Below, one piece after another: positions 1-42,480 of a DNA stretch of 42,480 nucleotides. The position numbers and the translations under genes are program-made. This DNA comes from Acidobacteriota bacterium. GTDB taxonomy: Bacteria; Acidobacteriota; Polarisedimenticolia; Gp22-AA2. The stretch is taken from positions 16,399 through 58,878 of the forward strand of contig QHXZ01000086.1 of assembly GCA_003223165.1 (NCBI GenBank). Reading direction: 5' to 3'. The notes under the pieces are model-generated. The model did not search any database. It saw only the letters and a list, made by a program, of their open reading frames with translations, and was not told the origin of the DNA. How positions within the stretch are numbered: position 1 is the first letter of the stretch; each line of letters starts with the position of its first letter.

Positions 1-15
1 GATGTCAGGGGCGGC

Positions 16-45
16 AGGATAGCACAGCGATTCGGCGGTTTTCAA
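16..45 (-). promoter_or_regulatory. sigma-70 promoter reading off the left edge
   Basis: On the minus strand TTGAAA (40-45) and TATCCT (16-21) are separated by 18 bp. The predicted start is at the extreme left edge, so this promoter would drive a gene that lies outside the window. It sits downstream of the sigma-factor stop codon, which suggests the sigma gene is transcribed separately from what follows. Confidence 0.45.
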
Positions 46-100
46 ACGCCCGCAGCGCCCCGGGGTGTTTCGAAAGCAGGAACGGCCAGGTGGCCGTGGC

Positions 101-1039
101 TCAGTGCGCCAGCGAGCCCCCGGGCTTGACGCGCGCCAGGAGCGCCCCGCCGCGCAAGGCACCCCGCCGCACCCTGGCCGACAGGGCTCGCCGGACCGGT
201 CCGTCGATCCTTTGCTGGCGGGCGATCAGCTTGCGCAGGCGCTTCTTCGCCTGGTTCTCGATCTGGCGTACGCGCTCGCGCGACACACCGAGCTTCTCGC
301 CGATTTCCTTCAGGGTGAACGTCTTGCCGCCTTCCAGGCCGAAGCGGTTGATGATCACCGTCTGCTCCTGGTCATTCAGGCTCCGGAGCGCCAGCCGGAT
401 GAGCCCCTGGTTCTCGTTCTTGATCAACTCGTCTTCCGGGTTGATCGATCGGCCATCGACGAGGTAGTCGGAGATCGGAGTGTCCTTGTCGCGCCCGACC
501 TTGTCGTCGAGCGACAGCTCCCGCATCTTGACCTGCAGGATCTCGTCGATCTTGGCGATCGTGACGCGCAGTTCCTTGGAGATTTCCTCCCGGTCGGCCT
601 CCCGGCCCAGCTCGCGCGACAGCATCCGCTCGGTGTTGCGGACGTTGCGGACCTTCTTGAGCTGGTAGTTGGGGATGCGGACCATGGCGGAGTGCTGCGA
701 GAGGGCCTTCAGAATCGACTTGCGGATCCACCAGATGGCGTAGGTGATGAACTTCGTGCCGCGCGTGTGGTCGAAGTGGTGCGCCGCCTCGATCAGCCCG
801 ATGTTCCCTTCGTTGAGAAGATCCTCGAAGGGAAGCCCCATGTTGCGGTACTCGCTGGCGACCTTGACGACGAAACTGAGATTGGATTCGACCAGGTCGT
901 GATAGGAGGTGTCGGCCTCGCCGGTCTGCATGCGGACCGCGATCGCGTGCTCTTCTTCCTTGGTCAGGAGCGGGAATTCGCTGATCTCCTGCAGGTATTT
1001 TGAAATACAGGAATTCCGGTCTGTGGAGCGATTCGCCAT
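101..1039 (-). CDS. RNA polymerase sigma-70 family factor (group 1/2, RpoD/RpoS-like)
   Basis: This 312-residue protein directs RNA polymerase to promoters. Region 1.2 is at about residues 10-40 (SKYLQEISEFPLLTKEEE). Region 2 is at about 45-115, with the -10-melting motif TYAIWWIRKSI at 99-109. Region 3 covers about 120-200, and region 4 (about 210-272) ends in the helix-turn-helix TLKEIGEKLGVSRERVRQIE. There is no region 1.1, so it resembles RpoS-type group 2 factors or a short primary sigma. The last 35-40 residues are an unusual Arg/Ala/Gly-rich tail that is not part of the family core. The ATG at 1037-1039 has a purine-rich ribosome site (GGAGAAGGA) upstream. A near-consensus promoter lies about 290 bp upstream, giving a long leader. 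It diverges from the XRE gene. Confidence 0.93.
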   Translation of the reverse strand: MANRSTDRNSCISKYLQEISEFPLLTKEEEHAIAVRMQTGEADTSYHDLVESNLSFVVKVASEYRNMGLPFEDLLNEGNIGLIEAAHHFDHTRGTKFITYAIWWIRKSILKALSQHSAMVRIPNYQLKKVRNVRNTERMLSRELGREADREEISKELRVTIAKIDEILQVKMRELSLDDKVGRDKDTPISDYLVDGRSINPEDELIKNENQGLIRLALRSLNDQEQTVIINRFGLEGGKTFTLKEIGEKLGVSRERVRQIENQAKKRLRKLIARQQRIDGPVRRALSARVRRGALRGGALLARVKPGGSLAH

Positions 1040-1092
1040 CAGGTTCCGTCCTTCTCCTCTCCCTAAAACGGGGTTGCGGGACGCCTTTTACC

Positions 1093-1121
1093 TTGACTTT
1101 AATGGCATAGCGCTATACACT
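1093..1121 (+). promoter_or_regulatory. candidate plus-strand promoter upstream of the XRE operon
   Basis: TTGACT (1093-1098) is followed after 17 bp by TACACT (1116-1121), with the palindrome ATAGCGCTAT (1107-1116) in the spacer. Transcription from here would give a roughly 300-nt leader before the XRE start at 1435, so it could instead serve an unrecognised RNA. It is the best plus-strand candidate in the gap but weaker than the minus-strand promoter. Confidence 0.35.
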
Positions 1122-1313
1122 TCCGTCAAATTTTTGGAAGGTTGCTGGCTCCAGTTTTGCGACACGAAACGAGAACCCAGAACCGAAGGCCCAGGATGGG
1201 CAGGGAGCGTAGCACCCGATGGAAACCGGTACGGGGTGTAACGTCACCGCTTGCGCCTCAGCTCTCGACGGGTTCATCAAGATATTGACGCGGCGAATGT
1301 ATTTTCTGTGTGA

Positions 1314-1355
1314 GCTAACGACGCAGAGTATATGTTAGCGCGACAAGCGTGTCAA
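1314..1355 (-). promoter_or_regulatory. sigma-gene promoter with overlapping GCTAAC/GTTAGC inverted repeat
   Basis: On the minus strand TTGACA (1350-1355) and TATACT (1327-1332) are separated by exactly 17 bp, close to the sigma-70 consensus. A perfect inverted repeat, GCTAAC (1314-1319) and GTTAGC (1334-1339), brackets the -10 box and is an operator candidate. The adjacent, divergently transcribed XRE protein is the obvious candidate binder, but that is inference. Transcription would start near 1320. Confidence 0.7.
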
Positions 1356-1434
1356 GCGCTTTTTGCTGAGGACGCATCGGTCCCAAGGCCCTGATTTCAC
1401 AAGTGTTTCCATGGATCGGCCCGGAAGAGATCGT

Positions 1435-1797
1435 ATGCTGACGTCAAAATTCAAGAAACAGTCCCAGCTCGTCGGGGCCAGGATCCGCACACTGCGCAAG
1501 GATCGTGCCCTGACCCAGGCCGATCTCGCGAGCCGCATCGGCATCCAGCAGTCCGATCTGTGCCGCATGGAGAACGGCGAGTACAAGGTCAGTCTCGAGA
1601 CCCTCTTCAAGATCCTCACGATCTTCGAGATGAACGTCGCGGAGTTCTTCCACGAGGATGTCTCCGGAGCGTCGAAGGACCGCGATTACGAGTTCCTGCG
1701 GCAGTACCAGAGGCTCTCACCGCGGTCCCAGGAAGAGGCGCAGGAGTTCGTCCTGTTCAAGCTCCAGCTCGAGGAAAAGCTGCGTAAGAGCAACTGA
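1435..1797 (+). CDS. XRE-family helix-turn-helix transcriptional regulator
   Basis: This 120-residue DNA-binding protein carries a Cro/CI-type HTH at about residues 13-70 (IRTLRKDRALTQADLASRIG, then QSDLCRMENG and SLETLFKI). A charged alpha-helical tail (residues 80-120) may dimerise or contact the TPR partner. I use the ATG at 1435, because GGAAGAGA lies just upstream and the HTH begins at the expected distance. In-frame ATGs at 1363 and 1411 lack ribosome sites. The gene is followed after 10 bp by a TPR gene, so the two are almost certainly co-transcribed. HTH plus TPR is the domain combination of RRNPP regulators (Rap, PlcR, Rgg), here split over two genes. The repeat at 1314-1339 is a plausible operator for it. 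Confidence 0.88.
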   Translation: MLTSKFKKQSQLVGARIRTLRKDRALTQADLASRIGIQQSDLCRMENGEYKVSLETLFKILTIFEMNVAEFFHEDVSGASKDRDYEFLRQYQRLSPRSQEEAQEFVLFKLQLEEKLRKSN

Positions 1798-1807
1798 GGA
1801 GCTTGCC

Positions 1808-2719
1808 ATGGCCGGCGACCCGTTCCAGCGCTACACGGAAGCGACCGCGGATGGCCAGCGGCTGCTGCTGCACGGCGAGTTCCGCACCAGCCTCGAGAGG
1901 TTCCAGGACGCCTACGAGGCGGCCGCCGAGATGGAAGACCAGCAGCTGATCTTCCGGGCCCTTTGCAACCTGAGCACGGCGCGCCTGTCTCTGGGGGAAA
2001 TCCGCGAGGCCGAGAAGGGCTTGCGCGAGATCCTCCTGAAGACCGAAGACCCGCAGTGCATCTTCGTGGCATCGTCCAACCTGGCCAGCTCGCTCCGCCG
2101 CCAGGGGCGGCTCGAGAAGGCGCTCTTCTACGCCAAGCGCGCCCTGCGCGCCTGCGAAGGTCTCGACAACTACGCCTGGAAGGCGACCTGCCACAACCTG
2201 ATCGCCAACATCTACCTGAACATGAGCTACCTGGATGACGCGGTGGCGGAGTACCGGTTCGCCCTGTCGCTCAGCCAGAAGGGAGGGCTGGGGACCTCCT
2301 CCCCCATCGAGTACATCAAGGAGAACCTGGGCTACTGCATCCTGCTGAAGAAGCGCTACAGGCAGGGAATCGCCATCATCCTGGAGGCGCTGCAGATCTC
2401 GCTCGCCAATGGCAACACGCGCTGCGTGGCCGAATGCTACCAGGACCTCAGCTTCGCGTACATGCAGCTCAAGGAGTTCAAGCGCGCCGAGGAGCACGGC
2501 CAGAAGGCCATGGCCATCGGCGGCGAGAAGGATTACAAGGACATCGTCAAGAACTGCTACTACCTGCTCGGCGAGATCAATCTGTTGATGGGGAACGAGG
2601 ACACGAGCGACCACTATTTCGGCAAGCTGCAGGAGCTGTACCCCCACCTCGCGACCCTGAAGGACTTCCTGCGTACGTTCGACGTCAGCAACATCATCAA
2701 CCTGAAGAACCCGTTCTAG
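1808..2719 (+). CDS. tetratricopeptide-repeat protein
   Basis: This is a 303-residue, soluble, all-helical protein without signal peptide or membrane segment. About six TPR-like helix pairs run from residue 8 to about 285, for example FRALCNLSTARLSLGEIREA, then CVAECYQDLSFAYMQLKEFK, then NCYYLLGEINLLMGN. The start ATG at 1808 has GAGGAG upstream overlapping the XRE stop codon, which indicates translational coupling. TPR superhelices bind proteins or peptides. With an XRE regulator directly upstream and a secreted protein directly downstream, a sensor or adaptor role for the regulator is plausible but unproven. No enzymatic motif is visible. Confidence 0.85.
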   Translation: MAGDPFQRYTEATADGQRLLLHGEFRTSLERFQDAYEAAAEMEDQQLIFRALCNLSTARLSLGEIREAEKGLREILLKTEDPQCIFVASSNLASSLRRQGRLEKALFYAKRALRACEGLDNYAWKATCHNLIANIYLNMSYLDDAVAEYRFALSLSQKGGLGTSSPIEYIKENLGYCILLKKRYRQGIAIILEALQISLANGNTRCVAECYQDLSFAYMQLKEFKRAEEHGQKAMAIGGEKDYKDIVKNCYYLLGEINLLMGNEDTSDHYFGKLQELYPHLATLKDFLRTFDVSNIINLKNPF

Positions 2720-2729
2720 GGGAGAGGGC

Positions 2730-3680
2730 ATGAGGGCAGGGGGCGGAGCGCGCGCGGCGAGGGTGGCCTTCACGGCGATGGCCGGCCTTATCGCGGCCTG
2801 CCTGCCGGCCTTCGGGGCGACCTCCTTGACCTCGCCCGACGGGAGCACCTTCACCGTATGGGAAGATCACCCGGCGCAGGACGGCGCACAGACGGCGGCC
2901 CGCTGGGCCGTCGCCTACTCCATCAGCGACGCCGCCGGGACGCGCCTCGGCACCATCGACCCGACGGGCGACCCGGCCGCCGATACCTCGCCGCAGATCG
3001 CCCGGGACCCGTCGACCGGTTTCATCGTCGCCCTCTGGAGCCGGTTCGACGGCATGTCGCCGAAGATCGCCTACGCCCGGTACGACGGGACCGGCTTCAC
3101 GGACGTCCACTTCCTGACCTTCGGTCGGGGGGGCGAGACGTTGCCGCGCGTCGGGACCGCCCTTTCCGGATCGTATCTATTCTGGGTCGAGAACGACCTG
3201 CGCTACCTTTACGCCCCGGTCGATCTGGCCGCGGGCCACCTGTTCGCGGCCCCGAAGCTTCTGCCGCTCGGGCTGCTCAAGAAGGAGCCGATCGATCTCG
3301 GCCGGGCGACGCCCCCCTCTTCGTCTTTTGCCGGCGCCGCGCGCGCGAACCCTGGCGGCCGCGCCACGGGCTCGACCGGCAGACTCGTCACGTCTCCGGA
3401 CGCCACGCTCCAGGCCGGCCAGGACGTTCCCGTCGTCACCGGAAACAGCGACGGCGGGTCAAAAAATCCTCCGAAGGCGTCTGTCTGGGGCGCCGGGGGC
3501 GACCCGGACTGCACGAACGTGGTGCTGATCATCCCGGACCGCAACCTGCGCGCGGCCTCCGTCGTGAAGTTCGACAACGGGGCCCTGGAGGTCTTGCAGC
3601 GGATCTCGCTGCCGTCTCCCGTGCCGGACCGGTTCGGAGAGATCGCCGCCGCCGCGTACCTCGCCTCCGCCTGCCGCTAG
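2730..3680 (+). CDS. secreted protein of unknown function, possibly beta-propeller-like
   Basis: I do not recognise this 316-residue protein. It has a Sec signal peptide (Arg-rich N-terminus, hydrophobic stretch about residues 12-28, likely cleavage after AFGA). The mature part is rich in short beta-strand motifs such as SPDGSTFTVWEDH, SPQIARDPSTGFIVALWSR and SPKIAYARYDGTGF, reminiscent of sialidase/BNR-type propeller blades. A Ser/Gly/Pro-rich linker occupies about residues 195-250. The ATG at 2730 follows AGGGGAGAGGG and lies 10 bp after the TPR stop, so it is the third gene of the XRE-TPR operon. Cargo or signal roles for that operon are speculation. Confidence 0.75.
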   Translation: MRAGGGARAARVAFTAMAGLIAACLPAFGATSLTSPDGSTFTVWEDHPAQDGAQTAARWAVAYSISDAAGTRLGTIDPTGDPAADTSPQIARDPSTGFIVALWSRFDGMSPKIAYARYDGTGFTDVHFLTFGRGGETLPRVGTALSGSYLFWVENDLRYLYAPVDLAAGHLFAAPKLLPLGLLKKEPIDLGRATPPSSSFAGAARANPGGRATGSTGRLVTSPDATLQAGQDVPVVTGNSDGGSKNPPKASVWGAGGDPDCTNVVLIIPDRNLRAASVVKFDNGALEVLQRISLPSPVPDRFGEIAAAAYLASACR

Positions 3681-3729
3681 CATCTGCCAGGGTCGCGGGG
3701 CTCACTTTCCAGGAAGCGGGGCTTGCCCG

Positions 3730-4437
3730 TCAGTGGAACGGGTATTGCTCGTCGTCGCCCATGACGCGGAAGCGGCGGCGCCGCAGCTTCCAGCGCAACT
3801 CCGACCAGAAGTCGCGCAGACGCCAGGCGCGCTTGAGATAGAGATAGCCGAACAACATCCCGCCCAGGTGGGCGAAGTGAGCCACGCCATCCTGCAGGCT
3901 GGCCAGCGAGAAGAGCTCGATGCCGATGCAGATCAGCACGAAGCTGATGGCCCGCATCGGGAAGAGCAGCCAGAGCAGGATCTGCCGGGTCGGGAACATC
4001 AGCCCGTACGCCAGCATGACGCCGAACACGGCGCCCGAGGCGCCGATGGTGGTGCTGTTTGGAAAGAAGAGGCAAGTGACGAGGGCCGCGCCGATGCCGC
4101 AGATGAAGTAGTACTTCACGAAGGCCCGCGTCCCCCAGGCCCGCTCGACCTCCGTGCCGAACATCCAGAGCATCAGCATGTTCAGGAGGAGGTGCCACAG
4201 CCAGTCCGGCGCGTGCAGGAACATGTAGGTGACGACCTGCCAGAGCCACAGGTTGTGGTACACGAGCGTCGGGGTGAGACCGAAGATCCTCTCGATCGAG
4301 GTGTCGTCCCCGACCAGGGCTCCCAGCTTCTGCAGGATGAAGACGCAGACGTTGGCGATGATCAGGCCCTTGATCCCCGGCGTGATCCGCCCGCCGAGGA
4401 GGGTCTGCGGGTCATGCTGCGTGCGGTAGTAGGACAT
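3730..4437 (-). CDS. rhomboid-family intramembrane serine protease
   Basis: This 235-residue polytopic membrane protein should cleave transmembrane substrates within the bilayer. The catalytic serine is in GASGAVFG (Ser134) and the catalytic histidine in AHLGGMLFG (His190). The oxyanion-side HLLLN motif (His82/Asn86) is also present. Six hydrophobic segments fit the basic bacterial rhomboid fold. The C-terminus is a cytoplasmic basic tail (RWKLRRRRFR). No Shine-Dalgarno precedes the ATG at 4435-4437. A very weak TTGCAA/TTAACT pair at 4445-4472 would place the start right at the ATG. It converges with the secreted-protein gene. Substrates cannot be predicted. Confidence 0.93.
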   Translation of the reverse strand: MSYYRTQHDPQTLLGGRITPGIKGLIIANVCVFILQKLGALVGDDTSIERIFGLTPTLVYHNLWLWQVVTYMFLHAPDWLWHLLLNMLMLWMFGTEVERAWGTRAFVKYYFICGIGAALVTCLFFPNSTTIGASGAVFGVMLAYGLMFPTRQILLWLLFPMRAISFVLICIGIELFSLASLQDGVAHFAHLGGMLFGYLYLKRAWRLRDFWSELRWKLRRRRFRVMGDDEQYPFH

Positions 4438-4501
4438 GGCCGGAAGTTAACACACGATCCGGGGCATTGCAAGGTAGGCGGGCCGTTGCGGGAAGGGACT
4501 C

Positions 4502-5092
4502 CTACCCTTCGCGCAGCTCGGCGTTCCAGTAGGCGATGTCGAGGAAGTTCTTCCAGGCCTCGTACTGGCCCGAGGTGAAGGAGATCTTCACCAGCGGGTG
4601 CCAGCGCGGCTTCACGGGCGCCTTGACCAGGCGCATCCCGGCCTCCTCCGGCAGGTGGCCGCCCTTGCGTGAGTTGCAGACGATGCAGCAGCAGACCACG
4701 TTCTCCCACGTCGAGCGCCCACCCCGCGACAGCGGCACGACGTGGTCGAGGTTCAGGTCGCGCGTCTGGAACTTCTCGCCGCAGTACTGGCAGCGGTTGC
4801 GATCACGGTAGAAGATGTTCTTGCGCGTGAAGCGCACCTCGTGGCGCGGCAGGCGGTCGAAGTCGACCAGCAGGATGACGCGCGGGATGCGGATGCGAAT
4901 CGTCGGCGTGATGATCGAGTCCTCGTCCGGCTGCGGCGGGACGTCGACCCAGTCCTCCCAGTCGTAGGTGGAGTAGTCCGGCGCCACCGCCCGCACGTGC
5001 CCCTTGTACAGCAGGCAGAACGCCTTGCGGACGGTCGTCACCTGGATGGCCTGGAAAAGCCGGTTGAGGACCAGGACGTTGGTGTCGAGCAT
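4502..5092 (-). CDS. HNH endonuclease family protein
   Basis: This 196-residue protein begins with a conserved MLDTNVLVLN-type N-terminus. Its HNH/zinc module at about residues 101-145 contains CQYCGEKF, LNLDHVVPLSRGG and NVVCCCIVCNSRKG, that is two CxxC zinc pairs around an LDHVVP active site. Small stand-alone HNH proteins of this type are widespread and their biological role is mostly unknown. The ATG at 5090-5092 is chosen because GGAGGGG lies at good spacing. An upstream in-frame start at 5128 has no ribosome site. It has its own strong promoter (5141-5169). The 64-bp gap to the rhomboid gene leaves co-transcription possible. Confidence 0.9.
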   Translation of the reverse strand: MLDTNVLVLNRLFQAIQVTTVRKAFCLLYKGHVRAVAPDYSTYDWEDWVDVPPQPDEDSIITPTIRIRIPRVILLVDFDRLPRHEVRFTRKNIFYRDRNRCQYCGEKFQTRDLNLDHVVPLSRGGRSTWENVVCCCIVCNSRKGGHLPEEAGMRLVKAPVKPRWHPLVKISFTSGQYEAWKNFLDIAYWNAELREG

Positions 5093-5140
5093 CGCGTGCG
5101 CCCCTCCACCGGGGCCTTCGAGTCCCACGGCGGAACAGAA

Positions 5141-5169
5141 AAAATATGATGCCGTCAGTCTCTTGTCAA
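5141..5169 (-). promoter_or_regulatory. sigma-70 promoter of the HNH gene
   Basis: Minus-strand TTGACA (5164-5169), 17-bp spacer, TATTTT (5141-5146). The predicted start near 5134 gives a leader of about 40 nt to the ATG at 5092. The surrounding A/T run is exceptional in this GC-rich DNA. Confidence 0.6.
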
Positions 5170-5173
5170 GCCG

Positions 5174-5200
5174 GCACGCAGGGAGCTCCTGCCTGCGTGC
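5174..5200 (-). terminator. GC-rich hairpin just after ddl
   Basis: A perfect 9-bp inverted repeat, GCACGCAGG (5174-5182) and CCTGCGTGC (5192-5200), with a 9-nt loop, begins 4 bp after the ddl stop codon in the direction of transcription. No U-tract follows directly, so termination would be weak or factor-assisted. The location between ddl and the next promoter supports a transcription-unit boundary. Confidence 0.4.
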
Positions 5201-5203
5201 GGA

Positions 5204-6327
5204 TCAGCGGGAGCCGTGGCGTCCGTTGGCTTCCGGCTCGTAGGAGGTGACGAGGGTCTTCTTCTCGGCGTGGCGCTCGAGGGCTAGGCGGATCAGGCGG
5301 TCGACAAGGTCCGGGAACGGCAGGCCGCTCGCCTCCCACAGCTTCGGGTACATGCTGATCGGCGTGAATCCCGGGATGGTGTTGACCTCGCTCAGGAAGA
5401 TCGCGCCCACGCCGCGATCGACGAAGAAATCGACCCGCGCCATACCGGCGAGGTCGAGCACCTTGAACGCCTTGATCGCGATCTCCCGGACGGCGCGCGA
5501 CTGGTCCGCCGTCAGCTCGGCCGGAATCACCAGGCGCGACCCGGCATCCACATACTTGGCCCGGTAGTCGTAAAACTCATTGGCCGGGACGATCTCTCCC
5601 GGGACCGAGGCTTCCGGCTGGTCGTTGCCGAGCACGCTGCATTCGATCTCGCGCGCGTCCACGGCGCGCTCGACGATGATCTTGCGATCGTAGCGGGCCG
5701 CGAGCCTCAGGCCCTTCACGAGACCCGCGTGGTCCTTGGCCTTGCTGACTCCGACGCTGCTCCCGCCGTTCGATGGCTTCACGAAGCAGGGGAAGCCGAA
5801 GGTCCCTTCGAGGACGCCCGCGATCCGCTCCGGGTCGCGCTCCAATTCGACCCGGCGGACGACGCGGAAGTCCACGATCGGCAGGCCGGCTTCACGGAAG
5901 GCCGACTTCATCGCCGCCTTGTCCATCCCCAGCGCCGAGCCCAGGACACCGGCGCCGACGTACGGGATGTCCGCCAGCTCGAGCAGGCCCTGCAGGGCGC
6001 CGTCCTCGCCGCCGGTGCCGTGCACCACCGGGAAGACGACGTCGAGCGGCCGCAGGGCGGCGCCCGCCGCCCGGCGCGGCGCGCGGGAGCGTTTCGCGAC
6101 GCCGCCGTTCTTCAGCACCACCAGCCCGCCGACGGAGGGGTCGGCCGGCAGCGCGAAGTGGGTGCCTCCGCTCACCCAACGGCCTTTCTTGGTGATCCCG
6201 ATCGGCACGACCTCGTAGCGCCCGGGGTCGAGGGCCTGCATGATGGCCCGTGCCGAGACCAAGGACACCTCATGCTCCACCGAGCGCCCTCCAAAGATCA
6301 CGCCCACACGCAGCTTCCGGCCCCGCC

Positions 6328-6331
<4 letters not shown>
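5204..6331 (-). CDS. ddl: D-alanine--D-alanine ligase
   Basis: This 375-residue ATP-grasp enzyme joins two D-alanines for peptidoglycan precursor synthesis in the cytoplasm. The N-terminal domain starts with VGVIFGGRSVEHEVSL, the classic Ddl signature. VVHGTGGEDGALQGLLE follows, then the ATP-grasp segment KPSNGGSSVGVSK and the metal/substrate motif EVNTIPGFT near the C-terminus. Length and motifs are complete. The ATG at 6329-6331 overlaps the hflX stop by 4 nt (ATGA), so translation is coupled to HflX. A Ddl detached from a mur/fts cluster is common. Confidence 0.95.
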
Positions 6332-7617
<1,286 letters not shown>

Positions 7618-7675
7618 GAGGGTTCTCCCACGGCACCAATGTTAATGCCCGGTCCCGTGGCCGTCAACGCGTCGC

Positions 7676-10393
7676 TCAGAAGACGCTGACCTCGGAGACC
7701 AGGGAAGGCGAAAGGAGGACCGCGTTGAGGAACAGGCGTCGCAGCCCCCGCAGCATCAGGCGGAAGTTCGGATCATCGGCGAACAGGATGATCTTGCCGC
7801 GGCCCACCGGCTCCTCGACCAGGTAGGGGGTGCCGGCGAGCTTGGCGAGGGCGCTCGGCCAGGCGAAGCCGCCGAGGCGCAGCCGGTCGGCGGCGGCGAA
7901 GCGGGCCACGTTCGAGCCTTTGGCGGACCGGTTGAAGACCAGGTCGGAGTAGACCAGCACCGCCGCGTTCGGGCCGTACCCCATGCTGAGGTAGTGATCG
8001 GGGTCCAGCTCGATGCGCAGCAACGCGCCGGGTGTCAGCTCGGACTCCCAGGCCTGCTCGCCGCCAGGGGCGGCCTGCTTGCCGGCGGAGTCCGGCGATT
8101 CCGCCTCGGGCGGCACCTCCTCCGCGCCTTTGGGGGTCGCGGTCGTCAGGCCGAAGCGCGACGACGCCAGGAAGGCCGCCCCCTGCCGCACGCCGATCAG
8201 CACGCCCCCCTGCTTCACCCAGGTCTTCAGGGCCTCGATCGTGTCCGGCCGCGCCACCTCCTCGTACGAGGCCTCGCCGGATTCGCCGTCGGGAAAGACG
8301 ATCACGTCGTACTTGCGCAGGTCGGCCCGGCCGAGCGTCGCGAGCGTGATGGGCGTGAACGGCAGCCCGAGCTCGCGCTCGAACATGAACCAGATCGCCC
8401 CATAGGAGTTCGGGTCGCTCCCGTCGCCGGCGATGACCGCCACGCGCGGCAGGCGCAGCGTCTGGACGTGGGCCGATCCCAGCTTGACGCCACGGTCGGT
8501 CCAGGCGCTGTCCACGGCGACCACGTCGACGCCCGCCTCGCGCGCACCGCTCTCGATCGCCCCGCGCAGCGCCGGCGGGTTGCGCTCGGTCCGCACCACC
8601 GCCGTGCCGCGGGGCCAGTCCCGCGCCCCGATCCCGAACTCCTTGTCGGTCACCGCCACGGCGTAGCCGTCGCGCAGCAGCCGCACGGTGAGGGCCAGGC
8701 CCGTGTTGGAGTCGCCGGGGATGAGGTAGCCGTAGCGGCCCTGGCCTCCAAGCACCCGCCCGGCCGGGTCGGGGCGGCTCTCCCCCACGCGCTCGGCCGG
8801 CACCCGCGGCTCCTGCTCGCTCCAGTAGGCCTCGACTCCGAAGGCGAGAGGAAACGACCAGGCGGTGATATCGTAGAACTCGGTGCCGAGCTTCTTCTCC
8901 TTGCGCTTCTTCTGCGCCGCCACGAACGCGTCGGGAATCTTCGGGTCCTTCTCGAGAAGAGCCTGGACCAGCGCCGATTCGGGCTGCGACATGGAGACCA
9001 CGAAGGTGCCCGCCGGGAACGAGCGGCCGGCCACGCGGGCCTCCTCGTAACCGTGGACGCGTTCCAGCAAGAACGGCTCGCGGGCCCGCAGGACCTCGAT
9101 GCCGTCCAGGACGAGGGTCTCGATGAGCGACCAGGTGCGCGCCGGGTCGCTCCCGGGCGGGATGAGATAGGCCCGCACCCCCTCGTGCCGGCCGGGCTCG
9201 AGGTTCGACCTCCTGAAGGAGTAGAAGTCCCGCAGCTTCTCGGCGCGGCGATCCGCCGTCGTGCGCAGCGTCTGCATCGTGGCGATGAAGTGGTGACGCG
9301 CCCCGTCACGCAAGGTGAGGAAGGTGCCGTCCTTGCGCTCGATGCGCAGGCCGTTGCTCCCGCCGCCGTCGGTCTCGAAGGTCATGCCGACCGCCCCGTG
9401 GAGGTTCGGGTATGTGTCCCAGTAGCCGAAGTAGAAGTCGTCGAAGGTCTCGCCGACGAAGTAGCTCCAACCGAAGCGGTCGAACCCTTCGGCGATGGAC
9501 CGGCCGAAGATCTCGTGCCACCTGCGCGTCGTCTCCGGCAGGTTCCGGTTCACCGGATCGACGACCGGGGGAAAGAACATGTTGACCGTCTCGCCGTGGT
9601 GGTCGACGAAGACCTGGGGCATCCAGGCGAGGTACGCCCGTCCCATGGCGCGGCTCTCCTGCTGCGTCATCCAGCCGGCGTCGCGGTTCAGATCGATCTG
9701 GTAGTGGTTGTAGTTGGTGTCGAGGCCCCACGGGGCGTGGTGCTCGAAGGCGTTATCGTCGGGGGACCCGGACGGGCCGACGTGGAAGGCGTTGTAGAAG
9801 GCCACGAAGCGCTCGCGGCTCTCGGGATTGAGGGCCGGGGTGATCACGACGACCAGCTGGTCGAGGATCGATTGCGTCACCGTATCGGTGCCGGCGCACA
9901 GCTGGTACAGGGTCATGATCGCCGCCTCGAGCGCCGCCGTCTCGTTGCCGTCGTTGGCGTAGTTCATCCAGGCGATGGCGGGGTTCGAGGCGATGAGGCG
10001 TTCCGCCTCCTGGGGGTTCCCCAGGGTGCGCGGGTCGGCGAGCTTCAGGTTGCCCGCCCGGACGGCCTCGAGCGCCTTGAGGTTCTTGGGGGAGCTCAGC
10101 ACCGCGAGGTAGAGCGGCCGCCTCTCGTACGATTCCCCGTATACCGAGACGCGGATCCGATCGCAGCCCGCCTCGAGCGCCCGCAAGTAGCGCTCGAAGC
10201 GCGGGTAGTCGGTGAAGGCATCCCCCACCTCGTACCCCAGGACCGAGGCGGGCGTCGGCACCTTCGGATCGTAGGTGCCGGCCGGCCACCAGGCGGGTCC
10301 CGGCGGCTCCTCCGGGAAGGTCGCGCGCGGGATGGCGAGGGCGAGCGCCGCGATGGCGAGCGGCAGGAGGCGGCGAAAACGCTGCGGCAGCAT
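7676..10393 (-). CDS. large secreted M14-family (zinc carboxypeptidase-like) protein with C-terminal GATase1-like domain
   Basis: This 905-residue protein has a signal peptide (LLPLAIAALALAIPRA). The M14-like domain spans about residues 55-370, with DLNRDAGW, a VDHHGE zinc-type histidine segment and the TFETDGGG glutamate segment. In the usual HxxE zinc motif the histidine is replaced: the sequence reads NYANDGNETAALEAA, with Asp (about residue 148) in the His position. Activity is therefore uncertain, or the metal site is altered. A class I glutamine-amidotransferase-like fold (about 640-760, VAVIAGDGSDPNSYG, GGVLIGVRQGAAFL) occupies the C-terminal half. The start is the ATG at 10391-10393, preceded by GGAAGGGG. 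A GTG 21 bp upstream is possible. It lies downstream of tlpA. Confidence 0.85.
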   Translation of the reverse strand: MLPQRFRRLLPLAIAALALAIPRATFPEEPPGPAWWPAGTYDPKVPTPASVLGYEVGDAFTDYPRFERYLRALEAGCDRIRVSVYGESYERRPLYLAVLSSPKNLKALEAVRAGNLKLADPRTLGNPQEAERLIASNPAIAWMNYANDGNETAALEAAIMTLYQLCAGTDTVTQSILDQLVVVITPALNPESRERFVAFYNAFHVGPSGSPDDNAFEHHAPWGLDTNYNHYQIDLNRDAGWMTQQESRAMGRAYLAWMPQVFVDHHGETVNMFFPPVVDPVNRNLPETTRRWHEIFGRSIAEGFDRFGWSYFVGETFDDFYFGYWDTYPNLHGAVGMTFETDGGGSNGLRIERKDGTFLTLRDGARHHFIATMQTLRTTADRRAEKLRDFYSFRRSNLEPGRHEGVRAYLIPPGSDPARTWSLIETLVLDGIEVLRAREPFLLERVHGYEEARVAGRSFPAGTFVVSMSQPESALVQALLEKDPKIPDAFVAAQKKRKEKKLGTEFYDITAWSFPLAFGVEAYWSEQEPRVPAERVGESRPDPAGRVLGGQGRYGYLIPGDSNTGLALTVRLLRDGYAVAVTDKEFGIGARDWPRGTAVVRTERNPPALRGAIESGAREAGVDVVAVDSAWTDRGVKLGSAHVQTLRLPRVAVIAGDGSDPNSYGAIWFMFERELGLPFTPITLATLGRADLRKYDVIVFPDGESGEASYEEVARPDTIEALKTWVKQGGVLIGVRQGAAFLASSRFGLTTATPKGAEEVPPEAESPDSAGKQAAPGGEQAWESELTPGALLRIELDPDHYLSMGYGPNAAVLVYSDLVFNRSAKGSNVARFAAADRLRLGGFAWPSALAKLAGTPYLVEEPVGRGKIILFADDPNFRLMLRGLRRLFLNAVLLSPSLVSEVSVF

Positions 10394-10464
10394 CGGACCC
10401 CTTCCCGGCCGCACCGGCTTCGGGCGGCGCGATCAACCCCGGAGATCGTGGACCGCCGAGCCCG

Positions 10465-11049
10465 TCACCGGCCGGACGTGGCCGTCGTGCCGCCGCCTTC
10501 CTGGAGGAGCTTCTCGATGAGCTGCTCGTATCCGGTCGGCAGGGTCGTTCCCGCGTAACGGATGATGCCGTCTTTGCCGATGAGGAAATTCTGGGGGATG
10601 TAGGAGATCCTGTAGGTCCTCATGGCCGCCCCGTCCGCGTCCCAGAGGACGGGGTAGTTGATCTTGAGCTCCTCGACGAGCGCCGCGACCCCTTCGGGCG
10701 TCTGATCCATGTTGGGGGCGACGCCGAGGATCTCCAGGCCGCGCTCGTGGTACTTGGTGTAGATCTGCTTCAGGGTCGGGACCTCCTGGATGCAGGGGAA
10801 GCACCAGGTGGCCCAGAAGACCACGTGCACCACCCGCTTGCCGCGCAGGTCCCGCAGCTTGTAGGAACGGCCGTTCAGGTCCTTGAGAGCGAGGTCGTAG
10901 GCGAGGTTCCCGACGCTCTTGCCTCGTCCCGGCTCGGGGGCCGGCATGCGCTGCGCCAGCGCCGGGGCCGCGGCTCCGCTCATGAGGATCGCCAGGAGAA
11001 GCGCCGGGAGGACCGGGACGAGCCGGGCGCGTGAGCCGGGTCGAGACAT
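10465..11049 (-). CDS. TlpA/ResA-like periplasmic thioredoxin-fold protein
   Basis: This 194-residue protein has a signal peptide (residues 1-32, ending ALAQ) and an AhpC/TSA-type thioredoxin fold. The redox motif is WATWCFPC, followed by LPT-type strands and the cis-proline segment ISYIPQNFLIGKDG. Such proteins reduce periplasmic disulfides, for example in cytochrome c maturation, or act as general thiol reductants. It lies 16 bp after trxA in the same direction, so the two form a thioredoxin operon with a cytoplasmic and an exported member. The partner is not identifiable here. Confidence 0.9.
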   Translation of the reverse strand: MSRPGSRARLVPVLPALLLAILMSGAAAPALAQRMPAPEPGRGKSVGNLAYDLALKDLNGRSYKLRDLRGKRVVHVVFWATWCFPCIQEVPTLKQIYTKYHERGLEILGVAPNMDQTPEGVAALVEELKINYPVLWDADGAAMRTYRISYIPQNFLIGKDGIIRYAGTTLPTGYEQLIEKLLQEGGGTTATSGR

Positions 11050-11065
11050 CTTCAGCGGGCGCTCC

Positions 11066-11389
11066 TCACAGCAGAGGCGTGATCTTCTGGACGAGCCTGT
11101 CCTTCGGGACGTACCCCATCACCTGGTCCCGCACCTTCCCTTCCTTGAAGAACAGGACGGTGGGGACGGAGAGGATGCCGTACTCGACGGCCGTCGCCTG
11201 GGCCTTGTCGATATCGAGATGCGCCACCTTCAGCCGGCCATCGTACTCGGAGGCGATCTCCGCCACGATCGGCTCCAGCCTCTTGCAGGGGCCGCACCAG
11301 GCCGCGGAGAAGTCGAGCAGGACCGGGACCTTGGAGAGGAGAACCTCGTCCCGGAAGTTCGCGTCATCGACCTCGACCACCGCACTCAT
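11066..11389 (-). CDS. trxA: thioredoxin
   Basis: This 107-residue cytoplasmic thioredoxin has the canonical active site WCGPC (residues 31-35), an internal PT cis-proline motif (SVPTVLFFKEG) and standard family length. It supplies electrons to ribonucleotide reductase, peroxiredoxins and thioredoxin-dependent arsenate reductases. The ArsC-type protein at 36.7-37.1 kb would need such a donor. The ATG at 11387-11389 follows GAGGGGGG. It heads a trxA-tlpA unit with an extended -10 promoter upstream. Confidence 0.95.
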   Translation of the reverse strand: MSAVVEVDDANFRDEVLLSKVPVLLDFSAAWCGPCKRLEPIVAEIASEYDGRLKVAHLDIDKAQATAVEYGILSVPTVLFFKEGKVRDQVMGYVPKDRLVQKITPLL

Positions 11390-11447
11390 CGTCCCCCCTC
11401 GGCAAGGCCTTGATGGCAGGCGCTTCGGGCTGGAGGCAGCGGTCGGG

Positions 11448-11456
11448 ATTATAGCA
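11448..11456 (-). promoter_or_regulatory. extended -10 promoter of trxA
   Basis: The minus strand reads TGCTATAAT, a perfect TATAAT (11448-11453) with the extended TGn element. No good -35 box is present at 16-18 bp. The predicted start near 11441 gives a leader of about 50 nt. Confidence 0.55.
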
Positions 11457-11495
11457 TGGCCGTCCGGTCTGCGCGGGGGCCGGGCGAACCGACCT

Positions 11496-12551
11496 TCAGG
11501 CCCCGGCCTTCGCGGCCCGGGACGGCGGCGCGCCGAGATCGAAGACCGGTTCGACGCGGCCGACCGGCAGCCCCCTGCGATTCTTCAGGTCGGGGGCGAA
11601 GCGCGCGACCAGGGCCGCCGCCACGGGCCGGTCGAGGAGACCCATCTGGCGCAAGGCCTCGATGGCCGCGCTCGGGCGCGCCCGCAGCCCGTCGCCGTCG
11701 GCGATCTTGAGCGCGGCGCCGACGCCCGCGTCGTCCCTCCGCCAGCCCAGCCCGCAGTACCCTTCCGCCCCGATCTTGGCGATCAGCCCGCCGCCGCCGG
11801 CGCGCATCAGCTTGGTGCACAGGCGATCGGTGCCCGCGACCATCTCGGGATGGCGGCGCATCGCGGCGACGACCCGCGCCGCGGCGGCGTCCATCGGTCC
11901 CCGGCGCCCCTCCTGGACCAGGCGGGCATACATCCGGGCGGCGTGGCGCAGCGGCATCGCGAAGGTGGGAGCGGAGCAGCCATCGGTGGCGACCCGGCTC
12001 GACCCGGGATCGAGCCCCGCAAGCTCTTCGATGGCGGCGCGGATCCGGACCTGGACCGGATGATCGACCTCGAGGTAGGTGGACACCGGCGCGCCTAGGT
12101 GCACCGCGAGGGCCAGCATCCCGGCGTGCTTCCCGGAACAGTTGTTGTGCAAGGCCGTGGGCTCGGCGCCGCGCCGCCGCAGCGCCTGGGCGGTGGGGCG
12201 ATGGTAGGGGGCGTGGACGCCGCACTGCAGGGCCGACTCGTCCAGCCCTATCTTGCGCAGGATCGACCGGACCGCTTCGACATGGAACGGCTCGCCTCCG
12301 TGCGAGCCGGCCATGACGGCGATCTCCTCGTCCAAGAGCCCGAAGCGCTCCGCGGCGCCCGACGCCAGGAGCGGCAGGACCTGGACCGGCTTGGCCGCCG
12401 AGCGCAGGAAGGTGATCGTCCCGGGATCGCCGCAGGCCGCCAGCACCCGCCCCCGCGAGTCGGCCACAGCGATGGCGCCGAAGTGGACCGACTCGACGGT
12501 GTCGCCGCGCCAGACCTGCACCAAGGGCGCATAGCCACGCTTGTCCGTCAT
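11496..12551 (-). CDS. Rhizobium etli-type L-asparaginase (asparaginase II / ReAV family)
   Basis: This 351-residue protein hydrolyses L-asparagine to aspartate and ammonia. It belongs to the class unrelated to E. coli AnsA/AnsB and resembling serine beta-lactamase folds. The nucleophile pair SxxK is Ser51/Lys54 (RSAAKPVQ). A second serine sits in GSHGGEPFH (Ser83). The zinc-site residues known in this class match NNCSGKHAG (Cys138, Lys141) and DGCSAP (Cys192). Length is normal. The start ATG at 12549-12551 has GGAG upstream. It lies 85 bp after the aldolase gene in the same direction, and a GC-rich 14-bp palindrome (12566-12579) in that gap could attenuate read-through. The link to sugar metabolism is probably incidental. 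Confidence 0.9.
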   Translation of the reverse strand: MTDKRGYAPLVQVWRGDTVESVHFGAIAVADSRGRVLAACGDPGTITFLRSAAKPVQVLPLLASGAAERFGLLDEEIAVMAGSHGGEPFHVEAVRSILRKIGLDESALQCGVHAPYHRPTAQALRRRGAEPTALHNNCSGKHAGMLALAVHLGAPVSTYLEVDHPVQVRIRAAIEELAGLDPGSSRVATDGCSAPTFAMPLRHAARMYARLVQEGRRGPMDAAAARVVAAMRRHPEMVAGTDRLCTKLMRAGGGGLIAKIGAEGYCGLGWRRDDAGVGAALKIADGDGLRARPSAAIEALRQMGLLDRPVAAALVARFAPDLKNRRGLPVGRVEPVFDLGAPPSRAAKAGA

Positions 12552-12636
12552 CGGACTCCGCCCGCCGCCCCCGGGGGCGTCGCGGGCCGCGTCATGGCAG
12601 CGCAGGGCTGAGGGCCGGGTCGGAACAGGGAGGCCT

Positions 12637-13560
12637 TCAGCGGGCCTCGCCGCTGTAAAGGGAGATGACCTGACCGAGCAGGCGCAGGGCGTCGGCCTTC
12701 TTGCGCTGGAAGGAATTGCGTCCGATGATCGAGCCGAACCCACCGCCGTCGCGGATGGCGCGGACCTCGTTCAAGAGATTCTCCTCGGCCTCCGCCGGGC
12801 CGCCGGAGAAGATCACGATGCGGCGCCCGGCGAAGGCGCACTGGGTGACGTGCCGCACGCGGTCGGCCAGGGAGTCGATGGCGACCTTCTCCTTCTGGTA
12901 GACCTTGCGCGCGGCCTCCTGCTCGACGTGGGCCGTGGGCAGTTTGACCTTGATGACGTGCGCGCCGAGCTGGGCCGCGATGTGGGCCGCGTAGCCGGTG
13001 ACGTCGATGGCCGTCTCGCCTTCCTTGCTCAATCCCGATCCCCGCGGGTAGGACCAGACGACCACCGCCAGACCGCGGCGCCTGGCCTCCTCGGCCAGGG
13101 CGCGGACGCGGCCGTACATCTCGAGGCGGTGCGCGGATCCGGGGTAGATCGTGTAGCCGACCGCGACGCAGCCCAGGCGCAGGGCGTCCTGCACGCTGCC
13201 GGTGACCGCCTGGTCGGGGTCCTTCTCGTCGTTGAGCAAATCCTTGTTGCTGAGCTTGAGGATGAGGGGGATCCGTCCCGCGAACTCGCGCGCGCCCGCC
13301 TCCAGGAAGCCCAGAGGCGCCGCGTAGCCGTTGCAGCCGGCCTCGATCGCCAGCTCGAAGTGGTAGCGCGGGTCGTAGGCGGGGGGATTGGGCGCGAAGC
13401 TTCGCGCCGGCCCATGCTCGAAGCCCTGGTCGACCGGCAGGATCACCACCTTGCCGGTGCCCCCCAGCCGTCCATGGTTGAGCAGGCGGGACAGGTTGGT
13501 CAGCGTCCCGGGGTTGTCGCTGCCGTACCAAGACAGGATTTCTCGCACGCGCTCCGTCAC
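12637..13560 (-). CDS. fbaB: class I fructose-bisphosphate aldolase, FbaB type
   Basis: This 307-residue Schiff-base aldolase of the DhnA/FbaB family interconverts fructose-1,6-bisphosphate with two triose phosphates. Family motifs include LPVDQGFEHGPARSFAPN, GYTIYPGS, VVWSYPRGSGLSKEGETAID and HVIKVKLPTAH, which carries the Schiff-base lysine. IGRNSFQR is the phosphate-binding end. Length is complete. The start is GTG (13558-13560) after GGAGAGGGAG. It lies 27 bp downstream of fbp, so the pair forms a gluconeogenic unit. Confidence 0.95.
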   Translation of the reverse strand: MTERVREILSWYGSDNPGTLTNLSRLLNHGRLGGTGKVVILPVDQGFEHGPARSFAPNPPAYDPRYHFELAIEAGCNGYAAPLGFLEAGAREFAGRIPLILKLSNKDLLNDEKDPDQAVTGSVQDALRLGCVAVGYTIYPGSAHRLEMYGRVRALAEEARRRGLAVVVWSYPRGSGLSKEGETAIDVTGYAAHIAAQLGAHVIKVKLPTAHVEQEAARKVYQKEKVAIDSLADRVRHVTQCAFAGRRIVIFSGGPAEAEENLLNEVRAIRDGGGFGSIIGRNSFQRKKADALRLLGQVISLYSGEAR

Positions 13561-13587
13561 GGCTCCCTCTCCTGCCGTCCGGCCGGT

Positions 13588-14595
13588 CTAGGCCGGGCCG
13601 CCGTCCTTCAGGAATCGCTCATAAAGTATCACGTCCTCGACGCTGCCGATCACGAACGGCACGCGCTGGTGGATCGATCCCGCCTGCACGTCCAGGATGC
13701 GCTCCATGCCGGTGCTCGCCCGCCCCCCCGCCTGCTCGACGACGAAGGCGAGGGGAGCGCACTCGTACATGAGGCGCAGCTTGCCGCTGGCGTGCGCCGA
13801 GTCGGCGGGGTAGAAGTAGAGGCCACCGTCGATCAGGCTGCGGTGCAGATCGGCGACCAGGGCCCCGGTGTAGCGCAGGGAATACGGCCGGCGGCCGCCG
13901 GGGTCTTTCTCGGTCAGGTAGTCGACGTACTTCCGGAGATGGGGGTGCCAGCCCTTCAGGTTGCCCAGGTTGGCGCTGTAGCAGCGGCCGCGCGGCGGGC
14001 AGCGGAGGGTTTCGTGGGTGAGGAGGAACTCCCCCCGGTCCTCGTCGAGCGTGAACCCCGAGACGCCCTGCCCGGTGGTGCAGGCCAGCAGGGTGCTCGG
14101 GCCGTACAGAACGTATCCCGCCGCCAGCTGCTCGGAGCCGCGGCGCAGCAGATCGCGCGACGTCGGCTCCGGGGCGCCGTCGAGCCGGCGGTACAGGCCG
14201 AAGATGGTCCCGACGCAGCCGTCGACGTCGGTGTTCGACGATCCGTCGAGGGGATCGATGCACACGATGTAGCGGGCGCCCTTCCCCGTCCCGAGCCGCC
14301 TGGCCGTGTCCTCCTCCTCGGAGACGATGGCGGCGACGAGGCCGCTCGAGGCGAGGGCGGCCACCACCGCCTCGTTGGCGAGCAGGTCGAGCTTCTTCTG
14401 CGCATCGCCGGTGGCGTTCTCGTTTCCCGCCAGCCCCAGCTCGCCCGTGAAGGCGGCGCGGCGGATCGCGCGCGAGAGGGTCCGGGCGCTTGCGGCGATC
14501 GCCCCCAGGACGATCTCCAGATCGGCGGCCAGCCCCGGGTCGTCGCGGTGCCGGCCGCGCACATGATCGGCCAGAGTCGTCGTCCGGTCCGGCAT
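13588..14595 (-). CDS. fbp: class I fructose-1,6-bisphosphatase
   Basis: This 335-residue enzyme of gluconeogenesis removes the 1-phosphate from fructose-1,6-bisphosphate. The metal site is visible as SEEED (92-96) and IDPLDGSSNTD (113-123). The substrate region includes LRYTGALVADLHR and FYPADSAHASGKLRLMYE, and the C-terminus has GGRAS. The length matches the E. coli-type family. The ATG at 14593-14595 is preceded by an excellent GGAGGAGGA ribosome site. It is followed after 27 bp by fbaB. A TACAAT -10 box lies 57 bp upstream. Confidence 0.96.
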   Translation of the reverse strand: MPDRTTTLADHVRGRHRDDPGLAADLEIVLGAIAASARTLSRAIRRAAFTGELGLAGNENATGDAQKKLDLLANEAVVAALASSGLVAAIVSEEEDTARRLGTGKGARYIVCIDPLDGSSNTDVDGCVGTIFGLYRRLDGAPEPTSRDLLRRGSEQLAAGYVLYGPSTLLACTTGQGVSGFTLDEDRGEFLLTHETLRCPPRGRCYSANLGNLKGWHPHLRKYVDYLTEKDPGGRRPYSLRYTGALVADLHRSLIDGGLYFYPADSAHASGKLRLMYECAPLAFVVEQAGGRASTGMERILDVQAGSIHQRVPFVIGSVEDVILYERFLKDGGPA

Positions 14596-14651
14596 CGTTC
14601 CTCCTCCCCGATCCCTTCGTCTCGACCCGCGCCGCCGGGTCGGCGCCCGGT

Positions 14652-14680
14652 ATTGTACAGGTCCCGGCGCGGGACGGTCC
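14652..14680 (-). promoter_or_regulatory. candidate fbp-fbaB promoter
   Basis: The minus-strand -10 box TACAAT (14652-14657) is directly preceded by TG. The -35 position (14675-14680, GGACCG) is poor. It lies between the palindromic element at 14710-14767 and fbp, giving a leader of about 50 nt. Confidence 0.4.
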
Positions 14681-14709
14681 GCCCGGATCGGCCGTCGCTC
14701 GCCGGGCGG

Positions 14710-14767
14710 CTAGGAGCCTATCCGGGAAATGGCAGCGGCCATTGCGATTTCCCGGACAGGCTCCTAG
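14710..14767. repeat. 58-bp near-perfect palindrome, MITE/REP-like element abutting pgi
   Basis: Two 21-bp arms (14710-14730 and 14747-14767) are inverted with one mismatch around a 16-nt centre. The arm core is GAGCCTATCCGGGAAAT, with G in place of A on the other side. Each arm ends in CTAG, which could be a target-site duplication of an IS-derived miniature element. The stop codon of pgi (14764-14766, TAG on the minus strand) lies inside the right CTAG. As RNA it would form a strong hairpin right after pgi, but no U-run follows. I found no second copy in this window. Confidence 0.75.
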
Positions 14768-16515
14768 GCCAGCACACCGACCATCGCGGCGCGAAGCGCC
14801 GCGAGGCCGGCCAGGACGCCGGTCCCGAGATGCACGCGCAGGGCGCGGCGGCCGCGCTCGGCCAGCACGGTGAAATCGCCCCGCGCCTGGGCCGCCTTGA
14901 CCACTCCGAAGGTGTATCGCCGTCCGGGGATCGCCCGATCCGCCGCATCGTCGCAGGTGATCTGGAGGAACACGCCGCTGTTCGGCCCTCCCTTGTAGAC
15001 CTGTCCCGTGGAGTGCAGGAAGCGCGGACCGAAACCGAGGCAGGTCGCCACGCGCCGCGCGTCCCGCACCGCGAGGCGCAGCGCCTGCAGCGCCTCCTCG
15101 TGCGGCGGGCTCGCCTCCAGGTAGGCCAGGAGCGCCAAGTAGTCGCCGGCGCGCAGGCGCCCGACGTGGGCCCGCAGGTAGCCGCGCAGGGAGCGATCGC
15201 CACCCGCCGCGGCGGCCAGGGCGCGCGCGTTCGCCTCGTCGGCGAACAGAGCGACCTCTCCCTCGCGCAGCATCGGCTCCTCGGCAGGCAGGCTGCCCCG
15301 CGCCTCGTACTCGGCGGTCAGTTGCCGGGCGGCGATCTTGCCGGCCTCGACGTCTGGCTGATCGAACGGGTTGATGCCGAGAATCGATCCGGCCACGGCG
15401 GTGGCGATCTCCCAGCGGAAGAACTCCCCTCCCAGGTCGTAGGGGTCGGCAAGGGGGATGCGGACCACCGGCTGGCCTGCGTCCCCGATCGCCTCCAGGC
15501 GGGCGTCCTGGGCCGCGTCGGGAGCCGTCTCCAGGCGCACGTAGACGAACAGGCGATCGCCGCCGTACACCTCCGGCGGCCCGAGGGGCTCGCGATCGAC
15601 GGGGATGAGCCCGGTGCCGTTCTTGCCGGTCGATTCCGCCAGGAGCTGCTCGAGCCAGGCCCCGAAATCGCCGATGCCGGGCGAGGTCACGAGGGTGACC
15701 TTGTCGCGCCCGGCGCGCCCCAGGACTCCGAGGACGGCGCCGAGGACGACGCCCGGGTTCTCCGCCGGAGGCACGCCGGCGGCGCAGGCCCGCGCCATGC
15801 GGTCGGCCCGCTCGAGGAACCTCGCGAGGTCGACGCCCTGCGCCGCGGCCGGCACCATGCCGAAATCGGACAGGGCGGAGTAGCGCCCGCCGACGCTCGG
15901 AAGGCCGAAGAAGACGCCCCTGAAACCGTCCCTCTCGGCGATCCGTTGCAGGGGGGACCCCGGATCGGTGATGGCGATGAACTGCCGGCCCGCGTCCGGC
16001 CGGCCGGCGGTCCGGCGCACGCGTTCGAGGAAGTACTCCTTGAAGATGTTCGGCTCGAGCGTGCTGCCCGACTTGCTCGATACGATGAACAGGGTGCGCG
16101 CCGGGTCGATCCTCCGCTCGAAGGACCCCACCTGGGCGGGATCGGTGGAATCGAGGACCATGAGATCGGGACGGCCCGGGAAGCGGCCGAACGTCTCTCG
16201 CATCACCTCGGGGCAGAGGCTCGATCCACCCATCCCCAGGACCAGGGCGTGGGTGAACCCCTCGGCCTCGACCTCCCGGGCGAGCGCGGTCAAACGCGCC
16301 AGGCGCGCCGGCAGGTCCCCAGGCAGGTCGAGCCAGCCCATCCAGCGCCCCTCGTCGGCGCCCGTCCAGAGGGAGGCGTCGCGCGCCCAGAGCCTCCGCA
16401 CCTTCCCCTGGGCGCGCCACTCTTCAAGGGAAGCGCTGACGGCCGCCTCGAGATCGCCGGGAAGCCGGAGGGTCATCCGGCCCGGGGCGGAACCCGCGTC
16501 GCGGAGGACGCTCAT
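14764..16515 (-). CDS. pgi: glucose-6-phosphate isomerase (long type)
   Basis: This 583-residue enzyme interconverts glucose-6-phosphate and fructose-6-phosphate. Sugar-phosphate binding motifs are [26 protein letters not shown] (SIS fold), ITDPGSPLQ and the catalytic region [14 protein letters not shown]. The C-terminal part has [16 protein letters not shown]. It resembles the isomerase half of transaldolase/isomerase fusions more than E. coli Pgi. The ATG (16513-16515) overlaps the rpiB stop by 4 nt (ATGA). Its own stop codon lies inside the palindromic element at 14710-14767, so the exact C-terminus may have been altered by that insertion. Confidence 0.94.
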
Positions 16516-16928
16516 CGCTTCGCCTCCCCGGCCCCGGCCGCCCCGCCGGCCCGGCGCTCCAGGGCGGCGACCTTCCGGAGCCGCCGGCGGTGCCGCGCCT
16601 CGGCGCCGAAGCGCGCCTCGAGGAAGGCCCGCACCAGATCCCGCGCCAGCTCGACGCCGATCACGCGCGCGCCCAGCACCGCCCGGATCCCCGGGATCTT
16701 GTTGGCGGCGACCGACGCCCCGACGCCGCTGCCGCAGACCAGGATGCCCCGCGCCGCGCGGCCGTCACGGATCGCCAGGCCGACCGCCTCGGCGAAGTCG
16801 GGATAGTCGACCGGGGCGGGGCCGTCGGTCCCGAGATCGATCACCTCGTGGCCCCGGGCGCGCAGGTCGCCGGCGAGGGTGTCCTTGAGCTCGTAACCGG
16901 CGTGGTCCGCACCCAGGGCGATCCGCAT
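16512..16928 (-). CDS. rpiB: ribose-5-phosphate isomerase B with an internal gap
   Basis: RpiB interconverts ribose-5- and ribulose-5-phosphate. The N-terminal half is canonical: [20 protein letters not shown] and [20 protein letters not shown] with catalytic Cys65. The sequence then jumps from GIRAV (80-84) straight to [11 protein letters not shown]. In the family about 22 residues containing the CHDxxxA...HNxAN segment lie between these points, including the catalytic and phosphate-binding His/Arg. The gap is in frame near 16674-16679. The protein is probably inactive as written, or the DNA is misassembled. I use the ATG at 16928, where family homology starts. The upstream in-frame ATG at 16991 has no ribosome site. 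It is coupled to pgi by ATGA. Confidence 0.88.
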
Positions 16929-17063
16929 CCCCGCCTCGCGCGCGCCGTCGCCCCGGCTCGGCCTCTCTCCGCGCATGGAACCCGTCGCCATGAAAACGAT
17001 GATAGCCCCGCCGTGCCTCCGACAGGAAGCAATTGATCGCGGAGGGGCGGGCCGCGGGCCCGG

Positions 17064-19310
17064 TCAGGCCTCGCGCATGCGCACGGGGCTGGCGGGGAGC
17101 CGGTCGACGGCGACGACCGCTCCCGCCCGATCGACCTGGCCGAAGGTCAGCACCCCGGTGGGGCAGGACGACACGCAGGCCGAACAGCGCACGCACTCCG
17201 GGTCGGCCATGGGCAGCCCCTTGTTGGCGAAGTTCATCACGTCGATCCCCTGGTGGCAGACGGTGGTCGGACAGGATGCGGAAGCGGCTGAAGCGGGCGT
17301 ACACGTGCATCAGGGCGGCGAGCGGGCAGAAGAAGCGGCACCAGAACCGGCCCGAGAGCCAGAAGTAGACGCCGTACCCGACGACTCCCGCCAGGAAGAC
17401 GTCCACCACCCACTTGTACGACAGGGTCGATCCCGACAGGGCCAGGTCGTTGAAGCGCCTCAGCCCGCCCCATCCGGGCTCCGCCCAGGAGACGACGCGC
17501 AGGGCCAGGAGCGCGAAGGCGACCGCCAGCACGGCCTGGCCCGCCATGTTCAGGCGGTTCCAGCGCTTGCCGTGCGGCATCTTGTGGCGGTGCGCGTCGC
17601 CGAGCGTCTCGGCCAGCGCGCCGCAGGAGCAGATCCATCCGCAGTAGGCGCCCTTGCCGAAAAAGTAGATCAGCGCCGGGATCAGCACGAACGTCTGCAC
17701 GAAGCAGATGGCGAGCCAGCCCCACAGGGGCGCCTCCGTGAAGACGTTGTAGACGTTGAGCGGCCAGGCCAGGATCAGGCCGTAGGCCCGCCAGAATTCG
17801 CGACCGTGGCCGTAGGCAACCTGCCGTGCGCGTCGAGCCAGGGGAGAAGGATCTCCGGCAGCAGGAAGAGCGGCAGCACTAGGATGGCCGCCAGGGTCAT
17901 CGTCTGGACGCGGACATAAGGCGTGCGGCGCCGCCGTATGCGGCGGACCCCGAAGGCGATCACCACGATGGAGTAGGCCAGGGTGTACCAGAAAGACGGT
18001 CCCTGGGCCGATGTCAGCACGATGCCCGCCAGCGACTTCGGGTCGCGCCCGGCGAGCCAGCGTCCCAGGCTGTAGGGAAACGCTCCGGCCCGGCGCGAAA
18101 GATCGTCGAGCAGGCCGCCCGACTTCCAGTCGTAGAGGGCGAGGCAGAACAGCATGAAGGCGGCGAGCCCGGCGACGCGCGCGGCGGTCCACTCCCCCGC
18201 GATCTTCACCCCGGAGCGCCGGAAGAACTCCAGCGGGGCCTCGCGCCCGATCATCGAGAAGACGACGTCGTTCTGCAGGTGGTGGCGCGAGCCGTCGGCC
18301 CGCTCGAGTTCCACGGCGTCGGGCCGGATTGCCCGCACCGTGCTGCCCGTCTCCAGGCGGATGCGGCCCGGCGTTCTGCCGGGGCCCAGGAACTCGCCGG
18401 CGGCGGTGGTGACCCGATCGGAGATCGGAGCCTCGATCGCCACGTCGGCGGAAGGATCGGCGGCGAGCCGGCGCAGGCCCTCCAGGTTCTCGGGCTTCGC
18501 CTTGGAGAACTCGCCACCGCGGTACGAAAGGGTCACCTCGGCGCCGCACTGCGCCAGGGCCATCGCTGTTTCCAGGGCGCTGTCGCCGCCGCCGACCACC
18601 AGGACCTTCCGGCCGCGGAAATCCATCGGGTCGTGCAGCCGGTTATAGACCTTGTCCAGATCCTCGCCGGGCACGTTCAGCTTGCGGAAGCTGCCGCTGC
18701 GGCCGATGGCCACGATGGCCCGCAGGCCGCGCACCGGCGCGGCGCCGCTCACCGCGGCCTCCAGGAAGCCGCCGGCGCGCCGCACCCGCTCGACGTGCCC
18801 CTCTCGGATCGGCACGTCGCGCGTCTGGGCCAGGAGCTCTTCGTACAGCGCTTCCTTCACGTCCGCGGTTACTTGAAGGTCGCCGGCCGGCGTCATCCCC
18901 CGCGGATAGGTGTAGATCGGCTTGGCCTTCGGAAAGTCGGCGACCGTCTGGAACGGCCGCTTCGCCTCGAACAACACCAGGTCGAGGCCGGCCTTGCGGG
19001 CCTCGAGCGCCGCCGCCATGCCGGAGACGCCCCCGCCGACGATGATCAGGTCGTGCACCCCGGCGGGCTTGCCGCGCCGTTCGCGCGCGAAGCCGGGCGA
19101 CGCCAGGATCGTCCGCACCGCCCGCGCCCCGGTGTCCGCGGCGAACTTGAGGAGCGGCACGCCGGCCAGATCGCCGGCGATGTACAGCCCCGGCACCGCC
19201 GTGCTTCCGTCGGCGCGCGTCTCGGGCAGCCTCTCGATCGTGCCGGCGGGCCAGCGCGTATGCAGCCAGCGGGCATAGCGCTTCAGGGGCGCGGTCAGGG
19301 ATCGGAGCAT
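17064..19310 (-). pseudogene. FAD/NAD(P)-binding oxidoreductase fused to NapH-type polyferredoxin, broken by two frame disruptions
   Basis: The intact first part (19310 to about 17830) is a flavoprotein with HDLIIVGGGVSGMAAALEA, the thioredoxin-reductase-like NAD motif VLVVGGGDSALETA, and membrane segments after about residue 370. Near 17797-17830 the frame shifts by -1. NapH-like membrane sequence then continues to about 17270 with YFFGKGAYCGWICSCGALAETLG and GRFWCRFFCPLAALMHVYARFSRFR. Near 17267-17275 a second shift (+1) leads into VCHQGIDVMNFANKGLP and CVRCSACVSSCPTG, ending at 17064. The first 4Fe-4S cluster motif expected after FRIL is reduced to one Cys, so bases are missing there. An intact protein would be a membrane electron-transfer enzyme. 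It starts 6 bp after the M20 gene. Sequencing/assembly error is a real alternative to a pseudogene. Confidence 0.8.
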
Positions 19311-19316
19311 CGGTTC

Positions 19317-20717
19317 CTAGCGCGCCGTTTCCAGGACGACCTGGTACAGCATCCGGGTCCCCCAGGTGAAGGCATCGACGGCGATCTTCTCGTCATTGGC
19401 GTGCATGGTGCGCAGGTCCTCCTCCTCGATCGGGAACGGCAGCAGGCCGTACGCCGCGATGCCCCGCTGGCGCAGGACCTGCGAGTCGGTGCCGCCGGGA
19501 GACATGTAGGGCACGACCGCGATGCCGGGGGCGACGCGGCGGGCGACGGTCTCGATGGCGCGGTAGAGCGGCGAATCGGTGGAAGACGGCCCGGGCGAAG
19601 GCCTGGGGTCCCGCGCGAAGATCACCTCGACCTTCGGATCGGCCGCCCCCTCGCGCAGCCCCGCCAGGAAGGTGTCGAGGTCGGTCCCCGGCAGGATGCG
19701 GCAGTTGAGGTTGGCTCGCGCCTCGGACGGGATGACGTTCTCCTTGTAGCCCGCCTTCAGGATGGTCGGCGTGCAGGTGGTGCGCAGCATGGCGTTGAAG
19801 TTCGGGGCCGCGGAGAGCGTCTCGAAGCAGCGCGGGCCCGCCTGCGGGTCCTCCAGGCGGCCCACGCATCCCGAGAGCTCGGGGGGCAGGGCGCTCACCA
19901 GGCCCGTGAAGAAGGCGCGGGTCACCGGGTTCAGCCGGGGCGGGAACGCGAGGGTGCCGATCCGGTCGAGGGCGCGCACCAGGCGGTCGATCGGGTTGTC
20001 GCCGACCGGGATCGATGAGTGCCCCGCCGTCCCGCGGGCCACGACGGTGAAGTCCTGGTAGATCTTCTCCGTCGTCTGCACCGCCACGTAGCGCGGCTTC
20101 CCGTCGCTGCGGATGACCCGGCCGCCCTCGTTGAGGGCCAGCTCGGCGTCGAAGAGGTCGGCGTGGTGCTCCAGGAGCCAGTCCATGCCCTTCGCGCCGC
20201 CTGCCTCCTCGTCTGCCTCGGCCAGAAACACCACGTCGCGCGAGAGCCTCACCCGGTTGCGCGCCAGGAGGAGCATCGTCTCCAGCTCGGCCGCCGCCAT
20301 CCCCTTGTCGTCGAGCGTGCCGCGCCCCCACAGGAACCCGTCCTTGACGATCGCGTCGAAGGGCGGCACGCTCCACCCTTCGCGCTCCACCGGCACGACG
20401 TCGATGTGGGACATGATGAGCAGCGGCCTCTTGGTCCCGGCGCCGCGGTAGCGCACCAGAAGGCTCCCCCGGCCCGGCTCCGACTCGAGGATGCGCGGCT
20501 CGAGGCCGGCCGCGCGCAGCGTCTCCGCCAGGTAGGCCGCCGCCCGCGACTCGTTCCCCGGCGGATTGCTGGTGTCGAGTCGGACCAGCGCCTTGAGGTG
20601 CTCCAGCCCCTCGGCGCCCGCCTTCGTGAAGTCGATCTCCTGCGGCGCGCCGGAAGGACCCGGGGCCGAGGAGGCCAGGACGAGGAGCACGGCAGCCAGC
20701 AAACGCGGGGGTCGCAT
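19317..20717 (-). CDS. secreted M20-family metallopeptidase
   Basis: This 466-residue dizinc peptidase of the ArgE/DapE/CPG2 group has a signal peptide (RLLAAVLLVLASSAPG). Zinc and catalytic motifs are complete: MSHIDVVPV (His ligand and Asp), WGRGTLDDKGM (bridging Asp), AEADEEAGG (catalytic Glu-Glu), an internal dimerisation domain with TAGHSSIP, and a late His in MHANDEK. It should hydrolyse exported peptides or acylated amino acids. The start ATG at 20717 has AAGGAGAG upstream. ATGs further upstream lack ribosome sites. A good promoter lies 40 nt upstream. The broken oxidoreductase follows after 6 bp. Confidence 0.93.
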   Translation of the reverse strand: MRPPRLLAAVLLVLASSAPGPSGAPQEIDFTKAGAEGLEHLKALVRLDTSNPPGNESRAAAYLAETLRAAGLEPRILESEPGRGSLLVRYRGAGTKRPLLIMSHIDVVPVEREGWSVPPFDAIVKDGFLWGRGTLDDKGMAAAELETMLLLARNRVRLSRDVVFLAEADEEAGGAKGMDWLLEHHADLFDAELALNEGGRVIRSDGKPRYVAVQTTEKIYQDFTVVARGTAGHSSIPVGDNPIDRLVRALDRIGTLAFPPRLNPVTRAFFTGLVSALPPELSGCVGRLEDPQAGPRCFETLSAAPNFNAMLRTTCTPTILKAGYKENVIPSEARANLNCRILPGTDLDTFLAGLREGAADPKVEVIFARDPRPSPGPSSTDSPLYRAIETVARRVAPGIAVVPYMSPGGTDSQVLRQRGIAAYGLLPFPIEEEDLRTMHANDEKIAVDAFTWGTRMLYQVVLETAR

Positions 20718-20763
20718 GAGGGGGCTCTCCTTCATCAGTGGTCGATCCGGGGTGTGGCGGGCT

Positions 20764-20792
20764 GTCATACCCCCTGACGCGGCCACCGTCAA
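20764..20792 (-). promoter_or_regulatory. sigma-70 promoter of the M20 peptidase gene
   Basis: Minus-strand TTGACG (20787-20792), 17-bp spacer, TATGAC (20764-20769). The predicted start near 20757 leaves a 40-nt leader to the ATG at 20717. Confidence 0.6.
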
Positions 20793-20862
20793 GAGGGATC
20801 CGCCTCCGGGGGATTCCCGCTCTCACGGCCGGCACCCGGCGCGCGGCCGCGACTCCGACGGA

Positions 20863-20892
20863 TTGCCGCTTCCCGAGGCGCTGTACTAAGAT
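20863..20892 (+). promoter_or_regulatory. candidate promoter of the M16 peptidase operon
   Basis: Plus-strand TTGCCG (20863-20868), 18-bp spacer, TAAGAT (20887-20892), about 50 bp before the GTG start at 20950. The match is moderate. TACTAA at 20884 is an alternative -10 with a short spacer. Confidence 0.3.
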
Positions 20893-20949
20893 GACGCGCC
20901 CGCGCCCGCCGGCGATGGATCGCGCCGCGCCCGCGGTCCGAGGAGCCGA

Positions 20950-22293
20950 GTGACCCCGCGTCTCTCCCCACCCGGAAAACGACGCTCGTCGAGCGTGCCG
21001 GCGGTGCGCATGGAGCGGCTGCCGAACGGGCTGACCGTGCTCCTGCGCGAGATGCGCGCCATCCCCGTGGTCTCGGTCTGGTGCTGGTACCGGGTCGGCT
21101 CGCGCGACGAGAGGCCCGGTGTGACGGGGATTTCGCACTGGGTCGAGCATATGAACTTCAAGGGATCGCGCAGCATTCCGAAGAGCGAGGTGACGCGCCG
21201 GGTCGAGCTGGCCGGGGGCGTCTGGAACGGCTACACCTGGCTCGACGTCACCACCTACTTCGAGACCGTCTCCAGCGACGCCCTCGATGCGATGCTGCGG
21301 CTCGAGGCCTCGCGCATGACGGAGTGCCTCTACTCGAAGCAGGAGGTCGAGCGGGAGCGCTCGGTCGTCATCTCGGAGATGCGGGGGGGCGAGAACGACC
21401 CGCGCTCCTACCTCGAGAGAGAGGTCAGCGGCACGGCGCTGCAGGCCCATCCCTACCGCTGGCCGACGATCGGCTACCTGTCCGACCTGCAGGCGATCAC
21501 GCGCGAAGACCTGTACGCGCATTACCGCCGCTACTACGTTCCGAACAACGCGGTGCTGGTCCTGGCGGGCGACTTCGAGACGCGCGCGGCCATGCGGCTG
21601 GTGAAGCGTCATTACGGCCGCATCGCGCGCGGCGCGGAGCCGCCCCCGGTGCGCACCGTGGAGCCGCCGCAGTCGGGCGAGCGGAGGGTGCTCCTGCGCC
21701 GGCCCTCGGGCGCCTCGTATCTTCAAGTAGCGTTCCCCGCTCCGGCCCTCACCGACGGGGACTTCCCGGCCCTGCTGGTGCTGGACGGCATTCTGGGGGG
21801 CGGACCGTCGATCAACGCCTGGGCCGGGGGGCGGGGGGCGGGTCCGAGCAAGTCGGCGCGCCTGTACCGGGCGCTGGTCGAGGCCGACCTCGCCACCGAG
21901 GCCGACACGCAGATCATCCCGACCCGTTTCCCCTATCTCTACCGGATCCAGGCGACGGCCAAGGCCGGGGTCGACCCGGAGCGCATCGAGCGGGCGGTGT
22001 ACGCCGAGATCGGGCGCCTGGCGGGCGGCTCCGTCGAGGCAAAGGATCTCGAGCGCGCGCGCAACCAGTTCCTGGCCCGCTATGCCCTGGAGAGCGAGAG
22101 CGTCACCGACGCCGCGCACCAGCTCGGCTTCTTCGAGACCGTCGCGACGCATAGAGATTACCTCGCGCTGCCGGCGCGGGTGAGGGCGGTGACCGCCGGG
22201 CAGGTGGCGCGCCTCGCCGCGGAGCGCCTGAGCGAGCGCACGCGCACCGTCGGCGTGCTCGTCCCGGACGCGGCCGGGGCGGGCGGCGCATGA
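20950..22293 (+). CDS. M16-family zinc metallopeptidase, catalytic subunit
   Basis: This 447-residue pitrilysin-type peptidase carries the inverted zinc motif HxxEH (GISHWVEHMNFKGS, about residues 60-73), with the distal glutamate in the ETVSSDALDAML region. The N-terminal barrel starts with ERLPNGLTVLLRE, and the C-terminal clamshell half (about 230-447) follows. No clear signal peptide is seen. The start is GTG (20950) with AGGAG five bases upstream. It overlaps the next gene by 4 nt (ATGA). This is the catalytic half of an active/inactive M16 pair of the kind known from Sphingomonas and many other bacteria. Confidence 0.92.
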   Translation: MTPRLSPPGKRRSSSVPAVRMERLPNGLTVLLREMRAIPVVSVWCWYRVGSRDERPGVTGISHWVEHMNFKGSRSIPKSEVTRRVELAGGVWNGYTWLDVTTYFETVSSDALDAMLRLEASRMTECLYSKQEVERERSVVISEMRGGENDPRSYLEREVSGTALQAHPYRWPTIGYLSDLQAITREDLYAHYRRYYVPNNAVLVLAGDFETRAAMRLVKRHYGRIARGAEPPPVRTVEPPQSGERRVLLRRPSGASYLQVAFPAPALTDGDFPALLVLDGILGGGPSINAWAGGRGAGPSKSARLYRALVEADLATEADTQIIPTRFPYLYRIQATAKAGVDPERIERAVYAEIGRLAGGSVEAKDLERARNQFLARYALESESVTDAAHQLGFFETVATHRDYLALPARVRAVTAGQVARLAAERLSERTRTVGVLVPDAAGAGGA

Positions 22294-23555
22294 CGCGCCG
22301 CCAGGAGCTCGACAACGGCCTCGTCGTTGTCGCGCGCCCCAACCGCGCCGCGCGCTCGATCGCCGCGCGCCTGGTTTTCGAGGCTGGCGCGGCCTTCGAT
22401 CCTCCCGGCAAGGCGGGGACGTCGTCCCTGGTGGCGCGCCTGCTCGACCGGGGCGGCGGCGGATTGAGCGCCGAGGCGATCGCGGAGGGGTTCGAGCGAC
22501 TCGGGGTGTCCTACGTCGCGCGGGCCCAGGGCGACACGCTCGACGTCGAGGTGCGCCTGCTCGCGGAGCACCTGCCCGAGGTGCTCCGGCGCCTCCGCCC
22601 GGTCGTCGCCGAGCCCGCCTTCCCGGAGGAGGAGGTGCGGCGCGAGGTGGGACAGACGCTCTCCGCCCTCGCCGAGCGCGAGCAGGACACCGGCGCCGTG
22701 GCCGAGGACGCCCTCGCCGCGGCGCTCTTCCCCCCCGGCCATCCCTACCGCGAGCCCGCCGTCGGCACGCGCGCCTCGGTCCCGCGGATCGGCGCCGCCG
22801 ACCTGGCCGCCTTCCACCGTGAGCGCGTCGGTCCGTCCGGATCGATCCTGGCCCTCGCCGGGGACATCGATCCCGATCGCGCCATCGCCCTCGCCGCGGA
22901 TCACTTCGGGGACTGGACGACCGGGCGGGGCGCCACGGGGCGTGCGACCATCCCCGATCCTCCGATGCCCGAGCGCGAGGTGACCCTCGTCCGTCGGGTC
23001 GAAGGGAAGACGCAGGCCGACCTGGTGCTCGGAATGCTGCCGGGGCTGCGACGCAACTCCCCCGATCTGCCGGCGGCCCTGGTGCTCAACAACGCCCTGG
23101 GAGAGTTCAGCATGGGAGGCCGCCTCGGCGCGGCCATCCGCGACCGGGAGGGCCTGGCGTATTACGTCTACTCGACCTTCGAAGCGGGGCTGGGCGCCGG
23201 GCCGCTGGCCGTGCGCGCCGGCGTCGCCCCAGACGCGGTGCGGCGCGCCCTCGATCTGATCCGCCGCACCCTCGAGGCGGTCCGGCGCAGGGGTCTGAAG
23301 CCGTCCGAGATCCGGGATTCGAAGCAATCCCTGGCCGCCTCGGTGCCTCGCCGCCTGGAGACCAACCCGGGGGCGGCGCGCACCCTCGCCGACTGCGAGT
23401 TCTACGGTCTCGGTCTCGACTATCCCGAGCGGCTGCCGTCCCTCATCCGCGCGGTCGAGCGCGACCAGGTGGCCGCCGCCGCCCACCGGTACCTGACTCT
23501 CGGGCGCCACGCGCTGGTCGTGGCAGGCCCGGCCCTCAAGGAGGCCTTGCGATGA
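22290..23555 (+). CDS. M16-family peptidase, non-catalytic partner subunit
   Basis: This 421-residue M16 fold has the family start QELDNGLVVVARPN and the conserved clamshell halves, including EGLAYYVYSTFEAG with its substrate-binding Arg/Tyr-type region. Where the catalytic subunit has HxxEH it reads TSSLVARLLDRGGGG, so it cannot bind zinc. Such partners complete the cleft and bind peptide for the active subunit. The ATG lies within the M16a stop (ATGA), and its own stop overlaps the start of the following D-aminoacylase gene in the same manner. Confidence 0.92.
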   Translation: MTRRQELDNGLVVVARPNRAARSIAARLVFEAGAAFDPPGKAGTSSLVARLLDRGGGGLSAEAIAEGFERLGVSYVARAQGDTLDVEVRLLAEHLPEVLRRLRPVVAEPAFPEEEVRREVGQTLSALAEREQDTGAVAEDALAAALFPPGHPYREPAVGTRASVPRIGAADLAAFHRERVGPSGSILALAGDIDPDRAIALAADHFGDWTTGRGATGRATIPDPPMPEREVTLVRRVEGKTQADLVLGMLPGLRRNSPDLPAALVLNNALGEFSMGGRLGAAIRDREGLAYYVYSTFEAGLGAGPLAVRAGVAPDAVRRALDLIRRTLEAVRRRGLKPSEIRDSKQSLAASVPRRLETNPGAARTLADCEFYGLGLDYPERLPSLIRAVERDQVAAAAHRYLTLGRHALVVAGPALKEALR

Positions 23556-25262
23556 CGCACCGACCCGGCCCGCCCCGTCCCCGACCGCCACGGGCGCTCC
23601 GCCTGACCCAGGTGGCCGCCCTGTGGGCGGCGCTCGCTCTCGCCGTTCCCGCCCCGCTGCCCGCGGCCGGAGCCGCGCCGCCGGCGCCCTCGCCGAAGGC
23701 CGAGACCTACGACCTGCTGCTGCAGGGCGGGAGGATCGTCGACGGCACCGGCAACCCGTGGGTCGAGGGCGACCTGGCCATCAGGGGAGACCGCATCGCC
23801 GCCATCGCCCCCCACCTCGACCCCGCCGGCGCCCGGCGCACCCTCGACGCGCGCGGCCTGGTCGTGGCGCCCGGCTTCATCGACCTGATGGGGCAGTCGG
23901 AGTACACGGTGCTGGTCGATCCCCATGTGGCCAGCAAGATCACCCAGGGGATCACGACCGAGTTCACGGGCGAAGGCGGCTCGGTGGCGCCGCAGCTTCG
24001 AGACCTACTTCCGCCGCCTGCGCGCGCGCGGCACGGCGGTGAACTTCGCGCACATGGTGGGCGCGGCGCAGGTGCGCGAGGCGGTCCTCAAGAGCGACAA
24101 CCGCCCTCCGGACCCCGAGGAGCTGGAGGCGATGAAGCGGCACGTGGCGCGTGCCATGGAGCAGGGGGCCTTCGGCCTCTCCTCCGCGCTGATCTACCCC
24201 CCCGGCGCGTTCGCCACGACCGACGAGCTGATCGCCCTGGCGAAGGTGGCCGCCTCCTACGGCGGGATCTACGCCTCGCACATCCGCAACGAGGGGGACG
24301 ACCTGCTGGCGGCGATCGACGAGGCGGCGCGCATCGGCGAGCAGGCGAGGATCGCCGTCGAAGTCTGGCACCTCAAGGCCGCGGGCGAGGAGAACTTCGG
24401 CAAGATGGCCGACGCCGTCAAGGCGATCGAGGGATATCGCGCGCGCGGCGTCGACGTCACCGCCGACATCTACCCCTACCCCGCCTCGATGACCGGCCTC
24501 TCCGCCAGCCTGCCGCCCTGGGCGTCGGAGGGCGGCAACGAGGCGCTGGTCGCGCGCCTCAAGGACCCCAAGGAGCGCAAGCGCATCCGGAAGGAGATCG
24601 AGGAGCCGACGACGAAGTGGGACAACCTGTACCACGGGGCCGGCAGGGCGGACAAGATCCTGATCGCCGGCGTGCGCACGGCGGCGAACAAGGAGTTCCA
24701 GGGAAAGCGCCTGTCGCAGGTGGCCGACCAGCGCGGCGTCGACCCGCTGGAGGCGATGTTCGACCTGCTGGTGGAGGAGAACGGCGTGGTCGACGCCGTC
24801 TACTTCGAGATGTCGGAGGACGACGTGCGGCGGGCGATGATCGTGCCGTGGGTGGCCTTCAACTGCGACGCCTCGGGCGTGCGGCCCGACGGCGTCCTGG
24901 GGGCGACCATGACGCACCCGCGCGCCTACGGCACCTTCCCGCGCATCCTGGGCCACTACGTGCGCGAGGAAAAGCTCCTGGGCCTGGAGGACGCGGTGCG
25001 CAAGATGACCTCGCTGCCGGCGCAGCGGATCAACCTGCGCGACCGGGGCGTGCTGCGCCCCGGCCTGTACGCCGACGTCACGGTGTTCGATCCCCGGACG
25101 GTCATCGACCGCGCCACCTTCGACAAGCCGCACCAGTTCTCGGAAGGGATCCGCTTCGTCTTCGTGAACGGGCAGGCGGTGATCGAGGACGGCCGCATCA
25201 CCGACCGCCTGCCGGGACGCGTCCTGCGCGGCCCCGGCTACGGCCGCGCGCCGGCGCGTTAG
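23552..25262 (+). pseudogene. exported N-acyl-D-amino-acid deacylase (D-aminoacylase) with internal frameshift/deletion
   Basis: The amidohydrolase starts with a signal peptide (WAALALAVPAPLPAAGA), then LLLQGGRIVDGTGNPW and APGFIDLMGQSEYTVLVD, then TGEGGSVAPQ. At about 23992-24000 the frame changes by +1 and continues at SFETYFRRLRARGTAVNFAH through ASHIRNEGDDLLAA, EVWHLKAAG and PDGVLGATMTHPRAYG to a normal C-terminus at 25262. Relatives have roughly 30 more residues at the junction, so a deletion is likelier than a single-base slip. The usual HxH metal motif is replaced by MGQSE, which I believe is normal for one exported subfamily. It overlaps the M16 partner gene by 4 nt (ATGA), which points to a peptide-degradation operon. 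Confidence 0.82.
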
Positions 25263-25299
25263 GGGGGTGTCCGGGCGTTTCCCGCGCGGGTCGCCGCTC

Positions 25300-27111
<1,812 letters not shown>

Positions 27112-27161
27112 GGGCGTGGCGTCCTCGGTCTTTTCGGTTGGATGGCGTCAAACGCCCGCGC

Positions 27162-27190
27162 ACTATATGAAAAGGGTCCGGGGGTGTCAA
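27162..27190 (-). promoter_or_regulatory. near-consensus sigma-70 promoter of the permease gene
   Basis: Minus-strand TTGACA (27185-27190), 17-bp spacer, TATAGT (27162-27167). The predicted start is near 27155, about 44 nt before the GTG start. It is one of the two strongest promoters in the window. Confidence 0.75.
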
Positions 27191-27257
27191 CCGGCCGCGC
27201 GCTCCCATGTAGAATCAGGATCCATCGGGGCGGCGACCGTCGCCGAGGAGGCGGCGC

Positions 27258-27707
27258 ATGGCGAGCCAGCGGGTGCGGGTCCGAACGGCCGGGGCGGCCG
27301 ACGCCGACGCCGTGGCCGATCTCTCGACGCAGCTCGGCTACCCGACCACAGGGCCGGAGGTCGCCGGGAGGCTTCGCCTCCTCCTGTCGAGCCCGGAACA
27401 GGCCGTCCTGGTCGCGGAGGACTCGGACGGGGCGGTGGTGGGCTGGCTGCACGCCTGTGTGCACCATTTCATTGGGGGGGAGCCCTACGCCGAGATTGCC
27501 GGGCTGGTCGTCCACGAGCGGCATCGCGGAGGCGGCATCGGACGCCTGCTGATGACGGAGGCGGAGCGCTGGGCGGCCAGGCGCGGGCTCAAGACCGTGA
27601 ACGTCCGCTCGCGCGTCGAGCGCGCCCTGGCGCACCGGTTCTACGAGGATCTCGGCTACGGCCGCGTCAAACAGCAGCAGGTGTTCCGCAAGACGCTTCA
27701 GGATTGA
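27258..27707 (+). CDS. GNAT-family N-acetyltransferase
   Basis: This 149-residue acetyl-CoA-dependent acyltransferase shows the GNAT core: RVRTAGAADADAVADL at the N-terminus, AEIAGLVVHERHRGGGIGRLL with the acetyl-CoA pyrophosphate loop (RxxGxG/A type), and AHRFYEDLGYGR at motif B. The substrate is unknown; the sequence resembles aminoglycoside/small-molecule acetyltransferase-like GNATs. ATG 27258 follows GAGGAGGC. TAGAAT at 27210-27215 could be a -10 box without a clear -35. The 3' end overlaps the convergent FAD oxidase gene by 10 bp. Confidence 0.92.
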   Translation: MASQRVRVRTAGAADADAVADLSTQLGYPTTGPEVAGRLRLLLSSPEQAVLVAEDSDGAVVGWLHACVHHFIGGEPYAEIAGLVVHERHRGGGIGRLLMTEAERWAARRGLKTVNVRSRVERALAHRFYEDLGYGRVKQQQVFRKTLQD

Positions 27708-28966
27708 CGGCCGGGCCGGGCGGCCGAGAGGATCGCCCGGACCTGCTCCGCCGCCCGCAGGCCGCTCCTGAGCGCCCCCTCCATGGTGCCGGACTCCATT
27801 CCGGCCGTGTGCTCGCCTGCGAAGGCCAGGCGGCCGGCGGGGCGCGACAGGAGGTCGGTCCGGTCCCACGAGGGGTTGTCGAAGGCGCTGTAGCAGCCGC
27901 GCGCCAGCGGATCGACCGACCAGTCCTTGAGCAGGGCGTCCCCCTCGAAGGCGAGATCGGGGTTGAGGGCGCGCAGGCGGGCCAGCCACGGTCCGGGGTC
28001 GCCCTCGGCCGTCCGCAGGGTCTCGAGCGGCGCCCGCGAGCCGGCGAAGGCCGTCAGCGCCGACCGAGCATGGCCGTCCGCCCCCCGCCCCGTCCAGCAC
28101 CAGTACGGGACCGCGACATCCTGGCGGGCCCGCAGCGGCGGGGGCGCCGCGGTCGCGACCGCCAGCTTGGCCGCCACGCCCATCGGCAGGGCGGCGAGGG
28201 CGCGACCCAGCGCCTCCGGCAGCGCGGGCCGGAACTCCAGCCGCGCCAGGATCGTGTGCGGCACGGCGAGGACCGCGGCCTCGGCCTGCAAAGCCTCCGT
28301 CCCGCCCTGAACCCCTTCGCCCCCGGCGGCCAGCACGCTGACGCCGCGTTCGCTCCAGCCGACCGTCACGACCTCGCGCCCCAGGCGCAGATCGCCGAGG
28401 CGGCGGGCCATCGCCTCCCCGAGCGACTGGTTGCCCGCCGCGGCCCTCAGGTAGCCCGCGGACTCCTCCGTGCCGAAGCCGCCTCCCAGCGAGCGCAGGG
28501 CGATCGTCCCGAGGTCGGCGCCGTACGAGCCCTGCAGCCTGGCCCGCAGCAGCCGGCGCTGCGGATCGCGCAGAGGCAGGTTGTCGACGAAGGGGCCGAG
28601 CGTCAGGCGCCTCGCGGTCACGTCATCGAGACGCGCGAGCGCTTCCCGGGTGACGCGCTCCGCCTCCTCCTGCTCGGCCTCCGCGACCGGCGTGCCGGCG
28701 GCGACCTCGCGCCGGATGAAGCCGATGCCGACGGGCGCCAGCGCCACGCCGAGGTCGCGCGCCAGGTCCCGGACGGTCCGATCGCGCTCCTCGACCCACT
28801 CGGCGCCCAGCTCGACGACGGCGCCGTTGGCGAGCGTCGCCGAGCGCACGCGCCCTCCCACGCGCCGCCGTGCCTCGAGGACCGTGACCTCGAGACCCGA
28901 TCGCTGCAGGTCGCACGCCGCCGCCAGGCCTGCGAAGCCGGCCCCGACGACCGCCACGCGTGGCAC
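27698..28966 (-). CDS. FAD-dependent amine oxidase / flavin monoamine oxidase-like
   Basis: This 422-residue flavoprotein of the amine oxidase family starts directly with the FAD dinucleotide motif [31 protein letters not shown] follows, and ELGAEWVEE is the flavin-contact segment. The C-terminal FAD motif is [20 protein letters not shown]. The substrate (amine, carotenoid or protoporphyrin-like) cannot be told. The start is GTG at 28964-28966 with GGGGAG upstream, and the gene begins 2 bp after the alcohol dehydrogenase stop, so the two are co-expressed. Earlier in-frame codons lie inside the dehydrogenase gene and lack homology. Confidence 0.9.
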
Positions 28967-28968
28967 GC

Positions 28969-30012
28969 TCAGGTCTCCCCGGACGGCGCGAGCACCGCCG
29001 CCCCTCGCACGCGCCCGTCGCGCAGGGCCTGCAGGGCCTCGTTGGCGCGCGCCAGCGGGTACACCTCGACCTCGGTGCGCACCGGGACGCGAGGCGCGAG
29101 GCGCAGGAACTCCTCGCCATCGCGGCGCGTGAGGTTGGCGACCGACCTGACCACGCGCTCTCCCCAGAGAAGGGCGTACGGGAAGGACGGGAGGTCGCTC
29201 ATGTGGATGCCCGCGCAGACGACCGTGCCGCCTTTCCGGACCGCCCGCAGCGCGGCCGGAACGAGCGCGCCGACCGGCGCGAAGAGGATGGCGGCGTCGA
29301 GCGGCTCGGGAGGCGCCTCGTCGGAGCCTCCGGCCCAGGCCGCCCCCAGGTCCATGGCGAAGCGGCGCCCCGCGTCGTCTCCCGGGCGGGTGAAGGCGAA
29401 GACGCGGCGCCCCTGGTGCCGCGCGACCTGGGCCACGATGTGCGCCGCCGACCCGAAGCCGTAGAGACCCACCCGCTCCCCCGCCCCCGCCGCGCGGAGC
29501 GCGCGGAAGCCGATCAGCCCGGCGCAGAGCAGGGGCGCGGCGTGCCGATCCTCGTAGGCCTCCGGCAGGGCGAAGCAGTAGCGCGCCTCGGCCACCGCGT
29601 ACTGGGCGTAGCCGCCGTCGATCTGGTATCCGGTGAAGCGCGCCCGATCGCACAGGTTCTCGCGCCCCCCGCGGCAGTCGGCGCAGAGGCCGCAGGTCCA
29701 GCCGAGCCAGGGCACTCCCACGCGCTGTCCCGTCGACCAGCGCACGGCCTCCTGGTCGGCCGCCGGCGTTGCCTCCCGGCCGACCGTCGGCCCCGCCTCC
29801 GGCCCGGCCTCGATCACCGTGCCGACGATCTCGTGGCCGGGGACGAGCGGCAGCTTCGGACCGGGAAGATCGCCGTCGATGACGTGCAAGTCGGTGCGGC
29901 AGACGGCGCAGGCCCGTACCCGCAGCAGGACCTGTCCGGGCCCCGGCTCCGGCCGGTCGATCTCGGCCTCGCGGAGGGGACGTCCCGGAGCGTCCAGGAT
30001 CATGGCGCGCAT
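28969..30012 (-). CDS. zinc-dependent alcohol dehydrogenase
   Basis: This 347-residue medium-chain dehydrogenase/reductase has catalytic zinc ligands in [13 protein letters not shown] and [10 protein letters not shown]. The structural zinc cysteines are in [17 protein letters not shown] and the nucleotide fold in [16 protein letters not shown]. It resembles the AdhA-like group of NAD(P)-dependent alcohol dehydrogenases. A stretch of about 25 residues after [11 protein letters not shown] (to RWSTGQRVG) is an unusual insert. ATG 30012 follows GGGGGC. An in-frame ATG three codons later is possible. The amine oxidase follows after 2 bp, which suggests a shared oxidation pathway of unknown substrate. 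Confidence 0.93.
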
Positions 30013-30156
30013 GGCGCCCCCATTGTCGACCGAAACGACCGCCGGCGCTGCCTCGTCTTGCCGGGCCCGCCGGCCCGCGTCGCCGGTTCTCGGGTAGGAT
30101 CGAGCGCGACCGGGGGGACGGTGGGCCTCGACGATCGCTCATTTAGGAGACAACTG

Positions 30157-30841
30157 ATGACGGCCATCTCGGCGCGGCTACGGGACCTCGTGGCCCGGGC
30201 GGGCCGGCTCGTCGCGCTCACGGGAGCGGGGATCTCGGCCGAGTCGGGCGTGCCGACCTTCCGCGGGCAGGACGGCCTCTGGGAGCGGGAGCGGGTCGAG
30301 GAGCTCGCCACGCCGGAAGGGTTCGCGCGCGACCCCCGGCGGGTCTGGGCCTGGTACGATGCCCGCCGCGTGCAGATCGCCGCCTGCGATCGCGGGCGTG
30401 ATCACGCAGAACGTCGACGGCCTGCACGGCGCCGCCGGCAGCCGCCGGGTGCTGGCGCTGCACGGCGACATTTTCCGGGTGCGCTGCACGCGCGAAGGCA
30501 CGTCGCGCGAGGATCGGCGGGCGCCGCTGCCGGAGGTCCCGCCCCGTTGCGCCTGCGGCGCCTTGCTGCGGCCCGACGTCGTCTGGTTCGGGGAGATGCT
30601 GCCGGGGCCGGACATGGACGCGGCCGCGGCGGCGGCCAGGCGCGCCGAGCTTTTCCTGTCCATCGGGATCTCGGCGCTGGTGTATCCTGCCGCGGGGCTG
30701 GCGGAGGTGGCGCGCGACGGCGGCGCCTATCTCGCCGAGATCAACATCGAGCCGACTCCACTCTCGCCTCTGGTCCACGAGGTGATTCAGGGGCCGGCGG
30801 CGCGGGTGCTGCCCGATCTCCTGGGGATCTCGATCGCATAG
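30157..30841 (+). pseudogene. Sir2-family NAD-dependent deacylase with internal deletion/frameshift
   Basis: The N-terminal part has the NAD motif [16 protein letters not shown] (residues 23-38) and [19 protein letters not shown], and runs to RRVQIAAC. At about 30388-30392 the frame changes by +1 and resumes at [16 protein letters not shown], through [13 protein letters not shown] and the C-terminal NAD segment [12 protein letters not shown]. Relatives have about 20 residues (EPNPGHRAL-type) between these parts. The zinc-binding region retains CTREG and RCACG, fewer Cys than the usual four. The ATG at 30157 has AGGAGA eight bases upstream. The gene is 10 bp upstream of larC. As written it encodes no functional deacylase; misassembly is possible. 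Confidence 0.82.
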
Positions 30842-30851
30842 GGGCCACGGG

Positions 30852-32057
30852 ATGCGCGGACTCTACCTCGACTGCTTCTCCGGGATCAGCGGGGACAAGC
30901 TGCGGAAACTGCCCGTCAAAGGGTACGACCTGCGCGTCTCGCGCGTCACCCGGGGCGACCTCGGCGGCGTCAAGGTGGACGTCGCCATCGGCGCCGCGAA
31001 GCAGAGCGGGCGCGGGCTGCGCGAGCTCCGGCGCACCATCGAAGGCAGCGGCCTGTCGCGCGCCGTGCGTTCGCGGGCGCTCGCGGCCTTCGAGGCGCTG
31101 GTGGACGCCGAGGCGCACGTCCACCGCATCCCGCGGGAGAGAGTGCACCTGCATGAGGTCGGGGCGGTCGACGCCATCGTCGACATCGTCGGCGCCATGA
31201 TCGGGCTCGAGGCGCTGGGGTGGCCGCGGGTCGTCTGCTCGCCCCTGCACATCGGCAGCGGCATGGTGACCATGGAGCATGGGACCTTCCCCGTCCCCGC
31301 GCCGGCGGTGGCGGCCCTGCTGTCGGGAAAGCCCTGCTACGCCACGGAGGTCCAGGGCGAGCTGGTGACGCCCACCGGCGCCGCGCTGGCGGTGACGCTG
31401 GCGGAGGACTTCGGGCCGCTTCCCTCGATGCGTCTGCAGAAGGTCGGATACGGCGCCGGCTCGAAGGAGTACGACCATCACCCGAACCTGCTGCGCGCGC
31501 TCCTGGGCGATCTTCTGGACGAGGGGGCGGTGCGCGAGACGGTGCTGGTGCTCGAGACCACCATCGACGACATGAATCCGCAGCTGTACGGCCATCTCAT
31601 GGACCGGCTCTTCGCGGCGGGGGCGCTCGAGGTGTTCTACACGCCGATCCAGATGAAGAAGAACCGCCCCGGCACGATGGTGACCGTCATCTGCCCCCAG
31701 CCGCGCCTCGAGGAGGTCACGGCGGTGATCTTCCGCGAGACCACCACCATCGGCTTCCGCTACCTTCCGATGGGCCGGATCGAGCTGGGGCGGCGCATCG
31801 AGACGGTGACGACGCCCTGGGGCCGCGTGCGCCTCAAGGTCTCGGTGCACAATGGCGAGGTCGTGCAGGCGACGCCCGAGTACGAGGATTGCCGGGCGGC
31901 CGCCCTCAAGGCGCGCGTGCCGCTGAAGCGCGTGCAGCAGGCGGCGGTGCACGCCTTCGAGCACGCGGGTCGCGAGGGGCGCGCCGTGGCGCGCGCGCGG
32001 CGGTCGCCGGGGCGGCGCGGCGGGGCCGGGAGGAAGAGACGGCGGCGACGCGCCTGA
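30852..32057 (+). CDS. larC: nickel-pincer cofactor biosynthesis protein LarC, short N-terminal region
   Basis: LarC inserts nickel into the pyridinium thiocarboxylate cofactor of lactate racemase and related enzymes. The 401-residue protein shows [11 protein letters not shown] at the start, [30 protein letters not shown] and [15 protein letters not shown], with the C-terminal domain [13 protein letters not shown]. After SGD (residues 12-14) it jumps to [12 protein letters not shown]. Relatives have about 20 more residues (MFLGAL-type helix) there, so an in-frame segment appears to be missing near 30895-30905. A basic Arg-rich tail ends the protein. No larA, larB or larE is in the window. It is a single continuous gene, unlike the frameshifted larC1/larC2 of Lactobacillus. 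Confidence 0.88.
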
Positions 32058-32120
32058 CGGTTTTCGCGTCGGACAGGGGCAAGGCGAGCGGCATGCGGGC
32101 AAAGTGAGGGGGCGGCGGAC

Positions 32121-32420
32121 ATGGTCTACGACAAAGTGAAGGCGGGGCGGATGCTCCGGGTGGTGCTCGACGTGAGCGAGGGGGCGCTGGACCAGGCCGG
32201 CGGCCCGACCGGGTCGCCCAGCCTGCGCATCCCGGCGCTCGAGAGCGAGAAGATCATGCGCACGCTGGCCGCCAAGGGAGACGTGGACGCGATGTACCAC
32301 GAGTACCTTCGCGTCCTGCAGGCGAACCCGGCGGTGGGCGAGACGTTGCACCGCCACCACCGCAAGAGCTTCGAGTCGGAATTCTACCGTTTCGCGTCGA
32401 TCTACTGGGAGCGCGACTGA
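32121..32420 (+). CDS. small conserved-looking protein of unknown function
   Basis: I do not recognise this 99-residue soluble protein. It is predicted to be largely helical, with the segment SEKIMRTLAAKGDVDAMYHEYLRVLQ followed by HRHHRKSFESEFYRFASIYWERD. Two clustered His/Arg stretches could bind metal or nucleic acid, but no known motif is evident. The ATG at 32121 follows GAGGGGG. The stop overlaps the metG start (TGATG), so it is translationally coupled to methionyl-tRNA synthetase. Codon use matches its neighbours. Confidence 0.75.
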   Translation: MVYDKVKAGRMLRVVLDVSEGALDQAGGPTGSPSLRIPALESEKIMRTLAAKGDVDAMYHEYLRVLQANPAVGETLHRHHRKSFESEFYRFASIYWERD

Positions 32421-34417
32421 TGGCGCGGAAGTTCTACCTGACCACCCCCATCTACTACGTCAACGACACGCCGCACATCGGCCACACCTACACGACCGTG
32501 GTGGCCGACGTGATCGCCCGGTTCCGCCGCATGACGGGGCAGGACGTCTACTTCCTGACCGGCACGGACGAGCACGGGCAGAAGATCGAGCTCGCGGCGC
32601 GGGCGAAGGGGATGGCGCCGATCGCCCTGGCGAACCAGGTCGTAGAGCGCTTCCGCTCCCTCTGGACCACCCTCGGCATCAGCAACGACGACTTCATCCG
32701 CACCACCGAGGAACGGCATCGGCGCGGGGTCGAGAAGCTGTACCAGAAGATCCAGGCCAAGGGGGACATCTACAAGGACGCCTACAAGGGCTGGTACTGC
32801 ACCTCCTGCGAGTCGTTCTACCCCGAAAGCCAGATCGTCGACGGCCGCTGCCCGGACCAGGGGCACAAGGTCGACTGGACCGAGGAGGAGTCGTACTTCT
32901 TCCGCCTGTCGAAGTACCAGGAGCCGCTGCTGCGCCTCTACAAGGAGCATCCCGACTTCGTCTTCCCGGAGACGCGCCGCAACGAGGTGGTCGCCTTCGT
33001 GCAGGCGGGGCTGAAGGACCTGTCGATCAGCCGCAGCAGCTTCTCGTGGGGCATCCCGCTGCCGGGCGACCCGAAGCACGTCCTGTACGTCTGGTTCGAC
33101 GCGCTGAGCAACTATATGACGGCGCTCGGCTACGGCTCGGACCGCAAGCTCTATTCGCGCTTCTGGCCGGCCGACCTCCACCTGGTCGGCAAGGACATCC
33201 TGCGCTTCCATGCCGTCTACTGGCCCGCCTTCCTGCTGTCGGCCGATGAAGCGCTGCCGAAGCGGGTGGTGGCCCACGGCTGGTGGCTGCGCGACTCGGC
33301 CAAGATCTCCAAGTCGCGCGGCGGGGTGGTCGATCCGCTGCCGCTCATCGAGGCCTTCGGGGTCGACGCGCTGCGCTATTTCCTGCTGCGCGAGATGGTC
33401 TTCGGTCAGGACGCGAACTACTCGGACGAGGCGTTCATCGAGCGGGTCAACACCGACCTGGCCAACGACCTCGGCAACCTGATCAGCCGCACGCTGAAGA
33501 TGATCGAGGACTACTGCGGCGGCAAGGTGCCGAGGACCGACCCGCGTTTCCGCGGCGACGAGCCGCTCAAGACGGCGGCCCGTGACGCGTGGGCCGCCTA
33601 CGTGAAGGACTTCGAAGGGCTCGATTTCAGCTCGGGGCTGTCGCGCGTCTCCGACTACGTCGGCGCCCTGAACCGCTTCATCGTGCAAAACGAGCCGTGG
33701 AAACTGGCGCAGGACGCGGGGCGCCGCTGGGCCCTCGATTCGGTGCTCTACACCGTCGCCGAGGGGTTGCGCATCGTCGCCATCCTGCTCGCTCCGGTCA
33801 TCCCGCGCTCGGCCGGAGAGATCTGGAAGCGCCTTGGGCTCACGGGAGACGTCACGGCCTCCAGCCTGGAGCACTTCCGCTGGGGCGAGCTGAAGCCCGG
33901 GCGCGTCATCGCGCGCGGCGAGTCCCTCTTCCCGAGAATCGACAAGGCGGCGTACCTGCGCGACGCCACGGCCGCCAAGGAGCCCGGCATGGATCCCCAG
34001 AAACCCGCTCCGACCGCCCCGTCCCAGCCGCCCGACCCGGATCCTGCCGCCCCGGCCCCCGCCGCCCCGGCCCTCGCCGCCGCGGGCGCGGCGGAGGTCG
34101 GCATCGACGAGTTCGCCCGCATCGAATTGCGCACCGCGAAGGTGCTGGCCGCCGAGAAGGTGGAGGGGGCGGACAAGCTGCTCAAGCTGACGGTGGACGT
34201 CGGCGACGGCACGCGCACCATCGTGGCCGGCATCGCCACGCGCTACGCGCCCGAGGCGTTGGTCGGTAAGACCATCATCGTGGTCGCCAACCTCAAGCCG
34301 GCGAAGCTCCGCGGCATCGTGTCGCAAGGGATGCTCCTGGCCGCCTCCGACGCCACGGGCACCCCTTACATCCTGACGACCGAGGAGCCCGTCCCGGGCG
34401 GCTGGCGCGTGAAGTAG
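32420..34417 (+). CDS. metG: methionyl-tRNA synthetase with C-terminal tRNA-binding domain
   Basis: This 665-residue class I synthetase charges tRNA-Met. The HIGH motif is at 19-22 (PHIGHTYTT) and the KMSKS loop is KISKS at 295-299. The zinc knob shows CTSC (127-130) and CPDQGH (144-149). The anticodon-binding helical domain contains FIVQNEPWKLAQD. A Pro/Ala-rich linker at about 530-562 leads to an EMAP/Trbp111-type OB-fold domain (RIELRTAKVLAAEKVEGADK through KLRGIVSQGMLLA). It appears complete. The start overlaps the upstream small gene (TGATG). tatD follows after 18 bp. Confidence 0.97.
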   Translation: MARKFYLTTPIYYVNDTPHIGHTYTTVVADVIARFRRMTGQDVYFLTGTDEHGQKIELAARAKGMAPIALANQVVERFRSLWTTLGISNDDFIRTTEERHRRGVEKLYQKIQAKGDIYKDAYKGWYCTSCESFYPESQIVDGRCPDQGHKVDWTEEESYFFRLSKYQEPLLRLYKEHPDFVFPETRRNEVVAFVQAGLKDLSISRSSFSWGIPLPGDPKHVLYVWFDALSNYMTALGYGSDRKLYSRFWPADLHLVGKDILRFHAVYWPAFLLSADEALPKRVVAHGWWLRDSAKISKSRGGVVDPLPLIEAFGVDALRYFLLREMVFGQDANYSDEAFIERVNTDLANDLGNLISRTLKMIEDYCGGKVPRTDPRFRGDEPLKTAARDAWAAYVKDFEGLDFSSGLSRVSDYVGALNRFIVQNEPWKLAQDAGRRWALDSVLYTVAEGLRIVAILLAPVIPRSAGEIWKRLGLTGDVTASSLEHFRWGELKPGRVIARGESLFPRIDKAAYLRDATAAKEPGMDPQKPAPTAPSQPPDPDPAAPAPAAPALAAAGAAEVGIDEFARIELRTAKVLAAEKVEGADKLLKLTVDVGDGTRTIVAGIATRYAPEALVGKTIIVVANLKPAKLRGIVSQGMLLAASDATGTPYILTTEEPVPGGWRVK

Positions 34418-34435
34418 CGGCCCGGGCCCGCGCGC

Positions 34436-35215
34436 ATGCCGGTGCACAGCGACAGCCACGCGCACCTCACGATGGAGCCGTTCGACGCCGACCGCGAGGC
34501 GGTGATCGAGCGCGCCCGCGAGGCGGGCCTCCGGCACGTGGTGACCGTCTCCTCGTACCTGGGGGACGCCGCGCGCTGCGCCGATCTGGCTTCGCGGCAC
34601 GACTTCATTCACTTCACCGCCGGATTGCACCCTCACGAGGCCAGCGCCTGGACTCCGGAGGTGGCGCGGGACCTCCGCGAGGCCGCCCGCCGGCCCAAGG
34701 GAGTGGCGATCGGCGAGATCGGGCTCGACTACCACTACGACCGCTCGCCGCGCGAGGCGCAGCGATCCGTGTTCCGCGAGCAGATCGCCCTGGCGCGCGA
34801 CCTGGGGCTGCCGATCGTCATCCACACGCGCGAGGCCTGGCCGGACACCCTCGCCATCCTGCGCGAGGAGCGGGCCGAATCCATCGGCGGCGTCTTCCAC
34901 TGCTTCTCTGGCGGGCCCGAGGAGGCCCGGCGCTGCCTCGATCTCGGCTTCTACCTGTCGTTCGCCGGACCGGTCACCTTCAAGAACGCCGGCGGCGTGG
35001 CCGAGGCGGCGGCCTACGCGCCGCTCGGACGGATCCTGACCGAGACCGACGCCCCCTTCCTCACCCCGCACCCGCACCGGGGCGCGCGCAACGAGCCGGC
35101 CCGCGTCGTGCTGGTCGCCGCGCGGGTCGCCGCCCTGAAGGGAATCGCCCCCGAAGCGGTCGGGGAGGCGGCCACGCGGAACCTCGAGACCGTCTTCCGG
35201 CTGCCGGTCTCCTGA
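34436..35215 (+). CDS. tatD: TatD-family metal-dependent hydrolase (DNase)
   Basis: This 259-residue TIM-barrel hydrolase is of the TatD type, implicated in DNA end processing and repair. Metal ligands are visible as DSHAHL at the N-terminus, GEIGLDYHY, VIHTREAW and FHCFSGG, with the late Asp in TETDAPFLTPHPHRG. Length is standard. The metG-tatD order is common in bacteria. The ATG at 34436 has no strong ribosome site but aligns with the family start. Confidence 0.95.
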   Translation: MPVHSDSHAHLTMEPFDADREAVIERAREAGLRHVVTVSSYLGDAARCADLASRHDFIHFTAGLHPHEASAWTPEVARDLREAARRPKGVAIGEIGLDYHYDRSPREAQRSVFREQIALARDLGLPIVIHTREAWPDTLAILREERAESIGGVFHCFSGGPEEARRCLDLGFYLSFAGPVTFKNAGGVAEAAAYAPLGRILTETDAPFLTPHPHRGARNEPARVVLVAARVAALKGIAPEAVGEAATRNLETVFRLPVS

Positions 35216-35284
35216 GGGACGGGTGCCGTTCCGCCTTGGCCGCGGTTGACGGTGTCCTCGCGGGGGCGTAGCAACGGATTGTTC

Positions 35285-35422
35285 ATGCACGGCGCGGGAC
35301 TGATGCTGCCGATCACGACCGCCTTCGGCGTCTTCGTCCCCGAAGACGAGGCCGACGAGTCGACAGAGGTCCTCCAGGACGCGCGGCGGGCTCTCGAGAG
35401 CGAGAATGCGGGCAACGCCTGA
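35285..35422 (+). CDS. possible 45-residue acidic small protein
   Basis: A short open frame between tatD and the convergent ketosynthase-like gene encodes MHGAGLMLPITTAFGVF followed by an acidic, helical tail (PEDEADES...ALESENAGNA). Third codon positions are almost all G or C, as in real genes here. A weak TTGACG-17-TAGCAA pair (35246-35274) would start transcription just before the ATG. No ribosome site is seen and no homologue comes to mind. It may be a real small protein or chance. Confidence 0.35.
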   Translation: MHGAGLMLPITTAFGVFVPEDEADESTEVLQDARRALESENAGNA

Positions 35423-35443
35423 CGTCCGGTGCGGCGCGACCTC

Positions 35444-36670
35444 TCAGGCCGGCGGACAGGTCAGGACGAGGCTCTGGCAGGTGCCGCCGGTCCCCAGCGC
35501 GTTGACCAGGACCGAGGCGAGCCGGCCGGGCCGGGCCGCGTGCCGGACGCAGTCGAGGCCCAGCGACGGATCGGGGTCGACGAGGCCGGCGACCGGCGGC
35601 ACGAGGCCGTCGCGCAGGGCGATGGCCGCGACCAGCGCGGCGCAAGCGGAAGCGGCGCCCGATTCCCCCACCGCCCCCTTGACCGAGGTGACCGGCAACC
35701 GCGCGAGATCCGGTCCCAGGGCCTCGCGCAGGGTGCGAGCCTCGAAGGCGTCGAGCCGCGGCGAGGCGTTGGCGCTCGCGACCACGCAGCCGATGGCCCC
35801 CGGCGCGAGGGCGGCGCGGGCGAGGGCCTGCCGCAGGGCGCCCGCCGCCGCCCCGATCTCGGACGGCCAGCCGTGCGCCGGCCCCGGAGCGTGGGCGGCC
35901 GCCGACCCGGCGATCACCGCCCAGGGTCGCGCGCCGCGCCGGCGCGCCCGGCCCGCGTCTTCCAGCAGCAGCACGTAGCTCCCCTCCCCCGGCGCGAAGC
36001 CGTGGCGCCGCCGGTCGAAGGGGCCACGGAACGAGCCGGCCCCGCCCCGCGCCCTGATCCCCCAGCGCTCCCAGGCCGCCTCGATCGGCCCGGCGTGCGC
36101 GTCCACGCCCCCCGCCAGGACCGCTTCGGCGTGGCCCTCGCGCACCAGCGTGGCGGCCGTGGCGATCGCCGACAGGCCGGAGGCCTCCATGCGGCAGATC
36201 GTCAGGTTCGGGCCGCGCAAGCCTAGAAGGATCGAGCACTGCGCCGCGGGGGCGTTCTGCACCGTGAAGGGGAAGTCCATCGGCGAGACCGCCTCGGGGC
36301 CCTCCCGGAAGAGCGTGCTGAGGAAGCCGGCGAGCGGCGCCGTGCCGGCGCTCATGGTCCCGAGGACGACGCCGATCGCATCGCCCGCCGCGCCGGCGTA
36401 CCGGCCGCCGAGGGAGCCTCCGTCGAGACCGGCCGAAACGAGGGCTTCCGAGGCGGCCAGCGCCGCCATGCGCGAGGCCCGGTCGAGCCGGCGCCAGGAC
36501 TGCGCCGGGAACGGGCCGGGGCCGATCGGGTCGCGCACCGCGGCCGAGCAGCCGCCCGAGAGCGCGGGACGGCCGGCCAGCATCCCCTGGCGCAGAAGAT
36601 CGACCCCGAGGCCGAAGGGGCCGAGCGCCCCCGCGCCGGAGATCACGACGGCGCCGGAGGGATCCCTCAC
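35444..36670 (-). CDS. ketosynthase-fold chain-length-factor-like protein (non-catalytic KS)
   Basis: This 408-residue thiolase-fold protein of the FabF/KS type has lost all three catalytic residues. The Cys position reads RMEASGLSA (Glu162), the first His motif reads VVASANASPRLDAFE (Ser299 at the His position), and the second reads VKGAVGESGAAS (Glu336). Chain-length factors and KS-beta subunits of type II systems pair with an active KS and lack the Cys in the same way, usually with Gln. The GTG start (36668-36670) overlaps the ArsC-type stop (GTGA), ending a four-gene minus-strand operon whose second gene is a catalytic KS. A KS/CLF heterodimer is the natural reading. Confidence 0.85.
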   Translation of the reverse strand: MRDPSGAVVISGAGALGPFGLGVDLLRQGMLAGRPALSGGCSAAVRDPIGPGPFPAQSWRRLDRASRMAALAASEALVSAGLDGGSLGGRYAGAAGDAIGVVLGTMSAGTAPLAGFLSTLFREGPEAVSPMDFPFTVQNAPAAQCSILLGLRGPNLTICRMEASGLSAIATAATLVREGHAEAVLAGGVDAHAGPIEAAWERWGIRARGGAGSFRGPFDRRRHGFAPGEGSYVLLLEDAGRARRRGARPWAVIAGSAAAHAPGPAHGWPSEIGAAAGALRQALARAALAPGAIGCVVASANASPRLDAFEARTLREALGPDLARLPVTSVKGAVGESGAASACAALVAAIALRDGLVPPVAGLVDPDPSLGLDCVRHAARPGRLASVLVNALGTGGTCQSLVLTCPPA

Positions 36671-37143
36671 GACCGTCTCGCGCCCCGCGGCGCGCCAGGC
36701 GGCCGGTCGGGCCGGACCCTGGCAATCAGATCCTGGATCTGCCCCTCCAGCCGCTCGCGCACCTCACGGAACGCCCGCCGTACCGCGTCCGGCCCGCCCT
36801 CCACGAACGAGGGGTCGGGAGTGGACCAGTGCTCGTACGGGTAGGCGCCGATCCAGCGCGGGCAGCTCGAGGCCGCCGCATCGCACAGGGTGATGACCAG
36901 GTCGAAGGGAGGCGGCACGTCGTCCAGCCCCTTCGAATACTGTCTCGAGATGTCGATGCCCCGTTCCTCCATGACGGCGATGGCATGACGGTTCACTCCC
37001 ACGGGGATCGTCCCCGCGCTGTGCGCCTCGATGCGCCCCTCGCCCAGATGCGTCGCCAGCCCCTCGGCCATCTGGCTGCGGGCCGAGTTGCCGGTGCAGA
37101 CGAAGAGCACCTTGAAGGGAGGGTCCTGCGCCGCAACGCTCAT
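36667..37143 (-). CDS. arsC: ArsC-type (thioredoxin-coupled) LMW protein-tyrosine-phosphatase-like protein
   Basis: This 158-residue protein has the LMW phosphatase P-loop VCTGNSARSQ (Cys16 to Arg22), then HSAGTIPVG, VMEERGIDIS and the redox helix TLCDAAASSC (Cys87, Cys94). Their spacing matches the Cys82/Cys89 shuttle of S. aureus-type arsenate reductase. The acid/product loop is HWSTPDP. By family it reduces arsenate to arsenite with thioredoxin. Its position is odd: it is sandwiched between the catalytic KS (ATGA overlap) and the CLF-like gene (GTGA overlap), with no arsenite pump or ArsR nearby. A role in lipid or polyketide synthesis, or simple operon hitch-hiking, are both open. Confidence 0.9.
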   Translation of the reverse strand: MSVAAQDPPFKVLFVCTGNSARSQMAEGLATHLGEGRIEAHSAGTIPVGVNRHAIAVMEERGIDISRQYSKGLDDVPPPFDLVITLCDAAASSCPRWIGAYPYEHWSTPDPSFVEGGPDAVRRAFREVRERLEGQIQDLIARVRPDRPPGAPRGARRS

Positions 37144-38363
37144 GCCTGGGGATCCTTCAGGACGAGGACGCCGTTGTTGCCACCGAAGGCCAGGGAGCTC
37201 GAAAGGGCGACGCCCACGCTCAAGCGGCGGGCCGCGCCGGGGACGTAGTCCAGGTCGCACTCCGGGTCGTGGGTGCGAAGCCCGGCGGTGGGCGGCACGA
37301 TACCCTCGCGGATCGACAGGGCGGCGGCGAACGCCTCGATCGCCCCGGCGGCGCCCAGGCAGTGTCCGACCATCCCCTTGATCGACACCACCGGGACGCG
37401 GTCGGCGCGCGCGCCGAGGACCGACCTGAGGGCGCGCGTCTCGGCCCGGTCGTTCTGCGCGGTGCCGGTGCCGTGGGCGTTGACGTGGTCCACCCGCGCA
37501 GCGTCGATCCCCGCCGCCCGCAGCGCCGCGCGCGCCGCGCGCGCCATGCCCTCACCGTCGGGGTCGGGGGCCGTCGCGTGGTGCGCGTCGGCCGCCATGC
37601 CGCATCCGGCGACCTCGGCGTAGACGCGCGCCCCGCGCGCGCGCGCCGCCTCGAGGTCCTCGAGGACCAGCACGGCGGCGCACTCGCCCAGCGACAGCCC
37701 GCGGCGCTCGCGATCGAACGGGCGGCAGGGATCGGGATCGACCAGCCGCAGCGCGTTGAACCCGGCATAGGTCGTGCGTGACAGCGTCTCGACGCCCCCG
37801 GCCAGCACCACCGACTGTTCCGCATGGGCGATGCGCGCGGCACCGAGCCCGATGGCGAGCGTGGCGGACGAGCAGGCCGTCAGGAGCGTCTGCGCCTCAC
37901 CGCGGAACCCCAGGTGCGAGGCGATGAGGTCGGCGGTCGAAGCCGGGAAGAAGCCGAGCGCGGCGGACGGCCGCGGCACAGCACCCCGCAACGACGCGGC
38001 GAGGAACGCCTCTCCCTCCAGAAGGGCCCCACCCCCCCCCAGAAGGACGGCGGCCCGCTCGCGCTCGAGACGCCGCGCGTCGAGCCCGGCGTCCGCCAGC
38101 GCCTCGAGCGCCGCCCGCAGGCCAAGAAGATCGGCCCGCGACGCGCGCCGGCGCTCCTTCTCCTGCAGCACGCCTCGCGGCAGCAGATCCCCGTCGGGTA
38201 TCCGGATCTGGGCCGCCGTCTTCGTGCGTTGCTCCGCGACGTCGAAGAGCGTGACCGGCCCGATCCCCACCCGGCCCGCGACCAGCCCCTCCCAGGTCTC
38301 GCGCGCGCTCGCGCCGATCGCCGAGATGACGCCCGCGCCGGTCATCGCGACCCGTCGCCTCAC
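37140..38363 (-). CDS. beta-ketoacyl-ACP synthase (FabF-like, catalytic KS)
   Basis: This 407-residue ketosynthase elongates ACP-bound acyl chains. The full catalytic triad is present: TACSSATLA (Cys164), VNAHGTGT (His297) and SIKGMVGHCLGAAG (His334). GLSLGECAAVLVLED and the C-terminal LAFGGNNGVLVL are typical. The start is GTG (38361-38363) overlapping the dehydratase stop (GTGA). Its stop overlaps the ArsC-type start (ATGA). With the CLF-like subunit two genes on, it forms a probable heterodimer for a type II polyene or fatty-acid product. The coding strand carries a run of nine G at 38032-38040 (LLGGGGALLEG), a possible slippage site. Confidence 0.94.
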   Translation of the reverse strand: MRRRVAMTGAGVISAIGASARETWEGLVAGRVGIGPVTLFDVAEQRTKTAAQIRIPDGDLLPRGVLQEKERRRASRADLLGLRAALEALADAGLDARRLERERAAVLLGGGGALLEGEAFLAASLRGAVPRPSAALGFFPASTADLIASHLGFRGEAQTLLTACSSATLAIGLGAARIAHAEQSVVLAGGVETLSRTTYAGFNALRLVDPDPCRPFDRERRGLSLGECAAVLVLEDLEAARARGARVYAEVAGCGMAADAHHATAPDPDGEGMARAARAALRAAGIDAARVDHVNAHGTGTAQNDRAETRALRSVLGARADRVPVVSIKGMVGHCLGAAGAIEAFAAALSIREGIVPPTAGLRTHDPECDLDYVPGAARRLSVGVALSSSLAFGGNNGVLVLKDPQA

Positions 38364-38785
38364 GTCGGGCCGCCACGCGGCCCGGCGCCGCGTGCTCCTC
38401 CGCCGGAAGCCTCCGGCTCGACCATCCCGCCGATGGCGATGCTGAACTCCCCCTCGGCGACGATCACGCCCTCGACGTCCGCCTGGCTGCGCACGCGCAC
38501 CAGATCGCCGAAACGCTCTGTGACGCGGGCGCTGATCCGCAACCGGTCCCCCGGGCCGACAGCCCGAAGGAGGCGGGCTTCGTGAATGGCGACGAGCATC
38601 CCGGGGACGCCGGCCGCGTGCCGCGGGCCGGCCAGGGGCAGGGCGGCCTGTGCCATGGCCTCGAAGACCAGCGCCTCCGGCGCGCGCTCTCCGGCGGTGA
38701 CCGCCTTGATCACGACGCGGCGATCGAGCGGGCCGTCGACGACCCGATCGAGAAAGCGGAAGGGATGGGCGTGCTCGCCGTTCAT
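38360..38785 (-). CDS. hotdog-fold 3-hydroxyacyl-ACP dehydratase-like protein (FabZ/ApeI-like), catalytic loop apparently missing
   Basis: This 141-residue hotdog protein starts with HPFRFLDRVVDG, comparable to the FabZ PFLLVDRV segment, and has the central helix VFEAMAQAALPLAG (FabZ EAMAQ) and a normal C-terminal sheet (RISARVTERFGDLVRVRSQA). Between VTAGE (about residue 33) and APEALVFEAMAQ the FabZ family has about 12 more residues, including the catalytic HFPG histidine. Here they are absent (near 38680-38690), so catalysis is doubtful unless the DNA is misassembled. It is the first gene of the minus-strand operon. The ATG is at 38783-38785. The ACP gene diverges from it. Confidence 0.78.
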   Translation of the reverse strand: MNGEHAHPFRFLDRVVDGPLDRRVVIKAVTAGERAPEALVFEAMAQAALPLAGPRHAAGVPGMLVAIHEARLLRAVGPGDRLRISARVTERFGDLVRVRSQADVEGVIVAEGEFSIAIGGMVEPEASGGGARGAGPRGGPT

Positions 38786-38810
38786 GCTCGGGGCCCCCGT
38801 TCGGGAAATG

Positions 38811-38864
38811 AGTGTAAGCGAGCCGTTCCGGTCCTTGCAACCCGCTCCGAATCTCTGGTATAAG
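38811..38864. promoter_or_regulatory. divergent promoter pair sharing a palindromic TTGCAA -35 box
   Basis: TTGCAA (38835-38840) is its own reverse complement. To the right, 18 bp away, lies TATAAG (38859-38864) with an extended TG element, driving the ACP gene. To the left, also 18 bp away, lies TACACT on the minus strand (38811-38816), driving the dehydratase-KS-ArsC-CLF operon. Both predicted transcripts have very short leaders. The symmetry would enforce balanced or mutually exclusive expression. Confidence 0.5.
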
Positions 38865-38876
38865 CGCACGGATCCT

Positions 38877-39164
38877 ATGCCCGGCAACCATCCGGCTCTC
38901 CGCAGCGAGCTCAAGCAGTTCATCGTGCGCCGCCTGCGTCTCGAGCAGGTCGATGCCGCGTCGATCGCCGACGACGCGCCCCTGGTCGGCGGCGGTCTCG
39001 ACCTCGACTCCATCGATCTGCTGGAGCTGGTGGTCGGGCTGGAGAGGGAGTACGGCATCAAGATCGCCGACGTGGCCGAGGGGCGCCGCGCGCTCGCGTC
39101 GGTCGAGAGCCTCGTCGAGTACGTTGCGGCCCGGCGCTCCGAGGCCGGGCGTCCCGAAGCCTGA
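38877..39164 (+). CDS. acyl carrier protein
   Basis: This 95-residue four-helix carrier has the phosphopantetheine site GLDLDSIDLLEL (Ser45), followed by VVGLEREYGIKIAD and a C-terminal helix. It would tether the growing chain for the KS/CLF and dehydratase encoded on the other strand. It is related to ACPs of secondary type II systems rather than the primary AcpP, which is usually shorter. The ATG at 38877 has no ribosome site and lies 12 nt after the -10 box, suggesting a nearly leaderless mRNA. Confidence 0.93.
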   Translation: MPGNHPALRSELKQFIVRRLRLEQVDAASIADDAPLVGGGLDLDSIDLLELVVGLEREYGIKIADVAEGRRALASVESLVEYVAARRSEAGRPEA

Positions 39165-39165
39165 G

Positions 39166-39340
39166 GTGGCCTCCTGCGGCGGCCGCCGCAAGATCCTCCT
39201 GATCTCCTCCTCGCATTGCCTGCCCGGCGGCGGCGTGGCCCGCGTCGAGCGCTACTGGACCTCGGCCTTGACGCTCGTGCACCTGCAGGCGCTGACGCCG
39301 CCCGGGTTCGCCTGCGAGCTCGCGTGTGGGGTGTCCCGCC
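39166..39340 (+). pseudogene. N-terminal remnant resembling a cobalamin-binding radical SAM protein
   Basis: A GTG one base after the ACP stop opens a frame beginning RRKILLISSSHCLPGG and then SALTLVHLQALTPPGF. This resembles the Rossmann-like B12-binding N-terminus of radical SAM enzymes (KILLI...LPPLGL..LAALTPPG). The similarity stops near 39330, where the convergent PHP gene begins. The frame runs on to 39465 in its antisense but makes no family sense there. It looks like the first 50-55 codons of a gene whose remainder was lost. The assignment rests on short motifs only. Confidence 0.35.
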
Positions 39341-40318
39341 TCAGAGGGCGGTGCGCGGGGACTCGGCGGCGTCGAGCGTGCCGATTTCGGCAGGCGCCGC
39401 CTCCAGGGAGCGCTCGAGCGATCGGCACACGAGGCCGGCCACGACGCGCTGGCGGGCCTCGTTGAGGAAGGTCAGGAGGGCGGGGACGCCGAGCACGGCC
39501 CCAGGCAGGAGCGCGGCGGCCGCGAGGTAGTTGACCGGGTTCATGCCGGCGCGTTCTGAGGGCAGGCGCATCTCGGCGTAGTAGCGTCCGATCGCCCGAT
39601 AGACCTGCGACAGCAAGGAGGGGAACCCGATCGGCCGCGTGTGGTAGGAGCAGTCGCCGCGCGCCACGCTGGCCAGCCAGGCCTGGGGTGTCGCGCCCGG
39701 GGCCTCGGAGAACGACGAGCCGGCGTGATCGGGCACGTGCGCGTCGCTCCCGCCCACCGCCGCCTTCTTCAGCCCGAGCGAGCGGGCATAGGCCAGCATC
39801 GCCTCCGTGGCCGCGGCGTGCGCCGGGGCGAGGGTGCTGTTGCCGGCCTCGAAGTGATCGAAGAGCGCCAGGATCGCTTCGACGTAGGCCTGAAGTGGAG
39901 TTTGGAAGCGGAAGCTGAGGAACGGGTGGTTGAGGACGTGGAGCAGCCCCCGCGACCGGAGGTACCCCACCAGCTCGTGCACGTTCGGCCGCAGGCGCTG
40001 CACCTCGCGGTGCGCCTCCTCGTCGAGGCCGAAGACGTTGACGTGCACCCATTGGCGCGTCTCCGGGAAGCGGGTCTCGACCTCCTCTCCGACGATCAGC
40101 CGCCCGGCGGCATCGGGCCGCGCCTCGAGCAGCCGCAACGCGCCCTCGATCGACTCGTGGTCGGTGATGGCGACGAAGTCCATGCCGGCGGCGCGCGCGC
40201 GCTCGAAGACCTCGACGGGATCCGAGTAGGAATCGCGCGCCCTCAAGACGCGCAGGTGCTTCCAGGCCGAGTAGCGCGTGTGCAGGTGCAGGTCGCAGCG
40301 CTGGGTCGTCTTGCTCAC
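39341..40318 (-). CDS. PHP-domain metal-dependent phosphoesterase-like protein
   Basis: This 325-residue protein has the four PHP motifs: CDLHLHTRYS (Asp9/His11/His13), FVAITDHES (Asp53/His54), a VLNHPF histidine in the middle and GGSDAHVPD near residue 200. PHP enzymes hydrolyse phosphoesters with two or three metals. The C-terminal part (about 270-300, YLAAAALLPGAVLGVPALL) is hydrophobic and may anchor it to the membrane. The start is GTG (40316-40318) with GGAGGA eight bases upstream. It lies between the ACP and acyl-ligase genes of the lipid cluster, so a cluster-related role is possible. Confidence 0.9.
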   Translation of the reverse strand: MSKTTQRCDLHLHTRYSAWKHLRVLRARDSYSDPVEVFERARAAGMDFVAITDHESIEGALRLLEARPDAAGRLIVGEEVETRFPETRQWVHVNVFGLDEEAHREVQRLRPNVHELVGYLRSRGLLHVLNHPFLSFRFQTPLQAYVEAILALFDHFEAGNSTLAPAHAAATEAMLAYARSLGLKKAAVGGSDAHVPDHAGSSFSEAPGATPQAWLASVARGDCSYHTRPIGFPSLLSQVYRAIGRYYAEMRLPSERAGMNPVNYLAAAALLPGAVLGVPALLTFLNEARQRVVAGLVCRSLERSLEAAPAEIGTLDAAESPRTAL

Positions 40319-40399
40319 GGCCGGTATCCTCCGCCAAGGCCGGCGGATGATACCACTCGGCCGGAGTTGCGGGCCTTCAGTTCACCGACCCCGCGCCAA

Positions 40400-40417
40400 T
40401 ATAATTCCCCTTATAAT
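40400..40417 (+). promoter_or_regulatory. tandem TATAAT boxes before the acyl ligase
   Basis: Two perfect TATAAT hexamers lie at 40400-40405 and 40412-40417. The second ends 8 nt before the ATG at 40426, exactly where a leaderless transcript would start. No ribosome site is present. The -35 regions are poor (TTCAGT at 40376-40381 for the first). Confidence 0.5.
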
Positions 40418-40425
40418 GCCGGGCC

Positions 40426-41970
40426 ATGTCCGGCCCGGGCACCAAGGCCCTCTACGAACATCTGATCGGCGTCCTCGCTTCCTCCCCGCGGCGCCCCGTG
40501 GCGCGGCTGCTGCCGGGGGGAGGGGCGCTCGATGTCGACTCGTTCGAGCGCCGGGTGGTCGGCGCGGAGCGCCGTCTGGTGCGGCTGGGGGGCGGGCCGG
40601 GGCGGCCCGCCGTGGCGCGGCCGGGCGCGGGCGACCTGGTCCTGCTGTCGGCGCGCAACCGCGATTCCTACCTCGTCGCCCTCGCGACCCTGTGGAAGCG
40701 AGGCCTCGTGCCCCTCCTGGCCGACGCCGACCTGTCGCGCGTGGAAATCGCCGATCTCGTGGCCACCTTCCGTCCCGCCGCCTGCCTGCTCGACCGGCGG
40801 GCCTTCCCGAACGGTGGATCGCCGGAGGACTTGGGAGAGGCCCTGCCGGGGCTGCACGCCTGGGTGCCGGGACCGCGCCCGGGCCGGCGCGCCGAGCCAT
40901 CGCCCTCCTCGGCGACGCTGGCCCGCGCCGCGATCGTCCGGCTGACGTCGGGCTCCACCGGACGGCCGCGCGGCGTCGCGGTGACGTCCGAGCAGCTGAT
41001 CGCCGACTCGCGGAATATCTGCGCCACGATGGGCCTCCAGCCGGGCGACACCCTGGTGGGAGCGATCCCCCTGGGGCACGCCTATGGCTTCGTGCACATC
41101 CTGATGGCGCTCGCCCTGCTGGGGTCACGGGTCGTCCTCCTCGAGCAACCGCTGCCGGCCCTGCTGTCCGAGGCGCTGTCGGGCCCGGGGCCGCTGGTGC
41201 TTCCGGGAACGCCGTACCTGTTCGACCTCCTGTTGCAGGCGGCGGGACGCCGTCGCTTCAAGGGCCTGCGCCTCTGCCTGTCGGCCGGCGCGCCGCTGCC
41301 GGAGAGGCTGTCGCGCGCTTTCAAGGAGCGCTTCGGCCTGCCGATACGAACGTTTTACGGCGCGAGCGAGTGCGGCGGGATCTGCTACGACCGTTCGCGC
41401 GACGGGATCCTCCCCGACGGCTGCGTCGGCACGCCGCTCGAGGGGGTCCAGGTCGGCGTGCGCCCCGAGCGCGGTCTCGAGGAGGGCGCGGGCCGCATCG
41501 TGGTGACCAGCCAGGCGGTCGCGCTCGGCTGCTTCCCGGAGGCGCCGGCGGGGGGCGATCCGGGGGACGGCGTTTTCGTGACCTCCGACCTCGGCCGGAT
41601 CGACGGCGACGGGCGCGTGCACCTCGCCGGCCGCATCGATCGCCTGATCAACGTCGGAGGGCGCAAGGTCAACCCGGCGGAGGTGGAAGCCGCGATCCGG
41701 CGCCTGCCGGGAGTGCAGGGCGTCGCGGTCTTCGGCGTGCCCGACAGGCACCGCGGCCAGGCGGTCTGCGCCTGCGTGGTCGCGACGAAGGGACTCACCC
41801 GGGAGGCTCTCCTGGCGGCCTGCCGCCAGCGCCTGGCTCCCTTCAAGATCCCGCGCCGGGTCGAGTTTGCCGGCCGCCTGCCGCTCACCGCGCGCGGCAA
41901 GACCGACCGGCGGGCCCTGGCCGCGCTGGTCAGCCCGCGCGCGGCGACGACGGCGAGCCGCCCGGCGTGA
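40426..41970 (+). CDS. AMP-dependent acyl-CoA/acyl-ACP synthetase
   Basis: This 514-residue ANL-superfamily ligase activates a carboxylic acid as acyl-AMP and transfers it to CoA or ACP. The P-loop LTSGSTGRPRGV is at 173-184. IPLGHAYGFVHILMA, FYGASECGG, VFVTSDLGRIDGDG and GRIDRLINVGGRKVNPAEVE follow, and PLTARGKTDRRAL carries the C-terminal catalytic lysine. In aryl-polyene clusters such an enzyme loads the aromatic starter onto ACP, which fits the neighbouring KS/CLF, ACP and dehydratase. The ATG is probably leaderless (see the tandem TATAAT). The 3' end overlaps the convergent acyltransferase gene by 41 bp. Confidence 0.92.
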   Translation: MSGPGTKALYEHLIGVLASSPRRPVARLLPGGGALDVDSFERRVVGAERRLVRLGGGPGRPAVARPGAGDLVLLSARNRDSYLVALATLWKRGLVPLLADADLSRVEIADLVATFRPAACLLDRRAFPNGGSPEDLGEALPGLHAWVPGPRPGRRAEPSPSSATLARAAIVRLTSGSTGRPRGVAVTSEQLIADSRNICATMGLQPGDTLVGAIPLGHAYGFVHILMALALLGSRVVLLEQPLPALLSEALSGPGPLVLPGTPYLFDLLLQAAGRRRFKGLRLCLSAGAPLPERLSRAFKERFGLPIRTFYGASECGGICYDRSRDGILPDGCVGTPLEGVQVGVRPERGLEEGAGRIVVTSQAVALGCFPEAPAGGDPGDGVFVTSDLGRIDGDGRVHLAGRIDRLINVGGRKVNPAEVEAAIRRLPGVQGVAVFGVPDRHRGQAVCACVVATKGLTREALLAACRQRLAPFKIPRRVEFAGRLPLTARGKTDRRALAALVSPRAATTASRPA

Positions 41971-42480
41971 CCTCCCAGACATCGTAGAAGTTGAACCACT
42001 GGGTCGGGTAGAGGCGCACCACGCGCTCGACGCGGCGCGCGAAGTCCATGAGCGCCGCGTCGATCGCCTCGGCGCCGGGGCCGACGGCCAGCGGTCCGTC
42101 GAGGTGCATGAGGTAGCGCGAGTGTCCCCGGATCGGCACGCAGACGAGAAGGAGCGGCGCGCCGCTCGCCTGCGCCAGGGCGAACGGCCCGGACGGCAGG
42201 TCGACCGGGGCGCCGAAGAGGGGGAGGCGCCGCGACTCCGCGCCGAACGACCGGTCCCCCTGCATGGTCACGATCTCCCCCCGACGCAGCGCCAAGAGCA
42301 GCTCGAGCCCGTTCCAGGCTGAGCCGCCCGCGGCCACCGTGCGCACGCACGGGTGGGCGCGCGCCCGGCGCGCGAGGGGCGCCGCATCGTGCTCCTCGGG
42401 CAGCAGGACGACGCTCACCGGCCGTCCGAGCAGGGACAGGCAGGCCAGGCCGACCTCCCAGCTTCCGAGGTGCAGCGTGA
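41930..42480 (-). CDS. LpxL/HtrB-type lipid acyltransferase, 5' end outside the window
   Basis: The C-terminal part of a membrane-associated acyltransferase is visible; the frame continues open to the right edge. The catalytic H(x4)E motif appears as TLHLGSWEVG near 42455-42478. It is followed by SLLGRPVSVVLLPEEHD, a NGLELLLALRRGEIVTMQGD segment typical of late lipid A acyltransferases, and YPTQWFNFYDVWE at the end. A GTG at 42416-42418 is not the true start, because the catalytic His lies upstream of it. Such acyltransferases are standard members of aryl-polyene clusters, where they are thought to attach the polyene to a lipid. Confidence 0.88.
   Translation of the reverse strand, partial: TLHLGSWEVGLACLSLLGRPVSVVLLPEEHDAAPLARRARAHPCVRTVAAGGSAWNGLELLLALRRGEIVTMQGDRSFGAESRRLPLFGAPVDLPSGPFALAQASGAPLLLVCVPIRGHSRYLMHLDGPLAVGPGAEAIDAALMDFARRVERVVRLYPTQWFNFYDVWEVTPGGSPSSPRAG

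Follow-up and report, generated by a model that had tools for sequence, protein, structure and literature searches.

A probable reduced, lineage-specific variant of the aryl-polyene-like type II gene clusters of Acidobacteriota

The right-hand end of the window, as we call the whole analysed stretch of 42,480 nucleotides of DNA from a soil acidobacterium, carries a gene island centred on a catalytic ketosynthase (KS) and a dead KS homologue of the CLF type. With somewhat better than even confidence we read this island as a reduced, lineage-specific variant of the aryl-polyene (APE)-like type II clusters of Acidobacteriota, working by the route proposed below; judged by its genes, its product is probably an ACP-derived lipid. 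APE clusters are among the most widespread kinds in Gram-negative bacteria, and in Acidobacteriota they occur in graded forms, from fuller ones with chorismatase, ketoreductase (KR), MMPL and LolA-like genes to the reduced form, which adds PHP, LMWP and B12-binding radical-SAM genes. Kinship of the island with APE clusters is supported, while membership of the canonical APE or dialkylresorcinol clusters is not.

Results

The housekeeping genes for MetG and TatD (32420 to 35215, plus strand), placed by gene calls, Pfam and synteny, form the left border of the island. A minus-strand block follows, comprising the genes for the CLF (35444 to 36670), an LMWP/ArsC-type protein (36667 to 37143), the KS (37140 to 38363, with a GTG start at 38363) and a hotdog protein (38360 to 38785); owing to overlaps of about 4 bp at every junction it was read as a single translationally coupled operon. 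Further to the right lie a stand-alone ACP gene (38877 to 39164, plus), a radical-SAM remnant (39166 to 39320, plus), a gene for a PHP-domain metallohydrolase (39341 to 40318, minus), an AMP-dependent acyl ligase gene (40426 to 41970, plus) and an LpxL-type acyltransferase gene (41930 to 42478, minus), the 5' end of which is missing at the contig end. This agrees with the first-pass annotation, made from the letters alone, which had described the six lipid-type genes as lying together on both strands, with an ArsC-type protein inside the KS/CLF operon (we found it there in all six genomes with the island) and a PHP protein and a radical-SAM-like remnant between the gene groups. The KS, LMWP, PHP and ligase genes have intact frames and normal codon usage. 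A small zinc-ribbon ORF found between TatD and CLF in the relatives is missing from the window (35216 to 35443), and a Sir2-type ORF farther left (30398 to 30841) has a called length of 147 aa where the relatives have 241 aa, possibly reflecting a wrong start or a truncation.

Because the window ends exactly where its contig (C174) ends, this assembly holds no sequence to the right of 42480 and the remainder of the locus was read from relatives. All genomes compared are incomplete assemblies, and that of the window (G000) is 85% complete. The island is kept in Acidobacteriota of the same family, completely in four genomes (G003, locus L052; G004, L056 and L174; G005, L050/L051; G006, L036, record QHXY01000177, "gp22 AA3") and partially in G002 (L054), with island proteins about 41-78% identical between the window and G002-G006. 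With five further genomes sharing it, a chance association is ruled out. The order in the relatives is MetG-TatD-small ORF, CLF-LMWP-KS-hotdog, ACP-GT2-radical-SAM and PHP, then ligase, LpxL, an ACT-domain (GcvR-like) gene and DUF309-SRPBCC. In G004 a gene for a 1395-aa subtilase-type protease is inserted between PHP and radical-SAM (L056, 3962-8149). The first-pass annotation had taken these genes for a left half only, with a ketoreductase and exporter possibly beyond 42480, and a search for MMPL exporter, FabG and LolA-like genes downstream had been proposed. This did not hold: in all four relatives readable past LpxL nothing APE-like follows, the ACT-domain gene comes next, and KR, MMPL, LolA and thioesterase genes were found neither there nor within the island of any relative examined. 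Hence the left-half interpretation is wrong.

The KS retains the Cys-His-Lys-His residues, as seen by residue check and family alignment. The CLF, recognised by Pfam ketoacyl-synt N and C domains, residues and tree, is catalytically dead, with the substitutions C164->E, H304->S, H341->E and F401->T (E. coli FabF numbering), and across its family alignment the active Cys is replaced by Glu, the first His by Ser or Gly and the second His by Glu. Phylogenetic analysis grouped the KS with ApeO and the KSs of other acidobacterial KS/CLF clusters (support 100/99), its sister being a KS of genome G245 that adjoins a PHP gene (99/96), and placed the CLF among other CLFs (100/99). A single clade of KS and FabF was rejected (p-AU 0.0002). 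The KS, about 65% identical between the window and the relatives, is thus ApeO-like by Pfam, residues and tree and does not cluster with primary FabF; its placement was a check named beforehand, and the outcome bears out the claim of a dedicated, APE-like type II locus with KS and CLF. Among 396 genomes of the phylum searched, this CLF type occurs in just six, all from one family; outside that family the next match scores 266 bits, versus at least 492 within. Of the CLFs with solved structures, chain C of PDB 9s5h/9s5i is the closest. The CLF frame is broken by an in-frame TGA in G006 and the protein diverges C-terminally in G004, which may represent assembly errors or decay. G003 (L111) and G005 (L113) also hold another, distinct KS/CLF cluster that includes ACP, KR, FabZ-like hotdog, extra KS and ABC-transporter genes, and its KS groups with chain B of 9s5h.

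Domain searches and comparison with the E. coli APE proteins identified the ACP as being of the PRK09184 (APE) type. It is 42-45% identical to the second E. coli APE ACP versus 27-28% to AcpP, and the PRK09184 model was reached by the G003 protein (70.4 of 70) and narrowly missed by that of the window (62.9). The same searches marked the AMP ligase as a candidate ACP loader, its match to E. coli ApeH being weak (24%; ligase and GT2 together span 24-27% against the E. coli APE proteins). The GT2 and LpxL proteins of the relatives each match one half of E. coli ApeJ, LpxL corresponding to the C-terminal half, a match that together with Pfam identified the window gene. The CX5R loop, the LC...CP cysteines and the DP loop of the LMWP/ArsC-type protein are intact. 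The PHP protein is CehA/McbA-like with a long C-terminal helical stretch, and its AlphaFold model (pLDDT 64.6) was too low in confidence for structure search. The hotdog protein, described earlier as a dehydratase, is indeed a FabZ-derived hotdog and its family is closer to FabZ than to ApeP. Its acidic residue (E42) is kept and the GHFPG histidine is missing, the same being true in six of six genomes; E. coli ApeP also lacks the GHFPG motif, which ApeI has. The AlphaFold model (pLDDT 75.7) matched FabZ folds and indicated no alternative function. Without the FabZ histidine and without a partner in the island, a working dehydratase appears doubtful.

Compared with the apeA-R cluster of E. coli CFT073 (PMC8253772), the island has a KS with a CLF, an APE-type ACP, an AMP-forming ligase, an LpxL-type acyltransferase and a FabZ-like hotdog, plus GT2 in the relatives. 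In contrast, it lacks LolB-like, second ACP, initiating KS (ApeR) and methyltransferase genes, there is no ApeQ-type ketoreductase in the island of any relative, the ApeI + ApeP dehydratase pair is represented by a single His-less hotdog, and no thioesterase or MMPL/LolA/LolB-like export set is found in the island. GT2 and LpxL are separate, whereas they are fused in ApeJ; PHP, LMWP and a B12-radical-SAM gene (full-length in the relatives) are added, and the genes occupy both strands. Since KR, two dehydratases, thioesterase and the RND/Lol export set are parts of the E. coli APE cluster (PMC8253772), the island, where these are absent, cannot be filed as a canonical one. By analogy, the island may operate like an APE front end.

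Closer kin were found within the phylum. The cluster of G024 (L107) comprises LpxL, dehydratase, methyltransferase, MMPL, KR, GT2, CLF, KS, ACP, ligase and deacetylase genes, that of G018 (L157) LpxL-KS-CLF, ligase, PHP, deacetylase, MMPL, aminotransferase IV, GT2 and ACP, and those of G378 (L176) and G245 (L172/L175, split over two contigs) LpxL, GT2, MMPL, LolA, KR, ACP, deacetylase and PHP together with the nearest KS; G245 also holds a radical-SAM gene at 35%. The KS/CLF clusters of G001 (L109) and G008 (L108) additionally carry a chorismatase. Hyg5-type enzymes of this kind point to an aryl starter, which by analogy suggests one in those two clusters. These loci contain the nearest KS kin, LpxL, ACP and CLF are present in most and PHP, GT2 and ligase in several, and the occurrence of PHP in four (G001, G018, G378, G245) indicates that it belongs to the gene set. 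Unlike the island, they have KR and/or MMPL and LolA-like genes, the dehydratase of G024 and G008 looks like a fused ApeI-ApeP pair, and no LMWP gene was found in them. Our best reading of the window cluster is a reduced branch within these acidobacterial KS/CLF loci, with LMWP as an addition.

In every relative, GT2 and a B12-binding radical-SAM gene separate ACP from PHP (cut short in G002, where the contig ends); only in the genome of the window are GT2 and most of radical-SAM missing. By synteny the former GT2 site lies at 39128 to 39168 (limits approximate). The 155-bp remnant at 39166 to 39320, recognised by homology, keeps about 50 codons from the 5' part of a gene of about 455 aa in the relatives and aligns with codons 6-53 of the intact gene at 73% identity, the homology ending sharply at 39320. 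Throughout the G000 assembly (85% complete) we found no second copy, only the remnant and paralogues at 23-33%. It is possible that the apparent deletions are assembly errors. Among four relatives the radical-SAM protein shows 86-87% identity, which implies strong constraint there, and it is more conserved than the KS between window and relatives. KS, FabZ-like, ACP and radical-SAM types co-occur in candidate ladderane clusters, as in the island. Nevertheless, a ladderane-type B12-radical-SAM model scored 79.8 bits on the relatives' gene versus a cut-off of 360, with BchE and HpnJ scoring higher, and compared with the ladderane candidate clusters of anammox bacteria (treated in PMC2649909 and PMC4790861), the island has no desaturases and carries PHP, LMWP and GT2 instead.

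Discussion

From the observed gene content, conservation, kinship, residue losses and deletions we infer every biochemical step of the following route. The AMP ligase would activate an aryl or fatty carboxylic acid as starter and load it onto the dedicated ACP, whereupon the KS and its dead CLF partner would elongate the bound starter with malonyl units. Any keto reduction and dehydration would be left to primary FabG and FabZ, invoked for want of a KR in the cluster and of the FabZ histidine in its hotdog. The LpxL-type acyltransferase would then move the chain onto a lipid acceptor, in the relatives GT2 and the B12-radical-SAM enzyme would add to or modify the anchor or chain, and PHP and LMWP would probably serve as phosphoesterases on a phosphorylated intermediate. 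The added phosphatase-type and radical-enzyme genes and the missing standard genes suggest a related but probably different membrane lipid, and the loss of GT2 and radical-SAM from the genome of the window probably means a simpler product or a pathway starting to decay. Counting against our main reading, an AMP ligase-ACP-GT2-B12-radical-SAM operon in two genomes from a different family within the order (f2; L088 9967-13856, L089 10004-13873) has no KS/CLF beside it within the 15-20 kb examined, so that the modules can be separate; this operon lies near PHP and a Tes-like gene.

The lack of KR, thioesterase, MMPL, LolA and a paired dehydratase leaves polyene formation uncertain. We tentatively entertain a KS/CLF pathway without dedicated keto-processing, leading to a non-polyene lipid or glycolipid that would be modified by the B12-radical-SAM enzyme and trimmed by a PHP/LMWP phosphatase pair, which would be a class not yet described in Acidobacteriota. 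Rather unlikely, in our estimate, is a pathway altogether in decay, to which the two deletions in the window, the CLF disruptions in G004 and G006 and the already inactive-looking hotdog would testify; the intact frames and normal codon usage of the window, and the constraint on radical-SAM in four other genomes, speak against it.

A canonical APE cluster, with KR, MMPL, LolA, thioesterase and ammonia lyase or chorismatase located to the right of 42480 or at another place in the genome, is improbable. The seven component types shared with E. coli APE favour it, as does a general MMPL gene elsewhere in G000, but the synteny past LpxL in four relatives largely refutes it, and the full-length chorismatase of G001/G008 is found neither in G000 nor in G003-G006, G002 giving a weak partial match only. 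The single MMPL gene of G000 was rejected as a displaced APE exporter; it has no APE neighbours, and such a gene occurs in 13 of 13 genomes searched, including cluster-free ones. Very improbable is an alternative primary fatty acid synthase operon holding housekeeping FabF, FabZ and ACP copies: the best PDB and NCBIfam matches of the KS are FabF-like, yet the joint clade with FabF was rejected, G000 has a separate FabF on contig C82, and the companion CLF is dead and, among the 396 phylum genomes, restricted to one family. A dialkylresorcinol/flexirubin or ladderane-type pathway, the former raised by the first-pass annotation, is scarcely credible despite the 9s5h/9s5i match of the CLF and the radical-SAM model hit, as domain searches found no DarA/DarB-type ring-forming domains, and no desaturases or ladderane-specific set, among the island genes, and the 79.8-bit score fell far under the cut-off.

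Membrane lipids of Acidobacteriota include unexplained ether and membrane-spanning forms. Since PHP occurs both in APE-like clusters and beside Tes-like genes, it offers a testable marker for the synthesis of unusual lipids in this phylum. In several acidobacterial families the PHP family adjoins or lies near tetraether-synthase-like (Tes) radical-SAM genes (L088, L089, L037, L159, L160, L161), and these neighbourhoods stand apart from any KS/CLF cluster.
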